Shown here in pieces: positions 1 to 64,000 of a stretch of 64,000 nt of DNA (the stretch's first letter is position 1; every line of letters begins with the position of its first letter). Location: assembly GCA_017428765.1 (NCBI GenBank), contig JAFRQF010000026.1:1-64000 (forward strand), given 5' to 3'. The position numbers and the translations under genes are program-made. Under the pieces are notes generated by a model, which was not told where the DNA came from, searched no databases, and was given only the letters and a program-made list of their open reading frames with translations. The DNA is from Erysipelotrichaceae bacterium. Its GTDB lineage: Bacteria > Bacillota_I > Bacilli_A > Erysipelotrichales > Erysipelotrichaceae.

Positions 1-180
1 TGATGACTCGAATATTTAAGAACAATTTGTTCTTGGTTTTAAATGAATTGACGTTTTGTTTAATTGCTTCTTATTTAGTTTTCAAAGATCGAATCGCACT
101 TCCATATCGGTGATCCTTATCGGATCTCCCTTGTGGGGTGCTCATTTATACTATCAGAATGCATAGCTGAAGTCAACAAC
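1..180 (-). promoter_or_regulatory. Probable rRNA operon promoter and 16S leader
   Basis: On the minus strand a strong promoter is visible: -35 TTGACT at 171-176, a 17-bp spacer and -10 TAGTAT at 148-153. The following leader contains the TTTGAAAACTAAATA-type string that precedes 16S rRNA genes in many Firmicutes. No gene lies between it and the window edge, so a 16S gene probably starts just beyond position 1. The rRNA itself is not visible, so this is inference from promoter strength and leader sequence. Confidence 0.6.
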
Positions 181-243
181 TTTTTTCATTTTTTTTAAAT
201 TTTTTTGTTTTGCCGATTCTGCCGTCAACTTCAGCCATTTCTG

Positions 244-783
244 CTATTCTTTTTCGAACACCAGTTCGAAATACTTCATGATGTAATCATTGATATAAGA
301 GAACTGGAACGGTCTTTCTTTCTTCTTTACCATCTCGACCAGTTCGTCCTTCGCGCGGACGCAGATCTGCTTCACTTCCTTGGAATAATTCATCTTCTGG
401 CAATGATATTCAAATTCATTCTCATCCAATACCATATAGGTATCATCCGGAAAGACTTTGACATCCAGATCATAGTCGACATTCTTGATGGCTTCCCCAT
501 CATAGATGGATGGCGTCGCGACATTGCAATAATAGTAGATACCGTTCTTTCTGACCATCGAGATGATGTTGAACCACCTGTCCTTATAGTAGAAACAGAT
601 GGCCGGCTCTCTGGTGAGCCAGCGGCGGTTGTCCGCTTCCACGACCCAGGTGTGATCCGTCACCACGACATAACAGTCTTCAAGTATGTCAACGACCAGT
701 GCCTTGGACCAGGTCCTGTGCACCGCACCGTTATGCTTGAAGGACTGAACGTATACGCTGTCTCCTATCTTCAATTCGCACAT
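244..783 (-). CDS. ntdp: Nucleoside tri-/diphosphatase, DUF402 family
   Basis: This 179-residue protein matches the YgaC/Ntdp branch of DUF402 throughout: QSFKHNGAVHRTW near the N terminus, the TREPAICFYY segment, WFNIISMVRKNGIYYYCN, and the acidic DYDLDVKVFPD metal-binding motif. Family members hydrolyse nucleoside di- and triphosphates with divalent metal in the cytoplasm. It starts 9 bp after the thiT stop codon and lacks an obvious strong ribosome binding site, so it is probably cotranscribed with thiT and may share its TPP control. The length is normal for the family. Confidence 0.88.
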   Translation of the reverse strand: MCELKIGDSVYVQSFKHNGAVHRTWSKALVVDILEDCYVVVTDHTWVVEADNRRWLTREPAICFYYKDRWFNIISMVRKNGIYYYCNVATPSIYDGEAIKNVDYDLDVKVFPDDTYMVLDENEFEYHCQKMNYSKEVKQICVRAKDELVEMVKKKERPFQFSYINDYIMKYFELVFEKE

Positions 784-792
784 GAAGATATC

Positions 793-1296
793 TTACCATA
801 TTTTTTTGAGGCGTTCGCAAAGTAATGGAACGACGATGATCGCACAAAGCGTCGTCGGGATCATATAGCTTGCATTATAGGCAAGCGAAGCCCAGAACGG
901 CGTCTCCCAGACGATCGTTCCGGCAAGTGTCGAGGACAGAAGACGGACCAAAGAAGTGACCAGTATGCCCGAATAGAAATAGGAGAAGTTCGGGAATAAG
1001 GATGCGATGCCATATGCCGAGTAGGCGATCATATAATCCAATAAGAAGCTTGCGATGCCATACCAGGATACCGAACCGATGACTAACTGCAGGAACACGG
1101 AAACGACACCGACCAGTGCGCCTTTCTTCCAGCCTAAATGATAGGAACAGATCAGAAGTGCGATCGGACCGAAGTTCAGCTTGCCGCCATTGGCCATCTT
1201 GAACAGGTTCAGCATATCGGAGACTCTGTCGAATACGACAAACAGAGCGCAATAGATGGCCATCAAAGCCAAAGTTCTGGTTTCAGATTTTTTCAT
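793..1296 (-). CDS. thiT: Thiamine ECF transporter S component ThiT
   Basis: This is a 167-residue membrane protein with about six hydrophobic segments. It has the ThiT pattern of an N-terminal basic helix, a GGKLNFGPIALLICSYHLGWKKG segment, and a central stretch with LLDYMIAYSAYGIASLF. ThiT binds thiamine and works with the shared EcfA/A'/T energy-coupling module, which is not encoded here. The TPP riboswitch directly upstream is strong independent evidence for the substrate. The start at 1296 has a GGAGGTG site 8 nt upstream, lying inside the riboswitch expression-platform hairpin. Confidence 0.9.
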   Translation of the reverse strand: MKKSETRTLALMAIYCALFVVFDRVSDMLNLFKMANGGKLNFGPIALLICSYHLGWKKGALVGVVSVFLQLVIGSVSWYGIASFLLDYMIAYSAYGIASLFPNFSYFYSGILVTSLVRLLSSTLAGTIVWETPFWASLAYNASYMIPTTLCAIIVVPLLCERLKKIW

Positions 1297-1390
1297 AAAA
1301 AAACACCTCCATGAAAAGGTGCCTTCCCTACGCTGGCATTATCCAGATCAGGTTACGGGTATGATCTCAGCCTCTTGGCACCCCACGTAA
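1297..1390 (-). promoter_or_regulatory. TPP riboswitch (THI element) with RBS-sequestering hairpin
   Basis: The minus strand reads GGGGTGCC, then CTGAGA, then ACCCGTAACCTGATCTGGAT, then AATGCCAGCGTAGGGAA, which is the conserved TPP aptamer core. Directly 3' of it, CACCT and AGGTG (plus-strand 1317-1321 and 1304-1308) pair around the loop, and the second arm is the thiT Shine-Dalgarno. A T7 run follows it. TPP binding is therefore expected to stop thiT expression by hiding the RBS and/or by termination. Confidence 0.95.
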
Positions 1391-1410
1391 CTATTATAAA
1401 CCAACATAAG

Positions 1411-2283
1411 TCATTTTGAATTGATATGTTCGATAATTCTTACGACATCATCATAGTGCCAGTACTGATCCAAGGAATACTGACCATAGGCGTTGCCTGT
1501 CATGACAAGATAGGATTTGCCTTTGTCTTTGCATAAAGCGATGATGTTCTGACCGGCTTCCGGCGTATAACCGGTCTTGCCGCCCAGGACCGTGAAATCG
1601 ATGTCCTTCCTTGCCAGGCCGATCGTCGTGTACACCTTCGTGCCGTCATCCATGATATGATCGATCGAATTCAGGATCTGTCTGCCGGTCTCGTTCTTCA
1701 GAAGATCCATCACGACCAGATAGAGATCATCGAGCGTCGTGTAGTGATCATCGTCATGAAGGCCGGTCGTATTGACAAAACATGTATCCTTGGCACCGAG
1801 TTCGCTCATGAGCCGGTTCATCTGTTCCACCAGATCGATACCCTTGGCATTGAAATAGTTTTCCAAAGCGACCGCCGCATCAGCGCCGGAAGGAAGCGTA
1901 AGACCATATAGCAGATCAAGAATCGTATAAGGATAATCTCTTTGTATATAGGCAAGAGAGGCATCTTCATCGATCAGAGCTTCCACCTGATCGTAAGTGA
2001 CGTAAGAATAATCATAAAGATCATCGGTCAGATGAAGCACCGTATCCAGTGTCGCAAGCTTGGTCAGAGATGCCGGATACATGCGCAGATCGCTGTTTTG
2101 CGAATACAGGAAATCCATATCCGACATGTCGATGACCAGATATTCTCTGGAATGCAGTTCCTCATCGAAGGCTTCCGTCTCGTAGTCCATCGCATTGATC
2201 TGTGAAGTGTCCATTTCAAAAGTTCCTGAAGAACAGGAACATAAAAGGAACAGACAGATACATACGGATAAAAGCTTTTTCAT
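1411..2283 (-). CDS. D-alanyl-D-alanine carboxypeptidase-like lipoprotein
   Basis: This 290-residue protein starts with a lipoprotein signal peptide (basic MKK, hydrophobic stretch, lipobox LLCSC). The penicillin-binding domain follows: SLTK catalytic motif (PASLTKLAT) and KTG motif (LGGKTGYT) are both present. The second motif, normally S-x-N in the SGNDAA context, reads SGADAA, so the Asn is replaced by Ala. The family trims D-Ala from peptidoglycan pentapeptides outside the membrane. It lies immediately downstream of recO at the end of the era operon. The Asn change may reduce or alter activity; DacF-like is the safest name. Confidence 0.8.
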   Translation of the reverse strand: MKKLLSVCICLFLLCSCSSGTFEMDTSQINAMDYETEAFDEELHSREYLVIDMSDMDFLYSQNSDLRMYPASLTKLATLDTVLHLTDDLYDYSYVTYDQVEALIDEDASLAYIQRDYPYTILDLLYGLTLPSGADAAVALENYFNAKGIDLVEQMNRLMSELGAKDTCFVNTTGLHDDDHYTTLDDLYLVVMDLLKNETGRQILNSIDHIMDDGTKVYTTIGLARKDIDFTVLGGKTGYTPEAGQNIIALCKDKGKSYLVMTGNAYGQYSLDQYWHYDDVVRIIEHINSK

Positions 2284-2991
2284 TTAATTCAGTTTCTTGT
2301 AAAAGTCATAGGATCTGAGTTTCAGATCGCTGTTGGTCAGATAGAAATCCATCAGCAGCGAAAAATCCTTGAAGGAATATTCAAACTGCTTCAGCACATC
2401 ATAATCCTTGAACTCCCCTTTGATGATCAGACGGAAACGCTTGAGAGTATCCGGACTTTGCGTCTGTTCGCCATTGAGGTGATCGATACAAAGGAATCCG
2501 CCATGGCGGTTGGACAAGGCGACGACCTTTTTGTTTCCGCACAGCGCACAGCCATCCACCACCGGCATGATGCCGAAGCGTTTGACGATATGGGATACAT
2601 ACATCGAGCCCAGCAGATAACGGTTTTCCCTGTTCATGTTGCGGAAAAGAAAGATCAGCGGTTCAAACAGATCGATATCCTTGTTTTTTAATGTCAGTTC
2701 GCAGATCAGATCCTTGAACGACATCATCTGTATATCCTTATCTTCAAAATAGTTTTCCAGCAGCTTATAGCCGTGAATGGAAAAAATGTCCTTCCCATCC
2801 TTGTAGTCGATGATGAATTCATATAAGCACATCGGCAGGAAATGATTCTTGCTGGAAAGCTTCTTGGCTGCCTTGCCGACCAAAGAGATGACCCCGTAGT
2901 CTTTGCTGATGACCTGCATGAGCACATCGGCCTCTTTGTAATCGGATTGATTCAAAACGAAAGCGGTGATCTTATCATTCATCCCTGTCAC
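2284..2991 (-). CDS. recO: DNA repair protein RecO
   Basis: This is a RecO-family protein of about 235 residues: an N-terminal OB-fold (KITAFVLNQSDYKEADVLMQVISKDYG) and a helical C-terminal domain with the zinc-binding-like CALCG ... CIDH pair. RecO loads RecA on SSB-coated DNA within the RecFOR pathway. The first possible start at 2991 is GTG and overlaps era by 17 bp; an ATG at 2982 preceded by AGGTGACAGGG is equally likely and gives 232 residues. Genes era-recO are adjacent in many Firmicutes. Confidence 0.9.
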   Translation of the reverse strand: MTGMNDKITAFVLNQSDYKEADVLMQVISKDYGVISLVGKAAKKLSSKNHFLPMCLYEFIIDYKDGKDIFSIHGYKLLENYFEDKDIQMMSFKDLICELTLKNKDIDLFEPLIFLFRNMNRENRYLLGSMYVSHIVKRFGIMPVVDGCALCGNKKVVALSNRHGGFLCIDHLNGEQTQSPDTLKRFRLIIKGEFKDYDVLKQFEYSFKDFSLLMDFYLTNSDLKLRSYDFYKKLN

Positions 2992-3871
2992 CTGAGAAAT
3001 ATCCCAGATCGAAAAGCTGTTTCTGCGAATTCAGCCAGTCTTCCTCCACTTTGACATACAAAGAAAGGATGATCTTCTTGTGATCGAAAAGCGCAGCGAT
3101 ATCACTGGTTGCCTGATCGTTGATCTTTTTCAGCATCGAACCGTTCCTCCCGATGATGATGCCCTTATGCGTATCTTTGTTGCAGATGATGGTCGCTTCG
3201 ATCTGGACCTTGGAAGTCTTTTCCCTGATCTCTTCGATGCGCACCGCAACAAGATGCGGGATCTCTTCCCTGGTATTCAGAATGATCTTCTCACGGATGA
3301 TCTCCGAGATCCTGAATTCGAGATTCATATTGGTCTTGACGTCTTCCGGATAATACCGGATCGAGTCGCTCAGATATTCTTTGGAAGTCTTCAGAAGCTC
3401 ATCCAGGTTGCTCGAATTGAGTGCCGAGATCGGAATGATCTCCGCGAACTTGTAGTTGCCGCCGGCATAGGCAAGACGCTTGATCAGCTGATCGGAGTTC
3501 AGTTCATCGATCTTGTTGACCAGAAGAAAGATCGGACTGTCGTAGTGTTCGAGTCTTTCAAGGATCTGCTTGTCTTCGTTCTGCAGACCTTTGTTGCCAT
3601 CGACGATGTAATAAATGATATCCGCACCTTCCGCTTGCGATATCGCTTCCTTGTTCATATAGGAACCTAAGGCCGTCTTGGCCTCGTGGATGCCCGGGGT
3701 ATCGATGAAAACGATCTGGCAGTCATCTTCATTGAGGATGCCTAAGATCGCATTGCGGGTCGTCTGCGCTTTTTGCGTCGTTATGGCGATCTTTTCCTTT
3801 AATAAGGCATTGATCAGTGTGGACTTTCCGGCATTCGGACGTCCGAGTATCGCAATAAAACCCGACTTCAT
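2975..3871 (-). CDS. era: GTPase Era
   Basis: This 298-residue GTPase has G1 GRPNAGKS (10-17), G3 DTPG (57-60) and G4 NKID (119-122), followed by a C-terminal KH domain with GRNGSMLKKI near residue 240. Era binds the 3' end of 16S rRNA through the KH domain and acts in 30S maturation. The neighbours are cdd upstream and recO downstream, within the conserved ybeY-dgkA-cdd-era-recO order, which supports the assignment. Length is typical. Confidence 0.97.
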   Translation of the reverse strand: MKSGFIAILGRPNAGKSTLINALLKEKIAITTQKAQTTRNAILGILNEDDCQIVFIDTPGIHEAKTALGSYMNKEAISQAEGADIIYYIVDGNKGLQNEDKQILERLEHYDSPIFLLVNKIDELNSDQLIKRLAYAGGNYKFAEIIPISALNSSNLDELLKTSKEYLSDSIRYYPEDVKTNMNLEFRISEIIREKIILNTREEIPHLVAVRIEEIREKTSKVQIEATIICNKDTHKGIIIGRNGSMLKKINDQATSDIAALFDHKKIILSLYVKVEEDWLNSQKQLFDLGYFSGDRDE

Positions 3872-4270
3872 CTAGTCAAGATCCTCACTGGAAAACTGGA
3901 ACGGCAGAAGCTTGTAGATGTTGGTCTCCATGACCTCTTTGCCGTTGGAAAGGATGATCGGTGTCCCCTGTTCAAGGAGTTCCGAAAGTACCTGACGGCA
4001 GATGCCGCAAGGCGAACCGATCCTTTTGCCGTCGCTGACGATGGCGATCGCCTCGATATCTTCCTTGCGATAGCCTCTGGAATAGGCCGCAAAGATCGCA
4101 CTTCTTTCCCCGCAGTTGGTACCGCCATAGGAGGCATTTTCGATATTTGCCCCATAGAAAGTCGTCCCGTCTTTGCACAAGACACAGGCACCGACATGAT
4201 AATTGGAGTATGGTGCGTAGGCGTTGTCCATCGCCTTGAACGCTTCTTTGATCAATTCTTCATGACTCAT
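3872..4270 (-). CDS. cdd: Cytidine deaminase
   Basis: This tetrameric-type cytidine deaminase of 132 residues hydrolyses cytidine and deoxycytidine to uridine forms in pyrimidine salvage. The zinc site is visible: C53-x-E55 in TNCGERSA and C88-x2-C91 in SPCGICRQ. The start is taken at 4270, where ATG overlaps the dgkA stop (TAATG) with AGGAGG a short distance upstream. An in-frame upstream extension of 13 residues (MCLHPLC...) falls inside dgkA and lacks support. Translation is probably coupled to dgkA. Confidence 0.95.
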   Translation of the reverse strand: MSHEELIKEAFKAMDNAYAPYSNYHVGACVLCKDGTTFYGANIENASYGGTNCGERSAIFAAYSRGYRKEDIEAIAIVSDGKRIGSPCGICRQVLSELLEQGTPIILSNGKEVMETNIYKLLPFQFSSEDLD

Positions 4271-4602
4271 TATAATAACCTCCTGATCACACAAAGGATG
4301 CAGACACACAAAGCTCCCAATGAGCTGACAAGCACCGCCGCCGAAGACAAGTCCTTGATCGTTTTGATCTTGGGATCCTTTTCCATATTGAGATAGTCAC
4401 CGATCCTCTCGATCGCCGTATTCATCACCTCGCAAGAGATCACCGTTGCAATGCAGATGATGAAAGCCAGCCATTCATAATGATCCAGCTTTATGATGAT
4501 GCCGCCGATCACGGCCAGCAGCCCCAGTATACATTGCGTACGTACGGCCTTATGGGCCAAAGCGGTCCTCAGCCCTTCGAAAGAATCCGCGAATTTCTTC
4601 AC
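4270..4602 (-). CDS. dgkA: Diacylglycerol/undecaprenol kinase family protein
   Basis: This small integral membrane kinase has 110 residues and about three transmembrane segments. The signature ISCEVMNTAIERIGDYL corresponds to the E-x-x-N-T-A-I-E motif of DgkA. In Gram-positives this family phosphorylates undecaprenol to supply the lipid carrier for cell wall synthesis. It sits between ybeY and cdd with overlapping or touching ends, the usual Firmicutes order. Which lipid is preferred cannot be read from sequence. Confidence 0.92.
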   Translation of the reverse strand: MKKFADSFEGLRTALAHKAVRTQCILGLLAVIGGIIIKLDHYEWLAFIICIATVISCEVMNTAIERIGDYLNMEKDPKIKTIKDLSSAAVLVSSLGALCVCILCVIRRLL

Positions 4603-5042
4603 TTGAGATCTCCGACGATCTTTCTTTGCAAAGCAAACATCTTTTCTTCATCTTCCTTCGTCATATGATCGTATCCGAGAAGATGAAGCATGCCGTGCAC
4701 GAACAGAAAGACGAACTCCCGTTTGACGGAATGACCGTATTCTTCCGCTTGCGAAAAGACGCGGTTGCGGTTGATGAAGATATCGCCAAGCTCGACTTCA
4801 TCTTCATATTCCACAGCATCCTCATCATCGAGCAGCGCGAAAGAAATGACGTCGGTCACCGCATCTTTCTGCCGGTAATCACGGTTGATCCGTCTGATGG
4901 TGATCGGGCCGACCAGGATCACGGAAAGAACGTAATCGTCTTCCATGCCGAGCACTTCAAGTGTTTTATCATAGTATTCCTGCAGCAAAGGATAGTACTG
5001 TTTCAGATCGTTGTATCTGGTCTTATTAATGATATTCAGCAT
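4599..5042 (-). CDS. ybeY: Endoribonuclease YbeY
   Basis: This 147-residue metalloprotein carries the UPF0054 zinc motif H116-GML-H120-LLGYD-H126. YbeY participates in 16S rRNA 3'-end maturation and ribosome quality control. It is the first gene of the leftward operon; htpG is divergent, so the 95-bp gap between them holds both promoters. Its stop codon region overlaps the dgkA start by 4 bp, suggesting translational coupling. Confidence 0.95.
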   Translation of the reverse strand: MLNIINKTRYNDLKQYYPLLQEYYDKTLEVLGMEDDYVLSVILVGPITIRRINRDYRQKDAVTDVISFALLDDEDAVEYEDEVELGDIFINRNRVFSQAEEYGHSVKREFVFLFVHGMLHLLGYDHMTKEDEEKMFALQRKIVGDLK

Positions 5043-5055
5043 ACCTACATTATAC

Positions 5056-5114
5056 TTGATTTGGACCTTATTTAATGATATATTAAGTTAGCAGTCTATG
5101 ATATAGAGTGCTAA
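5056..5114 (+). promoter_or_regulatory. htpG promoter with CIRCE (HrcA) operator
   Basis: The promoter reads -35 TTGATT (5056-5061), 17 bp, -10 TATATT (5079-5084). At 5088-5114 lies TTAGCAGTC-N9-GAGTGCTAA, which matches the CIRCE consensus TTAGCACTC-N9-GAGTGCTAA at 17 of 18 arm positions. HrcA bound there would cover the transcription start. AAGGAGG precedes the htpG ATG at 5138. Confidence 0.9.
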
Positions 5115-5137
5115 AACCATGCTAAGGAGGTTATACT

Positions 5138-7012
5138 ATGGCAATAAAAGAATTTAAGACCGAATCCAAGCGTCTGCTGGATATGATGGCCAACTCTATT
5201 TATACCAATACCGATATCTTCTTAAGAGAACTGATCTCCAACGCATCGGATGCTCTTGATAAAAGACACATCCTGTCACTTACAGACAATGCGATCAGCT
5301 TCGATGATCCCAAGATCCATATCGACGTAAACAAAGCCGACAGGATCATCACGATCAGCGATAACGGTATCGGCATGGACAGAAAAGAACTCGAAGACAA
5401 TCTCGGAACGATCGCAAGATCCGGTTCCTTCGAATTCAAGAAAGAACTCGATGAGAAACAGGAAGCTGACATCATCGGACAGTTCGGTGTCGGATTCTAT
5501 TCGGCATTCATGGTCGCCGACAAAGTCGAAGTCCGTTCGAAAAAAGTCAAGGAAGACAAGGCATATCTGTGGACTTCCGATATGAACGGCTATGAGATCA
5601 CAGCCTGTGATAAAGAAGAACCGGGCACGACCATCACCTTACATGTCAAAAAGAACACCAAAGAAAAGAAATACGACCAGTACCTGGATACCATGCAGCT
5701 GCGTACCCTGGTCAAGAAATACTCCGACTTCATCCGCTATCCGATCGAGATGATGGTCGAAAGCTACGACTACAAGGAGGATGGCAAATCCGAGAAAGTG
5801 AACAAGCTCGAGACCGTCAATTCCATGCAGCCGATCTGGAAGAAGAACAAGAAAGACATCAAGGAAGAAGATTACGAAAACTTCTACATGCAGGAATACT
5901 ATGACTATTCCAAACCGCTGAAGACCATCCACTACAAAGTGGAAGGAAACACTTCCTATACTGCCCTGCTGTTCATCCCTTCGCAAAGACCGTTCAATTT
6001 TTATACCAACGATTACAAATTGGGCCTGAAACTGTATTCCAGAGGCGTTTTCATCAAAGATGAAGCCAAAGAGATCGTATCCGATTACTTCCGTTTCATC
6101 CGTGGTGTCGTCGACTCCGATGATCTGAGCCTGAACATCTCCAGAGAGATCCTGCAGCAGGACTATCAGATGAACGCTTTGAAAAAATCGGTCGACAAGA
6201 AGATCAAGTCCACCCTGGAAAAGATGCTGGAAAAAGAAAGAGAAGACTACGAAAAATTCTTCGATGCCTTCGGCTCCCAGCTCAAATACGGCTGCTATGA
6301 CGGATTCGGCGCCAACAAAGATGTGCTGATCGACCTGCTGATGTTCAAGTCATCTGCAGAAGATAAATATGTCACATTGAAAGAATATGTCTCCCGTATG
6401 AAGGAAGGACAGAATGAGATCTATTATGCCGCCGGCGAATCGATCGACAAGATCCGTCAGCTGCCGCAGATGGAAAAAGTCCTTGAAAAAGGCTATGAAG
6501 TCCTCTACTTCACCGATTCCGTGGATGAGTTCCTTACTTCCATCATCATGGAATATGACGGCAAACAGTTCAAATCCATCCTGAAAGGTGACCTCGACCT
6601 CGATACCAAGGAAGAAAAGGAAGAACTTGAAAAGAAGAACGAAGAAAGCAAGGACCTGCTTTCCAAGATCAAGGAAGTCCTGAAAGACAAAGTCTCCGAA
6701 GTAAGACTTTCCTCAAGGTTAAAGACCTATCCGGTATGTCTGGTCTCTGACAACAACCTCTCCATCGAAATGGAAAAGATCCTGAAACAGATGAACCAGG
6801 ATGGCGCAAAAGCCAACAAGATCATGGAGATCAATCCGGATCATGAACTGTTCATCGCTCTCAAGAAGCTCTACGAAGAAAACGGAGATATCTCCGAATA
6901 CGCACAGCTGCTTTACGATCAGGCCGCATTGATGGCGGGACTCGAACTGGAAGATCCGGCCGATTATGCTTTGAAAGTATCCAAGCTGATGTTAAAGGCA
7001 TTGAATAAATAA
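5138..7012 (+). CDS. htpG: Molecular chaperone HtpG (Hsp90)
   Basis: This 624-residue Hsp90 homologue has the GHKL ATPase signatures in order: ELISNASDAL with catalytic-site N35, DNGIGM (75-80) and GQFGVGF (114-120), then the middle domain and C-terminal dimerisation domain. It is a cytosolic ATP-dependent chaperone for stress-denatured clients. The gene is monocistronic, with an AAGGAGG site upstream and an intrinsic terminator downstream. A CIRCE operator overlaps its start region, so repression by HrcA is expected. Length is typical. Confidence 0.98.
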   Translation: MAIKEFKTESKRLLDMMANSIYTNTDIFLRELISNASDALDKRHILSLTDNAISFDDPKIHIDVNKADRIITISDNGIGMDRKELEDNLGTIARSGSFEFKKELDEKQEADIIGQFGVGFYSAFMVADKVEVRSKKVKEDKAYLWTSDMNGYEITACDKEEPGTTITLHVKKNTKEKKYDQYLDTMQLRTLVKKYSDFIRYPIEMMVESYDYKEDGKSEKVNKLETVNSMQPIWKKNKKDIKEEDYENFYMQEYYDYSKPLKTIHYKVEGNTSYTALLFIPSQRPFNFYTNDYKLGLKLYSRGVFIKDEAKEIVSDYFRFIRGVVDSDDLSLNISREILQQDYQMNALKKSVDKKIKSTLEKMLEKEREDYEKFFDAFGSQLKYGCYDGFGANKDVLIDLLMFKSSAEDKYVTLKEYVSRMKEGQNEIYYAAGESIDKIRQLPQMEKVLEKGYEVLYFTDSVDEFLTSIIMEYDGKQFKSILKGDLDLDTKEEKEELEKKNEESKDLLSKIKEVLKDKVSEVRLSSRLKTYPVCLVSDNNLSIEMEKILKQMNQDGAKANKIMEINPDHELFIALKKLYEENGDISEYAQLLYDQAALMAGLELEDPADYALKVSKLMLKALNK

Positions 7013-7032
7013 TATTTATTAATAAAGGATAG

Positions 7033-7062
7033 ATACTGCCGCTTGACACGGCAGTATTTTTT
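7033..7062 (+). terminator. Intrinsic terminator after htpG
   Basis: ATACTGCCG and CGGCAGTAT form a 9-bp stem with a 7-nt loop followed by a T6 run, 20 bp after the htpG stop codon. Confidence 0.92.
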
Positions 7063-7090
7063 ATGGTCACAAGCTGTTCTTCAATAAAAA

Positions 7091-7112
7091 AAGGTACCTT
7101 TTCAGGTACCTT
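7091..7112 (-). terminator. Intrinsic terminator after the coiled-coil gene
   Basis: AAGGTACC(T) and (A)GGTACCTT pair around a short loop. On the minus strand the hairpin is followed by T7, immediately beyond the stop codon of the coiled-coil gene. Confidence 0.88.
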
Positions 7113-7113
7113 A

Positions 7114-10100
7114 TCAGCTGATGATGTTGCCCGGGTCGTCGTTCAGGATATCGAGTATGGAAAGTTTTTCTTTCTTTCGATTCTGTTCTTCTTCCAGGAC
7201 TTTTCTGACTTCCAGCAGCTTCTCGTTGCACTCATATCTGAGTTCGAGTTCCTTGCCGGAGATGTCGTCATCGATCCTCTTGTATTCGCTAACCAGGCTC
7301 GCAAGTTCCGCATTCAGGATCTTGCGGTCACGGATCAGGGAATCGAAGCTTTCTTTCAGAGCCTTGGACTGCTCGGAGAACCTGTCTGCGCTTTCCTTGA
7401 GAGCTGTCTCATGGAGCTGCTGCAGGCGTCTCTTTTCTTCCTTGTAATCCGCAGTGACGTTGAGATCTTCATTGTACATGTTGTCGATGAATTTCTCCTG
7501 CTCACTCTTGGCTTTGCGGATGTCGGCATTCAGAGAATTCTGTCTGTCTCTTTCATCCTTCAGCATCGCCTCATATGCCTGAGAAAGACCCTGTATCTCT
7601 TCTTCATACTGTTTCAGTTTGTTCTGCTTGCCGATCTCGAGCTCGCCGATCTGCTTGGAGATCATATCGATCGAATCGTTTCGCTTGCCGGCCAGTCCCG
7701 CAAGGATCTCGCTGTGCGCTTTTTCAAGAGAATCGATCTTTTCTCTGAACAGTTTGGTTCTGGCAGCCAGGTCATCTTCACCGGACTGCTTGGCATCCTT
7801 GATGAGCTCCGGCCTGCTTCTTAACAGCGTATCGTATTCCGACATCGTCGAAGCGATCTGCGTCTTGATGTTGTAGACACGCTTGTTGTGGACATCCTGC
7901 AGTTCCTGCGATCTGTCCTGCAGCTGCTCGATCTGATCGGTGATGTTGTCGATGTAGTCTCTCGTGCTTCTCACAAGATCCTCAAGCGCGGTCTTCCTCT
8001 CGTTCTGGTAGGTCTCCAGCTTGGAGAGTTCGATGGCCTTCTTGTTTTCCAGATCGTTGATCTCATTTCTCAGATCATCGCATTTGCCGTTGACTTCACC
8101 GATGTATTTTTCGTATGCGTTCTTCTTTTCATTGAGCACGTTGGCATAGCCGTTCTTGATGTTTTCGATCTCAGAAGCGATCGCTTCCTTTTTACGGTCG
8201 AGTGTCATCGTGAGCTCATGACGCTTGAATTCATTGGCCTTGACGAGTTCATCGAGCTCCTGCTGGATGGACTTGGTCTGATCGAGTGCCGCATTGTAAC
8301 GTGAGATGCATTCTTTCTCCGTCACCTGCTTGCGGGCAGCGATCTCTTTGATCAGGGCATCGAGAGAATCCTTCTTGGTATCGAGTTCCTCGTTGAAGGA
8401 ACGGATCTTTTCGTCGTATTGCTTTTCGGTCTCGGACTGCTTGTCGCGGTACTGTCTTTGTACCTCGTCGTACTCGTCCTGCAGCTTGTCGGAAAGCCTC
8501 TTGAGTTCCATGGCATTGGTATCTTTGATCTGCTGCAGCTGCTCAGAGAGATCCTTACGGAAGTCTTCGAGTTCCTGCTGGCGTCTTTCGTATTCGCCCT
8601 GCAGTTCGTTTTCAAGATCCTGCGCCTCTTTCTTGCTGTGATCGAAGTTCTCCTGAGCAAGTCTGAGCTGCTCATCGGCAGCCGCCTTTTCTTCTTCGTT
8701 CTTGGCGACCTGCTGTGCCTGAGCATCGTCGATGCTGCTTCTTCTCAATGCGATCCTGGCAGCCGTATCGTTGTATTCACGCTGCTTGGCCGCATACTCA
8801 TCACGGATCTGCTGCAGCTGGCTGGACGGGATCGTCTCATATTCTTCGGTGATCTTTAACAGATCGTTCTCCTGCTTGGCAGCCATCTGGGAGAGCTTTT
8901 CATTGCGCTCGTCTTCCATCTGACGGATCCGGTCTTTGAATTCGGCTTCCTTGTCTTCCGTCTCTGCCTTGATGCGGGAGATCATCTCCAGAAGTCTGCT
9001 TCTTTCCTCGTTCATGGCCGCGATCTTATCGGAAGTCTGCGTATTGAGTTCTTCCAGCTTGCTGTCGATCGAGTCTTTCTCTTTTTCGTAAAGATCTTTC
9101 TTTTCTTCGTAACTGTTCTGGGCGGCTTTGATCTTTTCATCAAAGTCATACTCCAGTTTTGCCATCTCGCTGTTGTGGGCATCGAGAGCTTCCTTCAGCT
9201 GGCGCTCGTGCTCGACATCAGCTTCGTTGCGTCTGGCGGTGAATTCTTCTTCAAGTTCTTTCACCTTGTTTTCAAAGTCGGAATCGGCCTGTTCCCTTCT
9301 TGCAGAGAGCTCATCGATCTTCGACTTATAGACTCGGTTGTTTTCGGCGATCTGCGCTTCCAGTGCCGAAAGCTTGTTGGCCAGTTCGGTTCTTGCCTCA
9401 GCGGCGTTGTTGAGATAGGATTCCTTATCCTTTTCAAAGTTCAGGATCCTTGCCTGATAATCGCTGTAGTAGTTCTGGGCATCCTTTTCGATACGGATGA
9501 TCTCTTTGTTCATCGTACCGATCTGGTTCTTGGTATCCGAGATCTTGGAATCAAGATCGGAGCGGATCTGATAGTATTCCTCTCTTGTCTGAGCGAGCTT
9601 ACGGTCGTAGTCGTCCTTTCTTTCCTTGATCTGGTTTTCGTTATCGATCCTGGACTGCTCGAATTCCTTTTCCAGCAGAGTGCAGGTATCATCATATTTC
9701 CTGCTTAAGGAATCGGTCTCGGAGCGTATGCTGTCGACTTCGATCTGCATCTCCTTGAGTTTGTTTTTATAAAGCTCTTCGCGCTTGCCGAGACGTTCGC
9801 TGAGGAAGGCGTTGCGGCTTTCCAGCTGCTTTTCTTCCTCACTCAGCTGGTCGGTCAGCGTATTCAGATCGCTTTGATGTTTCGCTCTTTCTTCTTCCAG
9901 TTTCCTGTCGAGATCGGCAAAATAGGATTCATATCTTGCCCTCAGATCGTTTCGTAAGGAAGCGAGGTTCCTCTTGAGATCATCGTGCTTCTCGTTTTGC
10001 GAATCCTTGAGGAAGGCAAGGAGGTCATCGAGATCCTTGCTCTGCTTCTCGAATTCCTTCTTCTGTGCGGAAGCAGTGAGCTCGAGCTCTTCCTGCCTGC

Positions 10101-12387
10101 TGATGATCTGCGCATCGAGATCCTCATTCTCTTTCAAAAGTCTGTTTCTTTCCGCTTCAAAAGAAGACTGGGCGGCTTCATAGGACTTCTGATTCTCTTC
10201 CTTTGTTTTTTCCAGAGTCGAAAGGATATCGTCCTTCTTCTTCTTTAACGCATCAAGTTCATTCAGACAGCCGGTATAGATCGCCTGAACGCTTCCGACT
10301 TTATCGTCTTCCTGCACCTTGAGCTCGTGCATATCGTTATCATGGAGATCGGAAAGCTCTTTGAGCTTGTCCTCATGTTCTTTCCGTAAAGCGGACAGGG
10401 AAGCTTCCAGATCGCTGACCTGCTGCTGTCCCCTGCTGATGAGATCGGACTTCTTGTTTTCCAGTTCCGTTCTGACGTTGTTTCTCTCTTCGATCAGTTT
10501 CTCATAGCGCTCCTTCATCTGGTCCATACGCAGATTGAAGTCATCGCCCTGATCTTTCTTGGTCTGTCTGAGCTTGTTCAAAGAGACCTCGATCTCGTTC
10601 CTGTTCTGTTCGAAAGCGGAAACTTCTTTGTTTTCTTCTCTTTCGATCAGCTTGTTCTTGGTATCGATGATCGTTCTGACCTTTTCGTCGATCTGGTCTT
10701 TGCGTTTCCTGCTGAGCTTGGCAAAATCGGCATCCTTCTTTTCGAACGCCTTGACCTTATCCATGATCTTTGCCTTGTCGTTGGAGATCGACATCATCGT
10801 CTTCTCGTGGGAATCATCCAGAGAAAGCTTGAGGTCTTCGTATTCGCCGTTATAATCCTCGGTCTGCTTCTGGACCTGCGCGATCTGTTTGTTCATATCG
10901 CCGATCTGGTTTTTGGCATCGGCGATCTGTACTTCGATCGCTTCGATCCTGGAGGCATACTCTTTTTTTAAAGATGCGATCTCGTCTTCGTTTTTCTGAT
11001 TGATGTTCTTGACGATCTGCGCATTGGCTTTTTTGGTATCCTCGATCTTCTGTTTCAGAGAATCGAGTTTTTCTTCGTTGTCGTGATTCAAAGAGAAGAT
11101 CTCTTCTTCCAGCTGTTTGATCTGTTCATCGCTCTTGGCAGCCGAAACACGGTACTGTTCGTCACGGTTCTTAAAACGGTTGTCTAAGAATTCCTGACGG
11201 CTGGAGAGAAGTTCCTCTTCCTTGGAAAGGTTATAATTGAGGACTTCGAGTTCTTTATTGCGCTTTTCTCTTTCACCGGCAAATTCTTCATCGATCTTGC
11301 CGAGATACAGGTCATAAGTGTCCCTTACTTCCGGTTCGAGTTCATCGAGCTTGCCGCGCAAGACATCGAACTTCGTGTTCCTGGTATTGTTGAGCAGCCG
11401 GATCAGCTTGTCAAGGATCTCGGAAGTCTTCGTGAATTCTTCTTCTTTTGCCTTGGAATCGGCATTAAGTTCTTCGTTCCTTCTTGCGATATCGGCACTT
11501 AATTCTTCATTTTCCGAAAGGCTTCTCGTCTTTTCTTCTTCGTATCTTCTGCCAAGCTCTTCGTACTGTCTGGAATGATCGAGCTTCATCTGTTCGAGCT
11601 GGCGGATCCGCTCGTTCTTTTCCGACATCAGCGCTTTGATCTCGGAATTGAAATCGCTGAGCTTCTCTTTACGATCGGCGATCATTTCTTCCTGCAAGCG
11701 CCTTTCCGCTTTGAGTTTTTCTTCCTGCAGCGAGCTCAGTTCCCTGAGCGCTGCCTCATGATCGGCTTTGACATCGGCAAGAGCAGCTTCAAGCTTTTCA
11801 TTTTCCTGCTTGGCAAGCGCCTTTGCCTCATTGATCTGATCTTCGAGTTCGTTGCCTTCCGCATCGTTTTTCGCGAGAAGTTCATCGTGGGCGGCCTTGA
11901 TGGCTTCCATGCGTTCATTGAAAGCTTCCTCTTCCGCCTTCTTGGTGGCTCTGAGCTCTTTCAAGCGCCTTTCGATGTTCTTTCTCTTCTTATCAAAAGC
12001 CTCTTCATCTTCCTTTTCTTCCGAATCGACCAGGCTTTTCTTTTTCGCTTTCAGCGTGTCGATCTTGGAAAGGATCTGGGCATTGCGTTCCTCATGAAGC
12101 TGTTTGGCTTCTTCTTCCTCTTTGCGCAGCTTCTCAAGTTCTTTGGCGGTCTTCTTGTTTTTCTTCTCCAGGTCCTGATAAAAAGAATCCTGTCTGGCGT
12201 TCAAAGCAGCGATCTTCTTTTCATGATCCGCATCGGTCTTCTCGATCTCCGACATCGTCTCTGAGATCGACTCCGAGATCTGATTTATCTGTTTCTTTTT
12301 CTCTTCAATAAGCTTATCGAGCTCCTCAACTGTCATTGAGGAGGTTAACTGATCATCATTGTTCTTTTTTCCGCCAAAAAAATTCAT
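7114..12387 (-). CDS. Giant coiled-coil protein, function unknown
   Basis: This 1757-residue protein is almost entirely Glu/Lys/Gln/Leu heptad sequence from about residue 20 to the end. No signal peptide, membrane segment, Walker motif or cell-wall anchor is visible, so an SMC/Rad50 ATPase is excluded and a cytoplasmic filament or scaffold is more likely. It contains an internal duplication with a constant offset of about 460 residues: RKNIERRLKELRATKK near 136 matches RNEIEVSLNKLRQTKK near 596, and DAKNQIGDMNK near 490 matches DTKNQIGTMNK near 950. A short N-terminal MNFFGGKK head precedes the coil. It stands alone between htpG and the tRNA operon with its own terminator. I do not recognise an orthologue. 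Confidence 0.85.
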   Translation of the reverse strand: MNFFGGKKNNDDQLTSSMTVEELDKLIEEKKKQINQISESISETMSEIEKTDADHEKKIAALNARQDSFYQDLEKKNKKTAKELEKLRKEEEEAKQLHEERNAQILSKIDTLKAKKKSLVDSEEKEDEEAFDKKRKNIERRLKELRATKKAEEEAFNERMEAIKAAHDELLAKNDAEGNELEDQINEAKALAKQENEKLEAALADVKADHEAALRELSSLQEEKLKAERRLQEEMIADRKEKLSDFNSEIKALMSEKNERIRQLEQMKLDHSRQYEELGRRYEEEKTRSLSENEELSADIARRNEELNADSKAKEEEFTKTSEILDKLIRLLNNTRNTKFDVLRGKLDELEPEVRDTYDLYLGKIDEEFAGEREKRNKELEVLNYNLSKEEELLSSRQEFLDNRFKNRDEQYRVSAAKSDEQIKQLEEEIFSLNHDNEEKLDSLKQKIEDTKKANAQIVKNINQKNEDEIASLKKEYASRIEAIEVQIADAKNQIGDMNKQIAQVQKQTEDYNGEYEDLKLSLDDSHEKTMMSISNDKAKIMDKVKAFEKKDADFAKLSRKRKDQIDEKVRTIIDTKNKLIEREENKEVSAFEQNRNEIEVSLNKLRQTKKDQGDDFNLRMDQMKERYEKLIEERNNVRTELENKKSDLISRGQQQVSDLEASLSALRKEHEDKLKELSDLHDNDMHELKVQEDDKVGSVQAIYTGCLNELDALKKKKDDILSTLEKTKEENQKSYEAAQSSFEAERNRLLKENEDLDAQIISRQEELELTASAQKKEFEKQSKDLDDLLAFLKDSQNEKHDDLKRNLASLRNDLRARYESYFADLDRKLEEERAKHQSDLNTLTDQLSEEEKQLESRNAFLSERLGKREELYKNKLKEMQIEVDSIRSETDSLSRKYDDTCTLLEKEFEQSRIDNENQIKERKDDYDRKLAQTREEYYQIRSDLDSKISDTKNQIGTMNKEIIRIEKDAQNYYSDYQARILNFEKDKESYLNNAAEARTELANKLSALEAQIAENNRVYKSKIDELSARREQADSDFENKVKELEEEFTARRNEADVEHERQLKEALDAHNSEMAKLEYDFDEKIKAAQNSYEEKKDLYEKEKDSIDSKLEELNTQTSDKIAAMNEERSRLLEMISRIKAETEDKEAEFKDRIRQMEDERNEKLSQMAAKQENDLLKITEEYETIPSSQLQQIRDEYAAKQREYNDTAARIALRRSSIDDAQAQQVAKNEEEKAAADEQLRLAQENFDHSKKEAQDLENELQGEYERRQQELEDFRKDLSEQLQQIKDTNAMELKRLSDKLQDEYDEVQRQYRDKQSETEKQYDEKIRSFNEELDTKKDSLDALIKEIAARKQVTEKECISRYNAALDQTKSIQQELDELVKANEFKRHELTMTLDRKKEAIASEIENIKNGYANVLNEKKNAYEKYIGEVNGKCDDLRNEINDLENKKAIELSKLETYQNERKTALEDLVRSTRDYIDNITDQIEQLQDRSQELQDVHNKRVYNIKTQIASTMSEYDTLLRSRPELIKDAKQSGEDDLAARTKLFREKIDSLEKAHSEILAGLAGKRNDSIDMISKQIGELEIGKQNKLKQYEEEIQGLSQAYEAMLKDERDRQNSLNADIRKAKSEQEKFIDNMYNEDLNVTADYKEEKRRLQQLHETALKESADRFSEQSKALKESFDSLIRDRKILNAELASLVSEYKRIDDDISGKELELRYECNEKLLEVRKVLEEEQNRKKEKLSILDILNDDPGNIIS

Positions 12388-12465
12388 TGGAGACCTCCAA
12401 ATTCATACTATACAAAAATTATAACAAAGATAGGACCAAATTTAAACGTATCGAATTTTTTGCTG

Positions 12466-12494
12466 TTGCATTTTTAAATCTTTATTGCTAGAAT
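12466..12494 (+). promoter_or_regulatory. Promoter of the tRNA operon
   Basis: -35 TTGCAT (12466-12471), a 17-bp spacer and -10 TAGAAT (12489-12494) lie about 29 bp before the first tRNA gene, oriented towards it. Confidence 0.7.
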
Positions 12495-12522
12495 AAATAG
12501 GCACGGAATATTATTCGCACGC

Positions 12523-12596
12523 GGTTCCTTAGCCAAGTGGTAAGGCAATAGACTGCAACTCTGTGATCACCGGTTCGAATCTGGTAGGAACCTCCA
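12523..12596 (+). tRNA. tRNA-Cys(GCA)
   Basis: A cloverleaf with acceptor GGTTCCT/AGGAACC, anticodon GCA in ACTGCAACT, a GGTTCGAAT T-arm, and encoded CCA. Confidence 0.96.
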
Positions 12597-12601
12597 GCAA
12601 T

Positions 12602-12687
12602 GGGGATGTGGCGGAATGGTAGACGCGAGGGACTTAAAATCCCTTGGTAGAAATACCGTGTGGGTTCAACTCCCACCATCCCCACCA
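12602..12687 (+). tRNA. tRNA-Leu(TAA)
   Basis: A class II tRNA with a long variable arm, acceptor GGGGATG/CATCCCC, anticodon TAA in CTTAAAA, and encoded CCA. An 81-bp gap without a recognisable gene separates it from tRNA-Pro. Confidence 0.96.
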
Positions 12688-12768
12688 CTCTTTGCAGTGA
12701 TTCTGTGCTGCGCCAAATGCTCAACAGGCACGTTCTGCTGAGTGAATCCAACATTAGATCTCTCGTAT

Positions 12769-12845
12769 CGGGATGTAGCTCAGCTTGGTAGAGTGCTTGA
12801 TTTGGGATCAAGATGTCACAGGTTCGAATCCTGCCATCCCGACCA
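12769..12845 (+). tRNA. tRNA-Pro(TGG)
   Basis: Acceptor CGGGATG/CATCCCG, anticodon TGG in TTTGGGA, and encoded CCA. Confidence 0.96.
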
Positions 12846-12864
12846 TATTTGTTAGGCGCATGAT

Positions 12865-12941
12865 GGCGAGGTAGCTTAGTTGGCTAGAGCGATCGGTTCA
12901 TACCCGGTAGGTCGTGGGTTCGAGTCCCACCCTCGCTACCA
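12865..12941 (+). tRNA. tRNA-Met(CAT), elongator
   Basis: The anticodon is CAT in TTCATAC. The body (GGCGAGGTAGCTTAG start, GGTTCATACCC stem-loop) resembles Bacillus elongator tRNA-Met rather than the initiator. CCA is encoded. Confidence 0.9.
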
Positions 12942-12948
12942 CTTATTT

Positions 12949-13025
12949 GGACCCTTAGCTCAGTTGGTCAGAGCTACCGGCTCATAACCGGTTGGTCGAA
13001 GGTTCGAGTCCTTCAGGGTCCACCA
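12949..13025 (+). tRNA. tRNA-Ile2(CAT)
   Basis: The anticodon is CAT but the body (GGACCCTTAGCTCAG, GGCTCATAACC) matches the Firmicutes tRNA-Ile whose C34 is converted to lysidine by TilS. It therefore probably decodes AUA. Acceptor GGACCCT/AGGGTCC; CCA is encoded. Confidence 0.85.
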
Positions 13026-13035
13026 ATTAACTCAT

Positions 13036-13126
13036 GCAGGAGTACCCAAGTGGCTGAAGGGTCCGGTCTTGAAAACCGGTAGGTCATGCAAGTGGCGCCT
13101 GGGTTCGAATCCCAGCTCCTGCGCCA
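13036..13126 (+). tRNA. tRNA-Ser(TGA)
   Basis: A class II tRNA with a long variable arm, acceptor GCAGGAG/CTCCTGC, anticodon TGA in TCTTGAAAA, and encoded GCCA end. Confidence 0.96.
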
Positions 13127-13133
13127 TTCACAT

Positions 13134-13210
<77 letters not shown>

Positions 13211-13212
13211 AT

Positions 13213-13288
<76 letters not shown>

Positions 13289-13298
13289 TTTGATTGAA

Positions 13299-13325
13299 AA
13301 AGCCCTTAAATAAGGGCTTTTTTGA
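13299..13325 (+). terminator. Terminator after tRNA-Phe, phage-borne
   Basis: AAGCCCTTA and TAAGGGCTT form a 9-bp stem with an AA loop and a following T run. It lies inside the prophage boundary and now terminates the host tRNA operon. Confidence 0.9.
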
Positions 13326-13340
13326 TGCTTTTATCTATTT

Positions 13341-13364
13341 TGGGCACACTTTGGGTCCACTTTT
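13341..13364. repeat. Left integrase arm-type repeats
   Basis: Two adjacent copies read TGGGCACACTTT and TGGGTCCACTTTT. The second is identical to both repeats at 48853-48877 beside attR. Their position near both prophage ends and the arm-binding N terminus of the integrase suggest arm-type binding sites; binding itself is inferred. Confidence 0.75.
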
Positions 13365-13402
13365 ACCTAGGTTTTTGCGCTATATATTATATAAGGATAA
13401 GA

Positions 13403-13428
13403 AAAAGAGGCAGGTTTTACCCTGCCTC
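13403..13428 (-). terminator. Terminator ending the phage late operon
   Basis: GAGGCAGG and CCTGCCTC form an 8-bp stem with a 6-nt loop. On the minus strand a T5 run follows, directly beyond the stop codon of the giant gene. Confidence 0.9.
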
Positions 13429-13431
13429 GTA

Positions 13432-16400
13432 CTACATCTTGTTGATATTGGCCATGATTTTAGCAACCTGGTTCTTTGCATCACTCATGTCGGTGACACC
13501 TTTTAAAACATTGCTGTAATCAACCTTTTTACCGGAGATCGTGTTGTTTGCATTGATCTTCTTCAATACATTAATCAGCGCCTTTTTCAACTTCACAATC
13601 TGCTGCTGTTCCTTCTTAGATGTGGTTCCAGAAGAAGAACCGGATGATCCGTTTGAAGATCTCCCGGAAGAATTATAACTTGTGTTTTCCAATTGTACTG
13701 TCTCCCCTGTGCCAAAGTCCTGGCCAAACACTTTCTTATATGCCGCCGCTAGTTTCTCATATGAGTAACCGTATACTGTTTTGGTCAAACCAAAGTCTGA
13801 AGGCTTGAGATCGTTCTTCTTGATGTATTCATATACATCATCAAGAAGCCCCGCATCTGCATAAGCATCTGCAACTGACAGCGCTTTTGAATTACTTACG
13901 GTTTTTCCGTTTTCATCTTTTACCGCTGTAGCATTTGCGTTTGCAAATTTTAATGCAAGCTTTTCCTCATCGGATAAGTTCATCTCGTTTATCCTCTCTG
14001 CAAGAGCCCCGGAATAATAAGAGTCATACAGATAGTTTTGAGACTTCGCATCCAATCCGGAATTGCGGATCGCGTTTATCGTCGCAGCCTTATAGTCTGC
14101 CGTTTCACCTTCCGGCGTATCCGCCTTGATATCCTTGCGAATATTGGCGATCGCATTCTTGGTGTAGTAGTAATCGCTCTTCTGATCGGCATTGAGGCCG
14201 AGTGCATCCAGATCGCTTTCCTTATCTTGCTCAGATTTGGTCCATTCATCATTCCCGTTCTTGTAATATGAGATTCCGTTCACACTGCCGTAATAGGATC
14301 CCATATCAATTTGATCGTATGTATCTAAGCCAAGTTTCGCCAGGTCATCGATCTTGCGCTGAACTTCCCTTGCTTTATCGTATTTCTGAGCATCCGTCAA
14401 AGAATCATCTTTATAGATGGATCTTCTTTCCGCATACAGATCATTCATCTGTTTTTGGATCGAATTGATATACTTGCTGGCAAGTATAGATTCATCTGAC
14501 GCGTGTTCTTTTTGAGCCATCGCCGTTAGTTCCTCATCAAGAGTAAAGAAATCGGTCACATCCTGGTTCTTGAAAACACTGTCGGTTGTAAACTTATCGA
14601 CCACAGGTGACAGAAGCGCACTGGTGGCTTTTCCTCTTAAGGTTCCATCATCCAGTCTTGTTTCCGCCTTCTGCGTCAGCATTGGAAGAATCGCATCTCC
14701 TGCTCCTCCTGAATACTGATCAATCAGATAATTAATCTTCTTCGGTGAATAATTCAGCTTTTCCCCAAGCCAGATTGAAATTAGATCGGTCGATTCATCA
14801 TACTGATCGGCAGGATCTTTTTTCTGCATATAGGTCGATACGATCGGATCGCCATACCAGGCTTCGTTCTTGACCATCTGCATCACCGGCGAAAGGATAT
14901 TGTTGCCTCCGACATCATTGATACCTATCTGTTCCCAGACATTCAGCAATGAATCAAGAGTATTCTCCCATACCTTTTTCGCTTTCTTCGCAGCAGAATC
15001 ATCGCTTGCAAGTTCGACGCCGTTTTCATAAAGCCCGGTCATAATTCCCTGATATGCATTGGCGATTCTGCCCTTAGGGATTCTGACGAACTTGCCATCG
15101 TCGTACTTCCAGAGTATGTAGTAATTATCTTTGATATAGTCTGACAGTTTGTCATAGTCCTCGTCATCCTTGTGCAACAGCCCATTGAGGATTACAAGAG
15201 GAATTCCGGAAAGAAGCGTCGCCTTTGTCATATAAGAAACAATGCCCTTCCAGCCTCTTGAATCATACGCGTCCTCGATGTTTCTGATCTGTTTATCAAA
15301 ACCCTGGATTGATGCGTTAAGGAAATTGAAACCGTTGCGGTTGAGCCACTTGGCGTAATCACCACCTCGCTTGAAATTGGTGGTAACTTCAGCAGCGTTG
15401 TACATCGCTGCCTCGATCGAATCGCCATGATCAAGAGAGGACATGAATTCCGCAAGTCTCGGTGCCATTTCTACGAGCTGGTTGAACTTTACGAAATTGC
15501 CGATCGTTGCATTATAGAACTTGCCATGATCGTTCTGATTGACTCCGGCCTCGGATGAATATGTCTGGTATTCACCGCCGTTGGCCTTGTAGATTCTTGC
15601 CATCTGGCCGTTTGTGATCAGCTCTTTATAAGCTCTTGGCAGGTTGAAATACGTGTCTCTTGCATACTTCGAATTGAAACCGATGTCCTGGAAGTCTTTG
15701 AAACCGTTGGTCAGCCAGAACACCGGGTTTGCGCCGGTGATCATATTTGTCCTAAGTTTCGTAGCCCAAGCCACAAACGGAACATTTGCCGGCAGATCAA
15801 ACGGAGTCTGCGTAGGACCGAGAGCATCGTAGATATGTGCCGGGATTTCAACGATGTGCCGATCGCCCTGTTCATACCATATTAATGTTGCTGGCGTATA
15901 TTCGTCTGCTTCCTGTACCACCGCTTCTTCGCCTTGAATAATGTTTTCATCAAAGCTTCGATCTTCATTGAAAAGATTCGTTGGAGAACGGGAAGCTCTG
16001 ACATACTCTTTTGCAAACTTGTTGAATAACGAAGATTTGTAGATCTGTTTCGTGTGTTCAGCCATTGCATAATCCAAAGGCTGAATCGGGCTTGAACCGC
16101 CTGTACGCTCATACAGCGTTCCTTTATTGGAACTAGTTACCTTCGGATCTGCTGTTTCCAAAACACTTCTTTCATCCACTTTTTCCATGGCTCGTTTTGT
16201 CGGAACATAATGCGGATACATCTCTTTCCATCTGTTAGCAGTTTCCTGGCTGATAACTCCACTATCCACTTGCCTTTGAAGCAGAACATCGTTGAAGTCA
16301 TAATACTTTTGGGCTATGTTCTTCCATTCCGGATGAAGCAGCTCATACTGATTTACGATTTCCTGCGACTTGATCGAAGGGAATCCAAAGAAGACGTCCT

Positions 16401-19400
16401 TGCCAATCTTGGCAGCATCCACATTGTGCGCATGGTACATGTAATAGTCAAAGTCGTTCTTCTCGTTTGCTGGTATAAGCTTAGAGATGGACACAAGACT
16501 ATCACTTAGTTTCTTACCATTCTGATCATAAATTCCGTCAAGGATAGCTTTGTTAGCCATATTTTCAGAACTGAGCAGATAATCGTAAGAATCGGATAGT
16601 TTTCTATCTTTCATATCCCGGATCGCTATGCCCTTGTCAAAGATCTTCTGTCTGACTTGATACAGGATATCTTTCATGCTTCTGAGAGGCTTTTTCTTCT
16701 CGACGTCTTTAAGGACCTCCGGAACCTGCTCTTTGGCATTCTCGATCGTCAGTCCTTTCAGGACTTCTTTTTCCATAAGGTCCAGAGCTTCCGGCGCATA
16801 GTTTCCTACAGCCGCTTCTTCTGCCATCTTCTGGATCGTTCCATCCGGGTCTTCTTTGATCAAAGCTTCCAGGCTTTCTGTGCTTAACTTATAGAGATCT
16901 TCAATAATCTCTCCAGTCTCCATATCGTACTTGATCCCGTTTAATGTTTGAGAAACAGCATTTGAGTCACCTGTCGCATCTTCATAGACCAATCTGTCGA
17001 TCAATCTGCTTTCATCCGCATTCAAAATATTGGCAACATCCGCCGTTGTTCCATATTCATCCAGGGTTTCGTTTTCGATAGAATCTCTCAGATACTCGAT
17101 CGTTTCGTTTAGCTTTCTGCTGACGATCTGATCAAATTCCTCCTCAGTCAAATCCCCCATATCAACCGGATTCATGTATAAATATTTTTCGCCAAGGCTC
17201 TGGATGTAATCCCTGATAAAATTCTTTGCATCCAAATATGAATTGCCGACAATAGAATTGTCTTCGTCCAATATATGGTATTTATCATTGATTTCGGCGA
17301 GAGTCTTATCCCATCCATCTTTGCGCAGAAAATTACCTCCCATTATTTCTCTGATTCCTTGAGCAACTTCATATGCTGGATTTGGAATCTTTGAGTAGGA
17401 AGACTCTATAACTTTTTCTCGAAGCGCATCATAACTATCAGTTGAGATTTCCCCGTTGTTTCTGATGTCGTCAATTATATTTTGTATTTCCTGTTTAAGG
17501 CTCACCCTTCTTGTCTTGTCCTGGAAAGCATCACGAAGCTCTTTCCTTGCGACAGAGTTCAGTTCATCAAAACTGACGCCTTTAGAAAATTTCAGGTTGT
17601 CTAAATTGTTTATCTTATTAGACCTGTCACCTTCAATCTTCGGATCATATTCAATCGTATTGATGCCCAGACTGGAAAGCCTTTGCTTCAAAACTTCACT
17701 TGAATCATTTGGAATAACAGCTGTTTGAATCTCATTTGGTGTAACAATTCTTCTAGGCTTTGCCTCGAAGTATTTTGTCGCCATCTTACTAAGCGGTTCT
17801 TTGAGTTCATAGATATCATCAACGATTTTCGACCAATTATCATCACTGATCTTCATGTATCCAAATTCCTTCTTGGCATACGACAGCATAGCTTCTTTGT
17901 TCGATCTTTGAATGATTTCCTGAATCGCATCAGAAGCATCACCAAAATAGTCAAAATATGGATCTCTTTTTGATTCTTGACTATCAATAATTTCAGAAAT
18001 AACCTGTTGCGTTCTTTCCTTTAAAGCATCATATGAGGCTGTGGCTTCTTCAGAATTGACATCCTGGATCATATCTTCATTCGCAATAATGTCGTTAATG
18101 GAACTGAAAACCTTCTTTTGCGTTGCTGCGATACTACCGAATGTTGATCCCCCAAATACGCCACCTTGTACACCTCTGGCTTCATCTTTGGATTCTTTAA
18201 GCATGTATTTAAGAATATTGTCAAGGTTATAGTCATAATGAAGCTGTTTGAAAGATCTTCTGCCGTTGTTTGTCAGATAGTCTTTGCCATTATAAATTCC
18301 ACTTTGAACTTCAACATCCTTAAACAGGTTTCTCAGCCAGTTCATGTAGTCTTCTTGATTTTCGACCTCAAATCTAGCATTGTTTTCTACTCTCATGGCT
18401 GCGTTAGGATCGTTGATCAGCTGTATCATTTTGTAACAAAGGTTATCAAGACTTGCAAAATACAAACCTTGAGTATTTGGGTCGATGTCTCGTTCGTTAA
18501 TCAGAGAATCTCCAAACTTCTGGGTGTTATATTCAGCAAGAGCATCCGTTACCTCTTTAGCAAAACCCTCCGGTCTGTTAGACCATCCATCTTTAATCGT
18601 TTCAGCGCCAAGCTTATTAATAATGTATCTCAATCCATCATTATCGGTACGAGTAGACAGATTAACTTCGCGCATAGGCATGGAAATCTCTTGGCCGTTG
18701 TTGTTCATATACAGGTATTTCAAAGAATTACTGTCTTTAAATGCCTCAGCTATGTCACCATTTGTATCTCTGATCGCTTTAGATAAAGCGTCCGGATCTT
18801 CGATTTTATATAAATCGTTATCAAGATCTCGAAGCATTTTTCTATCAAAGCCATTCATCTGTTCTAAAGCACGATAAACATTTCTAAGCTCTTTGCTGTC
18901 AACATCGTAATCAACAGAAGGATACGTTACAGTCCAAGCATCGCCGCCATATACTTTGTTTTTAGATGATTTAGGATCGATCGTTGATTTGTCAAACACA
19001 AGCGAGATCTTACCGTAATCTTCATGGCTCATGGAGTCTTTGCTTATCGCAATGGAAGGCATTGCAAAACCGCCTAAATCTAATGATTTTAAAAGGTTTT
19101 TCTCATTCAAATTATGAACGGCCAAAAGATCTTTTCGTCTGCCAAGATCTTCTAATTTAAGTCCTTTAGAAAGCTTAGTTATCTCTTTCTTGACTTTGGG
19201 ATCCATATCTGAAATACTAGAAATAGCAGAAGGCAAGTAGTCGTTGGACAATTGGAGTCCTAGGATTTCTTGCACAATCTGCTTTTTTGTTTTCCCAAAA
19301 GGATAAATCTGCTTGTTTTTTGATAGAACGTTATTGAAATATCTAATAAAACGATCTTTTCCATACATACTAGTCACAAAATTTGTATCAATAGATACAT

Positions 19401-22317
19401 TGTTATAGTAACCAGTGCCGCTTGGCTTAATCGAAACAATAATAGCTTTGCCGTTTTTGTCGGTAGCCCTTAGTATAGCAACAATGGAATTGTTATGACT
19501 CTGGTACACTGCGATCGGATCATCCAGAAGACGAGGCAATGCACTTATCACCCTTGCTGAAACATTGTGCTGGTTCCCGCTTCTGCCAATTCCCAATCCG
19601 CTTTTCACATGATTAACTGTCATCAGCATCGGGAGCTGTTCATAGCCAGCCAAAACCATCCAATCAGGAGAAGTGCCTCTGACTTCTAAAGCGTTTGAAC
19701 TATCGTTGTATGAGCCTTTTTCGATTAGTTTTACTAAATCGCCAAATTCCAATCCCTTGCTGTAGGAAATCCCGTCTTCCAAAGATACTCTGTTATCTTC
19801 CGCGTCTTTAAAAGCTTTCATAAAATTGTGTTCAATGCTTCCTACGGCATCAGAGAAGCCCAAAAGATGTTTGACATCTTCGTAGATCCTCGTGGCAAGT
19901 GAATTGCTGTATTTTACCATACGATCAACAAACTGCATGTTTTCAAGAAGGCCTTGTGACGCAATTGCGACGAGCTCTTTTTCAGCTTCCGAATCTGAAA
20001 GGTTCTGAATTGTAGAGTATTTTCTTTTAATAACTCCGATCGCAGTTTCGTAGTTGTCGCCCATATATTCTTCCACAGATTCTCTGAGTGCAGAATAATA
20101 CTTTGATGCCTCCATGCCGTGAGTATACTCATGCAGCATTGTTGATAATGCGCCTTGTTTGGCGTTCGGATTAATAACCGTCCTGCCGTTTATATATACT
20201 CCATCAACGATATCTCCATCAGCATCCACTAAGTTCGCGAAAGATACTTTCCTTCCCAACGATTGAGCGTATTTCGCTGTGATGCTGGTATTGACCTTTG
20301 CTTCCGGTGATAAGCTTTCATAATCAACAATATCCATATCGATGTTCTCTGCCGCCAATCTTTCTCTACCTTGAGCATAGAATTCATCTGTTTTCTGAAG
20401 CATCTGTTCCTTCAGTTCAACGATCGGCTCAAGTTTTGCAGTAAGATCGGTCTGAGCAAACTTCAGCATTGTCTCTTCGTTTTCCTGAAGGGAAGTGTTG
20501 ATTACATCGCTGTCAGATGCCGAAGTAAAAGCCTTCGCATATGGATTCCGCGTTTCATAATCACTGATCATTTGATTGATTTGGTCGATCTGAGTTCGAA
20601 TATAAGCCTTGTCATTTGAATTGAAAGCAGACGAGTTCATCATCTGATGGTAAGTTTCTTTGATAGATTGCATCTGATTGACATCCTTTTTGGTATCGAT
20701 CGTTAAACCTACTAGTCCGGCTCCTCCGCCAAGCATTCCTCCAAGGCCACCGATCAGCATCTGATATCCGATATCTTTTGCGTCGAGACTGTCGAAGTAT
20801 TCCTTCATCGTCATTCCACGGCCTTTAAGAATGATCGAATCAAGAAGCGGATCGATGGTTGCCTCGGTACCTTCTTCAATAGCTTCGGATCCAAAGGATT
20901 TCGCAAGATGTTTCATCGTATATCCAATGAGGTTTTTTGTCATTTCCTGGCCAGCCTGCGTAGAGAAAATTTCAAAGAACGTTTCACCACCGATTCTTTC
21001 CGTTGTGTCAGCAAGCGCGGCGGCAAAACCAGCACTCTCTAAAGATGTCCAGAAATCATACCCTTCGTTCATCCTGTTTTTGACCGTAGATCCGAATATC
21101 GACATGTCGCTATACAGTAAAGCTTTGTCGCTTATCGCTTTGCTGACAGTTTCGCTGGAGCTCATATCGGCGAAGCTCGCTCCTTTTGTAGCCATGGCTA
21201 GAGCCACAGAATAAAGATAATTCGCTTCGGATGTGTAGATCTCCTGGATCGTCCTTTCGATGCCTGTGGCGCCCTGCCTTGCGTTCTGTAAGAGCTGTTC
21301 CGAATTGTCTATGACGTAATTGCCTATAGAGTTTGGATCATTGGCATCGTAATCTACACCTAAGAGGTTGCTCGCGGCTGCATACAGGCTTTCATAGCTC
21401 TTTGCCATAGATCCTGCGTAGTTCTCCAAGGACCCGCCAACGGTCGCAAGAAGTCTCTCCAAACCGTTATAATCCTCAGCTATGACGTAATTCTTGAACT
21501 GGTTAAGTTCTTCCTGTGTCGCTCCTTTTTCGTTCAGCTGATTATAGTAAGAGGTATATAAGAGCCTGTTCTGATCAGCTTGAATGTTTTCAAGTTCATC
21601 AAGTTGTGCCTTCAATTCTTCACTTCTTGTTGCTGGATTTGCCATTTGCTGTTTGACCTGTTCGATCTGGTCGGTATAATCGATCAGATTGCCATCCTGG
21701 TCCATTAACTTCTGAGCATATGTCTGATCCGACTTGATTTTCTCAGTAACCGGAGATACGCTTGTGAGTTCAGCGAAACGATCATCAAGCTGTTCCTGCT
21801 GATAGTCTTTAAGAACGCCAGTCACTTTCTTTTGTGCTCCTTGAATGATCGGAGTAGTTTTTTCAACAACGCCCTGGATCGGGGTCGACATGCCGGCCTC
21901 TCTTCTTGCTTTATTGAAAGAACCCATTATATTAGAGAACGCAGCCGCTCCCTTTACAATACTGTTTCTGATTTCTGCGCCGGCATCATTCACTTGCTTT
22001 AAAGTGATGTTTGCTTTCGGAGAATTCCCGCTATATGAATTGTTGCTGGAATCGCTGATAAAGGGCTGAGAATAAGACTTCTGTTTCGTAGCGCTGTTTC
22101 TAATGACAGAACTGTTATTCTTCAAGGAAGATGTGTAGGGCTGATTATATGCTTTTACAGTCTGCCTCTGAGCACCGGAATATGTACTGGTATTTCTGTT
22201 TTGATTTGAAGAACCAGCACTGGAAGTATACGGACCCGCGCTGTTGCTGCCAGAAGACAGGCTTCCTTTTCCTTTTTCTTTCAAATAATCATAGATTTTC
22301 TCAAAAATATTGGCCAT
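13432..22317 (-). CDS. Giant phage polyvalent protein (peptidase, MuF_C-like, LPD38-like)
   Basis: This 2961-residue protein takes up a quarter of the prophage. The N terminus (1-110) is Ser/Asn-rich and low complexity. A zinc-peptidase HEYTH motif lies near residue 730. Residues of about 890-1030 resemble the MuF C-terminal/PBECR-like domain of phage effector proteins (MLMTVNHVKSG, LPRLLDDPIAV, VAILRATDKNGKAIIV). A large-polyvalent-protein segment (PSIAISKDS ... GKISLVFDKSTID) follows at about 1085-1110. Residues of about 2190-2340 resemble LPD38 (NMITGANPVFWLTNGFKDFQD). Such proteins are thought to be packaged in the capsid and injected with DNA, combining protease and effector modules. It is the last gene of the late operon. 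Domain calls are from memory of families, and the overall function is inferred. Confidence 0.8.
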   Translation of the reverse strand: MANIFEKIYDYLKEKGKGSLSSGSNSAGPYTSSAGSSNQNRNTSTYSGAQRQTVKAYNQPYTSSLKNNSSVIRNSATKQKSYSQPFISDSSNNSYSGNSPKANITLKQVNDAGAEIRNSIVKGAAAFSNIMGSFNKARREAGMSTPIQGVVEKTTPIIQGAQKKVTGVLKDYQQEQLDDRFAELTSVSPVTEKIKSDQTYAQKLMDQDGNLIDYTDQIEQVKQQMANPATRSEELKAQLDELENIQADQNRLLYTSYYNQLNEKGATQEELNQFKNYVIAEDYNGLERLLATVGGSLENYAGSMAKSYESLYAAASNLLGVDYDANDPNSIGNYVIDNSEQLLQNARQGATGIERTIQEIYTSEANYLYSVALAMATKGASFADMSSSETVSKAISDKALLYSDMSIFGSTVKNRMNEGYDFWTSLESAGFAAALADTTERIGGETFFEIFSTQAGQEMTKNLIGYTMKHLAKSFGSEAIEEGTEATIDPLLDSIILKGRGMTMKEYFDSLDAKDIGYQMLIGGLGGMLGGGAGLVGLTIDTKKDVNQMQSIKETYHQMMNSSAFNSNDKAYIRTQIDQINQMISDYETRNPYAKAFTSASDSDVINTSLQENEETMLKFAQTDLTAKLEPIVELKEQMLQKTDEFYAQGRERLAAENIDMDIVDYESLSPEAKVNTSITAKYAQSLGRKVSFANLVDADGDIVDGVYINGRTVINPNAKQGALSTMLHEYTHGMEASKYYSALRESVEEYMGDNYETAIGVIKRKYSTIQNLSDSEAEKELVAIASQGLLENMQFVDRMVKYSNSLATRIYEDVKHLLGFSDAVGSIEHNFMKAFKDAEDNRVSLEDGISYSKGLEFGDLVKLIEKGSYNDSSNALEVRGTSPDWMVLAGYEQLPMLMTVNHVKSGLGIGRSGNQHNVSARVISALPRLLDDPIAVYQSHNNSIVAILRATDKNGKAIIVSIKPSGTGYYNNVSIDTNFVTSMYGKDRFIRYFNNVLSKNKQIYPFGKTKKQIVQEILGLQLSNDYLPSAISSISDMDPKVKKEITKLSKGLKLEDLGRRKDLLAVHNLNEKNLLKSLDLGGFAMPSIAISKDSMSHEDYGKISLVFDKSTIDPKSSKNKVYGGDAWTVTYPSVDYDVDSKELRNVYRALEQMNGFDRKMLRDLDNDLYKIEDPDALSKAIRDTNGDIAEAFKDSNSLKYLYMNNNGQEISMPMREVNLSTRTDNDGLRYIINKLGAETIKDGWSNRPEGFAKEVTDALAEYNTQKFGDSLINERDIDPNTQGLYFASLDNLCYKMIQLINDPNAAMRVENNARFEVENQEDYMNWLRNLFKDVEVQSGIYNGKDYLTNNGRRSFKQLHYDYNLDNILKYMLKESKDEARGVQGGVFGGSTFGSIAATQKKVFSSINDIIANEDMIQDVNSEEATASYDALKERTQQVISEIIDSQESKRDPYFDYFGDASDAIQEIIQRSNKEAMLSYAKKEFGYMKISDDNWSKIVDDIYELKEPLSKMATKYFEAKPRRIVTPNEIQTAVIPNDSSEVLKQRLSSLGINTIEYDPKIEGDRSNKINNLDNLKFSKGVSFDELNSVARKELRDAFQDKTRRVSLKQEIQNIIDDIRNNGEISTDSYDALREKVIESSYSKIPNPAYEVAQGIREIMGGNFLRKDGWDKTLAEINDKYHILDEDNSIVGNSYLDAKNFIRDYIQSLGEKYLYMNPVDMGDLTEEEFDQIVSRKLNETIEYLRDSIENETLDEYGTTADVANILNADESRLIDRLVYEDATGDSNAVSQTLNGIKYDMETGEIIEDLYKLSTESLEALIKEDPDGTIQKMAEEAAVGNYAPEALDLMEKEVLKGLTIENAKEQVPEVLKDVEKKKPLRSMKDILYQVRQKIFDKGIAIRDMKDRKLSDSYDYLLSSENMANKAILDGIYDQNGKKLSDSLVSISKLIPANEKNDFDYYMYHAHNVDAAKIGKDVFFGFPSIKSQEIVNQYELLHPEWKNIAQKYYDFNDVLLQRQVDSGVISQETANRWKEMYPHYVPTKRAMEKVDERSVLETADPKVTSSNKGTLYERTGGSSPIQPLDYAMAEHTKQIYKSSLFNKFAKEYVRASRSPTNLFNEDRSFDENIIQGEEAVVQEADEYTPATLIWYEQGDRHIVEIPAHIYDALGPTQTPFDLPANVPFVAWATKLRTNMITGANPVFWLTNGFKDFQDIGFNSKYARDTYFNLPRAYKELITNGQMARIYKANGGEYQTYSSEAGVNQNDHGKFYNATIGNFVKFNQLVEMAPRLAEFMSSLDHGDSIEAAMYNAAEVTTNFKRGGDYAKWLNRNGFNFLNASIQGFDKQIRNIEDAYDSRGWKGIVSYMTKATLLSGIPLVILNGLLHKDDEDYDKLSDYIKDNYYILWKYDDGKFVRIPKGRIANAYQGIMTGLYENGVELASDDSAAKKAKKVWENTLDSLLNVWEQIGINDVGGNNILSPVMQMVKNEAWYGDPIVSTYMQKKDPADQYDESTDLISIWLGEKLNYSPKKINYLIDQYSGGAGDAILPMLTQKAETRLDDGTLRGKATSALLSPVVDKFTTDSVFKNQDVTDFFTLDEELTAMAQKEHASDESILASKYINSIQKQMNDLYAERRSIYKDDSLTDAQKYDKAREVQRKIDDLAKLGLDTYDQIDMGSYYGSVNGISYYKNGNDEWTKSEQDKESDLDALGLNADQKSDYYYTKNAIANIRKDIKADTPEGETADYKAATINAIRNSGLDAKSQNYLYDSYYSGALAERINEMNLSDEEKLALKFANANATAVKDENGKTVSNSKALSVADAYADAGLLDDVYEYIKKNDLKPSDFGLTKTVYGYSYEKLAAAYKKVFGQDFGTGETVQLENTSYNSSGRSSNGSSGSSSGTTSKKEQQQIVKLKKALINVLKKINANNTISGKKVDYSNVLKGVTDMSDAKNQVAKIMANINKM

Positions 22318-22338
22318 TTCTTACCTCATATACGAAAA

Positions 22339-22358
22339 AGGGAAGTGTGAAACTTCCC
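22339..22358 (-). terminator. Intrinsic terminator between late genes
   Basis: GGGAAGT and ACTTCCC pair; on the minus strand a T5 run follows. It lies between the 208-residue protein gene and the giant gene. Confidence 0.75.
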
Positions 22359-22362
22359 CTTG

Positions 22363-22989
22363 TTACATGTGAGCCAATCTAAACTGCAAGAGTTGATTAG
22401 CATAATTGTTCATGATATTAGCTTTGTTGTTTTCTGCTTCTGCTTCCGCCTGTGTGATCAGGTTCATAATATCGTTGACCGCTCTTGTCCTGGATGAGTT
22501 CAGGTTCGATGTCTGTTTATCATATCCCATATTCATATTGAGCTGTTCCTGCCTTCCAAGTCCGGAATCAAGCTGGCCCCGGTTTGCCTGATTTTCTCTG
22601 ATAACACGCCTTGCCTGATACTTTTTCACCTCGTTTTCATCAATCAGTCTTCCATACTGATCTTTTACTTCAGCAATCTGGTTATTATAAGTTCCTTTTG
22701 TCGCTTCGAGGTTTTTCATGATTGCAGCTATCGCGGCATCTCTTGCGGCTGCGCTTTGCTTCTGAAATTCAGCGAGTAATTCTGCATAATAATCATGACT
22801 GGAATATCCGTCTCCACCCCCGGATGAAGAACCACCCCCGGAAGACTGGTTTATCGAATTCGCAATATCTCCCGTGCTTCTTTTTATATCAGGCAACGGA
22901 TTAACCGGAAGGCCCGGTGTACGGATTCCTCCTGTACCGCCACTGATCGGTGTTCTAATGATTGCCATCTCTTTCCTCCTATCGTTCAA
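22363..22989 (-). CDS. Probable virion protein, unknown function
   Basis: This 208-residue protein has a Gly/Pro-rich start (GGTGGIRTPGLPVNPLP), a Ser/Gly-rich linker with GGGSSSGGG near residue 55, then a long Ala/Gln/Asn-rich helix with EFQKQSAAARDAAIAAIMKNLEATK. The composition resembles internal virion or ejection proteins encoded next to the injected giant protein of podoviruses, which its position supports. The first in-frame ATG is at 22989; an ATG 7 codons in (MAIIRTP), preceded by AGGAAAGAG, fits better. No specific family recognised. Confidence 0.7.
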   Translation of the reverse strand: MNDRRKEMAIIRTPISGGTGGIRTPGLPVNPLPDIKRSTGDIANSINQSSGGGSSSGGGDGYSSHDYYAELLAEFQKQSAAARDAAIAAIMKNLEATKGTYNNQIAEVKDQYGRLIDENEVKKYQARRVIRENQANRGQLDSGLGRQEQLNMNMGYDKQTSNLNSSRTRAVNDIMNLITQAEAEAENNKANIMNNYANQLLQFRLAHM

Positions 22990-23287
22990 TTAAATAAGCA
23001 TCAAGCTCTGTCTTGCGTCTCTTCAATTGGTCTGTGTGATTGTTATCAATCGAATGATTCAGCAGAACATTTACCGACAGCAAGATCTGCTTTGTATCTT
23101 TCTCCAATTGCGCCAGACGTCTATTGTCGTTGTCTTGATGTTCCTCGATCTTTTTAAAACGTTCTTCAATTTCTTTGTCCCGATCGTTATATGCTTTAAC
23201 CGGTTTCAAGATCCAGGTAATGCCTGCTCCCAAAGCCATTGCAATGCCAAAGAAGGCCGCGATTTGACCTAATGTTATATTTTCCAT
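22979..23287 (-). CDS. XhlA-like small membrane protein of the lysis module
   Basis: This 102-residue protein has one N-terminal transmembrane helix (about 8-28, AAFFGIAMALGAGITWIL) and a charged coiled-coil tail (KEIEERFKKIEEHQDNDNRRL). The layout is that of hemolysin XhlA or holin-associated proteins, which work with endolysin and holin at the membrane. It lies directly after the endolysin gene with 8 bp spacing. A spanin or second holin role is possible. Confidence 0.65.
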   Translation of the reverse strand: MENITLGQIAAFFGIAMALGAGITWILKPVKAYNDRDKEIEERFKKIEEHQDNDNRRLAQLEKDTKQILLSVNVLLNHSIDNNHTDQLKRRKTELDAYLIER

Positions 23288-23295
23288 ATGCCCTC

Positions 23296-24144
23296 CTATA
23301 ACTTTTTAAGTCTGTCTATGATTGCTGAAATATCTGACAAGCCTTGCATAATAGCTACGTTGTTGTTGTGCTCAGCTCTCATTCTTCTGACAAACGCATT
23401 CACCGATTCTTCAAAATCGTCGCCCGTCGGTTCAGAAGGTTCTTCTTTCTTCAGATACAGATTCGCCCATGACGGATCATGAGCGATCCAATAGCCTTCT
23501 TCTACTTTGCACCATGTATAACCATCAGCTTCAGCTGTTTCAAGCACATCATAAATACCGATCGGTACATAGCAGCCTTCATTGACGATTGGTGCATCTT
23601 TTCCGTAATTTGTTCTGCATCGAAGCCCGGTATCGAAAACAACGATCTGGGATTTTTCTGTATCTCTTTCGGCCCTGATGTCTTTTATAGGAAGATATTG
23701 AAAACCAAGTAACTCTCCAACACCAGGAACACCTCCAGGGATCTGGCCAATTTTCAAGACGACTTTATCAACAAGCCTCCAGAAACGATCGTTTCTTAAC
23801 GTCTTATCTTCGTCAAACCTTGAATCTGAAATAAGGCACGTTCCGTCATCGTTTACTCTTTCAATAAAAGCAACATGAATGGACCCATTCGTTCCGGAGA
23901 AGCACGCTACAGAACCGTTTCTAAGATCTTTTCCCGTAGGAAGAATTGAATGTTGGACCCAAGTATCTGCCATTGGAAAGCCTTTGACATCAATGTCCTT
24001 GAATAACCTCAGATCAGTTTTTTCACACGCTTCCTGTGCGCGGTCATGACAATACTTTGTACAGTTTGGCATATCGTTCTCGGTCCCTGCCGGCACATAG
24101 TATTCCGAATTCAAGACGGGCTTATCCAATCTTTCAAGATACAT
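23296..24144 (-). CDS. Endolysin: CHAP amidase/endopeptidase with SH3-like domain
   Basis: This 282-residue lysin has an N-terminal CHAP domain with catalytic Cys28 in PNCTKYCHD and His90 in GSIHVAFIE. The C-terminal half has an SH3b-like wall-binding region (about 165-235, DTGLRCRTNYG ... IGIYDVLETAEADGYTWCKVEEGYWIA) and a short helical tail. CHAP domains cleave peptidoglycan amide or peptide bonds. The gene lies right after the holin, and its ATG abuts the holin stop codon. Confidence 0.88.
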   Translation of the reverse strand: MYLERLDKPVLNSEYYVPAGTENDMPNCTKYCHDRAQEACEKTDLRLFKDIDVKGFPMADTWVQHSILPTGKDLRNGSVACFSGTNGSIHVAFIERVNDDGTCLISDSRFDEDKTLRNDRFWRLVDKVVLKIGQIPGGVPGVGELLGFQYLPIKDIRAERDTEKSQIVVFDTGLRCRTNYGKDAPIVNEGCYVPIGIYDVLETAEADGYTWCKVEEGYWIAHDPSWANLYLKKEEPSEPTGDDFEESVNAFVRRMRAEHNNNVAIMQGLSDISAIIDRLKKL

Positions 24145-24390
24145 TTATCCGCCTCTCTTCTCTTCGCTTTCTGGCTCAGAACCTGAGTTCGTGTTTTCAG
24201 CAAGTTTCTTGTAATAGTTCGAATTCCATACTACGATACACGAATTATAACAAGTCAGAAGTGCTGTCAGAATAATATGAATCGAATCAAGATTAGGAAC
24301 ATTGAGTTCCTTCATAATCGTTACAGCACATGTAATAAGGGCAGGCAAAATCACCTGCCCGATCGTTTTCAACAAATCATACCTGTTCAT
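24145..24390 (-). CDS. Phage holin
   Basis: This 81-residue protein has two hydrophobic segments (about 12-28 and 38-56) separated by a short loop, and a charged C terminus (SEPESEEKRGG). It fits small two-helix holins that permeabilise the membrane at lysis time. It directly precedes the endolysin gene and follows an intrinsic terminator. Confidence 0.8.
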   Translation of the reverse strand: MNRYDLLKTIGQVILPALITCAVTIMKELNVPNLDSIHIILTALLTCYNSCIVVWNSNYYKKLAENTNSGSEPESEEKRGG

Positions 24391-24406
24391 AAGCCCTCCA
24401 AATCAA

Positions 24407-24425
24407 AAGGGGCATCATGCCCCTT
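24407..24425 (-). terminator. Intrinsic terminator before the lysis cassette
   Basis: The near-perfect palindrome AAGGGGCATCATGCCCCTT is followed by TTTTGATTT on the minus strand. Its 5' arm overlaps the xkdX stop codon. Confidence 0.88.
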
Positions 24426-24579
24426 AAGCCTCTTCAACCGGGAGAGTATACGGCTCACCGACGATCTCTTCATATTCCGCTGCCGTGATCATTTTCGGAA
24501 CGGCCGAGAATACCATGTCCTTCGTCCATAAACCCTTGTCATACCATGTCTTAACTTTTTTGAACCATTTTGAATGCAT
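24424..24579 (-). CDS. xkdX: XkdX family protein
   Basis: This 51-residue protein reads YDKGLWTKDMV ... ITAAEYEEIVGEPY, the signature of the XkdX family found between tail-fibre genes and lysis genes in many Firmicutes phages. Its function is unknown. The start at 24579 follows an AGGAGG site. It forms a pair with the small upstream gene at 24583. Confidence 0.88.
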   Translation of the reverse strand: MHSKWFKKVKTWYDKGLWTKDMVFSAVPKMITAAEYEEIVGEPYTLPVEEA

Positions 24580-24582
24580 CGT

Positions 24583-24894
24583 TTATTCCTCCTCTTCTAA
24601 CAATGTATCCGTAACCAAAGCGGTGTACATGACCTGAGCTTCGATTGATTCTTCCCACGTCGGAGGCTCCGGCTGTGGTTTTCCATAATCAACTCCGATT
24701 TCCCAGAATGTATCAAAATCCGCTTCGATTTCTTCCTTAGTGGCACCAGTAATAAAAAACACCTCGTCATATTCGAAGTGTTTTCCATACTCGTCATCGA
24801 TCTCAGCAATGTTCTTCGCCATACGGCATTCGCCGTTCGGAAAATTTATTACCGTTTCCGGTCTGATAGAACTGTTTACCTTTTCGTTTAGCAT
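24583..24894 (-). CDS. Small tail-associated protein, unknown
   Basis: This 103-residue acidic protein has a C-terminal motif EAQVMYTALVTDTLLEEEE nearly identical to the end of the protein at 28225-28527 (EAQVTYTALMTDTLIDVVEE). The rest is not similar. Such tails are common on short proteins encoded between fibre genes and xkdX; a chaperone or assembly role is possible. The start at 24894 has GAGGAG 10 nt upstream and overlaps the reverse transcriptase gene by 92 bp; an internal ATG at 24822 is an alternative without an RBS. It is not an Avd homologue by any visible feature. Confidence 0.7.
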   Translation of the reverse strand: MLNEKVNSSIRPETVINFPNGECRMAKNIAEIDDEYGKHFEYDEVFFITGATKEEIEADFDTFWEIGVDYGKPQPEPPTWEESIEAQVMYTALVTDTLLEEEE

Positions 24895-26086
24895 TCTTTC
24901 TTTTCTCCTCTACGCTGATCTTTTTCGCAGCATATTTGAATATCTTTTTCAGACAATACTTTTTCGAAACGTTTATTGAATTGGAATATAAAAAATAGCC
25001 CTTGTAGGAAAGGATACGCTGACACTGGCGCATCGTCAGAAACCCGCCTTGCGACTTGTATCTTAAAGCCATCCTTCTGGCTCTGATAAAATCTCTCCCT
25101 CTGATCTCGACGTGGCCTCCTGCATAAACAACATATCCCATCATATCAATAGGATCATCATTTATATCGTGGATCTGCCAGTTTGACTTTATGGTAAAAC
25201 CAAGTTCGTCCCAGAGGTAAGATTGAAGACCTCTGACAGCGCTTTTAAGTCGTTTTCGGTTGGACCCGATCAACAGCATATCATCCATGAAGATCAGCAT
25301 GTGTTCGACGCACTTATACCGTTTTCCCCGTCTTTCGTAGTGCAGATCTTTAACATATCTGTAAGCAAACGACAGCATATACTGAACGGCCCATTGTGAA
25401 ACAAGAGACCCGATCATGAACCCGGTATAACCCTCAACCTGATGCGATCTTAATAGGGATTCCCAGAGCCATAAGACATCTTCGTTTCCGCAATCCCTTC
25501 TAAAGAACTTGAGAAATGCTTCTATATCAGCCGATGGATAGCATTTTTCGATATCCGTTTTGACATGATATCTGCATTTTCTGATGTATCTTGCATTATG
25601 TTTTCTAGCATATCTTGCCGCATCATCGTCCTTATCGATCCATCCCTTGATCATTTTCATGCCATAGATCTGCCCTCTTCCTTTGATGGATGAGGCCTGT
25701 TCCGGAAGGATCCTGCAATCGAAGATCTCTTTTGCAGAATAAAAGGCAATATAGTCGAAGATCTGCTGCATCGCCGATTCCTTTCCTATCTGTCTTATCT
25801 TGCCTGTTGATTTGTCGATCTTGATGCGGATCTCCACTTTCCACAAATGAAGATCTCTTTGTTCGATCCTTGATACGCATTCCTTAGCAATCTTTTCAAT
25901 GATCGGATCGATCAGGTCTTTATCTTTGGTATAAGAAAAAAGATGATAATCTTCATTCGACATGCCGAACTTAATAAGAAGGTTCTTGAAGTCATAGCGC
26001 TTCACATGCCGGGAGATCACATCTTCGATCGCGGGAACCAGGTTGTTCCAGTCTCTGAGATTTACCTTTTTGCACTTACGTTTCAT
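24803..26086 (-). CDS. DGR reverse transcriptase
   Basis: This 427-residue reverse transcriptase has catalytic motif A VKTDIEKCYPS with Asp178, the DGR-type motif IGSLVSQ (225-231) in place of the retroviral or group II QG motif, and motif C FMDDML (266-269). The C terminus has LSYKGYFLYSNS, like the DGR thumb region. There is no RNase H, endonuclease or maturase domain. DGR RTs copy the template RNA with adenine-specific errors and drive replacement of the variable repeat. The template repeat lies 116 bp upstream and the target gene beyond it. The start has a poor RBS, so translation may be low. Confidence 0.95.
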   Translation of the reverse strand: MKRKCKKVNLRDWNNLVPAIEDVISRHVKRYDFKNLLIKFGMSNEDYHLFSYTKDKDLIDPIIEKIAKECVSRIEQRDLHLWKVEIRIKIDKSTGKIRQIGKESAMQQIFDYIAFYSAKEIFDCRILPEQASSIKGRGQIYGMKMIKGWIDKDDDAARYARKHNARYIRKCRYHVKTDIEKCYPSADIEAFLKFFRRDCGNEDVLWLWESLLRSHQVEGYTGFMIGSLVSQWAVQYMLSFAYRYVKDLHYERRGKRYKCVEHMLIFMDDMLLIGSNRKRLKSAVRGLQSYLWDELGFTIKSNWQIHDINDDPIDMMGYVVYAGGHVEIRGRDFIRARRMALRYKSQGGFLTMRQCQRILSYKGYFLYSNSINVSKKYCLKKIFKYAAKKISVEEKRKNAKRKGKQFYQTGNGNKFSERRMPYGEEHC

Positions 26087-26201
26087 CTTGTTTTTGCGAA
26101 CCGGCTTTCATTGCTTACTGACCGGCGGTATTCTCGCAAGCACCCTTTTGGGTTATTTCCTCCGCAGAGAGCATCCTGCAATGTGTGTGTTTGATAACTT
26201 A

Positions 26202-26312
26202 ACAAGTTTGCCGAGCCACGATGTTCCAGTTGGCGTTCGAGAGAGCGTTGTTGCCGTTCAAGTACGACAGGCCGCCGTTGGCAGTCCCGTTGTTCAGATT
26301 GCCGAACGCAAG
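26202..26312 (-). repeat. DGR template repeat (TR)
   Basis: This 111-bp repeat aligns without gaps to 26465-26575. Read on the minus strand it contains ten Asn codons (AAY), the typical adenine-rich template design, for example GGCAATCTGAACAACGGG. It has 26 adenines, 13 of which differ in the VR, while only one of the 85 other bases differs. It lies between the target gene and the RT gene and is not part of an expressed reading frame that I can support. Confidence 0.96.
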
Positions 26313-26370
26313 CCAAAGCACAGCCAAAGACCCAAAATTCATTGCAGAACCCTTTACATTTTATATTCCG

Positions 26371-26386
26371 TTTTTTTTTTTTTTTT
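26371..26386. repeat. 16-nt homopolymer T/A tract
   Basis: A run of sixteen T on the plus strand (A on the DGR sense strand) lies between TR and VR. It is next to, but on the wrong side of, the adjacent hairpin for a terminator on either strand. Confidence 0.95.
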
Positions 26387-26390
26387 GCAA

Positions 26391-26404
26391 GCCCCTTCCG
26401 GGGC
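26391..26404 (-). other. GC hairpin with GGAA tetraloop downstream of the VR
   Basis: On the minus strand GCCCC-GGAA-GGGGC forms a 5-bp GC stem with a GNRA-type loop, 30 bp after the target-gene stop codon. Known DGRs carry GC-rich hairpins or cruciforms with GRNA loops just downstream of the target gene that stimulate retrohoming. Function here is inferred from position and loop. Confidence 0.65.
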
Positions 26405-26434
26405 AAGGGAGGGGAAAATCCCCTCTGGACGTCT

Positions 26435-28228
26435 TTACGCCGTCCATTCACCCCTATTACCGTTACAAGATAGCCGAGCCACGATGTTCCAGCTGGCGAA
26501 CGAGAGAGCGTTGGTGCCGGACAAGTCCGACAGGCCGCCGCTGGCAGACCCGTGGTACAGATAGCCGAACGCAAGATATTCCCTTAAGCCGGAAGTCGTG
26601 TTCTGACCATTCTGGTAGAAACCATCTTTGTGATAGGTAGATGAAGATCCACCCACAAGGCACGGGAACAAGAAACCCTTATCGGATAAAGACTCTTTTT
26701 TGATGTATTGCCATCCATCTGCTGCTGCGATCTTCGGACACGTTCCTTCCAATGAATAATTGGCAACGGCGTTTTTAGAATGTTTCGAAAGATCGTTTAC
26801 GACATTTAGATAGTAATTGTCTGCATCCTGAGAAAGGATCACATCTGCAAGAACTTCGTTTCCACCCACGGAGTATTCGATGCCCTGCAGTTTCGCCGGA
26901 TACTTTCCATTATCTGGAGTAGCTGGCGAACCGTCGTTTCCAAGCACATTGTCGCATGTTCCATTAGGCCAGTGAAATGTCGAAATGATCGTATTGCCTG
27001 CGGTCTCTGTGCCATCACCGACCGTGTCGATATCTTCATCAGATCCTCTATCAAGGTTTAATGCGACATATGATACACCACCGATAGTGACCGTTTCTTT
27101 CGATATGACTTTGCATCCGGCCTGTCCGGAAATGTCATAGTTGGCAGCTGTATTTCTGTCTTTGGTTGTGCCGTTATAGGTGCCGATCAGGATCGAAGAT
27201 CCCTCGATGATGTTTGCCGCCTGTGCAGAAGTAAGAAGGACCCTTTTCACTCCTGTTTCACCTTTAGCAACGCAATACTGGTAATTGTAGTTTAAACAGC
27301 CCTGAAGAATACCGTCTGCGCTCAAGGATGCATATTTGACCATGAACATCATTTTCAGGAAAGTAAGATCGCAAAGACATCCTCCGCAAAGCCCGTTGTT
27401 CATGGAATTTTTCCTGTCGACCAATACATTCTGTGACATCCAAGCTGTAGGAATCGCTCCGGAATAGGACGTCAGTTTATTATCTACGACCTTGCTCATG
27501 TACTTTGAATGAAGGACCCATTCTCTGACAGAGCCATCCTGCTCAACCGCTTCCGGATAAGGAACGCAGAGGTCATATCCGTTCTGCATATGGGAAGACA
27601 CGCCGATCTCATATTCATTGTCTTTTTCGTTTCGGTAATAGAAACCGGACTGCTGCAAAACCCCGACAAGCTTCTCTGGATTATCTCTTTCAAATCCGGA
27701 AGTAATTCCATCGATCGCAGTGATAATCGGCCTTTTGCTTTCAGGATCGTACCGGAAATTACAGTCTACAACTGTGAAAAGCGGCAAGCCTTCATAATCG
27801 TCCGTATTTTTTTCACTGTTTGTGGAAGGAACACAGTTAAGACCGGCGTTGTCACCGGTCTTCATTCCGGTTGAAACGGAGGATTGCGCAGGTTGATTGA
27901 ACCTGACTCCTCCGCACCAGTAATCTCTGGTTGCTTTATACCATTGGTCGACCATTTCGGTAATGCCGATATCACTTTTGGCGTTTACACCCCTTAGATC
28001 GAACCATTTTTTCATTTCCTGATCATAGGAATCTTTTGTGCCATCAAATTCGAACTGGAAGCCTCCGCACTTCGTCCAAGAGCCATCCGGATCATAGAAA
28101 TAGGTGTCACCGGTATCCAATTCATGGAATAGTGAATTTGGATATACGTCTTCCGTTGGTTTGCTGTCTGTTGAACGACCCTGATAGGTGATATCACCGC
28201 TCAAATCGTATCTGTTTTGTGTAATCAT
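26435..28228 (-). CDS. DGR target: variable tail (receptor-binding) protein
   Basis: This 597-residue protein starts with a phage tail-type segment (DSKPTEDVYPNSLFHELDTGDTYFYDPDG), has a long middle region, and ends in a C-type-lectin-like variable domain: LFPCLVGGSSST ... REYLAFGYLYHGSASGG ... SWNIVARLSC. Residues 552-588 are encoded by the VR; changed positions are Y556, Y558, H559, S561, S563, D568, S570, T572, F577, S579, L586 and S587. Such domains keep the fold constant while surface residues vary, and in phages they bind host receptors. Its ATG overlaps the stop of the preceding small gene (ATGA). Receptor binding is inferred from DGR biology and tail-module position. Confidence 0.9.
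   Translation of the reverse strand: MITQNRYDLSGDITYQGRSTDSKPTEDVYPNSLFHELDTGDTYFYDPDGSWTKCGGFQFEFDGTKDSYDQEMKKWFDLRGVNAKSDIGITEMVDQWYKATRDYWCGGVRFNQPAQSSVSTGMKTGDNAGLNCVPSTNSEKNTDDYEGLPLFTVVDCNFRYDPESKRPIITAIDGITSGFERDNPEKLVGVLQQSGFYYRNEKDNEYEIGVSSHMQNGYDLCVPYPEAVEQDGSVREWVLHSKYMSKVVDNKLTSYSGAIPTAWMSQNVLVDRKNSMNNGLCGGCLCDLTFLKMMFMVKYASLSADGILQGCLNYNYQYCVAKGETGVKRVLLTSAQAANIIEGSSILIGTYNGTTKDRNTAANYDISGQAGCKVISKETVTIGGVSYVALNLDRGSDEDIDTVGDGTETAGNTIISTFHWPNGTCDNVLGNDGSPATPDNGKYPAKLQGIEYSVGGNEVLADVILSQDADNYYLNVVNDLSKHSKNAVANYSLEGTCPKIAAADGWQYIKKESLSDKGFLFPCLVGGSSSTYHKDGFYQNGQNTTSGLREYLAFGYLYHGSASGGLSDLSGTNALSFASWNIVARLSCNGNRGEWTA
26465..26575 (-). repeat. DGR variable repeat (VR)
   Basis: This 111-bp segment lies inside the 3' end of the target gene, ending nine codons before the stop. 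Compared with the TR it has 14 substitutions, 13 at template adenines; the exception turns TAC into GAC. The invariant 3' part (TGGAACATCGTGGCTCGG) probably includes the homing-initiation region. Confidence 0.96.
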
Positions 28229-28527
28229 TCATCCTCCTCGACAACATCTATCAGTGTGTCTGTCATTAAAGCTGTATATGTGACCTGCGCTTCAACAATA
28301 TCGAGCTGTGTCGGCTTTGCCGCTTCCGCTTCTCTTTGTGCAATGATTTCTGCTTTCTTTTCCAGATCTTCAATAAACTGGCCGTTTAAAAACTTTGTCC
28401 AACCTTCGCACGCGTCGGGATAGTCGGACATCTGGCCAACGAAATCTCCACCTTCAGAAACAACAGAAAAGCCATTTACATATCCGTTTTCATCGATACT
28501 GATTCTATATTTGTTAATTACTTTCAT
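28225..28527 (-). CDS. Small tail protein, possible fibre chaperone
   Basis: This 100-residue protein has an N-terminal beta-like region (KYRISIDENGYVNGFSVVSEGGDF), a central WTKFLNGQFIEDLEKKAEII helix, and the C-terminal motif EAQVTYTALMTDTLI shared with the 24583-24894 protein. It lies between the fibre gene and the DGR target gene with 1-bp and 4-bp junctions, implying tight coupling. It resembles small XkdW-type proteins in Firmicutes tail modules; a tail-fibre assembly role is plausible but unproven. Confidence 0.7.
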   Translation of the reverse strand: MKVINKYRISIDENGYVNGFSVVSEGGDFVGQMSDYPDACEGWTKFLNGQFIEDLEKKAEIIAQREAEAAKPTQLDIVEAQVTYTALMTDTLIDVVEEDE

Positions 28528-28528
28528 A

Positions 28529-29263
28529 TCACTTCAATCCATAGATGGTATAAACCATCTTCCCATCATTTTCATTGCCGAATCCATAATAGGAAATCGA
28601 TTTAAACACCTGCCCCTTTCTTACCGGATATAGTATTTTCGTATCCGCATCTCTCGGGATTCGGGCGCCATCGATTTCAAACGTTCTGTGTGCAGAAGAT
28701 GTCGAAATTCTAAGCCATCCGTCATTTTCTATCGTATGGGTCGCCCCGGCTTCGGTTAATCCTGTATCGTAAGTTTCCACTACATTGGCATAATCACATC
28801 CTGCCGGGATTGCCCATGTACCGTCATTGCGTAAAAATTTATCAGTAGCTGTCGTATCGATCGACGGTCCTCTTTTTATCGCATTGTTGCCGGCGGAATC
28901 AGAAATCAAAAGCTTATCTCCTGTTGCAAGAGCACTTTTGTCGACTGTAATTGCGCCTTCGTTTGTGATATTGCCGTGAACGTGAGAAGGAACATCAGCC
29001 GATCCAGTGATCAGATCGTTCAGCTCTCCTTCCGGTTCGGTCCGATACTGCAATTTATTTTCGCTCGAAACAACCAACTGTATTGCTTTATCAGAAGAGT
29101 TTACCGGGATCGTTTTATTAACATAGTCCTTTACCTCTTTCAATGGGTAAGACAATTGTTTTCGTAACTCCAGTTCACTGGATGGATCCGGATAGCCATT
29201 CGCAGCAGAAAAAGCAATATCTGCATTTGACGGATCAAAAGCTCCGTAACTAAGTTTATCCAT
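28529..29263 (-). CDS. Tail fibre or tail spike-like protein
   Basis: This 244-residue protein has an N-terminal segment that could attach to the virion (SYGAFDPSNADIAFSAANGYPD), and a middle with fibre-like repeats such as TGSADVPSHVHGNITNEGAITVDKSALATGDKLLISDSAGN, common in phage fibres. The C-terminal FLRNDGTWAIPAG is another fibre motif. It follows the nozzle gene and precedes the DGR target, so it probably links or decorates the tail tip. Confidence 0.78.
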   Translation of the reverse strand: MDKLSYGAFDPSNADIAFSAANGYPDPSSELELRKQLSYPLKEVKDYVNKTIPVNSSDKAIQLVVSSENKLQYRTEPEGELNDLITGSADVPSHVHGNITNEGAITVDKSALATGDKLLISDSAGNNAIKRGPSIDTTATDKFLRNDGTWAIPAGCDYANVVETYDTGLTEAGATHTIENDGWLRISTSSAHRTFEIDGARIPRDADTKILYPVRKGQVFKSISYYGFGNENDGKMVYTIYGLK

Positions 29264-29271
29264 TTATCCTC

Positions 29272-31167
29272 CTATCTAACATTCTTTATTACTTGATATT
29301 GAATGCCAACGTGTGCAATTGACATATCCTTATCGATTTCACTATTTTCAAAACAGAACGCAGCCAGCTGAATCTTTTTCAGATTGCACTTCCTTCTGAA
29401 AACTTTTGCCCAGCTGTTCATTGACCACCTGAAATTTGCCCATGTAAAGTTTTTCCACATAACTCCATTCCCGAATATTTCAATCGGATCCGGATCAGCT
29501 TCAGGAGAAGCAATTTCGTCTGTATAATATGACAGATTGACGAGCGTGTTTGTATCGCCTCTGCATTGTATGAACAGATTTTTTACGGTCTTTAAGTATT
29601 CTGCATAACCGAAGTCAAAAAACGGTGTAACGTATTTGCTTTCAATCGCTTCGCCGAAATCATTAAAAGAATTATCAACAATAACGACTTTGTTCTGATC
29701 GTTCCTCGAAGACTGACTCGGAACATAAAATAAGTTATTTCCGTTCTTTATAAAACAGCTGACATAGAAATTGTTGAATAAGAACCATCCAAGTGCTTTT
29801 TCACTCGCTGTTTTTCCGGAAGACAGATAATACGGTCTTGAGGAATAATCCCACATAAAGCACTCGCCAGTTGTTTTGTTCGCAAGGAAATACCTTCCAT
29901 CCCAGTCGACGCTAACAACTTCTTCCCTGTCCGTCCAGTCAAGAATTCCGGATACACCAAAATTATTCTGACGGTTGATATTTCTTGAGATTGGCCTGAC
30001 ATTTCTTTCATCAATGATGCTTGTTGACACCAGGCAACACACTCCTTCTCTTGTTGACAGCCAGGTCAGCTGGTTGTTGATCAGCTGAATCGTGTTCGGA
30101 CAGTCACACCCGATCGATGAATTAACCACCTGTGATCTGAATGCTCCAAGACCGATCTGCGATTCGTCCGTAGTTGTGGATGAAGTCTGCTGATAATACG
30201 TCAGAGAATAGATCTCTGTCGGCTTAAAAATCAGTAATACGTTATACTGCTGACCAAACCCGGTGATATCGTCCGCGCTGTTTCCTACCTTTGCGTAATT
30301 GATATACGGGAAGTAGGAAGCATCATAAACTTCTGAGTAATAGTATGTGGATTTGCCTCCGCCGGCGAGAAACAATCTCGAATTATTGTTGCCGCCAAAA
30401 CAGGAATAATACTTCGAATTGACGATTTGGGAATGATAGTCGTCCCATTCGGCGTCATGCTTATAGGCTGTGATCTCAACATTGTTTGTTCCTTCAAGCG
30501 GCGCGCTGACAAGAGTTACCGTGCCGGCAGTGTAATCGACTTTGAATGTTTTTGCAGAACCCAGGCTCTCATCGTAAGTCCAGTCTTCATCGTCCACCTT
30601 TACACTGGGCTGAATCCTGTCAAGATCCTTATCCGTCAGAAGGAAAACCGTGCTGGTTCCATCGCCATGGAATATATTCTGAAAGCCTGTACCGATCATA
30701 TTGTAAGGTTCCATTGTGTCTCCGGATGTACCATCCGGTTTACGGTTTATTACAACGGTCGGTATGTATGGCTCGACCTCTTTCCATGTGGTTCCATCGT
30801 AAGAATAGATCGAATCGCAAAAGTAATAGAGAAGTTGATTAAACACCGCAAACAGGCCTTTTTTCTCAGGAAGTGAAGATGCGATCTGTGTGTTTTCCTT
30901 ATAGATTTTTGTGCCCGAATGAATGTATATCTCGTTTCTGTAAACAGCTGCCGCATAGATTGTGTCATTATAAGTTGAATAGTATCTTTGACCATAGCGT
31001 TTCGAGAAAGCGCCATTCCGATACATCATATTGATCATATAAGGGCTCTGATCCGGGCTCTGTTCATATTCAAGATCTTTCAAATTCAAACCGCCGGCGC
31101 CGGGAGTTTCGATGCGCAACATCGAATCGGCTCTGATATTGATATTCGGCGTCTGTCTAAGAGGCAT
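29272..31167 (-). CDS. Podovirus tail nozzle-like protein
   Basis: This 631-residue protein has an N terminus LNLKDLEYEQSPDQSPYMINMMYRNGAFSKRYGQRY typical of phage proteins that sit on top of the portal/adaptor, followed by repeated beta-strand units (IYAAAVYRNEIYIHSGTKIYKE, LFAVFNQLLYYFCDSIYSYDG) suggesting a beta-propeller. Gene order, after the connector and before the fibres, matches tail tubular protein B or nozzle proteins. No signal peptide or membrane segment is visible. Assignment rests on layout and fold impression. Confidence 0.7.
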   Translation of the reverse strand: MPLRQTPNINIRADSMLRIETPGAGGLNLKDLEYEQSPDQSPYMINMMYRNGAFSKRYGQRYYSTYNDTIYAAAVYRNEIYIHSGTKIYKENTQIASSLPEKKGLFAVFNQLLYYFCDSIYSYDGTTWKEVEPYIPTVVINRKPDGTSGDTMEPYNMIGTGFQNIFHGDGTSTVFLLTDKDLDRIQPSVKVDDEDWTYDESLGSAKTFKVDYTAGTVTLVSAPLEGTNNVEITAYKHDAEWDDYHSQIVNSKYYSCFGGNNNSRLFLAGGGKSTYYYSEVYDASYFPYINYAKVGNSADDITGFGQQYNVLLIFKPTEIYSLTYYQQTSSTTTDESQIGLGAFRSQVVNSSIGCDCPNTIQLINNQLTWLSTREGVCCLVSTSIIDERNVRPISRNINRQNNFGVSGILDWTDREEVVSVDWDGRYFLANKTTGECFMWDYSSRPYYLSSGKTASEKALGWFLFNNFYVSCFIKNGNNLFYVPSQSSRNDQNKVVIVDNSFNDFGEAIESKYVTPFFDFGYAEYLKTVKNLFIQCRGDTNTLVNLSYYTDEIASPEADPDPIEIFGNGVMWKNFTWANFRWSMNSWAKVFRRKCNLKKIQLAAFCFENSEIDKDMSIAHVGIQYQVIKNVR

Positions 31168-31528
31168 CCTGGTACTCCTCCAAGCTTAAAAGCTTCTGCG
31201 AAAGGACCCTTGCGTTATTGTATTTTGTATCGAATATCGACCATTTTTGAAGGTCATCATCGATAAAGAAAGATGCCGCAAGCCCTAGCGGAATCACTTT
31301 GAACACATATTCATCTTCATAGGCCAATTCATCTGTTAAGGATGTCACCTGCTGAGGCGATTCCAGCTTGCTTTTGCCGTTGAAGATCCTGCAAATATTG
31401 TTCTCTTGAAACAGCTCCATCAGTATCAGATTCAAGTTCGGAATCACATAGTCGTCATAGACCTTGGAGGTCCCTTTTTCAAACATCAATCCTTTTGTTT
31501 TGGCATATATTTCGTTTACTGTTGCCAT
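31157..31528 (-). CDS. Head-tail connector (adaptor) protein
   Basis: This protein has 123 residues from the ATG at 31528, which has AAGGAGG 6 nt upstream; a 14-codon longer frame reading is not supported. It is mostly helical (VNEIYAKTKGLMFEKG, DEYVFKVIPLGLAASFFIDDD). Its position between capsid and nozzle genes and its size suit adaptor proteins of the gp6/T7 gp11 type. It overlaps the nozzle gene by 11 bp. Confidence 0.68.
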   Translation of the reverse strand: MATVNEIYAKTKGLMFEKGTSKVYDDYVIPNLNLILMELFQENNICRIFNGKSKLESPQQVTSLTDELAYEDEYVFKVIPLGLAASFFIDDDLQKWSIFDTKYNNARVLSQKLLSLEEYQDAS

Positions 31529-31548
31529 AGATACCTCCTTGCGAAAAA

Positions 31549-31568
31549 GAGGGAGATTGCTCTCCCTC
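31549..31568 (-). terminator. Terminator after the major capsid gene
   Basis: GAGGGAGA and TCTCCCTC form a perfect 8-bp stem with a TTGC loop, followed by T5 on the minus strand, 4 bp beyond the capsid stop codon. Confidence 0.9.
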
Positions 31569-31572
31569 AATA

Positions 31573-32412
31573 CTATGCAGCGTTCTTATGAACGTAAACG
31601 CCCTTGACCTTCTGGGCAAGAACGAACGCATCATACATAACACGGCCCTGAAGAGCTGCACCATCAATATCCGGATGCTCTTCCAGAATTCTCAGTGTTT
31701 CGATCTTCTTGACAGGCATTAAGGCACTTGGGTGAGCAACAATGAAGGATGTCTTTGCAGGCATGTAAGAATCCGGGACTCTGATGATCTGAACACCCTG
31801 GCATTCACCGACAACACCTTTTCCAACAGCGTTTGAACCGAGCTTTTCAAGATTGAGGAATTCCGGAGCTGTGACAAGCTTGGAGAATTCAGTCGCAGAG
31901 ATCCATGAAATCAAACCAGTTGCCGGAACCTTCTGATTGACTAATGCCGCAACAGCAGAAGCATAAGCTCCGATGATGTTGGACTTGGTGAGAGCAAGAA
32001 CGGTTGAAACCTGTACATTACTTGTAGAAGCATACTTGGACAAAGCCCATGTATCCATTTCAGGGATCAGCTGCTCATCAACTTCCATCCTCATGACAAC
32101 ACCGGCTTTTTTAACAAGCATCTGAGATTCGTTGTTGCCCTTATCGATTGCGAGGTTGAACGATCTGTCTCTCTCGATATCGTAAGTATTCAGTGTATCC
32201 TGTACTTCCGTCAGCGCACCAAAACGCGCAGCCGTGGAATCAGAATCACCGATATCATAATTGTTTAAAGCAACGGTAACAGGCGTGATGGAACGGACTT
32301 TCTTAGTACCGGTCCAGTCGTATTTTGCTGTGCCTTTACCGAAAACAAGAGATTCAAAAATGAATCTCTTTTCAATATCCGATGCATATTTTAATACAAG
32401 ATTAACAGCCAT
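31573..32412 (-). CDS. Major capsid protein
   Basis: This 279-residue protein follows the scaffold gene. It has HK97-type-compatible features: an N-terminal arm (YASDIEKRFIFESLVFGKG), a central helical region, and a C-terminal beta-rich end with FIVAHPSALMPVKKIETLRI and GRVMYDAFVLAQKVKGVYVH. The start at 32412 has TAAGGAG 7 nt upstream; the 14-codon upstream extension overlaps the scaffold stop and is unlikely. An efficient terminator directly downstream suggests the gene is expressed at a higher level than later genes. Confidence 0.85.
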   Translation of the reverse strand: MAVNLVLKYASDIEKRFIFESLVFGKGTAKYDWTGTKKVRSITPVTVALNNYDIGDSDSTAARFGALTEVQDTLNTYDIERDRSFNLAIDKGNNESQMLVKKAGVVMRMEVDEQLIPEMDTWALSKYASTSNVQVSTVLALTKSNIIGAYASAVAALVNQKVPATGLISWISATEFSKLVTAPEFLNLEKLGSNAVGKGVVGECQGVQIIRVPDSYMPAKTSFIVAHPSALMPVKKIETLRILEEHPDIDGAALQGRVMYDAFVLAQKVKGVYVHKNAA

Positions 32413-32437
32413 TGTATTCTCCTTAAAGCCATTCGGC

Positions 32438-33280
32438 TTATTCGTTGAATCCACTTAAAAAAGCGTCTTTTTCGACCGATCCAATGCTGGACGTATTTCC
32501 CAAAGACTTTGCTTTATTGGATTCGTTTTTCTTGCTGATCTTTTCTTGAGACTGTCTTGCTTTTTCCGCTGCGAGCCGTTTGTCTGCTTCGACCGATTCA
32601 TAAGCCTCAAGCAGCGTGTATCCATCTTTCATGAGGTCATAAACCTGCGGATCCAGATTCTGAGGTTCAAGATCCGGATACCTTTTTTGAAAGATGTCGA
32701 TCTGCCTTCCAATCTCGTTTCTTTGTGCTTCCTGATTCTTCTGTTCCTGAGCTTCAGCATTTCTCAGATTTTCAGTTTTTCTTTTGCTTATGCGGGAATT
32801 GGCCAGCTCCTCAAGAGCACTTTCCTCGGTATTAGGAAACTGCTGTTTAAGCTGTTCCAGCTCCTGATCAAGTTCAAGCCGGTCTTGTACGCTTTCAATG
32901 TTTTCCAAAAAGGAATCGACCGTAAGGCCATTCGCTTTTGCAAGCTTCTCCAGTCTTGAATTCAGCTGATCGAATTTGCCAAGAAGATTGTCGTAATTCA
33001 TTCCTTTCTGAGAGAGAGTGATTGCTTCTTCTTTGGAAATGTCCATTTCCTGCTTGTTGTACTTGATCTTTAAAAACGGAACATCCGCCCCGTCCGATTC
33101 AGTTGAACTATCATCAGTGTTTTGGTTGGCATTTTCTGATACTTCAGTTGAATCTGAAGATTCATCCTGTGGCTGATCATCAGCTGGTGTATCTTCTGTC
33201 CAGTCGTTGAATAAACCTTCTTCGCTGATTTCGGAGTTATCAGCAACCTCATTTGTCTGAACCTGGTTTAGTTCTTCCAT
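32438..33280 (-). CDS. Capsid scaffolding protein
   Basis: This 280-residue, strongly acidic and helical protein has an acidic N-terminal third (EVADNSEISEEGLFNDWTEDTPADD), a central coiled coil (FDQLNSRLEKLAKAN, LELDQELEQLKQQF) and a basic C-terminal end (KKNESNKAKSLG). This is the typical design of scaffold proteins encoded just upstream of the capsid gene. The start at 33280 has GGAAAGGA upstream. A protease domain is not visible. Confidence 0.82.
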   Translation of the reverse strand: MEELNQVQTNEVADNSEISEEGLFNDWTEDTPADDQPQDESSDSTEVSENANQNTDDSSTESDGADVPFLKIKYNKQEMDISKEEAITLSQKGMNYDNLLGKFDQLNSRLEKLAKANGLTVDSFLENIESVQDRLELDQELEQLKQQFPNTEESALEELANSRISKRKTENLRNAEAQEQKNQEAQRNEIGRQIDIFQKRYPDLEPQNLDPQVYDLMKDGYTLLEAYESVEADKRLAAEKARQSQEKISKKNESNKAKSLGNTSSIGSVEKDAFLSGFNE

Positions 33281-33316
33281 AAAATCCTTTCCGTGCTCTG
33301 GTAGGCACATATAAAA

Positions 33317-33334
33317 AGCACGCCTTCGCGTGCT
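33317..33334 (-). terminator. Terminator between portal and scaffold genes
   Basis: AGCACGC and GCGTGCT form a 7-bp stem with a 4-nt loop (GAAG on the minus strand), followed by TTTTAT on the minus strand. Confidence 0.82.
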
Positions 33335-33356
33335 GATTACCTATTTATGTTTTGTT

Positions 33357-34964
33357 TTACTGAGGAATGATCGGCCCTTGTGCCATCGCAGCCATTTGAT
33401 TTGCTTCTTTAACCTGCTCTGCGTATTTCTTCAGCTCTTCCTTACCCGGAACATACTTATCCGGGCAGACCTTCAGGAAGGTTTCAAGGTCGATCTGCTT
33501 ACTGGCAAAGAGGTTGTTTATGGTATTTACCTGGGCGATCTCAGAATACTGAGCAGATGAACCGATATCGATATTAAGGCGATAATTAAGGCCTCTCAGC
33601 TCATCAAAGTCAACCATGACCGGTTGTTCATTTTCTTTATCAAACAGCTTCCTTTGGCCATAACTTGCGGTCATAATGTCAAAGATGTTGCGGATCGTAT
33701 CTTCCCACATGTCATAGAAGTTTTCTCTTTGGATCTCCAATGGGACAGAGGCAGCTTCCTGTAGAGCGACGATAGCTGAAGTATTATCTGGCTTAACATT
33801 GCCCAGCGCGGCGTCGTTTACACCCATATTCTTTTCCATTTCCAATTCGGTCTGTGTAATCAATTGAATAACTTGGTTCGAAAAATCCGGAGCTTTTGAA
33901 TAATCCAAAAATTTGCCAAGAAGATCCAGATTTGCCAAGCCGATATCCTTAGAGTCGATCGCCTTTTTTGATAGTTTCGATACATCATATAGCGTCTTCG
34001 GAAAGGCCGATTTGATGGCGTATTCATGAGCGTAGTAATAGCATTTGTTGATAAATACCTGATTTACGATGTTGCTTGTCATTGGAGAATCAAACAAATA
34101 CGAATTCTTCCTGTTGTCCCAGCCGAATCTTGAGATCGGATATCTTGTATATCCAAGATTTGTTTCCGGGATAATAACAGCATTCCTGGTTGTTTTGGTG
34201 AAGAAGACGGCTTTTCTTTCTTCAACTGTCTCTATAAGGCTTTCGTTTCCTTCTTCGTCAAGAACAACACTGACCTTTGCTTCCTTGATTTTCTTTTTAT
34301 AAAACCTGATCAGCACTGTGCAGAGTTTGCCATCAGAATCATCGTCATAATTTGTGTCCTGATCGCATTTAATCTGCTCGATCTGATCTTCCGGAACGCC
34401 TCTTTCCTTTGCTTCTTCCTTGACCTGGCCTAGATATTGACGAAGGACAATGATGATAAAAGGCTGTTTCTGAATGTCGCTTGAATATGGGTTGCCAAAC
34501 AGGACTCTTGTCATCTCGACGATCTGATTTTCGATTCGACCTTTCGATTCCTGCCCGGTCTCATAATCCGGTTCAAAAGACTGCATCATATATGAAGCAC
34601 CATCGACAAAGGCATCTCTGATCATCAATCTTGCGTTTTCAATGATCTTCTGCTGCTCAATTACATCTTTTATCTCGTCGGAAACAATATTGAGATACTG
34701 ATTTATATCTTTGGATCCGAGCGGGTATTTGATTGAAATACCTACATCGTTGCTGGAAAGCATTGAAATCTGATACTTTCCGATTCTTTGAAGACGGTTC
34801 ATTGTAGGCGTCGCCTGATTAACTTTGCCTTCCATATGTCCCCACTGGCGGCCATTATAGAAATCTTCGTTTTTCTTTACGATCTCAAAAATATTATTCT
34901 TGAGGAGATATTCATTGATCGTCTCGTATTCATTCCATATCTTTTCGGGAGTTAATTCGTTCAT
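33357..34964 (-). CDS. Portal protein
   Basis: This 535-residue protein has portal-like features: an N-terminal NEDFYNGRQWGHMEG segment, GNPYSSDIQKQPFIIIVLRQYL in the middle, and the stem/crown helices with MEKNMGVNDAALGNVKPDNTSAIVALQEAASVP near residues 380-410, a pattern common in P22-like and podovirus portals. Its place between terminase and scaffold genes supports this. It forms the dodecameric DNA channel at one capsid vertex. Confidence 0.9.
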   Translation of the reverse strand: MNELTPEKIWNEYETINEYLLKNNIFEIVKKNEDFYNGRQWGHMEGKVNQATPTMNRLQRIGKYQISMLSSNDVGISIKYPLGSKDINQYLNIVSDEIKDVIEQQKIIENARLMIRDAFVDGASYMMQSFEPDYETGQESKGRIENQIVEMTRVLFGNPYSSDIQKQPFIIIVLRQYLGQVKEEAKERGVPEDQIEQIKCDQDTNYDDDSDGKLCTVLIRFYKKKIKEAKVSVVLDEEGNESLIETVEERKAVFFTKTTRNAVIIPETNLGYTRYPISRFGWDNRKNSYLFDSPMTSNIVNQVFINKCYYYAHEYAIKSAFPKTLYDVSKLSKKAIDSKDIGLANLDLLGKFLDYSKAPDFSNQVIQLITQTELEMEKNMGVNDAALGNVKPDNTSAIVALQEAASVPLEIQRENFYDMWEDTIRNIFDIMTASYGQRKLFDKENEQPVMVDFDELRGLNYRLNIDIGSSAQYSEIAQVNTINNLFASKQIDLETFLKVCPDKYVPGKEELKKYAEQVKEANQMAAMAQGPIIPQ

Positions 34965-35172
34965 TCAGATCGACCTCTCTATGGGATTCTTTCCCGGTGT
35001 AGTTTGCGATCGCGATCAAGTCTTTCACATAAGCAAGATTGTTTTCGTTGATCTCAACCTTTTCCAGTTCTTCGGTTTTCTTCTTGTAGCCTTCCCGAAA
35101 TCCGTATTTGTATGCAGACAAAAAAACCGCAGACATGATCGTCGCGGTCAAAAAAATCATTATTATTTCCAT
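34930..35172 (-). CDS. Small membrane protein in the packaging module
   Basis: This 80-residue protein has one N-terminal transmembrane helix (about 3-20) and a charged helical tail rich in Glu and Lys. It lies between terL and the portal gene and overlaps the latter by 35 bp. No family recognised. Confidence 0.6.
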   Translation of the reverse strand: MEIIMIFLTATIMSAVFLSAYKYGFREGYKKKTEELEKVEINENNLAYVKDLIAIANYTGKESHREVDLNERINSRKDME

Positions 35173-35174
35173 TG

Positions 35175-36599
35175 TTACCCCCAGAATTCAAGCATTTCAT
35201 TGCTTTCTTCGTAGTATTCTTCATTCTTTTTTACGGTAGGTTTCACATAAGAAACCTGTGTCAGACCCTCAAAAGCAATAGCGATCGCCATGACTGTATC
35301 GTCGTGTGCACCTTCCTGCGCTTCGAGCTTGCCCTTTTCTGTTCTGACAAAGGCCAGCATCTCTTCCAGCGTGATTCGATCGTTAAACAGCTCTGTATGC
35401 TCTCTGACGATCTCAACAAGGCGGTTAAGGATCTTCATTCTCGACCATCTGTCAGTTCTGAAACCATACGCTTTTTTATACTTTTCCAAAGCGGTATCGT
35501 TGATCCTTCTGACATACATATTGGTGTAGCCTAGCTCTTCCAATTGCGTGATCGGCAGTGAATCAAAGTTGACTTCGATCGCCAGCAGAGCATTTCTGTA
35601 ATACTTGCCTAAACAATACATCTGTTTTGTCCATAGATCTGAATCCATCTGCTGTCTTAATATCGCTACCTGTTCGCCATCCTGGGACAAAACCTGCCCG
35701 ACAAAATAGTCTGAACCTTCGCCGGCTGTATCTCCTCCGATGCAGTAATTGATGTCTTCGGGCTTCTTGTAGATCTTGATCGCACCGAATTCATCATCGA
35801 TCCATCTGATGTTGGAGATCTCGATGCGGTCATAATCGTATGCAAAGTAACCAACAGCGACAGGATCCGGGATCTGTTTCAACCGTTCGTTAATTTTGTT
35901 TTTGTTGAAGATCGAATTGCCAAGCACACCCCAATTGCCGAGACAGTAGACGTCATAGTAGTATGGATCGACCGTCTTGAACTTCTCCAGGTTCGCTCCA
36001 TCTTCCGGCGTAAGATGCTCATTATTTTTATAAGTAGATTTATTTACAGTGATATCAGGGCTTTTTACATCGATAAAACGCTTTTTAAGCCAGTGATTCA
36101 CGTCGATCGGGTTAAAGGTGATGACGATCTGCTTATATCTGCCTTCACCTCTTAAACGGACATCAAGCTGATTGAAGTCGGATTCTTCAATCTCGGAAGC
36201 TTCTTCTGCCCAGATGTCAGTGATGATGCCGTTTTCTGTCGTTAGGGATTTTAAACGCTCGGTGTCGTCACATCCGGAAAACAGAATAATGTTGCCATTC
36301 ACTTTGCAGGTGATCGTCATATCCGTCTGATTGATCTTGAATTCGTTCCGCATGTCCCAGGCACGAATAACCTGCTTGAATAATGCAAACGTAGACTGCC
36401 GGTTGGACTTCTGGGTCTGTCTGACGACCAGCAGGTTCATCCTGGCAGTCGGCTTGCGGATCTTTGTTATATATCGCTGAGCAACAAAATAGCTTTTACC
36501 GGATGAAGCTCCACCATAAAGGACCAGATACCTTGTTTTGCACCAAAGAAGATCAAAATAATGTGAATTGTACACACTTTGGTTAATCAGGTATTTCAA
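35175..36599 (-). CDS. terL: Terminase large subunit
   Basis: This 474-residue packaging motor has ATPase Walker A GGASSGKS (29-36), Walker B-like IITDIWAEEAS (125-135), and coupling motif VITFNPID. The C-terminal RNase H-like nuclease domain shows GGDTAGEGSDYF with its first acidic residue, and AHDDTVMAIAIA near the end with the last acidic pair. It cuts concatemers and pumps DNA through the portal. It overlaps terS by 17 bp. Confidence 0.95.
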   Translation of the reverse strand: MKYLINQSVYNSHYFDLLWCKTRYLVLYGGASSGKSYFVAQRYITKIRKPTARMNLLVVRQTQKSNRQSTFALFKQVIRAWDMRNEFKINQTDMTITCKVNGNIILFSGCDDTERLKSLTTENGIITDIWAEEASEIEESDFNQLDVRLRGEGRYKQIVITFNPIDVNHWLKKRFIDVKSPDITVNKSTYKNNEHLTPEDGANLEKFKTVDPYYYDVYCLGNWGVLGNSIFNKNKINERLKQIPDPVAVGYFAYDYDRIEISNIRWIDDEFGAIKIYKKPEDINYCIGGDTAGEGSDYFVGQVLSQDGEQVAILRQQMDSDLWTKQMYCLGKYYRNALLAIEVNFDSLPITQLEELGYTNMYVRRINDTALEKYKKAYGFRTDRWSRMKILNRLVEIVREHTELFNDRITLEEMLAFVRTEKGKLEAQEGAHDDTVMAIAIAFEGLTQVSYVKPTVKKNEEYYEESNEMLEFWG

Positions 36600-37059
36600 G
36601 TTCTGTTCCGTCTTTTCCTATGATCCTGATGGTGTTGTCGACACTTACCTCGTTTGCGACACTTGTTTTATCTTGCCATCCCCAATTATTCTTTAGATTG
36701 AAGATCACGCCGGTCTGATTCTTGAGCGTTCCGTCGATCAGCTTTTCTTCTAAGGAAATCTCAACGAGCTGTTTTGCCCGTTTGATCGCCGGTCTGAATT
36801 CTTCTTTATATTCGTAGTTGATCAATTGCTGCCTCGTAAGGTCACAGGCAAAGGCAAGGCCGGTCACGGTGTATGGCCTTCCTTGGGCATCACAAGCGGC
36901 AAAATAATCATCGATCTTCTTTTGCAGCTGTTCGACTTCGGAATATTTAGGTGGATGGCCCACCTTTTTCTTTTTCTTCTCAGGTTCCTTTTTCTTTGTT
37001 TTCTTGGACTTTTTTGGTTCGGAAGGTATGGTTGCCTTCTTTGCCGTTTTCTTTGGCAT
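36583..37059 (-). CDS. terS: Terminase small subunit (gp3 packaging-like)
   Basis: This 158-residue protein starts with a Lys-rich segment (residues 3-33), followed by a helix-turn-helix region (TVTGLAFACDLTRQQLINYEYKEEFRPAIKRAKQ) and TGVIFNLKNNWGWQDK, typical of the GP3_package/Terminase_5 group. It recognises the packaging site and regulates TerL. It is the first gene of the structural block. Confidence 0.88.
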   Translation of the reverse strand: MPKKTAKKATIPSEPKKSKKTKKKEPEKKKKKVGHPPKYSEVEQLQKKIDDYFAACDAQGRPYTVTGLAFACDLTRQQLINYEYKEEFRPAIKRAKQLVEISLEEKLIDGTLKNQTGVIFNLKNNWGWQDKTSVANEVSVDNTIRIIGKDGTELEIPD

Positions 37060-37085
37060 ATAACCTCCTTTAGCCTATGGTTGGG

Positions 37086-37232
37086 CTATTCTTCTTCGGT
37101 CGGTGCCGTCTCTTCCTCCTTTTGCTTCTTCTTTCCAATGACCTTATGACATTGTGGACATTCCCACCAGTTATCGCGGTCTTTATTCTTTTTGACCATG
37201 TTCGGCCTGTTAGGACAGAATGGACATTTCAT
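37086..37232 (-). CDS. Small zinc-ribbon protein
   Basis: This 48-residue protein has two Cys pairs, CPFC and CPQC, about 20 residues apart, and an acidic tail (EEETAPTEEE). It is a zinc-ribbon candidate of unknown role. The start at 37232 has a GAGGTGAGCGCT site upstream. It lies between the terminator at 37251 and terS. Confidence 0.7.
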   Translation of the reverse strand: MKCPFCPNRPNMVKKNKDRDNWWECPQCHKVIGKKKQKEEETAPTEEE

Positions 37233-37250
37233 AGCGCTCACCTCATAAAA

Positions 37251-37270
37251 AAGACAGGTTTCCCTGTCTT
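37251..37270 (-). terminator. Terminator between early and late regions
   Basis: AAGACAGG and CCTGTCTT form an 8-bp stem with a 4-nt loop and T6 on the minus strand. It separates the regulator gene at 37328 from the late genes. Confidence 0.88.
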
Positions 37271-37290
37271 GATAGCTTTTTACAATATCA

Positions 37291-37316
37291 CGTTAACACA
37301 CTTGATATGGTTAACG
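37291..37316. promoter_or_regulatory. CGTTAAC dyad before the late operon
   Basis: CGTTAAC and GTTAACG form an exact inverted repeat with a 12-bp spacer. It lies just after the probable late-regulator gene and upstream of the structural genes. It is a candidate binding site; no clear promoter elements are assigned. Confidence 0.45.
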
Positions 37317-37327
37317 CGTTCTCATTT

Positions 37328-37747
37328 TCATAGCATTTTAGCCAATTTCCGCTCAATTCGATTAAAAAGAGCCGTTTTTGAGACGTGATTGCTTCGTGCT
37401 ACAAAATCATATCCAAAGCCGAGAAGATAGATCCGATCGATCAACTCTTTAGTTTCCGGATCCAGACCGGATAATATGGACTCGATATAAGAAATCTGTC
37501 GGATTCTCAGATCTCGGCGCTGTTCCAGACGGTCAAGCTCTGTTCTTATCCGATAATATGTGTCAGTTTCCGGCCATTGTTTTACTCCGGATGAATGGCT
37601 TGGTTCCTTTTGCGGGTTGACGCCGTGGACATTCTGCAAAAGATATTCGTTGTATTCAATCAGCTTCAGCGTTCCCTGAAGATTGATCTTATAAAAGTTA
37701 TAATTCTCCAGTTCTCTCTTGAATGCTTTGACGGCTTTTTTGTTCAA
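37328..37747 (-). CDS. ArpU/RinA-type late transcription regulator
   Basis: This 139-residue protein begins with helical sequence (AFKRELENYNFYKINLQGTLK) and ends with a sigma region 4-like helix-turn-helix (LDPETKELIDRIYLLGFGYDFVARSNHVSKTALFNRIERKL). Similar proteins (ArpU, RinA, DUF1492 types) sit just before terminase in Firmicutes prophages and activate late genes. Position and domain agree. Confidence 0.8.
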   Translation of the reverse strand: MNKKAVKAFKRELENYNFYKINLQGTLKLIEYNEYLLQNVHGVNPQKEPSHSSGVKQWPETDTYYRIRTELDRLEQRRDLRIRQISYIESILSGLDPETKELIDRIYLLGFGYDFVARSNHVSKTALFNRIERKLAKML

Positions 37748-37788
37748 AGAATACCACCCCCTATTTTTATGCGTCTATTTATCTTTTG

Positions 37789-37923
37789 TTACAAAAACAA
37801 GGATATTGCCAGGAACAAAAGCCCGGAAATAAGAACAATCATTGATAAGAAAATTAACAGAAGTAAAGCAAATGGCAGCTCTTCATCTTGGCCGTCATCG
37901 AAATCGATATCATCACCAGTCAT
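37789..37923 (-). CDS. Small transmembrane protein
   Basis: This 44-residue protein has an acidic N terminus (GDDIDFDDGQDEE) and a single hydrophobic helix to the end. The coding sequence is short and supported mainly by its composition and position in a close-packed early operon. Confidence 0.5.
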   Translation of the reverse strand: MTGDDIDFDDGQDEELPFALLLLIFLSMIVLISGLLFLAISLFL

Positions 37924-37929
37924 TTAGTT

Positions 37930-38181
37930 TTATCCTTTCATTGGATAGACAATGTTTTGGATTTTCTTGTAACAGTCAAGATAGATTTCGCCTTTTGCAC
38001 CGTTATAAGTCACTTCATAATATGTGTCGTCATTTTCTCGTCTTGTGCATAACAATGCCTTGTTGTTTCCTAATGTTTTACACGCCCAGACCACAGTGAC
38101 TTCTTCCGGTTTCAGATCATTTTCAGCATAGTAATTGACCAGACATCTGATCGCTGCATTGATAAATTCCATTCCATCCAT
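37930..38181 (-). CDS. DUF6275-like phage protein
   Basis: This 83-residue protein has the VVWACKTLGNNKALLCT ... YYEVTYNGAKGEIYLDCYKK pattern of a small protein family frequent in Firmicutes phages (DUF6275, from memory). Function is unknown. It lies in a run of short early genes. Confidence 0.65.
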   Translation of the reverse strand: MDGMEFINAAIRCLVNYYAENDLKPEEVTVVWACKTLGNNKALLCTRRENDDTYYEVTYNGAKGEIYLDCYKKIQNIVYPMKG

Positions 38182-38185
38182 GTTT

Positions 38186-38332
38186 TTATTCCTCCTGGTA
38201 TCTTGTTTCTTTTTCTAACGCTTCCTGCAATCTCATGATGGCATCCCACATTTCGTCCGATAATTCATATCGCTCGTGTAATTTTGCAAACGCTACTATT
38301 TCTTCCGCATCTTCAATTGCTATTTCAATCAT
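38186..38332 (-). CDS. Hypothetical phage protein
   Basis: This 48-residue acidic helical protein (MIEIAIEDAEEIVAFAKLHERYEL) starts at 38332 with AGGAGAAACAG directly upstream. A longer reading from 38407 lacks an RBS and is rejected. Function unknown. Confidence 0.6.
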   Translation of the reverse strand: MIEIAIEDAEEIVAFAKLHERYELSDEMWDAIMRLQEALEKETRYQEE

Positions 38333-38504
38333 TCTGTTTCTCCTCAATCTCCCAATCACACGGATTCTGATGTTGTAAATAACAACCAACGTAATCAATA
38401 TCCGCACTGTAATGTACTTCTCTTACTCCAAACGCACATCTCCTGCACTGCGTCTTCACACAGTAGTTATGGATTTGCTCTAAGGCTTTAATCGGTGGTT
38501 TCAT
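38325..38504 (-). CDS. Small Cys-rich phage protein
   Basis: This 59-residue protein has Cys at 15, 20, 23, 41 and 49 (YCVKTQCRRCAFG), suggesting a small metal-binding domain. The start at 38504 follows AGGAAAAACAGA. It overlaps the next gene by 8 bp. Function unknown. Confidence 0.6.
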   Translation of the reverse strand: MKPPIKALEQIHNYCVKTQCRRCAFGVREVHYSADIDYVGCYLQHQNPCDWEIEEKQND

Positions 38505-38514
38505 TCTGTTTTTC

Positions 38515-38670
38515 CTAAATCAAATAACAAATAATTACAATTATCAGACTTATCCATATTGGGCTTAATACCCACCACCAAGACCAATCAATTACGCCAC
38601 AGAGCTTCAAGATTATGAATACAAGAAGCAATGCGTCTGTAAAATCAAAATCGCTACGTCTTTCTTTCAT
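38515..38670 (-). CDS. Transmembrane Fragile-X-F-like small protein
   Basis: This 51-residue protein has two short hydrophobic helices around VIDWSWWWVLSPIWI, a motif seen in small membrane proteins of Firmicutes phages, annotated elsewhere as transmembrane Fragile-X-F. The start at 38670 follows AGGAGAAACAGA. Role unknown. Confidence 0.68.
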   Translation of the reverse strand: MKERRSDFDFTDALLLVFIILKLCGVIDWSWWWVLSPIWISLIIVIICYLI

Positions 38671-38896
38671 TCTGTTTCTCCTTCTTTTTTAACCATCTGA
38701 TTTGTTCTTCTAATCTATGAATTTTTTCATACAGCCACGAGGGCGCGATTTTGTGTTCTTTTCTGTACGAATGTTCCAACTCACCTTTCCACATATTGAG
38801 GTCAGATCGAAGCTGTTCTATCGTTCTTGGCTCAGTTTTCCTGTTTTGTATTTCTAAATATTCAAGTATTTTTGCCTTCAATCTTTCTTCGGTCAT
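38654..38896 (-). CDS. Hypothetical coiled-coil phage protein
   Basis: This 80-residue basic helical protein (EERLKAKILEYLEIQN, IHRLEEQIRWLKKKEK) is a short coiled coil of unknown function. It has a GAGG site upstream and overlaps both neighbours, as expected for a compact early operon. Confidence 0.6.
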   Translation of the reverse strand: MTEERLKAKILEYLEIQNRKTEPRTIEQLRSDLNMWKGELEHSYRKEHKIAPSWLYEKIHRLEEQIRWLKKKEKQNERKT

Positions 38897-39710
38897 TTTT
38901 TTCCTCTAATTGCTTCTTCAACCATTCAGAAGAATGAATAATATTAACGATCTCGTGTCTGATATCCTCTGTGATTCCGCTACCAGCTATCTGTTTAATA
39001 TAATCGATAATTTCAATGGCGTATTCTTCAGCGGTTTTACTATAACGATATCCGTAGAAGCCGGTGCTATGCAGGTACTTTTCTATCATCCCTAGAACAT
39101 TATGAGATTTTATGTATTCCTCTTTGTGATCTTGGTACATAGCACTGTCTTTTACCTTCATTGCAAGTTTTGTTCCCAAAGCTCTGCCTAATTCGTAATC
39201 ATCGATTTTGTTATTCAGATATGCTTTGGCTGCTTCTCTTTTGTCAGAATAGAACGGCGTTCTGTCCGGATCCAGCTGCGAATATACAATGAACTGATAT
39301 ATTCTCAGTGGATCTTCGATTTCTCTCCATGATGCCTTCTTTTTGGCTCTTGGATTGATCTCATTTTTCTCCGGATCGTAATAGAGCAATCCGACATTTT
39401 CCGGAAGTTCTTCTTTTTTTATCATCCCGGAAGGACAGACGAAATAGAACACATTGCAATACTTCAGATATAGATGCCACTTATTGTCATTAAGAAAGTC
39501 GGATCTTGACACTTTGATCTCATAACCAGTCACTGATGGGCTTGTGTAACTTTTTTCCACCATCAGACCATCAAATATCAGAAGCGGATCATTTCCGTGA
39601 AAATACGATCCGCCGGTCCTGACCTCAGTTCCGAACCATCTTCCAGGTCTGTTATTCATAGCAGCTAGAGCGATCTTGATTTCGTCAGCTGTGCACTTTC
39701 TGACCGTCAT
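38862..39710 (-). CDS. PD-(D/E)XK nuclease-like (MmcB-type) protein
   Basis: This 282-residue protein has an N-terminal domain with DGLMVEKSYTSPSVTGYEIKVSRSDFLND, in which the Asp, Glu and Lys of GYEIKVS fit a PD-(D/E)XK core, followed by a hydrophobic strand CNVFYFVCPSGMI, as in MmcB-like restriction-fold proteins. The C-terminal half is helical. Such phage proteins may act in DNA recombination or replication. The start at 39710 follows AGGAGAAACAGA. Confidence 0.6.
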   Translation of the reverse strand: MTVRKCTADEIKIALAAMNNRPGRWFGTEVRTGGSYFHGNDPLLIFDGLMVEKSYTSPSVTGYEIKVSRSDFLNDNKWHLYLKYCNVFYFVCPSGMIKKEELPENVGLLYYDPEKNEINPRAKKKASWREIEDPLRIYQFIVYSQLDPDRTPFYSDKREAAKAYLNNKIDDYELGRALGTKLAMKVKDSAMYQDHKEEYIKSHNVLGMIEKYLHSTGFYGYRYSKTAEEYAIEIIDYIKQIAGSGITEDIRHEIVNIIHSSEWLKKQLEEKNDRRKIEGKNT

Positions 39711-39900
39711 TCTGTTTCTCCTGCTCGTACATCACACCTTTTTGAAGCAAATCCAACACTCTGTTTGCACCAAGAAAACAGGTGTATCCAAGATCTCTTA
39801 TTTCTGAATTTAACGTTTTAGTAATTGCATCAGCAATATCACGATCCATTTTTTCTACAAGTATTTTTATGATTTCGGGCGTATTCGCGATTGTTAACAC
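39685..39900 (-). CDS. Hypothetical phage protein
   Basis: This 71-residue helical protein (TPEIIKILVEKMDRDIADAITKTLN) has no recognised domain. It overlaps the nuclease-like gene by 26 bp and the upstream gene by 7 bp. Confidence 0.55.
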   Translation of the reverse strand: MLTIANTPEIIKILVEKMDRDIADAITKTLNSEIRDLGYTCFLGANRVLDLLQKGVMYEQEKQNDGQKVHS

Positions 39901-40088
39901 TCTAAAATCTCCTTTATTTCATCGATGTTCCAATCCTCTGGATTCTTTTTATACATATATTCAACAATGTTCAGCAACACACAATTTGTGTTGCCTTCTT
40001 CTGTCCAATAGTTGCAGTTATTACAGTAGCTGTCATGCTGCCGGCAATAATGAATCAATTGATTAAGCTTATTTAGTATCTTGTTCAT
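39894..40088 (-). CDS. Hypothetical Cys-containing phage protein
   Basis: This 64-residue protein from ATG 40088 has HYCRQHDSYCNNCNYW, a Cys/His cluster that may bind metal. A longer start at 40118 is possible but lies further into the upstream gene. Function unknown. Confidence 0.55.
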   Translation of the reverse strand: MNKILNKLNQLIHYCRQHDSYCNNCNYWTEEGNTNCVLLNIVEYMYKKNPEDWNIDEIKEILEC

Positions 40089-40392
40089 TTTCACCAGCTT
40101 CTGCTTCTGCAATTTCAATTCTCAGCCTGTCCAATTCCTGCATTATGATATCCGCTTCTTCCTTCCGGCGCTCTTCCGAAATCAAACCCTGGTTATACAC
40201 TTCCATTAAGTGACTTGCATATCGTTCAAGAAAATCAATCTGATCCAATATTTTCTGTTCCTGGTCAGAAACAACTTTCGGAATCGGATAGAACTGGCTG
40301 ATCTCGCTTTCTTCGTGTTTCAGTGAAATAAAAAATGCAGCAATACCCATAGCTATATAAAACAGGCAAAAGCCCAAAATAATCGGATCCAC
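40069..40392 (-). CDS. Membrane-anchored coiled-coil phage protein
   Basis: This 107-residue protein has an N-terminal transmembrane helix (about 2-22) and a coiled-coil tail (ILDQIDFLERYASHL, ADIIMQELDRLRIEIAEAEA). The start is GTG at 40392 with a perfect AAGGAGG 8 nt upstream; an upstream TTG at 40428 precedes the RBS and is rejected. Role unknown. Confidence 0.65.
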   Translation of the reverse strand: MDPIILGFCLFYIAMGIAAFFISLKHEESEISQFYPIPKVVSDQEQKILDQIDFLERYASHLMEVYNQGLISEERRKEEADIIMQELDRLRIEIAEAEAGENEQDTK

Positions 40393-40424
40393 AGGTAATT
40401 CCTCCTTATTGAATTGTGAATATA

Positions 40425-40566
40425 ACAAATTAACATAACTCCTTATTCTGTTAACTCATTGAAACGTCAAGTACCCTCGCTGAAAGCCTTATTTTAAGCT
40501 TCCTTTTGTTATGTGAGGGCGATTTTTCCTCTGACAAATTAACAGGTTTCATTTTTGTTAATTTGT
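40425..40566. repeat. Two ACAAATTAACA dyads downstream of the small recombinase
   Basis: Site B (40534-40566) is ACAAATTAACA, 11-bp spacer, TGTTAATTTGT, an exact inverted repeat. Site A (40425-40459) has the same left arm and a degenerate right arm (TGTTAACTCAT). They lie about 109 bp apart in direct orientation, with no gene between. The shape fits tyrosine recombinase core sites or a repressor operator. Confidence 0.55.
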
Positions 40567-40573
40567 GCTCATT

Positions 40574-41131
40574 TTACTCGTTCAATCCCCAGGACGAGGA
40601 TCCCCGGGCCTTTGTCACGATCTCATCCTCAAGACAGATATATTGCTGCGTGATGGAAGGATCGGAATGGCCGAGCATCCTCTGTACAAGATGGATATCG
40701 TGCGTCTCATCGTATGTAAAGCGGCCATATGACTTTCTTAAGGAATGGCAGCCGATCGAATATCGGATGCCAGCCTTGGCTCCAAGCTCCTGGATAACCT
40801 TGTACGCCTGCACTCTGGTCAAAGGCTTATTGGAATTTTTGAATGTCTTGAAGATATATTCTCTGTCAGTGATATCAAGCCACTTAATGTAATCGTCAAC
40901 GATCTTGAAGACTTTCTCATTCAGCTCATATCTCTGGATCTTCTCTGTCTTGAATTCCGTAATCCTTACCCTCCCGCCGGAAATATGTTTCGGTGTCAGC
41001 TGAAGAAGCGTCTCGATACGACAGCCGGTATTGCATCCCAGGATCAGAATGACGTAATTGCGATACCAGCGCATGTAATCGTGACTGTCTGGAGATGCGC
41101 GATCTCTAAAAACAAGTGCCAGGCGGCACAT
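40574..41131 (-). CDS. Small tyrosine recombinase
   Basis: This 185-residue protein corresponds to the catalytic domain of tyrosine recombinases. The catalytic residues are all present: R38 (GCRIETLLQL), H129-x-x-R132 (HSLRKSYG), H155 (LGHSDPS) and Y164 (TQQYI). Only a short N-terminal segment precedes it, as in small FimB-like recombinases. The reading frame stays open about 27 codons upstream without a start codon, behind a perfect AGGAGGTGAT at 41215-41224, so an original start may have been lost. It is not the main integrase, which is at 46600. Confidence 0.8.
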   Translation of the reverse strand: MCRLALVFRDRASPDSHDYMRWYRNYVILILGCNTGCRIETLLQLTPKHISGGRVRITEFKTEKIQRYELNEKVFKIVDDYIKWLDITDREYIFKTFKNSNKPLTRVQAYKVIQELGAKAGIRYSIGCHSLRKSYGRFTYDETHDIHLVQRMLGHSDPSITQQYICLEDEIVTKARGSSSWGLNE

Positions 41132-41177
41132 CTCGTTGAAATCCTTGAGCTTGAAAGGATAGACATCTACCCTTCCT

Positions 41178-41399
41178 TCACCATACGAGTGATAAACTCT
41201 CTTGCCGATTAAGCATCACCTCCTGAAGCAAAACATTGCTTTTGCTGTCGCGGATCTGTTTTGAAAGGATCTCAAAGTCTTTTTCTTCGCATCTGTAGGT
41301 CCTTCTGATCCGATCTGCGCATTCTTTTAAAGTTTCCAGGTAAAAATACCTTTCACCGGTTTCGCCTTTAAAACGCCATTTAAAACACACTACCGTCAT
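41178..41399 (-). CDS. Hypothetical phage protein
   Basis: This 73-residue protein begins with a beta-like region (TVVCFKWRFKGETGERYFYLETLKECADRIRRTY) and has no recognised domain. It overlaps the replication gene by 4 bp. It ends downstream of the AGGAGGTGAT site that would serve the recombinase gene. Confidence 0.5.
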   Translation of the reverse strand: MTVVCFKWRFKGETGERYFYLETLKECADRIRRTYRCEEKDFEILSKQIRDSKSNVLLQEVMLNRQESLSLVW

Positions 41400-42118
41400 A
41401 TTTTTCCCATCAATGTCAGCAGTTCTTTTGCCTGGCTGTCATTCAGTTCTTCGTTTTTGGAAGCGTCATATACCGGCAATTGCTCTTCTTTTTTCTGCGG
41501 AGTGCCTTTTTCCCATACGGCAATCAGTTTCTGTTTCCAGTTGATGATCTGATTTCCTTTGGAATCTTTCCAGTTCCCGGCCGAATAGTAATCGAAAAAG
41601 CGTTTCGGATCGACACCGTTATTGCGCTGCACGCAAAAAGCGGCGATCTCGTCAATGGAAGGCGGCGAAAATTTCTTCTTTGTATTCTTCTTTTTCGTAT
41701 TGGATTCGGATTGGATTGGATTGGATTCTAGCGGTGACTCACCGTGACTCACGGTGGATAACGGTGGATCACCGTGGATTATGCATTTTTCGGGCGGTTC
41801 AGGGAATTTGGAACGCTTTGCCTGTATACGCTGATGAGTGCCCCATTTCGGAAAACACAGGTACGATTCTCCATCTACTTCGTAGAGGCTAATCAAGCCT
41901 ATGCACGCCAAATTGGAAAGTCCGTCTTCAACGTTCTTCTTCGTCACAGAATCCCTGAGCGGGAATAAATATCCTTTCAGAATCGCCGGATCCGCAGATC
42001 CTCTTCCATAGTCATCGACATAAGTAATCAGATACAGCCACAATCTGAATTCAAAATCCGTCATCCTGTTTACATTTTTGCTTGTACGGATGGTTTCCTC
42101 AATTATCCTGTTTGGCAT
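41396..42118 (-). CDS. Phage replisome organiser / replication initiator
   Basis: This 240-residue protein has an N-terminal winged-helix domain typical of Firmicutes phage replication initiators (TDFEFRLWLYLITYVDDYGRG ... YLFPLRDSVTKKNVEDGLSNLACIGLISLYEVDGESYLCFPKW), a low-complexity linker (about 110-145), and a C-terminal DnaD-like segment (RFFDYYSAGNWKDSKGNQIINWKQKL). The linker is encoded by tandem decamers that look like origin iterons. The protein probably binds there and recruits the host helicase loader. Confidence 0.82.
   Translation of the reverse strand: MPNRIIEETIRTSKNVNRMTDFEFRLWLYLITYVDDYGRGSADPAILKGYLFPLRDSVTKKNVEDGLSNLACIGLISLYEVDGESYLCFPKWGTHQRIQAKRSKFPEPPEKCIIHGDPPLSTVSHGESPLESNPIQSESNTKKKNTKKKFSPPSIDEIAAFCVQRNNGVDPKRFFDYYSAGNWKDSKGNQIINWKQKLIAVWEKGTPQKKEEQLPVYDASKNEELNDSQAKELLTLMGKI
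41702..41780. repeat. Iterons: candidate phage replication origin
   Basis: Five contiguous 10-bp units (41731-41780) read GCGGTGACTC, ACCGTGACTC, ACGGTGGATA, ACGGTGGATC and ACCGTGGATT. Beside them at 41702-41728 lie five GGATT units. The decamer period places each unit on the same DNA face. The array is inside the replication initiator gene, as in lambda O. Confidence 0.7.
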
Positions 42119-42133
42119 AACGGAATCCTTTCA

Positions 42134-43447
42134 TCAGTAATAACGGAAATATGGCTGATCTGCCGTATAGTTTATTTTGAAATGCTTTGCCCATCTGCCG
42201 ACAAAAGCTCTGACATCTTCTTCCGGAGTTTTGTTATGTTCCCCACGGACCTGGATCACCTTTTCTTTCTTCAACTCCAGCGTGTAGAACGGCGTCTCCG
42301 GATCATCCTTTTTTCTGATAAACATGATCTCTGTTGTGCCGGCGGCTACGTTCTCGTCGTATGTCCGGACACAATGGTGCAGCACCGAGCTTTCCACGTA
42401 CAGCTCATTTGGTTCCTTAACAGGTCTGATCAGATACATTCCTTCCGCAAATGTGTACTTTGCGAACGCTTCATACTGCTTAAGGAACCCTTCGATCATC
42501 CTTTTAGTGGCGGTCAGCTTTACCTGCTTGCTGACTTCTGCATGTGCTTTTAGGAAATCGGCAGGATAAAGCATCTTTCGATCGGTGATTGCGCCGAGCT
42601 TTACCAGATCCTTCAGATAGTCTATGTAGTCGTTGCAGAAGAAATAAGTATGGCGCTTGGAACAATACTCAGCTGTCTTTTCATCATTGATGACCTGAAT
42701 GATGCTGTCATCTTTCGTGAATTGCTGGCTATATTGCCTCAGCAGTTCCTTCCTCTTTTGGTTCAAAGCAACTTTGGCTACGATCTTTCTGATATCGGAG
42801 TAGCCGGTCTTTCGGCACACAAACAATTCCTGGAGGCCGAATGTCGGTTCCTTCAGAAGCGGCAAACATTCCTGTTTGATCTTAAATACTTCATGAAGTG
42901 ACTTTTTTGAAGTATCAAGATAGCGGATGTACTGCACCCACCAGCCTAGGCCAGCCTTTGACAAGAGCTCGATCTTCGGATTGTCTATGTATCTGCAAAT
43001 ATAATCGAAGAACGGCATATCGCAGTCTTTGTTCCAGCCTGTGTAATGAAGGCTGTTTTGTTCCAGGAATTCTTCAGGGTTTATCATCGGCTGATCATAA
43101 AATGTCCATATACTATCCCATTTCTCAAACCGATCGGGATGCACATCGTAATAAACAGTTTTGTTTCCGTTGTAGAGATTACACGACACATAACCCAGAT
43201 ACATCTTGTGATCATAGAATCTTGCGATTTCCTTAACCATAATGTCCTCGTAAGACCGAAACTGACTTGCGGACAGAAATCCAAACACTCTTTTGATCGG
43301 CTTGCCATTGTACATTTCCATTCTGCTTACAAACCTGCTGGTCTTGAGAGTTTTATTTGTCTGAAAGTCTGTGCTGTTCCAAATAAAATCCTTTATTCCC
43401 TTGGGCAATGGCCATTGTTTTAAGATACTGATCATAGAGACGGCCAC
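42134..43447 (-). CDS. PcfJ-like protein
   Basis: This 437-residue protein has the conserved PcfJ C-terminal region: NELYVESSVLHHCVRTYDENVAAGTTEIMFIRKKDDPETPFYTLELKKEKVIQVRGEHNKTP. PcfJ proteins are common on conjugative plasmids and phages next to PcfK, usually with DNA replication genes. Their biochemical role is not known to me. It overlaps the PcfK-like gene by 16 bp. Confidence 0.85.
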   Translation of the reverse strand: MAVSMISILKQWPLPKGIKDFIWNSTDFQTNKTLKTSRFVSRMEMYNGKPIKRVFGFLSASQFRSYEDIMVKEIARFYDHKMYLGYVSCNLYNGNKTVYYDVHPDRFEKWDSIWTFYDQPMINPEEFLEQNSLHYTGWNKDCDMPFFDYICRYIDNPKIELLSKAGLGWWVQYIRYLDTSKKSLHEVFKIKQECLPLLKEPTFGLQELFVCRKTGYSDIRKIVAKVALNQKRKELLRQYSQQFTKDDSIIQVINDEKTAEYCSKRHTYFFCNDYIDYLKDLVKLGAITDRKMLYPADFLKAHAEVSKQVKLTATKRMIEGFLKQYEAFAKYTFAEGMYLIRPVKEPNELYVESSVLHHCVRTYDENVAAGTTEIMFIRKKDDPETPFYTLELKKEKVIQVRGEHNKTPEEDVRAFVGRWAKHFKINYTADQPYFRYY

Positions 43448-43797
43448 CCGAACAGTGAAGTCTGTTCCCCGTTAGAAACATGTTTCTCTTTCTCAAGGCT
43501 CTTTTTAAGCTTCTCAGCGGCTTTTTTAGCTTTGGCCTCCGCTTCCTTTGCCTGCTTTTCTTTCTCTTCTCTGGCTCTCTTTTCTGCCTTCTCCTGTGCA
43601 ATCCTGGCGGTCAGTTCAGCATTATTGATGACCATCTCTCTTACTTCTTCCGGATCGATGAAGGCAACTTGGCCACTGCCGCATTGTACAGCCCTCTCTC
43701 TGGCTACTTCCGTAATCTTCTTGATGATCTCGTCCGGATCTCCGGGAAGATGGTTTTCAGTCAGGACATTTACTACAAATTCTTTCAGTGTTGGCAT
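43432..43797 (-). CDS. PcfK-like protein with clamp-binding motif
   Basis: This 121-residue protein has an N-terminal helical domain (TLKEFVVNVLTENHLPG, IIKKITEVARERAV), a long charged Lys/Glu/Ala helix, and a C-terminal EQTSLFGW. QTSLF fits the beta sliding-clamp binding consensus (Q-x-x-L-F), suggesting attachment to the replisome. It is coupled to the PcfJ-like gene. Function is otherwise unknown. Confidence 0.75.
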   Translation of the reverse strand: MPTLKEFVVNVLTENHLPGDPDEIIKKITEVARERAVQCGSGQVAFIDPEEVREMVINNAELTARIAQEKAEKRAREEKEKQAKEAEAKAKKAAEKLKKSLEKEKHVSNGEQTSLFGWPSL

Positions 43798-44108
43798 GCA
43801 GCATCCCTCATAATCTCTATGATCTGTTCATTCTCTTTTTTGATTCTCAGATAATCCATCGAAAGAAGATCGAACAGTTTTTTCAGCTGTTCTTTCGCCA
43901 GGCTCATATCCTGCCGGACAAACAGGTTTTCTGAGAATCTTAATACAAAGTCTTTTGCAATGCTTTCCGCTATTTCCGAAGCAGTAAGCTTATCGAAATC
44001 ATATTCGATAAGGACCTTCTTTAAATCCTCGGCCAACGCTTTTTCATCAACCCTAAGTTCAAAGACATCTGGGATATCTTTGAGAACGTTATTCAGCTTC
44101 CTTGACAT
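43785..44108 (-). CDS. Hypothetical helical phage protein
   Basis: This 107-residue protein starts at 44108 with AAGGAGGATAAAT upstream; a longer reading from 44177 is not supported. It is helical (DEKALAEDLKKVLIEYDF, LKKLFDLLSMDYLRIKKENEQI). No family recognised. It overlaps the PcfK-like gene by 13 bp. Confidence 0.65.
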   Translation of the reverse strand: MSRKLNNVLKDIPDVFELRVDEKALAEDLKKVLIEYDFDKLTASEIAESIAKDFVLRFSENLFVRQDMSLAKEQLKKLFDLLSMDYLRIKKENEQIIEIMRDAACQH

Positions 44109-44361
44109 ATTTATCCTCCTTGATTCTTGTCGCATCATAGATTTTCTCAGCCTGATAAAGCTGAATGATATCCTCAAACGAATACCCGGAATTGATCAGG
44201 ATGGTCAGCGTTTTATTCGCAAAATCCGAAGCGATTGCTTTATAACGATCAAGCTTTTTTTCAAGACTCTTTATCGTGAATCTTTGTCTGTGTGACAGGT
44301 CTTCTACTTCAAGAAGGCGTTCATATTCCTTCATCGGCAGCGTTTTAAATTTTTCCTTCAT
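44089..44361 (-). CDS. Hypothetical phage protein
   Basis: This 90-residue helical protein (YERLLEVEDLSHRQRFTIKSLEKKLDRYKAI) has a coiled-coil tendency. No domain recognised. Its ATG overlaps the stop of the small membrane protein gene upstream (ATGA). Confidence 0.6.
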   Translation of the reverse strand: MKEKFKTLPMKEYERLLEVEDLSHRQRFTIKSLEKKLDRYKAIASDFANKTLTILINSGYSFEDIIQLYQAEKIYDATRIKEDKYVKEAE

Positions 44362-44510
44362 ATCTTCACCGCCAATCCAAACATCAACGGAACCGACAGC
44401 ATCATCATGATCGCCCCGGCCATAGACGGATAGCCGTTAAAAAGGACATATAAAAATATGCCTACAGGATAAAGAAACAGTAAGATTAACACTTTGATCG
44501 CATCTTTCAT
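44358..44510 (-). CDS. Small membrane protein
   Basis: This 50-residue protein has two hydrophobic helices (about 5-23 and 30-48) separated by NGYPS. AAAGGAG lies upstream of the ATG at 44510. Function unknown; a superinfection or holin-like role is possible but unsupported. Confidence 0.6.
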   Translation of the reverse strand: MKDAIKVLILLFLYPVGIFLYVLFNGYPSMAGAIMMMLSVPLMFGLAVKI

Positions 44511-44536
44511 AGATGACTCCTTTCTGGTAAAATAGG

Positions 44537-44592
44537 AGTAGATATTTTAGGTATGATATCTACTTCGGGAGCGGATCGGGCTCCCCCTTTTT
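44537..44592 (+). terminator. Double hairpin with T8 run (terminator or small RNA)
   Basis: AGTAGATAT and ATATCTACT form a 9-bp stem (44537-44564). A second stem GGGAGC/GCTCCC (44568-44586) with T8 follows. The second is a plus-strand intrinsic terminator facing against the early operon. The pair could also be the end of a short RNA. Confidence 0.65.
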
Positions 44593-44707
44593 TTTATCTT
44601 TTCAAGCCGGCACAGTTCGATCATCAATCATAATCAAGGAGTTTCATTACAAGATTTTTTGACGTCTATTCCAACGCAACTTCCGGCGGTATTGGCTTGA
44701 TCTCGGC

Positions 44708-45064
44708 CTATTCGGAACTGTGCTCGCTTGAAGAGATAAATTCCTTTTCCTCTTCACAATCGCAGATGATCAGATCGGGTTCTATGGTGTAGCTGTAGGA
44801 ACCGTTTGCCTTTTGATAAGCAACAACGGTTCCCTGAACCTGTACAAGATGACCGAGAAAACCAGGTTCAAACAGCTCACCGTTTACCCACATGTGATCT
44901 ATATAAAACTCACCGACGCCGTTTTGTTCCGGCACAGTGATGTTTTCCAGAAGAACACGACGATCGTATTCATAAGAACCAAAGCGTGATGCCGTAGCAA
45001 AAATCATAACCTTTTCCAGGAAATGCTTTCTCATGCTTTTGCGATATATACTTTTTCCGCTCAT
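44708..45064 (-). CDS. Hypothetical phage protein, OB-fold-like
   Basis: This 118-residue protein has alternating beta-like segments (DRRVLLENITVPEQ, LGHLVQVQGTVVAYQKANGSYSYTIEPDLIICD) that resemble an OB-fold, and an acidic Ser-rich tail (EEEKEFISSSEHSSE) as in SSB-like proteins. This is an impression only. It overlaps the HNH-like gene by 4 bp. Confidence 0.55.
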   Translation of the reverse strand: MSGKSIYRKSMRKHFLEKVMIFATASRFGSYEYDRRVLLENITVPEQNGVGEFYIDHMWVNGELFEPGFLGHLVQVQGTVVAYQKANGSYSYTIEPDLIICDCEEEKEFISSSEHSSE

Positions 45065-45465
45065 AAAACCAACTCCTCAATCTGATATCCTTCATATTTG
45101 AAGCGTGAAATCCCATAGTCTTTTTTCTTCCAGCCTTTGCGGTAACGACACAAATCCTTTGACCAGCCATCATACAAAGAGGAGAAATGGTCGATCAGTT
45201 TATCAGCACATTCTTCTGCACTCATATCGCCGATCGGCTTATGGAGATCAAACAAACGGTGCTCGTCCTCATCAAAGCCCTGGTAGCATCCAAAGATGTT
45301 CCATTCCTCGCCAACGCCGCCGCATCCTTTTGACACAAAATGGCAGCAACACATTTCCGGAGTGATCGGTCTTCCTGAGAAAATGGATCTTCCACCTTGC
45401 CTATACCAGACTTCGATCTTTGTTTTCATGCTGATTTGATGAGCTTTCGCCTGTTTTGATTTCAT
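45061..45465 (-). CDS. HNH-like endonuclease
   Basis: This 134-residue protein has the spacing of a small HNH or NinG-like nuclease: GRSIFSGRPI, then CCCHFVSKGCGG, EWNIFGCYQGFDEDEHRLFD with His and Asn in HNH-like positions. The C terminus has paired aromatic and basic residues. It lies in the phage recombination/replication region. A catalytic role is inferred from pattern only. Confidence 0.6.
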   Translation of the reverse strand: MKSKQAKAHQISMKTKIEVWYRQGGRSIFSGRPITPEMCCCHFVSKGCGGVGEEWNIFGCYQGFDEDEHRLFDLHKPIGDMSAEECADKLIDHFSSLYDGWSKDLCRYRKGWKKKDYGISRFKYEGYQIEELVL

Positions 45466-45478
45466 GTGTGCGCCTTCC

Positions 45479-45720
45479 TTTTTAGAAAATGAATCGGCTT
45501 ATGAATGCGATCATACTGAATTGATGGGAAAGTATAGAAGTAATGTCTTAATAAGCCGATTCAACTGTGGTTTACAGCCACACATCCGGGCATCACAAAC
45601 AAACGGGTGATATGCCGATCAGTAGAATTAGGGAACAGCCGCTTAGTCCAGGGCTTAAGACTGACCGGCATCATTTGTTTGAGAGAACAAGAGATTTCTA
45701 TCCTTCCTTGGAACAATCAA
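45479..45720. ncRNA. Candidate structured RNA or regulatory element
   Basis: No supported gene lies in 45466-45766. Two long inverted repeats occur: an exact 12-bp pair GAATCGGCTTAT (45491) / ATAAGCCGATTC (45551-45562), and an imperfect pair of about 20 bp (CAAACAAA...GATATGCCGATCAG at 45597-45622 with CTGACCGGCATCATTTGTTTG at 45661-45681), plus a small TGTGG/CCACA hairpin between them. The strand is uncertain; the sequence precedes the early operon so it may be its leader. Confidence 0.45.
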
Positions 45721-45766
45721 TCTTGTGATCTCCGAGGTGATGCCCAGGCGTGTGACAATAAACCGG

Positions 45767-45979
45767 TCACAGATATCTTTCCTTGAAATACTTCATCGGG
45801 ATCGCCCTGGGCATCGTCTTAAAGAGCATGACACCTTTGCTGTCGAGCTCGTCATAGAGTTCTTTGAACAGCTTATAAGCAAGTGTTTTCCCAACAGGAA
45901 GAACCTGATAAACTTCATTGGCTGTAATATACGGATTCTTCAAGATGCGGTCTCTTTCGGTTTTGTCTATTTGTCTCAT
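45767..45979 (-). CDS. Small HTH protein, excisionase-like
   Basis: This 70-residue basic protein has a helix-turn-helix region (ITANEVYQVLPVGKTLAYKLFKELYDEL) like excisionases and small DNA-binding proteins such as DUF3173. AAAGGAG precedes the ATG, and a GCTAAC operator at 45993-46009 is just upstream. It may act as excisionase or as early regulator. Confidence 0.6.
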   Translation of the reverse strand: MRQIDKTERDRILKNPYITANEVYQVLPVGKTLAYKLFKELYDELDSKGVMLFKTMPRAIPMKYFKERYL

Positions 45980-45992
45980 GAAAACTCCTTTA

Positions 45993-46009
45993 GCTAACTT
46001 TTTGTTAGC
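45993..46009. promoter_or_regulatory. Phage operator 1 (GCTAAC-N5-GTTAGC)
   Basis: GCTAAC-TTTTT-GTTAGC is a perfect 6-bp inverted repeat, identical in arms to the operator at 46273-46289. It lies 14 bp before the start of the excisionase-like gene. Confidence 0.82.
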
Positions 46010-46045
46010 GATAAGAACAAAAAAAATCTATGATATATTGTCTGT

Positions 46046-46270
46046 TCACAACAAAACAGTAAGTGGATCTATATTAGCGAGCTTGCATATCATCAAAAGC
46101 TCATTCGATTTAAATTTTCTTTTTCCGGATTCTTTCATCCAATAACCATTTCGGCTAATCCCGAGCAGGTCTGCCATTTCTTTCATACTCAGCTTCAAAA
46201 TATTAAGCCTTATCTCTCTGATGGTGATGATGGTCTTATCCTCCTTTCGCTTAAGAATATGATAATACAT
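46046..46270 (-). CDS. Cro-like XRE regulator
   Basis: This 74-residue protein has an XRE helix-turn-helix (LSMKEMADLLGISRNGYWMKESG ... ICKLANIDPLTVLL). It is divergent from the CI-like gene across an operator region, as Cro is in lambdoid phages. The ATG at 46270 lies only about 5 nt after the predicted transcription start, so its mRNA may be leaderless. An AAAGGAGG inside the reading frame has no good start behind it. Confidence 0.72.
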   Translation of the reverse strand: MYYHILKRKEDKTIITIREIRLNILKLSMKEMADLLGISRNGYWMKESGKRKFKSNELLMICKLANIDPLTVLL

Positions 46271-46272
46271 TT

Positions 46273-46321
46273 GCTAACTTTATGTTAGCACTTTTTATTT
46301 AGATGTCAACATTTTGTTAGC
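46273..46321. promoter_or_regulatory. CI/Cro switch: promoter and two operators
   Basis: Operator 2 is GCTAAC-TTTAT-GTTAGC (46273-46289) and operator 3 is GTCAAC-ATTTT-GTTAGC (46305-46321), centres 32 bp apart. On the minus strand -35 TTGACA (46304-46309), a 16-bp spacer and -10 TAACAT (46282-46287) form the cro-like promoter, so the two operators cover its -10 and -35. Confidence 0.78.
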
Positions 46322-46357
46322 AATGTGTGTTAGTATTTTGTTATATAGAGAAACGCA

Positions 46358-46591
46358 ATGGATAAGAAAAAGGAGATCGATGTTTATATCGGATCTAAAT
46401 TAAAGGAAATGCGTGAAGCAAAAAACTTCTCTCTTAGATATGTGGCAAATAGAATAGGAAAATCGAATGTTACTATAAGTCACTACGAATCCGGGAGAAA
46501 TGCGACGGATCTTCCGACATTAAAGAAATTATGCAACTTATACGATGTTGATATGTTGCAATTTTTGTCTGATATTTATGACAAGCTTTAG
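46358..46591 (+). CDS. CI-like XRE repressor (short)
   Basis: This 77-residue protein is a single XRE DNA-binding domain (KLKEMREAKNFSLRYVANRIGKSNVTISHYESGRNATDLPTLKKLCNLYDV). It lacks a C-terminal S24 or other oligomerisation domain, so RecA-dependent cleavage is not expected. It lies immediately upstream of int, in the lysogeny module. Confidence 0.8.
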   Translation: MDKKKEIDVYIGSKLKEMREAKNFSLRYVANRIGKSNVTISHYESGRNATDLPTLKKLCNLYDVDMLQFLSDIYDKL

Positions 46592-46599
46592 GAGAATGT

Positions 46600-47727
46600 A
46601 TGCCCGTATATAAAGATAAAGAACGGAACTCCTGGTATGCTCGATTCAACTACACGGATGCCGAAGGTAATAAGAGATCGCTGAAATCAAAACGGTATCA
46701 GACGAAAGCAGAGGCCACAAAGAAGCTGGCGGAGATGCAGGTCGAACACCAGCAGGTCTCTTCCCGGATCACGTTCAATGATGCATTTGAAGAATATATA
46801 TCGGAACAAAGATCGAAAGTTAAGCCGACGACGCACATGCATTATCAGGCGCTTTATGATCACATTAAAGATGATCTCGGAAATGTAGTAATTGAGAAGC
46901 TGACAGTTCCCCGGTATAAAGCATTTAAACAATATTTGGACAACAGGCTTGTCGGCAAAGACAAGGATGTTTTAATGTCGACCTCCAGGAAGAATCGCTG
47001 CCATCGTTTTGTGAAGACTCTATGCCATCTTGCATATCAGAACCACGGAATCAAGAACGATGTCCCCGATCGTGTCGGCGGTTTTGTCAATCCGATCGAG
47101 ATAGAAGACGAGGATGAAGAGATCGTATTCCTCACGCAGGACGAATTTCAGAGCTTCCTGAAGGAGTTTGATAACGACATGGTTTATCATACCCTTTTCT
47201 CTGTTTTGTTCTTCCAGGGAATCAGGATCGGCGAAGCGCTGGCTTTAACGTGGAAAGACATTGACTTCGACAGGGAAATGATGAAGATCGACAAGACTTA
47301 TACCAGCAAGATCAACAGATCGTATCAGACCGGCGAGCTGTATATCACAAAACCAAAGACCAAGAAATCGATCCGCACCATCCCGATCGAGCAGTCAACG
47401 CTGGAGGATCTGAAGAAACTCAAAGGCTATTATTCTGCTTTTGAGGAGTTTGATGAATCCTGGTTTGTGTTCGGCGGGATCCGGCCGTTAAGTGAGACAA
47501 GCATTGCCAAAAAGAAAGACGACGCTTGCAGCGCCGCCGGTGTGACAAGGATCACCCTGCATCAGTTCCGGCACAGCTGCGCTTCCTACCTGTTTGAGAT
47601 CGGAGCAAAGCCAACGGCCGTGCAAAAGTATCTTGGCCATAGCAAACTGTCGACGACCATGAACATCTATACTCATCTGTATCCGGAAGATCTGATGAAT
47701 ATACACAAGAAAAAAGGAGGATTGTAG
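46600..47727 (+). CDS. int: Phage tyrosine integrase
   Basis: This 375-residue integrase has an AP2-like arm-binding N terminus (1-48, RNSWYARFNYTDAEGNKRSLKSKRYQTKAEAT), a core-binding domain (about 58-160) and a catalytic domain with R209 (FFQGIRIGEAL), H321-x-x-R324 (HQFRHS), H347 (LGHSKL) and Tyr357 (NIYTHLY). It should recombine attP with the tRNA-Phe 3' end. The repeat pairs at 13341 and 48853 are likely arm sites. Start 46600 follows AGGAG and is 9 bp after the repressor gene. Confidence 0.95.
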   Translation: MPVYKDKERNSWYARFNYTDAEGNKRSLKSKRYQTKAEATKKLAEMQVEHQQVSSRITFNDAFEEYISEQRSKVKPTTHMHYQALYDHIKDDLGNVVIEKLTVPRYKAFKQYLDNRLVGKDKDVLMSTSRKNRCHRFVKTLCHLAYQNHGIKNDVPDRVGGFVNPIEIEDEDEEIVFLTQDEFQSFLKEFDNDMVYHTLFSVLFFQGIRIGEALALTWKDIDFDREMMKIDKTYTSKINRSYQTGELYITKPKTKKSIRTIPIEQSTLEDLKKLKGYYSAFEEFDESWFVFGGIRPLSETSIAKKKDDACSAAGVTRITLHQFRHSCASYLFEIGAKPTAVQKYLGHSKLSTTMNIYTHLYPEDLMNIHKKKGGL

Positions 47728-47732
47728 AGAAA

Positions 47733-48686
47733 ATGGCAAGCGATAAGAAACTGTTGGTCGAAAGGCTGATTGACAAGAGCAAAGAAGCATTTATATTTGC
47801 AATCGAAATAATAAACCGGCCGACCGCAAAACACAGGACAGAAAACTTCGTTTTCAATTTGTGCAATGCGTGGGAACTTGCTATGAAAGCAAAATTGATC
47901 ATCGAAAATGGAGAGGCCATCATTTATCTAGATCATAAAAAAGATAGAACTATTTCTTTTCAAAAGTGTCTGGATCTTGTTTTTACCGACTATATGAATC
48001 CAGTAAAAAGAAATATCGAAGTCATCCAGAAACTTCGTAATAAATCTACTCATTTTATTACACCGGAATATGATGATCTATATCTTTCTGTTTATCAAGC
48101 CAACGTTATCTATTTTGCAGATTTTTTGAAAAAGGAATTTAACGTCGATATAAACAACGATTTGCCATCGAATTTTTTGACTATTGCTGCAAATCCGAAA
48201 GCGATCGATGACATTCGTTTCATAGAAAGAGTGGATGCGAAAACATTTGAAACTTTCCTAAAAGAGAAAAAGGAGCTGAAGAAATTAGAAATATCAGAAG
48301 GAATCTGTGTCTCTTTTGAAGTAAGAATGAAAAACGTAAAGAAGAACGAGGATTTCACATATAGAATAGATCCGAACGCAGATCTTCCTGCACAAATCAT
48401 TGAAAGAGTTATGGATCCAAGCAATTCACATCCTTACCGCATGAGAGATATCATCAAGCATATTGATTCCAAATTTGGTGTAGGAACCATCAATCAATAT
48501 AGCTTCAGAGCAATTAAATATTATGAAAACATTGATGACAGCACTTCTGAATTTGTTTATTATCACAAACAATCAAACAGCAAAACTTATTCACAGAAGT
48601 TTTTGAATCTTCTTATCAAAAATATATCTGATATTCCAAACTACATCGAATCCGCTATATCAAAATACAAAGAAGAAAAAAAGTAA
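47733..48686 (+). CDS. DUF3644 HEPN-like protein (probable defence cargo)
   Basis: This 317-residue protein has the DUF3644 pattern: SKEAFIFAIEIINRPTAKHRTENFVFNLCNAWELAMKAKLI, then RTISFQKCLDLVF and NPVKRNIEVIQKLRNKSTHFITPEYD. RNKSTH gives R102-x4-H107, the HEPN RNase signature. The C-terminal half contains a possible winged-helix region (DIIKHIDSKFGVGTINQYSFRAIK). Its position between int and attR is a usual place for phage cargo such as anti-phage systems. A convergent small RNA follows. RNase activity and defence are inferred. Confidence 0.8.
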   Translation: MASDKKLLVERLIDKSKEAFIFAIEIINRPTAKHRTENFVFNLCNAWELAMKAKLIIENGEAIIYLDHKKDRTISFQKCLDLVFTDYMNPVKRNIEVIQKLRNKSTHFITPEYDDLYLSVYQANVIYFADFLKKEFNVDINNDLPSNFLTIAANPKAIDDIRFIERVDAKTFETFLKEKKELKKLEISEGICVSFEVRMKNVKKNEDFTYRIDPNADLPAQIIERVMDPSNSHPYRMRDIIKHIDSKFGVGTINQYSFRAIKYYENIDDSTSEFVYYHKQSNSKTYSQKFLNLLIKNISDIPNYIESAISKYKEEKK

Positions 48687-48784
48687 TCCCCGGAGCTAGA
48701 GAATACTACGGCTTTTGCCTTACTCCCATTCGGGAACCCTGCTTTATCCTTCACGGACTACTTTTATTATGAACTTATTAGTTC
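48676..48784 (-). ncRNA. Candidate ~110-nt RNA convergent to the DUF3644 gene
   Basis: On the minus strand a promoter is visible: -35 TTGATT (48814-48819), 17-bp spacer, -10 GATAAT (48791-48796). The product would contain hairpins GAACT-AATA-AGTTC, TTCCC-GAAT-GGGA and GGC-AAAA-GCC, a long-range pairing AGTAGTCC/GGATTACT, and a final stem followed by T7 (48676-48682). The long-range helix is continuous only on this strand, through a G-U pair, favouring minus-strand RNA. The T run overlaps the 3' end of the DUF3644 gene. Confidence 0.6.
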
Positions 48785-48852
48785 TTTTATATTATCGTTT
48801 ATTTTAAAAAATAAATCAAATTTGAGATAAACTTGCATTTTTCTTAAAAAAC

Positions 48853-48877
48853 TGGGTCCACTTTTGGGTCCACTTTT
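48853..48877. repeat. Right integrase arm-type repeats
   Basis: Two identical 13-bp copies of TGGGTCCACTTTT overlap by one T, with 12-bp periodicity. The same sequence occurs at 13352-13364 near attL. Confidence 0.8.
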
Positions 48878-48976
48878 TTAGAAAACACATGAAAAACGAT
48901 GAAAAAGTAAGATAGAAAATATCGTAAAACGCTGATAAATAGCGCACTTTGACATGCTCTGAAAAGCCTCTTTGCC

Positions 48977-48996
48977 TCTGGCCGGAACCACCATTT
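48977..48996. repeat. attR core
   Basis: This is a 20-bp exact copy of 13272-13291 (tRNA-Phe 3' end with CCA). The upstream tRNA part is absent, so this is the right prophage boundary. Confidence 0.92.
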
Positions 48997-49003
48997 AAAA
49001 ACT

Positions 49004-49040
49004 AAGGAGATCGTTCGATCTCCTTTTGTTTTTTTTTTTT
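49004..49040 (+). terminator. Original tRNA operon terminator, displaced by the prophage
   Basis: AAGGAGATCG and CGATCTCCTT form a 10-bp palindrome followed by TTTTG and a long T run. It lies 8 bp past attR, so before integration it would have stood directly after tRNA-Phe. Confidence 0.88.
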
Positions 49041-49045
49041 TATTA

Positions 49046-49879
49046 TTATTCCGTTTCCGAAGCTTCCTGTTCTTCCGTTTCCGCTTCCGCAGGTTCTTCC
49101 GGTACTTCTTCCCATGGGCAGGCGCTGGTATAGGCATTGCCTGAGATATCTTCAAAATAGTAACAGTGATTCTTATTCGTGACGATGCTTGATTCCATGT
49201 CGAAATAATGATTCAGGATCTCTAAGCCGTACACCGAAGTGAAGATATAGTTGCCGTCCCGCATGATGACTTCCACATCCTGATATTTCAATTGCGGGAA
49301 GTGATGGATCTCCGAGATCTGTTCGATGATCTTCGATTCACATTTTGCCAGCTGCTTGCAAAGCTTCGTCTTTCCTTCCTCATCGAAGCCTTCGATGAAC
49401 GGACCGTAAGCGATCAGATACATCCTTTCCTTGCCGATCCCGACTTTTTCCCCGTCTTCCAGCAACAAAACGTTGAGGCCGTTCTCCGGCGTATAGCCGA
49501 TGACTTTCTTCTCCTGGACTTCGATCTGCACGAGTCTTCCTTCCAGACGTCTCACCTTCACATCTTTGATCATGGGATCTTTTCTGATCCTGTTTTCTAT
49601 CTGCATCGGTATGGTCAGAAGATATTTGGAGTTCTTTGAAAGTCCGCTGAGTTCGATGATGTCTTCTTTTTTCAGATAGTGATCCCCTGTCACGGCAATG
49701 CGGTAGATATTGGAAGCACCGCTCAGGAAATAGATCCCGCCGATAAGCAGAAGACACAGAAAGACCGACAGGAAAAAGCAGAAATTTCTGGCTCTTTCAT
49801 ATGCCGAAGTCTGCCTTTGATTTCTGCGTATGGTAAATAAGGTATTCTTCTGTAAGAGTTTTTCTTTATCGTCTAGCAA
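49046..49879 (-). CDS. divIB: Cell division protein DivIB/FtsQ
   Basis: This 277-residue protein has a short cytoplasmic N terminus, one transmembrane helix (about 33-53), a POTRA domain (IYRIAVTGDHYLKKEDIIELSGLSKNSKYLLTIPMQIENRIRKDPMIKDVKVRR) and the FtsQ beta domain, then an acidic tail (PEEPAEAETEEQEASETE). It stabilises the FtsL/DivIC complex in the divisome. The gene follows murB with a 7-bp overlap. Confidence 0.92.
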   Translation of the reverse strand: MLDDKEKLLQKNTLFTIRRNQRQTSAYERARNFCFFLSVFLCLLLIGGIYFLSGASNIYRIAVTGDHYLKKEDIIELSGLSKNSKYLLTIPMQIENRIRKDPMIKDVKVRRLEGRLVQIEVQEKKVIGYTPENGLNVLLLEDGEKVGIGKERMYLIAYGPFIEGFDEEGKTKLCKQLAKCESKIIEQISEIHHFPQLKYQDVEVIMRDGNYIFTSVYGLEILNHYFDMESSIVTNKNHCYYFEDISGNAYTSACPWEEVPEEPAEAETEEQEASETE

Positions 49880-50760
49880 TTGAATTTCTCAACTTCCATC
49901 ACGAGTTTGATACCGTATTTTTCTTTGACCTTATCCTGGATCTCATAGACGATGTTCAGATAATCTTCAGCCGTTCCGTTTCCTTCGTTGACGATGAAGT
50001 TGGAATGCTTCTCAGACACACAGACATCATTGATGTGATAGCCGCGGTAGCCGATCGCATCGATCAGTTTCCAGGCAAAATCATTTTCCGGATTGCGGAA
50101 GCAGGATCCGGCGGAAGCCTTATCAAGAGGCTGTGTCTCTTTCCTTCTTCTGAGACGGTCGGCCATCAGGTCTTCCAGTTCCTGTTTGGGACGTCTGGTA
50201 AGCTTCAGCCTGGCGGAAACGACGACCCAGTGCGGATGATCGTGGAAGATGGAACGGCGATAAGAAAAATGCAGCTCATCATTATTGAGCCAGATCAGTT
50301 CGCCATCCTTGAGGACTTCGACTTCGATCACCACGTCGGACATCTGTCCTTTGTAGGCACCGGCATTCATATAGATCAGACCGCCGATGCAGCCAGGGAT
50401 ACCGGAAGCGAATTCCAGACAGCTGTAGCCTTCTCTGGCCAGGGATGCCGCAAGTACCGGAGCCAGTACGCCGGCTTCCGCATACACTTCATCCCCTTCG
50501 ATCTTATAGGAAGAAAGGCGTTTCAAAGAGACCACGACACCCTCGAACCTGCTTTCGCCGCAGATCAGATTGGAGCCGTTGCCGATCACTTTGAACGGGA
50601 TCCTTTCGTGTTTTAAATAATTGATGATGACCTTGAGTTCTTCTTTGTTTTCCGGCATGACGAAATGAGCGATCTCTCCGCCCATCTTCAGTGTCGTAAG
50701 GTCTTTGAAACTTTTATCATCATGGTATTCACCATGCAATTGCAGAAATTCTTTGATCAT
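49873..50760 (-). CDS. murB: UDP-N-acetylenolpyruvoylglucosamine reductase
   Basis: This 295-residue FAD enzyme reduces UDP-GlcNAc-enolpyruvate with NADPH to UDP-MurNAc in cytoplasmic peptidoglycan synthesis. Visible signatures are VIGNGSNLICGES and LEFASGIPGCIGGLIYMNAGAYKGQMSDVV for FAD and substrate binding, YRRSIF, and SAGSCFRNPEND. It is a short type IIb-like MurB. It overlaps murG by 4 bp and divIB by 7 bp. Confidence 0.95.
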   Translation of the reverse strand: MIKEFLQLHGEYHDDKSFKDLTTLKMGGEIAHFVMPENKEELKVIINYLKHERIPFKVIGNGSNLICGESRFEGVVVSLKRLSSYKIEGDEVYAEAGVLAPVLAASLAREGYSCLEFASGIPGCIGGLIYMNAGAYKGQMSDVVIEVEVLKDGELIWLNNDELHFSYRRSIFHDHPHWVVVSARLKLTRRPKQELEDLMADRLRRRKETQPLDKASAGSCFRNPENDFAWKLIDAIGYRGYHINDVCVSEKHSNFIVNEGNGTAEDYLNIVYEIQDKVKEKYGIKLVMEVEKFNC

Positions 50761-51824
50761 AGTTGTTCTATTGCTTTAACGATGTCATCAAGGACATTCG
50801 GATTGCCTAAGGCTGCCGCATTCTTCGAAAGCGTCTTCAGTCTTTCATCATCATCGATGATGCTGTCGATGAGCTCTTTGAGCTTTTTGCCGCTGAGATC
50901 TTTTTCTTCGATCATGATCGCCGCATCCTTATCGACCAGGGCTTTGCCATTGTAATACTGGTGATTGTTCGGGACAAAAGGAGATGGGATCAGGATGGCC
51001 GGCATGCCGATCGCGCAGATCTCCGAAAGTGTCGTTGCCCCTGCCCTGCAGACAAGAAGCGTAGCATTCTTCATCACGTTGATCCCGTCGATCCTCTCGA
51101 ATACCTTGAGATGATCGTTCTGTTTTACTTTTTTTATCATCTCCTCATAGTGCGATGCACCGGTCGCATAGACGATCTGGTAGGAATCATCACACAGCGG
51201 GAAGAAGTCGAGCAGTTTTTCATTGACGCTGGAAGAGCCCAGTGAGCCCATGAATATGACGACGGTCTTCCTGTCGGGATCAAGTCCCAGCTTGCGTATC
51301 ACTTCCTTGTCTTGCTTGACTTCGTAAGCCTTGGAAGACTGCGGATTGCCTAAGATCAGCGTGTTCTTGTTTTTGAACTGGATGAGATTCTCTTCGTAGC
51401 AGCCGATGACCAGATCCATCTTTTCATCCAGCATCCGGTTGGCACGTCCGACAAAAGAATTCTGTTCATGGATCACCGTCTTGAGATGCAGCGAAGAAGC
51501 CGCTTCCATGACCGGTACCGAGATATAATTGCCGAAACCGATCGCCATATCATAACCTTTGAGCAGCTTCCGGCAGGTAAAATACGCTTTGCCGATCGAG
51601 GCAAGGCTCTTTACTTTCTGTAAGATACCGCCTCTGGTGGTATAGACATCGAGTCCGATATAATCAAAACCCCTTTCGGGAATGACGTCTTTTTCCATCC
51701 GGTCGTTGGAACCGATAAAAGTGATCCTGTGACCGTTCTTCTTCAATGCTTCTGCCAGGCTCAGTGCGGGATAGATGTGTCCGCCTGTTCCTCCAGCTAC
51801 CATAGCGATATTCATATGTATCAT
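50757..51824 (-). CDS. murG: UDP-GlcNAc:lipid I GlcNAc transferase MurG
   Basis: This 355-residue GT-B glycosyltransferase has the N-terminal glycine-rich AGGTGGHIYPALSLAEAL, IGFGNYISVPVM, HEQNSFVGRANR, MGSLGSSSVN and RAGATTLSEI(C)A donor-binding motifs. It makes lipid II at the inner membrane face. The start may be 51824 or the ATG nine bases later (MNIAMVAGG); neither has a strong RBS. Coupled to murB. Confidence 0.95.
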   Translation of the reverse strand: MIHMNIAMVAGGTGGHIYPALSLAEALKKNGHRITFIGSNDRMEKDVIPERGFDYIGLDVYTTRGGILQKVKSLASIGKAYFTCRKLLKGYDMAIGFGNYISVPVMEAASSLHLKTVIHEQNSFVGRANRMLDEKMDLVIGCYEENLIQFKNKNTLILGNPQSSKAYEVKQDKEVIRKLGLDPDRKTVVIFMGSLGSSSVNEKLLDFFPLCDDSYQIVYATGASHYEEMIKKVKQNDHLKVFERIDGINVMKNATLLVCRAGATTLSEICAIGMPAILIPSPFVPNNHQYYNGKALVDKDAAIMIEEKDLSGKKLKELIDSIIDDDERLKTLSKNAAALGNPNVLDDIVKAIEQL

Positions 51825-51837
51825 TTTAGCATTAAAA

Positions 51838-51870
51838 AATAATGGTGACTACATGAAGTCGTCACCATTA
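51838..51870 (-). terminator. Terminator overlapping a gene end
   Basis: AATGGTGAC and GTCACCATT form a 9-bp stem; on the minus strand T6 follows. The stem includes the last codons of the gene at 51849, and it insulates that gene from murG. Confidence 0.82.
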
Positions 51871-52082
51871 TCGTTCACTATGTTCCATTTGAATCTGCCA
51901 AGCAGATATCTCGTTATGATCGGATCGATGATCACCAGCAAGGCGATGTGCACATATAAGTGCGGGAAGAAGCCTCGCACAGCCAGGTCGATCACCGGAT
52001 CCATCAGAAAGATCTGAAGTGCGGCGATGCTCAGATAGATCAGCATGCTTAAGCCTATGAAGCGGAATGTATCTTTTCCCAT
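51849..52082 (-). CDS. Small membrane protein
   Basis: This 77-residue protein has two hydrophobic helices (about 8-30 and 40-62), with RYLLGRFKWNIVNDN at the end. No family recognised. The start overlaps the stop of the LexA-like repressor gene by one base, so it is probably cotranscribed with it and could be part of the damage response. Confidence 0.65.
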   Translation of the reverse strand: MGKDTFRFIGLSMLIYLSIAALQIFLMDPVIDLAVRGFFPHLYVHIALLVIIDPIITRYLLGRFKWNIVNDNGDDFM

Positions 52083-52672
52083 CAGAACAGCACCTTGTTG
52101 TGAAGCACTTTGCCTAAGATCCGCACTTCATCCGGGGAAAAGCTGCGGTCCTCATATGCCGGATTGGCAGCCTTCAAAGTCAGTTTTCCGTCTGAAAATG
52201 ACGCCCGTTTGATCGTGACCTCATTGTTGTCAAGAAGGAAGACGCCGATATCCTTATCATTTAGATAATCCTGCTTGCGCACATAGACGATATCCCCTTC
52301 GCCGATCCTGAGATTGATCATCGAATCGCCTTTTACTTTGAGATAGAAATACTCACCGGGTCCGTATTCGGAATTGTTGCAGTATTCATATCCGTAGATA
52401 TTCTCATCGGCATACATGTTATATCCCGCCTTGACTTCACCAAGTATGGGAACGGCGACCTGCGAGGTGCGGATATCGAGGTTGAGAAGATGATCGACAT
52501 CCACTTCAAAGATGTCTGCGATCTTCTTTAACGTGGAAACACGCGGGAAAGCGGATCCGTCTTCCCATTTCTGCACCGTAGTAAAAGATTTATATCCCAG
52601 TCTGTCGGCAAGTTCATCCTGCGACATATTGTTGCTTCTGCGAAGATAGCGAAGATTATCTTTAAATTCCAT
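52082..52672 (-). CDS. LexA-like XRE/S24 repressor
   Basis: This 196-residue protein has an N-terminal XRE helix-turn-helix (NNMSQDELADRLGYKSFTTVQKWEDGSAFPR) and a C-terminal S24 peptidase domain. Ala82-Gly83 (EVKAGYNM) is the likely self-cleavage site, with Ser117 (KGDSMIN) and Lys155 (VTIKRA) as the catalytic dyad. It resembles HdiR-type SOS repressors. It is divergent from the Y-family polymerase gene across paired operators, so it probably controls both promoters and is inactivated by RecA filament. Confidence 0.9.
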   Translation of the reverse strand: MEFKDNLRYLRRSNNMSQDELADRLGYKSFTTVQKWEDGSAFPRVSTLKKIADIFEVDVDHLLNLDIRTSQVAVPILGEVKAGYNMYADENIYGYEYCNNSEYGPGEYFYLKVKGDSMINLRIGEGDIVYVRKQDYLNDKDIGVFLLDNNEVTIKRASFSDGKLTLKAANPAYEDRSFSPDEVRILGKVLHNKVLF

Positions 52673-52698
52673 GTTAAGCTCCTTTTTCTACATCTCTT

Positions 52699-52763
52699 AT
52701 GATACAGGAAACTTGATTTTCATTCAAGTTTTTTATTGAACTTGATATTTTTTCAAGTATAAT
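52699..52763. promoter_or_regulatory. Divergent promoters with two ACTTGA-N7-TCAAGT operators
   Basis: O1 is at 52711-52729 and O2 at 52740-52758; both are exact ACTTGA-N7-TCAAGT dyads, 29 bp apart. The repressor promoter (minus) is -35 TTGAAT (52722-52727), 17 bp, -10 TATCAT (52699-52704), with O1 over its -35. The polymerase promoter (plus) is -35 TTGAAC (52736-52741), 16 bp, -10 TATAAT (52758-52763), with O2 filling its spacer. Confidence 0.88.
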
Positions 52764-52769
52764 AAAACT

Positions 52770-54008
52770 ATGAACAGAACGATACTCCATTGCGATCTCA
52801 ACTGCTTTTTCGCATCCGCCGAGATGCTATATCATCCCGAATTCCGCAATGTTCCGATGGCGATCGCCGGCGACATCAAACAAAGGCACGGCATCATACT
52901 GGCGAAAAATGTGCCCGCCAAAACAAGAGGCGTCAAAACAGCCGAAACGATCGGCGAAGCACTGAAGAAATGTCCGGAGCTCATCCTGCGCAGTCCGGAT
53001 TACGAGACCTACGATTACCTCTCGGGAAAAGTCAGAGAACTCTACTATGAATATACTGATCGCATCGAACCCTTCGGGATCGACGAATGCTGGCTCGACA
53101 TCAGCGAAAGCATCCCCTATTTCGGTTCCTGGCAATACATCGTCTCCAGCCTTCTGCGTCGGGTCAAAGAAGAGATCGGTCTGACTCTTTCGATTGGCAT
53201 CTCCAATAACAAGGTCTATGCGAAGCTTGGCTCCGATATCGCTAAGGAAGATGAATTCTTCAGGATCGATTCATTGGATGATATCGGTCATCTTCCGGTA
53301 TCTTCCCTTCTCGGAGTCGGTGAAAAAAGCATAGACAGACTTCACAGCTTCGGCATCCATACGATACGCGATGCGGCTGACTCCTCCCCGTCCTATCTGG
53401 AGTCGGTCTTAGGAAAATACGGCATCAGTCTCTATCTTTATGCCAACGGCCTGGATAACTCACCGGTCGCACGCATCGATCAGGCGCACGAACCTGTCAA
53501 ATCCATTTCCAACTCGATGACCTGCAGCAAGGATGTCTGCGGACTCGACGACTTCAAGATCGTCCTGACCGTACTCAGTGAAAACGTCGGCCGCCGTCTT
53601 CTTAATAAAGGACTCTATTACAAGACCGTACATCTGACTTTGCGGGACACGCATCTGAAAGTGCGGACCCTGCAGAAAAAGCTCAAAGAGAATACCGATC
53701 TCGCCAAACAGATCTACGATGAAGCTCTCAGTCTGTTTCTTGAAAACTGCGACATAAATCTTCCTTACCGCTCTATCGGCGTCGCCGTTTCCGGTCTTTC
53801 CGATAAGAAGGAAGAAAGCCAGATCGATCTCTTTGAAAAAAGCGGGACCTATTCATTGAAACAGAAGAAGAAAGAAACAGCGATCGAGCAGATCCGAAGA
53901 CGCTTCGGAAAGCAGGCCGTCTGTTCGCTCAGGGTGCTGGAAGACAGCGAGCTGTCCAGTTTCGTCAATAAAAACATGATCTTTAAGGAGGATGAAAAGC
54001 AGATATGA
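52770..54008 (+). CDS. Y-family DNA polymerase (Pol IV/UmuC type)
   Basis: This 412-residue translesion polymerase has Asp9 in ILHCDLNCFFASAE, the IDECWLD catalytic pair near 104, GVGEKSIDRLHSFGI helix-hairpin-helix, and a little-finger domain. Near residue 352 the QIDLF motif fits beta-clamp binding. It is under the divergent LexA-like repressor. The -10 box ends 6 nt before the ATG and no Shine-Dalgarno exists, so the mRNA is likely leaderless. Confidence 0.92.
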   Translation: MNRTILHCDLNCFFASAEMLYHPEFRNVPMAIAGDIKQRHGIILAKNVPAKTRGVKTAETIGEALKKCPELILRSPDYETYDYLSGKVRELYYEYTDRIEPFGIDECWLDISESIPYFGSWQYIVSSLLRRVKEEIGLTLSIGISNNKVYAKLGSDIAKEDEFFRIDSLDDIGHLPVSSLLGVGEKSIDRLHSFGIHTIRDAADSSPSYLESVLGKYGISLYLYANGLDNSPVARIDQAHEPVKSISNSMTCSKDVCGLDDFKIVLTVLSENVGRRLLNKGLYYKTVHLTLRDTHLKVRTLQKKLKENTDLAKQIYDEALSLFLENCDINLPYRSIGVAVSGLSDKKEESQIDLFEKSGTYSLKQKKKETAIEQIRRRFGKQAVCSLRVLEDSELSSFVNKNMIFKEDEKQI

Positions 54009-54253
54009 TAAGGAAATATGTCGATGTCATCTGTCTCAATGACAAAGGCGGAAACATAAAGCCGCTGTTTCTGATCTGGGATGAAGGAAAGAAGGTCCCG
54101 ATCAAGAAAGTCAAGGAGATCTGTCCGCGGGCATCTTTGAAAGTCGGCGGTTCGGGACTTCGCTATACCTGCGTCTTTGAACCCAACCGCATCCGCCACC
54201 TCTACTATGACCGGAGCAAATGGTACGTGGAGATGGAGGACCACGTGATATAA
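54005..54253 (+). CDS. Small protein cotranscribed with the Y-family polymerase
   Basis: This 82-residue beta-rich protein (RKYVDVICLNDKGGNIKPLFLIWDEGKKVPIKKV ... SGLRYTCVFEPNRIRHLYYDRSKWYVE) overlaps the polymerase stop codon (ATGA). Similar short genes follow Y-family polymerase genes in some Firmicutes. Function unknown; SOS induction is expected from the operon. Confidence 0.72.
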   Translation: MIRKYVDVICLNDKGGNIKPLFLIWDEGKKVPIKKVKEICPRASLKVGGSGLRYTCVFEPNRIRHLYYDRSKWYVEMEDHVI

Positions 54254-54281
54254 TCTATGGAAAAGTGAGGAAAGTTAAAAA

Positions 54282-55196
54282 ATGAACGAACAATATGATG
54301 TGATCATTGTCGGAGCAGGTCCTGCCGGACTTACAGCGGCGATCTATGCTTCCCGAGCAAATCTTTCCGTTCTGATCATCGAATCCGGCGTCAATGGCGG
54401 CAAACTGTCCAAGACATACGAGATCGAAAACTATCCGGGCATCAAATCCATCTCCGGTCTGGAACTTGCCAACCAGCTGACCGAGCACGGACAGCAGTTC
54501 GGTGCCAAGCTGATCGCCGGTGACGTGAGAAAGATCGAAGACGGCGAACTGAAAAGTGTCAGACTGGCTGACGGAACGGTCTATGAAGCAAAAGCGGTCA
54601 TCATTGCGACCGGGACCAAAGAAAGAACGCTGGATCTTCCTCATGCCGACGAATTCACCGGCAGAGGTATCTCCTATTGTGCGGTATGCGACGGTTTCTT
54701 CTACCGCAATAAAGATATCGTGATCATCGGCGGCGGCAACTCCGCTCTGGAAGAAGCCTTATATCTGGCATCCCTGGCCAAGAAAGTGACGATCGTCATC
54801 CGCAGAGACGTCTTCAGAGCAGACGCAAGCGTCATCGACCGCGTCAAAGCCAACGAAAAGATCGAGATCATCACCAAACACGTACCGGCAGAACTGTGCA
54901 TCGAAGATGACAGGATCTGCGGCATGAAGATCAGAAACGTCGAAACAGGCGAAGAGACGATCGTTCCATGCAAGGGTATCTTCCCTTACATCGGTGCCGA
55001 TCCTTGTACGGATTTCGTCGATGATGCGATACTCGATGAAAAAGGCTACATCAAAGTCAATCCGGATATGTCGACAGCGATCAAAGGCATCTACGGTGCC
55101 GGCGACTGTATCGTCAAAGATCTGCGTCAGGTCGTCACCGCCTGCAATGACGGTGCGATCGCAGCCAACAGCATCATCAAATATCTGAAAGATTAA
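54282..55196 (+). CDS. trxB: Thioredoxin reductase
   Basis: This 304-residue flavoenzyme has FAD-binding GAGPAG (11-16), redox-active C133-AV-C136 in YCAVCDGFF, NADPH-binding GGGNSA (150-155) and C-terminal FAD motif GIYGAGDCIV. It reduces thioredoxin with NADPH in the cytosol. GAGGAAAG precedes the ATG. It has its own start region after the polymerase operon. Confidence 0.96.
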   Translation: MNEQYDVIIVGAGPAGLTAAIYASRANLSVLIIESGVNGGKLSKTYEIENYPGIKSISGLELANQLTEHGQQFGAKLIAGDVRKIEDGELKSVRLADGTVYEAKAVIIATGTKERTLDLPHADEFTGRGISYCAVCDGFFYRNKDIVIIGGGNSALEEALYLASLAKKVTIVIRRDVFRADASVIDRVKANEKIEIITKHVPAELCIEDDRICGMKIRNVETGEETIVPCKGIFPYIGADPCTDFVDDAILDEKGYIKVNPDMSTAIKGIYGAGDCIVKDLRQVVTACNDGAIAANSIIKYLKD

Positions 55197-55202
55197 AAAA
55201 AT

Positions 55203-55228
55203 AAAGGATCATCTCGCGATGATCCTTT
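55203..55228. terminator. Bidirectional terminator between trxB and efp
   Basis: AAAGGATCAT and ATGATCCTTT form a 10-bp stem, lying between convergent genes. Short T/A runs flank it on both sides. Confidence 0.85.
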
Positions 55229-55236
55229 CATTTTGT

Positions 55237-55794
55237 TTAAGCTCTTCCGGAATACTTGCCATCCGCTGTGGAAACGGTGATGCGTTCGCCGTTTTCAATG
55301 AACAGCGGAACTTTTACCAATAGGCCTGTTTCCGTGACGGCGTTCTTGAGTGCGCTGGTCGCGGTGTTGCCTTTGACGGCAGCTTCGCATTCCACCAGTT
55401 CAAGATCGACCTTGTCCGGTAAAATGACGCCTAATACTTCGCCCTCATAGAAGGAGATGTTGACATCCAGATTGGCGACCAGGAACTTGCTTTCCCATTC
55501 CAATCTGTCCTTCGGGATCTCGACCTGTTCGTAAGTTTCCATGTCCATGAAGACTTCCATGTCTCCGGAATCATACAGGAACTGCATCGGTCTTCTGTCG
55601 ATCGAAGCTTCGCCGACCTGGTCGGACCCGATCAAAGAAAGCTCTTTGATGACGCCTGTCTTAGGCTGTTTGACCTTGACCTTGACTTTCATCTTGGCCA
55701 TAGCAGTCTTATTGAGCTGGATATCGATGCACTGGTATAATTCGTTTTCCCATGTAAAACACTGACCCGGTTTGATTTCTGTGCAGTTTATCAT
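55237..55794 (-). CDS. efp: Elongation factor P, variant tip loop
   Basis: This 185-residue three-domain EF-P has an N-terminal KOW-like domain, a central OB domain (MQFLYDSGDMEVFMDMETYEQVEIP) and a C-terminal OB domain with TGLLVKVPLFIENGERITVSTADGKYSGRA, the classical signature. The loop that usually reads HVKPGKGxA, with the modified Lys at the tip, is here QLNKTAMAKM, so the usual tip Lys position is Ala or Met. EF-P relieves stalls at polyproline. How this variant is modified, if at all, is unclear. Confidence 0.88.
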   Translation of the reverse strand: MINCTEIKPGQCFTWENELYQCIDIQLNKTAMAKMKVKVKVKQPKTGVIKELSLIGSDQVGEASIDRRPMQFLYDSGDMEVFMDMETYEQVEIPKDRLEWESKFLVANLDVNISFYEGEVLGVILPDKVDLELVECEAAVKGNTATSALKNAVTETGLLVKVPLFIENGERITVSTADGKYSGRA

Positions 55795-55854
55795 AGTGTA
55801 CTTACCTCTTTTTTCTTTTCTATTGTATTATACACGAATCCTGCTTTGCAAAAC

Positions 55855-56205
55855 CTAGGAGTGCTGCAAAACGAAATCAACGATCCTGTCTTCGTACACG
55901 CTCAATGACAGCCGGTATTGAAGATAATACAGATCATAGCCTTCGCCGCTTTGATAGACGTTCACTCTGATCTCATCGAAATAGAAGTCATCGATCTCTT
56001 CCTTTCTTGCCAGCATGCATTTGAAGACATCGATCACATGCGCCTCATAATAGAAACATTCCTCGTCTTCGATCAGATTCTTATAGACCTGATCCGCTTT
56101 GATGATATAGTCACTCTTCATCGCGATCAGCGACATCATCACGCACATCACAATCAGAAAACCTGTCGAGATAAAACCCTCTTGCGCTGGCGATCGCCCT
56201 TTCAT
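55855..56205 (-). CDS. Competence protein ComGG-like
   Basis: This 116-residue protein starts at 56205 behind AAGGATAAGGA. It has an N-terminal hydrophobic prepilin-type helix (EGFISTGFLIVMCVMMSLIAM) and an acidic, tyrosine-rich remainder. It is the last gene of the comG operon, the ComGG position, though sequence conservation in this position is low. A longer reading of 126 residues is possible. Confidence 0.65.
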   Translation of the reverse strand: MKGRSPAQEGFISTGFLIVMCVMMSLIAMKSDYIIKADQVYKNLIEDEECFYYEAHVIDVFKCMLARKEEIDDFYFDEIRVNVYQSGEGYDLYYLQYRLSLSVYEDRIVDFVLQHS

Positions 56206-56563
56206 ATTCCTTATCCTTTTTTCTGTAACAGACATAGATCACAGATCCCCTTTCTTCAAAATGCAGTTCATCGACATCCGCCAGGAAGATCTGCGTACCG
56301 GGATGCAGTATGAGCTTGTCGTTGACTTTGGACAGGATGAAATCCTTGTTGTGCAAGGAAAAATACAAGGCATTCTGATCAAAAGAAAGATCATAGCTTA
56401 TCAGCATGCTTTCTCTGAGCTGATGAAGGGAAAGCTCGTCGAAGACTTCCGTGTAGGAAAACGGCATGGAAGAAACAAAGGAAAAGCCGCACATCGAGAT
56501 CGGAAGCAGAGTCAGGATGATCAGAAGACCTGCGATGTTTCTAATCATACTCATCGAATGCAC
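56111..56563 (-). CDS. comGF: Competence protein ComGF-like
   Basis: This 150-residue protein has one N-terminal hydrophobic helix (IAGLLIILTLLPISMCGFSFV) and the ComGF-like sequence FDELSLHQLRESMLISYDLSFDQNALYFSLHNKDFILSKVNDKLILHPGTQIFLADVDELHF. It is a minor component of the competence pseudopilus. It overlaps comGE by 23 bp and the ComGG-like gene by 95 bp. Confidence 0.8.
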   Translation of the reverse strand: MHSMSMIRNIAGLLIILTLLPISMCGFSFVSSMPFSYTEVFDELSLHQLRESMLISYDLSFDQNALYFSLHNKDFILSKVNDKLILHPGTQIFLADVDELHFEERGSVIYVCYRKKDKEYERAIASARGFYLDRFSDCDVRDDVADRDEE

Positions 56564-56759
56564 ACCCCTCGCACAGATTCAGATCGGACAGTATGTCCTC
56601 ATAACGTTGATTGCTTCTTTCCTGGTAGCGCAGATAGCCTTCCTCATATCGTTCGATCAGGTTGTAGATCGAAAAACACAGGATGCACAGACACGACAGC
56701 AGGAACACCGACAGCAAGGCATCCAGCAGAAAGAACCCTTTCTCATTTGATAAAGGCAT
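56541..56759 (-). CDS. Minor competence prepilin ComGE-like
   Basis: This 72-residue prepilin-like protein from ATG 56759 has the cleavage motif NEKGFFLLDALLSVFLLS, with Gly before the cleaved Phe and Asp or Leu in the position normally Glu+5, followed by a short globular end. It overlaps comGD by 17 bp. The 105-residue reading is not supported by an RBS. Confidence 0.7.
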   Translation of the reverse strand: MPLSNEKGFFLLDALLSVFLLSCLCILCFSIYNLIERYEEGYLRYQERSNQRYEDILSDLNLCEGCAFDEYD

Positions 56760-57039
56760 AGCCGCTCGAGAGATTGAAGGTGATCTTCTTTCTTTCAAAA
56801 TGTACTGTCCTTGCCATGTTGATACGTCCCATGCTGTTATAGGATATCCCCTGTTCATATGTCACGGTCCTCCTTTCCCTGATCGCTTCCGACTGTTTCA
56901 GCATCGCCTCGTTGAGAAAGCGGTAATGATCCAATGACAGCTTTGAACGGAAGCTCAGCGAAAAAAGGCTCACCGCAGAGAGCATCAGGATGCATACCAG
57001 CATCTCAAGAAGCGTGAAGCCTTTTTCAGTAGATGACAC
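56743..57039 (-). CDS. comGD: Competence pseudopilin ComGD
   Basis: This 98-residue type IV prepilin has the motif TEKGFTLLEMLVCILMLS, where ComC peptidase cleaves before Phe and Glu5 is kept. The C-terminal part is small and beta-like. It is a minor pseudopilin. It overlaps comGC by 14 bp. Confidence 0.85.
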   Translation of the reverse strand: MSSTEKGFTLLEMLVCILMLSAVSLFSLSFRSKLSLDHYRFLNEAMLKQSEAIRERRTVTYEQGISYNSMGRINMARTVHFERKKITFNLSSGYAFIK

Positions 57040-57322
57040 AGTGCCCGTCCACGATGCTCAATGACTGGCCGTTCGAACAGGTGATCTGTTCTTCTTCCAG
57101 ATAGCCGCCATTGACCAAATCCATCAAAGAGGAAGGTTCGCTTCCGTAATCCAGACGGAACTGCACGATCGCCGCATCGATGACCTTGGTCTGCGCCTTG
57201 CAGGCCTTGGAATCGACCGAAGCGATGACTTTGGAGATATTCGGTATGGTCAGTAAGAATAAGATCGAGATGATGATCACCACGACCACCATTTCCAGTA
57301 ACGTAAAACCCTTGTTGTTCAT
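57026..57322 (-). CDS. comGC: Major competence pseudopilin ComGC
   Basis: This 98-residue prepilin has NNKGFTLLEMVVVVIIISILFLLTIPN, the canonical class III signal and N-terminal helix, and the ComGC body with KVIDAAIVQFRLDYGSEPSSLMDLVNGGYL and a terminal Cys pair that may form a disulphide (ITCSNGQSLSIVDGHCVIY). It builds the DNA-uptake pilus. Confidence 0.93.
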   Translation of the reverse strand: MNNKGFTLLEMVVVVIIISILFLLTIPNISKVIASVDSKACKAQTKVIDAAIVQFRLDYGSEPSSLMDLVNGGYLEEEQITCSNGQSLSIVDGHCVIY

Positions 57323-57331
57323 ATTTCCCTT

Positions 57332-58339
57332 TCAAAAGATACTGATGGCCCGCATCGGCATGAACAGGATCTGATAGACGAAGATGATCACAAGACCGAT
57401 GAAAGCATAGGTGATGAGCTGTATGCCCAGAGTATAGTTCTTCATGCGCCGGGTGATCTTTTCTCTGGCCATGAAGATATAGGATTCGATGATCACAGAA
57501 AAATCGCTGGTATAGTTGGCGATCTTGATGAACCTCGACAAAGAAGGATCATAGTAGTACTTGCCTGCCGCTTCTTTCATGCTTTCGCCTTCCATCAGGC
57601 CTTCATCCATGTGAAAAGCCAGGAATGAAATGATCGGCTTGGACTTCATGGACTTCAGAATATGCAGAGCTTCTTTCGTCGAATAACCCTTTCGGATGCA
57701 GATCAGAAACAGCGACATGAATTCTTCGCAGCAATAGATGTTCACGAAGGAATTCGGGAAATGCCTGGAAAAGAAGATATACAGCAATACGATCCGCTCC
57801 GGCCGCAGGAAAAAGATGCTCAAAGAAAACAGAAGCAGCGTACCGTAATAAAACAGGTTCGCCGTGATCCTTAACAGGATACGCAGATCCTTATAGAGTC
57901 CGATATCATCCTCGAATGTCGAGATCAAAGAAAAGATCGAATCGATTCCGTAAAGATCGAACAGATACAATGAACTCACCGACACAAACAGGAGTAAGAG
58001 CGGATATGCGATCTTCGACAGGATGTTCTTGCTTCCTTCTTCGTTCTTTTCATAGAACATCAAAGATAAAGACAAGGCGGAAGAAAACGGAAGCGAACTC
58101 AGCAGTGTCAGAGTATAAGGCCGGATCTTTTTCGGCAGGAAGCCTTCGATCGCCTTTTCGATCGGTTCGCCTTCATCCAGCTTTTCTGTGATCTTTTCAA
58201 ACAGAGACTTGTTCTTCTTGGTTTTCAGCAATGAAAAACAGTCTCTGATCGAAAGGCCGGAATCCAGAAGCTTTCCCAGATAGGAAAGATCTTCGATGCC
58301 GAGATACTTTTCAGCACGCATCTTTCGCAAAGATGCCAT
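57332..58339 (-). CDS. comGB: Competence pilus inner-membrane platform ComGB
   Basis: This 335-residue GspF-type membrane protein has two T2SSF-like repeats (SYLGKLLDSGLSIRDCFSLL, and FLICIRKGYSTKEALHILKSM) and about three transmembrane helices (about 110-130, 155-175, 310-330). It anchors the pilus assembly ATPase. The start overlaps comGA by 29 bp; an ATG 6 codons later is an alternative. Confidence 0.88.
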   Translation of the reverse strand: MASLRKMRAEKYLGIEDLSYLGKLLDSGLSIRDCFSLLKTKKNKSLFEKITEKLDEGEPIEKAIEGFLPKKIRPYTLTLLSSLPFSSALSLSLMFYEKNEEGSKNILSKIAYPLLLLFVSVSSLYLFDLYGIDSIFSLISTFEDDIGLYKDLRILLRITANLFYYGTLLLFSLSIFFLRPERIVLLYIFFSRHFPNSFVNIYCCEEFMSLFLICIRKGYSTKEALHILKSMKSKPIISFLAFHMDEGLMEGESMKEAAGKYYYDPSLSRFIKIANYTSDFSVIIESYIFMAREKITRRMKNYTLGIQLITYAFIGLVIIFVYQILFMPMRAISIF

Positions 58340-59273
58340 CTTCGATCCCTTTCCGTATCTGTTTTTCTACCGAATAGAAATCCTCGGAATTCTTCCCATG
58401 CAGGCGGTAGTATTCGATCTCCTGGACGTCCATGATCTCGTATAAGACGACCTTGGAATGATCCTTGGCATTTATCAGCATCCGCTGATTGGAGACACAG
58501 AGCAGGTTTTCATAAAGATGATCCTCATTGACGCCGAGTTCGCTCAGTCTCGAAATGCAGCCGGATGCCTTGGACGTGTGGATGGTCGATAGAACAAGAT
58601 GGCCGGTATTTGCCGCGACCACCGCCATTTTGGCAGCCTTCTCATCACGGATCTCGCCGATCATGATGATGTCCGGATCATGCCGCAGGATCTGTTTGAT
58701 CCCTTCCGCATAGCCGAAACCCATCGCCTCGTTGACACTGAGCTGTATCAGATTGTCATGATAGACTTCGATGGGATCTTCGATCGAATAGATCTTTTTG
58801 TTCGATACGCTTTTCAGAAGTGAGTACAGGGTCGTCGTCTTGCCCGAACCCGTCGGTCCGGAAAACAGTATCAGACCGCAAGGCCTGGAAAGCAGTGCCT
58901 TGAAATACTGATTCTGCCGCTTCAGAGAAGACAGGCTGTCCGCATTGACTCTGATCTTGGAATTGAGTATCCGCAATACGCCGTTGGTATAGTTGATCTT
59001 GTTGATCACCGCAAAACGCAGCGAAAGAAGATTTCCGTCCACCTCCATCTCAAACTGGCCTGTCTGCGGTGTCAGGATGTTTCCGACATCGAGATTCGCC
59101 AGATATTGCAGATAACGGATCAGCTTATAATCTTCAAAACGTCCCTTCACCTTCCGGCAAAGCCCGTCGATCCGCATTTCGATGTTCACTTCCTGATAGC
59201 GCATCATGAAGTGGATATCCGTCGCATTGTACTTGAGAGCCAGCCTCAGCAAAGCCACCAGTCTTTCTTCCAT
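58311..59273 (-). CDS. comGA: Competence pilus assembly ATPase ComGA
   Basis: This 320-residue GspE/PilB-type ATPase has Walker A GPTGSGKT (139-146), the Asp-box and Walker B MIGEIRDEKAA, and the His-box HLVLSTIHTSKA. It powers extension of the competence pilus at the membrane. The start at 59273 has GAGGTGAAAAGAGA upstream; a start at 59336 would add 21 residues with no good RBS. It is the first gene of the comG operon. Confidence 0.93.
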   Translation of the reverse strand: MEERLVALLRLALKYNATDIHFMMRYQEVNIEMRIDGLCRKVKGRFEDYKLIRYLQYLANLDVGNILTPQTGQFEMEVDGNLLSLRFAVINKINYTNGVLRILNSKIRVNADSLSSLKRQNQYFKALLSRPCGLILFSGPTGSGKTTTLYSLLKSVSNKKIYSIEDPIEVYHDNLIQLSVNEAMGFGYAEGIKQILRHDPDIIMIGEIRDEKAAKMAVVAANTGHLVLSTIHTSKASGCISRLSELGVNEDHLYENLLCVSNQRMLINAKDHSKVVLYEIMDVQEIEYYRLHGKNSEDFYSVEKQIRKGIEDGIFAKDAC

Positions 59274-59325
59274 TCTCTTTTCACCTCTATTCATGTTTCG
59301 TTGAAAAGAGTCCGGATTCCTAAAG

Positions 59326-59356
59326 AAAAAGCTCATTTTTCTTCAAAATGAGCTCA
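59326..59356 (-). terminator. Terminator after the MBL hydrolase gene
   Basis: AGCTCATTTT and AAAATGAGCT pair with a short loop; T5 follows on the minus strand. It lies just upstream of comGA. Confidence 0.82.
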
Positions 59357-59360
59357 TTTT

Positions 59361-59960
59361 CTATCGTAAATACCAATTATTAGCCAATTCAAACGACAGT
59401 GTCGAAGGATCGTCGTGTCCCGGCAGGATGAAGTATTCCTCCTTGAAGGACTTGAAGACCCTTAATGATTCTTTCAAGGTCCTGGCATCGCCGCCTTTCA
59501 AGTCGGTCCGTCCCACCGAACCGCGGAACAGCGTGTCACCGGTGAAGATATAGTGATCAAAGACGAAGATCACCGAACCCGGTGTGTGGCCGGGCGTGAA
59601 GATCACTTCAAATTCAAACGGTCCGATCTTCATCTTTCCTTCCTTCAAAGGAAGTGTCTTGCAGCTGATGTAGGAGACAAGACCGAAGTCCGCTCCCGAG
59701 TATTTGTCCCTGGCAAGTTCCTCATCGTCCTCGTGAAGGTAGATCGGACAGTGATACTTCTCATACAAGCCGTCACACGCCTTGATATGATCGAAGTGAC
59801 CGTGTGTCAGCAGGACTGCCTTGAGATCAAGATCACCGAGCTTCTCGATCATCTTTTCCGGTTTCGATGCCGGATCGATGATTATCGCCTCATTGCCTGA
59901 GACCAGTACATAGGTATTGGTCGCGATCGGACCCATCACATAAGTGCGGATATCCATCAT
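59361..59960 (-). CDS. MBL-fold hydrolase (glyoxalase II-like)
   Basis: This 199-residue metallo-beta-lactamase fold protein has THGHFDHIKAC (metal-binding H-x-H-x-D-H), the distal HTPGSVIF, FTGDTLFRGSVGR and the terminal PGHDDPSTL. It belongs to the YqgX-type hydroxyacylglutathione hydrolase-like group; substrate unknown. The start follows closely on the rpmG terminator with no visible Shine-Dalgarno, so expression may depend on readthrough or a leaderless message. Confidence 0.9.
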   Translation of the reverse strand: MMDIRTYVMGPIATNTYVLVSGNEAIIIDPASKPEKMIEKLGDLDLKAVLLTHGHFDHIKACDGLYEKYHCPIYLHEDDEELARDKYSGADFGLVSYISCKTLPLKEGKMKIGPFEFEVIFTPGHTPGSVIFVFDHYIFTGDTLFRGSVGRTDLKGGDARTLKESLRVFKSFKEEYFILPGHDDPSTLSFELANNWYLR

Positions 59961-59965
59961 AACAA

Positions 59966-59985
59966 AAAATAGGCGAACGCCTATT
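59966..59985 (-). terminator. Attenuator/terminator at the rpmG end
   Basis: AAATAGGC and GCCTATTT pair around GTTC, followed by TTTTG on the minus strand. The 5' arm contains the rpmG stop codon. Confidence 0.78.
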
Positions 59986-60133
59986 TCTTCTCCTTATGTG
60001 TAGTCATTTTATTGCACTTAGGGCAAAACTTCTTGATTTCCATTTTTTCAGGATGTTTCTTCTTATTTCTGGAACCAGTGTATGTTTCTTCACCACACTC
60101 AGTACATTTGAAAGTGACGAACTCTCTTGGCAT
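59981..60133 (-). CDS. rpmG: 50S ribosomal protein bL33
   Basis: This 50-residue protein (MPREFVTFKCTECGEE ... NKKKHPEKMEIKKFCPKCNKMTTHKEKK) is bL33. Two CxxC pairs (CTEC and CPKC) show it is the zinc-containing C+ form. The gap 60134-60232 upstream holds its promoter; AGGTAAGTA-like sequence precedes the ATG. Confidence 0.97.
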   Translation of the reverse strand: MPREFVTFKCTECGEETYTGSRNKKKHPEKMEIKKFCPKCNKMTTHKEKK

Positions 60134-60232
60134 TTATACTTACCTCCATTTACGCTTAATCATCATAACATAAACGATATTTAAAATTCAATCTTTTTTA
60201 ACTTGTGTTTTTGCACTTTCCGATCCGAGAAA

Positions 60233-60255
60233 AAACTCACCGTAAAGTGAGTTTA
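60233..60255 (-). terminator. Terminator after ruvB
   Basis: AAACTCAC and GTGAGTTT form an 8-bp stem; T6 follows on the minus strand, overlapping the ruvB stop codon. Confidence 0.88.
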
Positions 60256-61260
60256 AAACAGTTTCTGTTCAAAGTTTATGTTGAGATGGCGATATGCTTT
60301 TTCAGTGACCATCCTGCCTCTTGCCGTACGGTTGATGAAACCGATCTGCAGAAGATAAGGCTCATTGACATCTTCCAGAGTGATCGCCTCTTCGCCGATC
60401 GCCGAAGCGATGGCTTCCACACCGACCGGACCGCCTTTGAAACGCTCGATGATGCCCCGCAGATAGCGGATATCGACATCATCCAGACCGAGGGAATCGA
60501 CTTTGAGCTTTTCAAGAGCTTCCTTGGTGATGGCCAGATCGATGACACCGCCGTTACGCACCTGGGCAAAGTCTCTCACCCTGCGGAAAAGACGGTTTGC
60601 GATACGCGGCGTACCGCGGGAACGCATGGCGATCTCGGCGACCGCTTCCTCGTCGATCGAAGAGGAATAGACCTTCGATGTCCTTCTGACGATCGAAGAG
60701 AGTTCTTCGGTCGTATAGTAATTCAGCTTGGATGTGATACCGAAACGGTCACGCAGCGGGGAAGATATCGCACCTGCCCTGGTCGTTGCGCCGACCAGAG
60801 TGAACGGCGGCAGATCCAGACGTATCGATTTGGCACCTTCTTCCTTGCCTACGACGATATCGATATAGAAATCTTCCATCGCCGAATATAAGACTTCTTC
60901 GACGATCTTCGGAAGACGATGGATCTCATCGATGAAAAGGACGTCCCCTTCCTGCAGAGAAGAAAGGATGGCAGCCAGGTCACCGGTCTTTTCGATGCTC
61001 GGACCGGTGGTCGTCTTGATGTTGGTGCCCATCTCATTGGCCAGGATGTAGGCCATCGTCGTTTTGCCAAGACCCGGCGGGCCATACAAAAGGACGTGGT
61101 CAAGTGCTTCATCACGCATCTTGGCCGCCTGAATGAATACTTCCAGGTTTTCCTTCAGATCCGTCTGTCCAACGTATTCTTTCAAGGTCTGCGGACGCAA
61201 GGAGGCATCATCATCCTGTGCCTGTTTGTCCGCGGATAATACTTTGTTTTCTTCTTCCAT
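60253..61260 (-). CDS. ruvB: Holliday junction helicase RuvB
   Basis: This 335-residue AAA+ motor has Walker A GPPGLGKT (60-67), Walker B DEIH (111-114), sensor 1 [11 protein letters not shown], and arginine finger region SPLRDRFG, with a C-terminal winged helix. It drives branch migration together with RuvA. It lies 12 bp downstream of ruvA. Length and motifs are canonical. Confidence 0.98.
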
Positions 61261-61272
61261 AAATGTTTTGTT

Positions 61273-61836
61273 TTACTTCATGAGCATCGACAGAGCCTTT
61301 CGGATCAGCTCGTCGGTCGAACCTTTTTCTTTTGTCAGCTTTTTCATGACCGGACGGATCTCGGCAGGCTTGTAGCCAAGCTGCTTGAGGGCTTGCGCGA
61401 CATCGCCCAGTTCTTCGCTCTTATCGCCGGCATCCTCGGAAGATTCCACGAGCTTGCCCTTGAGATCAAGGATGATCTGGGAAGCCGTCTTGTTTCCGAT
61501 GCCCGGCATGTGGCGGATGAAATCGATGTCTCCCGTTTCCACAGCGGTGATGATCGCATCCACGCTGGCTCTCGACAGGATGTTGGAAGCGATCTTCGGT
61601 CCGAGGCCTTTTACCGAAATGAGTTTGATGAACAGATCATATTCTTCCAAAGACAGAAAACCATATAAGGAGATCTCATCTTCCCTGACGTTCTGATAGG
61701 TATAGATGGTCATCTGCTTGCCTTTGGAAAGTGCTTCGGGATGATAAAAATTGATACGGTACCCTACCCCGTTCACATCGATCAATACGAAATCGGTGCC
61801 ATACGCATGAACTGTTCCTGATACAAATCCGATCAT
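61273..61836 (-). CDS. ruvA: Holliday junction-binding protein RuvA
   Basis: This 187-residue protein has an N-terminal OB domain (MIGFVSGTVHAYGTDFVLIDVNGVGYRI), tandem helix-hairpin-helix motifs (VKGLGPKIASNIL and MPGIGNKTASQIILDLKGKL) and a C-terminal domain III that contacts RuvB (LKQLGYKPAEIRPVMKKL). Forms an operon with ruvB. Confidence 0.97.
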   Translation of the reverse strand: MIGFVSGTVHAYGTDFVLIDVNGVGYRINFYHPEALSKGKQMTIYTYQNVREDEISLYGFLSLEEYDLFIKLISVKGLGPKIASNILSRASVDAIITAVETGDIDFIRHMPGIGNKTASQIILDLKGKLVESSEDAGDKSEELGDVAQALKQLGYKPAEIRPVMKKLTKEKGSTDELIRKALSMLMK

Positions 61837-61872
61837 ATTTCAATTATACATCATAGTATTTATGACGGCATG

Positions 61873-61895
61873 AAAAAAGCCGGTCTGTGACCGGC
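61873..61895 (-). terminator. Terminator after the ABC permease gene
   Basis: GCCGGTC and GACCGGC form a 7-bp stem with a short loop and T6 on the minus strand, directly after the stop codon. Confidence 0.92.
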
Positions 61896-63545
61896 TCAGA
61901 ATGAGATCTCTTTGTTTCCCGTGACCTTCATGTATACCAGCAGCGATATGACGGTCGCTGCCGTAAGGATCGTGGCATAAGCTGCCGCAATACCGTAGTT
62001 TCCTCTTGAGACATAGGTGTAGGTCGCAAGAGTCAGCGTGATCGTCTTGAGGTTGTACAGGATGATCGCGGTAGAAAGCTCCGTGATGATCGTGACCCAG
62101 GACATGATGGCACCTGACAGGATGCCGTTGGCCATCATCGGCACGGTGATCGTGAAGAAGGCTTTCAGCTTGGATGAACCCAGAGAAATGGCTGCTTCTT
62201 CGATCGACATCGGGATCTGCTGAAGTGTCGCAGTGGAAGATCGGATCGTATAAGGGATACGACGTATGACCAGAGCGACGATCATGATGATCGCCGTACC
62301 GGCAAGTACGAGCGGCTTCTTATTGAAGGCCATGACAAGCGCGATACCGACAACGGAACCCGGGATGATGTACGGGACCATCGACAGCGTATCGATGATA
62401 CGGTTGACGGTGTTGTTCCTTCTGACGACCAGATAAGCGATCAGGATCGCCAGGATGATGACGATGATAAGTGCCAGACCGCCGATCAGGAAGGTGTTCG
62501 GGATCGCGTTCCTCAGATGCGTGAAGGCAAAGCGATACGAATCCAGAGAATAGCCCGGTATGAAGATCTTGCCGGAAGTCTTCAAGAAGGATGTGTACAT
62601 GACATAGACCTGCGGCATGAATGCCAGTAAGACGATGAACCAGCAGTACAGATTGACTAATACGGCCTTGATGCCATGCAGCTTCTTCCTTTCGATCGAA
62701 TGCATCGCATTCATCGTGAAACGGAACTGGTTGTTGATGTAGCGCTGGATCAGGAAGATGATCGCCGTGATGACGATGGCGATGACCGAGATCGCAGCAC
62801 CGAAGTTGTGGTCGCCGCCGGTCTCCGCAAAGTAGGAGTTGTAGATGACCACCGGGAAGGTCTGGTAGCCTTCACCGATAAGAAGCGGCGTACCGAAGTC
62901 GGCAAACGCTCTCATAAAGACCATCAGCGTTGCGGCGATGATCGTCGGCATGCACAGAGGGATGACCAGCGTGAAGAAACGCTTGACGCCCGTGCAGCCC
63001 ATGTTTTCGGAAGCTTCCAGCAATGAATTATCGATGTTTTTCAAGGCACCGGAAACATACAGGAAGACCAACGGGAACAGCTGCAGAGCCAGTACCAGCA
63101 GGATGCCGTTGAAGCCGTAGATGTTCGGCACTGTTACAGGCAGGATCGACTCGACGAATTTGGTGATGATGCCGCTTCTGCCCAATAACATGATCCAGGA
63201 ATAAGCACCGATGAATGGTGCGGACATGGAGCATAAGATGATGATGACCTGCAAGATCGACTGCCCTTTGATCTCAAACATCTGGTAGAAATATGCCAGA
63301 GGGATACCGATCGCCAGTGTCAGCAGGGTCGCCAGCAGCGAGACTTTGATCGAGTTGAAGATCGATCTGACATAATAGGCCTGTGAGAAGAACTTCTGGA
63401 ACTGTTCGAGCGTGAAATTCCCTTCGAAGAAAAACGCATTATACAGCAGTTTTACCAGCGGGAAGATCAGAAACAGCGCATAAAGTCCCAGTATCAGAAC
63501 AGATACGACCTTCCAGACATCAAAGTTTTTCTTTGTGTCAGTCAT
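61896..63545 (-). CDS. ABC transporter permease, FbpB/AfuB-type
   Basis: This 549-residue protein is a fused permease with two BPD_transp_1 halves and about 12 transmembrane helices. EAA-type loops are visible in both halves: LLEASENMGCTGVKRFFTLVIPLCMP and SIEEAAISLGSSKLKAFFTITVPMM. The fusion is usual for ferric iron or phosphonate importers. It is preceded, 1 bp away, by the ATPase gene. A binding protein gene would lie beyond the window. Substrate not determinable. Confidence 0.9.
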   Translation of the reverse strand: MTDTKKNFDVWKVVSVLILGLYALFLIFPLVKLLYNAFFFEGNFTLEQFQKFFSQAYYVRSIFNSIKVSLLATLLTLAIGIPLAYFYQMFEIKGQSILQVIIILCSMSAPFIGAYSWIMLLGRSGIITKFVESILPVTVPNIYGFNGILLVLALQLFPLVFLYVSGALKNIDNSLLEASENMGCTGVKRFFTLVIPLCMPTIIAATLMVFMRAFADFGTPLLIGEGYQTFPVVIYNSYFAETGGDHNFGAAISVIAIVITAIIFLIQRYINNQFRFTMNAMHSIERKKLHGIKAVLVNLYCWFIVLLAFMPQVYVMYTSFLKTSGKIFIPGYSLDSYRFAFTHLRNAIPNTFLIGGLALIIVIILAILIAYLVVRRNNTVNRIIDTLSMVPYIIPGSVVGIALVMAFNKKPLVLAGTAIIMIVALVIRRIPYTIRSSTATLQQIPMSIEEAAISLGSSKLKAFFTITVPMMANGILSGAIMSWVTIITELSTAIILYNLKTITLTLATYTYVSRGNYGIAAAYATILTAATVISLLVYMKVTGNKEISF

Positions 63546-63546
63546 A

Positions 63547-64000
63547 TCATGCCTCTTTCTTCTTATAGATATCCAGGTCGTTTACGACGCCCTGTACCAG
63601 GTTATAAGCGCCGGTCTCATCAAAGATGTTGATCTTTTCGGTCTTGACGCCAAGGCGGATCTTGGATCCTTTTTCGATGATCGAATCGATCTTGGATTCC
63701 TGAACGATCTCTGCCGTCTCGCCGTCTTCGAAATGTACGAAGTAATGCGTATTCAATCCGAGGAATACGGCATCATCGATCGTCGCCAGGATGCCTTCCT
63801 TGCTGTCGGTATCGACGACAAGCTCTTCCGGACGGATGGAAGCTTTGACATTGCGGTCGTAGATCTCTTCCTTGCGAAGCGTATCGACCTTGACTTCATA
63901 ACCTCCCGGAAGGACGAGATAGCCCTCGCCATCCTTTTCTTTCAGTTTGGCGTCAATGACATTGGTGTGACCGATAAAGGTTGCTACAAACAGGTTTGCC
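63547..64000 (-). CDS. ABC transporter ATP-binding protein (partial, C-terminal part)
   Basis: The reading frame runs off the right edge; only 150 residues are visible. It begins with ANLFVATFIGHTNVIDAK, the end of the ATPase domain region, followed by a TOBE_2-type domain (YDRNVKASIRPEELVV, HYFVHFEDGETAEIVQ). It is the energising subunit for the adjacent permease. The Walker motifs are outside the window. Confidence 0.85.
   Translation of the reverse strand, partial: ANLFVATFIGHTNVIDAKLKEKDGEGYLVLPGGYEVKVDTLRKEEIYDRNVKASIRPEELVVDTDSKEGILATIDDAVFLGLNTHYFVHFEDGETAEIVQESKIDSIIEKGSKIRLGVKTEKINIFDETGAYNLVQGVVNDLDIYKKKEA

Follow-up and report, generated by a model that had tools for sequence, protein, structure and literature searches.

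A very probably complete prophage diversity-generating retroelement with a conserved two-hairpin element behind its variable repeat

The window, i.e. the whole 64,000-nt stretch of DNA that was analysed, very probably carries a complete prophage diversity-generating retroelement (DGR), in which the reverse transcriptase (RT) likely copies the RNA of a template repeat (TR) with errors at adenines, and the copy is predicted to replace the variable repeat (VR) of a tail-type gene at a site marked by two hairpins (Table 1). Judging from the DGR family, the TR and the spacer between TR and RT would be transcribed as one RNA, mutagenic reverse transcription of the TR part would introduce errors at adenines, and the copy would integrate with the 5′ homology on one side and the IMH-like VR end on the other. 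The GGGGTGAA-hairpin-GAGGGG-hairpin element most likely serves as the address for this rewriting, and the resulting variants would be selected for host binding.

Table 1. Positions in the window of the DGR parts, the signal behind the VR and the prophage boundaries
Feature	Position	Strand	Basis or remark
Left att repeat	13272..13291	+	at 3′ end of tRNA-Phe (13213-13288); 20-bp exact repeat with 48977-48996
DGR reverse transcriptase, 427 aa	24803..26086	-	phrog_1423, PDB profile and fold matches
TR-to-RT spacer	26087..26201	-	conserved in 11 aligned loci
Template repeat (TR)	26202..26312	-	repeat search
GAGGGG block and hairpin 2 (GGGG/CCCC)	26411..26425	-	conserved in relatives
Hairpin 1, contains target stop codon	26426..26446	-	compensatory stem variation in relatives
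GGGGTGAA block of signal	26447..26454	-	conserved in relatives
DGR target gene, 597 aa, tail-type variable protein	26435..28228	-	VR near 3′ end
VR end with fixed differences from TR, putative IMH-like marker	26465..26473	-	Leu586/Ser587 conserved, TR = Gln-Thr
Variable repeat (VR)	26465..26575	-	repeat search
Prophage integrase (tyrosine recombinase)	46600..47727	+	PF00589, phrog_1
Right att repeat	48977..48996	+	host murB outside

The DGR is carried by an integrated prophage, about 35.7 kb long, because virion genes lie between the two att repeats and the host murB gene lies outside them; the MurB protein shares 97% identity with its counterpart in a MAG labelled Erysipelotrichaceae bacterium. 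In addition to the integrase, the region between the repeats encodes a terminase, a portal of the P22 type, a major head protein, a holin and a protein with a CHAP domain, as well as a polyvalent protein of 2961 aa (13432-22317, with MuF_C, PBECR5 and LPD38 domains), and these genes suggest a podovirus-like prophage. A DUF3644 gene (47733-48686) separates the integrase from the right att repeat, and an eight-gene tRNA array (12523-13288) ends in the left att site. The RT-target pair is flanked by small genes (24583-24894 and 28225-28527) with a common C-terminal motif, identical at 14 of 28 residues. Elsewhere in the window, a TPP riboswitch was located at 1308-1395.

An adenine-blind repeat search returned a single long direct repeat, 26195-26312 / 26458-26575, ungapped and 263 nt apart. 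On the sense strand the 111-nt TR has 26 adenines and 85 other bases, and 13 of the adenines are mismatched in the VR (8 to T, 3 to C and 2 to G), compared with one of the other bases (T to G), an adenine bias with Fisher p = 4e-9. The coordinates of the 111-nt repeats and the counts of adenines, other bases and mismatches, first given in a sequence-only reading of the same DNA, came out the same on recounting, as did the ten Asn codons that it had reported in the TR. In the frame of the target gene the TR reads LAFGNLNNGTANGGLSYLNGNNALSNANWNIVARQTC and then a stop, and the VR reads LAFGYLYHGSASGGLSDLSGTNALSFASWNIVARLSC; Asp568, the product of the T to G change, is the sole VR residue that cannot be reached from the TR by adenine changes. 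A DNA search of the bacterium's own genome (2.4 Mb, 37 contigs) gave no third TR/VR copy. Between VR and TR, at 26360-26420, a GC-rich inverted repeat (GCCCCGGAAGGGGC) is found beside a sense-strand A run.

Two of the 13 adenine mismatches fall in the last 9 nt of the VR, where the protein has Leu586-Ser587 and the TR encodes Gln-Thr. For these two the earlier count stands and their attribution to adenine mutagenesis does not: they look like fixed differences that mark the site, because both residues are unchanged in the homologue P0121 and conserved in a 60-sequence alignment (Leu586 nearly invariant, Ser587 invariant). Removing the 9 nt leaves mismatches at 11/23 adenines versus 1/79 other bases (p = 8e-8).

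P0121, a record of protein only, is the one near-identical target homologue among the 120 listed of 461. It shares 584 of 597 residues with the target, and all 13 differences lie within residues 556-582. The sequence-only reading had staked its case on VR variants being concentrated at TR adenines; in this one homologue the changes occupy 13/13 A-bearing TR codons and 0/21 other VR codons (the last three codons excluded), and changes at TR adenines alone suffice to reach every P0121 residue. Rewriting was hence recent on the scale of the gene, since P0121 differs at every A-bearing codon while sharing all of the remaining sequence. As a cassette this is a further example of a phage DGR; P0121 gives it an exceptionally clear natural test of adenine-directed change and lends indirect support to mutagenic retrohoming. 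Among 100 related genomes, RT matches were found in four, none above 28% identity, and target matches in none, and therefore no same-genus VR comparison is available; viral contigs searched with the target also gave no relatives of it.

The VR ends 30 nt before the end of the target gene, which confirms its earlier placement in the 3′ end of a tail gene, with the label ‘tail’ deriving from weak tail matches and the fold. No PDB sequence matched the target at E values up to 1. Its predicted fold matches DGR variable proteins, in particular TaqVP (5vf4), which is assigned to the C-lectin class in the available text of PMC6328139, so that the VR would lie at the 3′ end of a gene with a C-type-lectin-type fold; the weakest part of the model includes residues 559-561, inside the VR. 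From this model, VR variation may alter a receptor-binding tip. The functional name comes from those weak matches and the fold, and it is rather unlikely, though well worth keeping in mind, that the varied protein binds something other than a receptor, or is a minor tail part with no role in host choice.

The VR is followed by a signal of two constant blocks and two hairpins (26411-26454; DNA fold z −4.1). To compare it among relatives, a set of 72 loci, drawn from IMG/VR and four genomes and including the window, was scanned for TR/VR pairs with adenine mismatches tolerated. An adenine-biased pair was found in 55, of which 49 remained after 6 duplicates were dropped; the other 17 loci gave no such pair, and several of these begin at the RT. 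Pairs were kept only with the TR downstream, at least 8 adenine mismatches and at most 2 others, and due to these selection criteria, in which VR-TR order is itself part of the choice, the pooled mismatches (739/1245 adenines versus 23/4161 other bases) are not unbiased rates. A plain repeat search, which is free of that bias, gave repeats of 111 nt (85%) and 108 nt (91%) just before the RT in loci L008 and L010. Another locus (L070) has, in its VR-TR interval, a 170-aa frame that looks RNase H-like by eye. None of the loci proved to have two VRs with a single TR.

In 42 of the 49 loci GGGGTGAA occurs within 80 nt of the VR end, followed in 41 by GAGGGG, and the sense strands of all 49 loci (586 kb) hold 49 copies. 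The stem between the blocks varies in sequence, and GAGGGG is then followed by its CCCC partner. At stem pairs 2 to 5, Watson-Crick pairing was found in 107/120 cases over 30 distinct stems (2 of 32, shorter than 14 nt, were left out, and related rows are unweighted), whereas 2000 shuffles, which ignore kinship, gave 51 on average and 69 at most. In 36/42 loci GGGGTGAA is read in one target frame as R-G-E, and conservation of the protein only was considered as its cause; this was rejected because in the remaining 6/42 the block lies across or behind the stop codon or in another frame.

A search of 294 genomes of the order gave the full pattern in one, at the site described here. When IMG/VR was scanned with the pattern alone, at least 120 matches were obtained, and we examined the 80 loci listed together with the window, some contigs being the same as in the first set. 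Among these 81 sites, 58 have a DGR-type RT on the same strand, 54 an adenine-biased repeat, 63 one or both, and 70 the stem; in the 54 the median gap from VR end to signal is 16 nt. Their pairs, kept with at least 4 adenine and at most 4 other mismatches, pool to 769 adenine versus 33 other mismatches among the matches listed, a total that carries the same selection effect. Neither RT nor repeat accompanies the other 18 of the 81 sites: five are without the stem, two have an RT at another place in their record, seven loci end less than 1 kb behind the motif and four are GC-rich. An RVT_1 search of 14 whole records of such sites, which may be fragments, matched 0/14. Two records, possibly fragments as well, are partial: L122 has TR, VR and signal with no RT on the record, and L146 has a VR-like target end and the signal, but its locus gave no TR and its 57-kb record no RT. 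In a phage collection of 14 records (13 fetched with the RT, plus BPP-1) a TR/VR pair was present in 13, and in 3 of these the block lies behind the VR; LBR48 has no pair, and nine other phage records and the near match MT835469 (AGGGTGAA) have no exact block.

Retrohoming of BPP-1 depends on a hairpin behind the VR whose sequence is free (PMC3240598), and because of this analogy the two-hairpin element is most likely a retrohoming address. An element between VR and TR would also be transcribed, and it could act in RNA instead, by ending transcription, by stabilising the RNA or as a piece of the TR transcript. The stem of hairpin 2 looks like that of a terminator, and the GGGGTGAA-stem-GAGGGG-CCCC pattern is present in the four GC-rich contigs (L098, L107, L113 and L142) with no RT and no adenine-biased repeat, perhaps as an unrelated intergenic repeat. 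However, the position of the element follows the VR end rather than the TR, the window shows no T-run after the element, and BPP-1 requires its hairpin at the same place; we thus consider action in RNA the less probable reading, with perhaps a minor share of the likelihood. Returning to the address reading, we lean, by a small degree, towards a wider proposal: that in a large lineage of phage DGRs without Avd the target is located via a sequence-coded DNA address, in which GGGGTGAA and GAGGGG would clamp a free hairpin, followed by the GGGG/CCCC hairpin, about 16 nt behind the VR, the blocks being read as sequence and the hairpin as shape. If this is true, the target code would be richer than the single BPP-1 hairpin and DGR targets could be found by DNA alone. 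Moreover, the signal makes DGR target choice directly testable, since constant blocks, variable stem and second hairpin are separable.

The TR-to-RT spacer has 11 predicted pairs, 6 of them with two-sided changes among 11 loci, and is likely a structured RNA. In L133 (7324-7608) and L161 (1547-1831) an identical 285-nt insert splits the TR, with the VR uninterrupted. In both loci the VR departs from its own TR at adenines only (20/31 in L133 and 17/31 in L161, with 0/108 other positions), the two VRs differ from one another at 22/31 TR adenines and 1/108 other positions, and the 1000 nt of target gene upstream differ by 18.5%. The simplest reading makes the insert an intron that is removed from the template RNA by splicing, ahead of reverse transcription; alternatively, it would have spread recently into two already diverse phages. 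Read as an intron, it would offer a natural test of the RNA intermediate. Relatives of the insert core were found in at least 120 IMG/VR stretches and in Bacillus phage KLEB27-3, where one is located in the gap before a helicase gene, behind a frame whose end we take to be a helicase P-loop; our reading of insert and relative also presumes termini of the group I type. Rfam gave no family that would explain the insert. The open-access literature searched, as far as its texts were accessible, contained no description that we found of a two-block signal or a TR intron.

An Avd-type accessory protein, found with most but not all DGRs, was not detected here. With PF22296 the BPP-1 control was the one match in 36 records, and none was found in the bacterium's own genome or the relatives searched; with PF05635 the one match in 35 records was the phiARM81mr control, below its cut-off. 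Avd is termed essential and encoded by the majority of DGRs in the available part of PMC10053308, and this cassette seems to work without such a partner. The RT model starts with four helices, and an Avd hidden in the RT N-terminus was considered; the helices are not an added Avd, because the BPP-1 RT has them too and aligns across that part (its residue 2 to model residue 1; 323/328 residues aligned). Short frames between VR and TR in the long-spaced loci L052, L061 and L062 were likewise discarded as Avd candidates, their records being unmatched by both profiles. Missing Avd, together with a hairpin loop that departs from the BPP-1 rule, would fit a frozen remnant whose VR was diversified in the past and whose RT or RNA no longer works. 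We consider such a remnant very improbable, as the RT frame is intact with its SQ and FMDD motifs and P0121 differs at every A-bearing codon of an otherwise shared protein.

The RT, located as the sequence-only reading had it with IGSLVSQ and FMDD, adjoins the TR in the manner of a DGR, and its best match was the BPP-1 DGR RT, first in three profile and fold comparisons. Its IGSLVSQ resembles IGSLTSQ of BPP-1, whereas 7/8 group II rows have QGGxLSP and one neither. In the RT tree the family stands apart from group II RTs, which is a weak test because the tree holds one known DGR RT, on a long branch; DGR placement, on which the earlier reading had also made its case depend, is thus upheld mainly by the profile and fold matches. 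Several RT classes have a common fold, but given these comparisons, the motif and the adenine bias of the repeats, a retron, group II or defence RT beside a chance repeat can practically be dismissed. A second RT-like frame (325 aa; G000:C27:29024-29629) is present in the bacterium's own genome, outside the window.

Among known systems, TaqVP of the Thermus aquaticus DGR is 12% identical to the target, with the first 81 residues unmatched. The phage DGRs of gut Firmicutes in clades 1, 4 and 6 (Roux et al. 2021, PMC8144416) are likewise phage-borne, with a tail-type target, a C-terminal VR and adenine bias, a likeness by features and not a clade assignment; the two-block signal is not described in the accessible part of that paper. 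In the Bordetella phage BPP-1 DGR (mtd-avd-TR-brt; NC_005357) avd lies between VR and TR, whereas no Avd is found here. The hairpin rule of BPP-1 is a GC-rich stem of 7-10 bp with a 4-nt GRNA loop (PMC3240598), and hairpin 1 of the window, with a 6-bp stem and a loop longer than 4 nt, has neither that loop nor that stem length. Where BPP-1 has one hairpin with a GAAA loop, the present DGR has two hairpins together with the constant GGGGTGAA and GAGGGG blocks.
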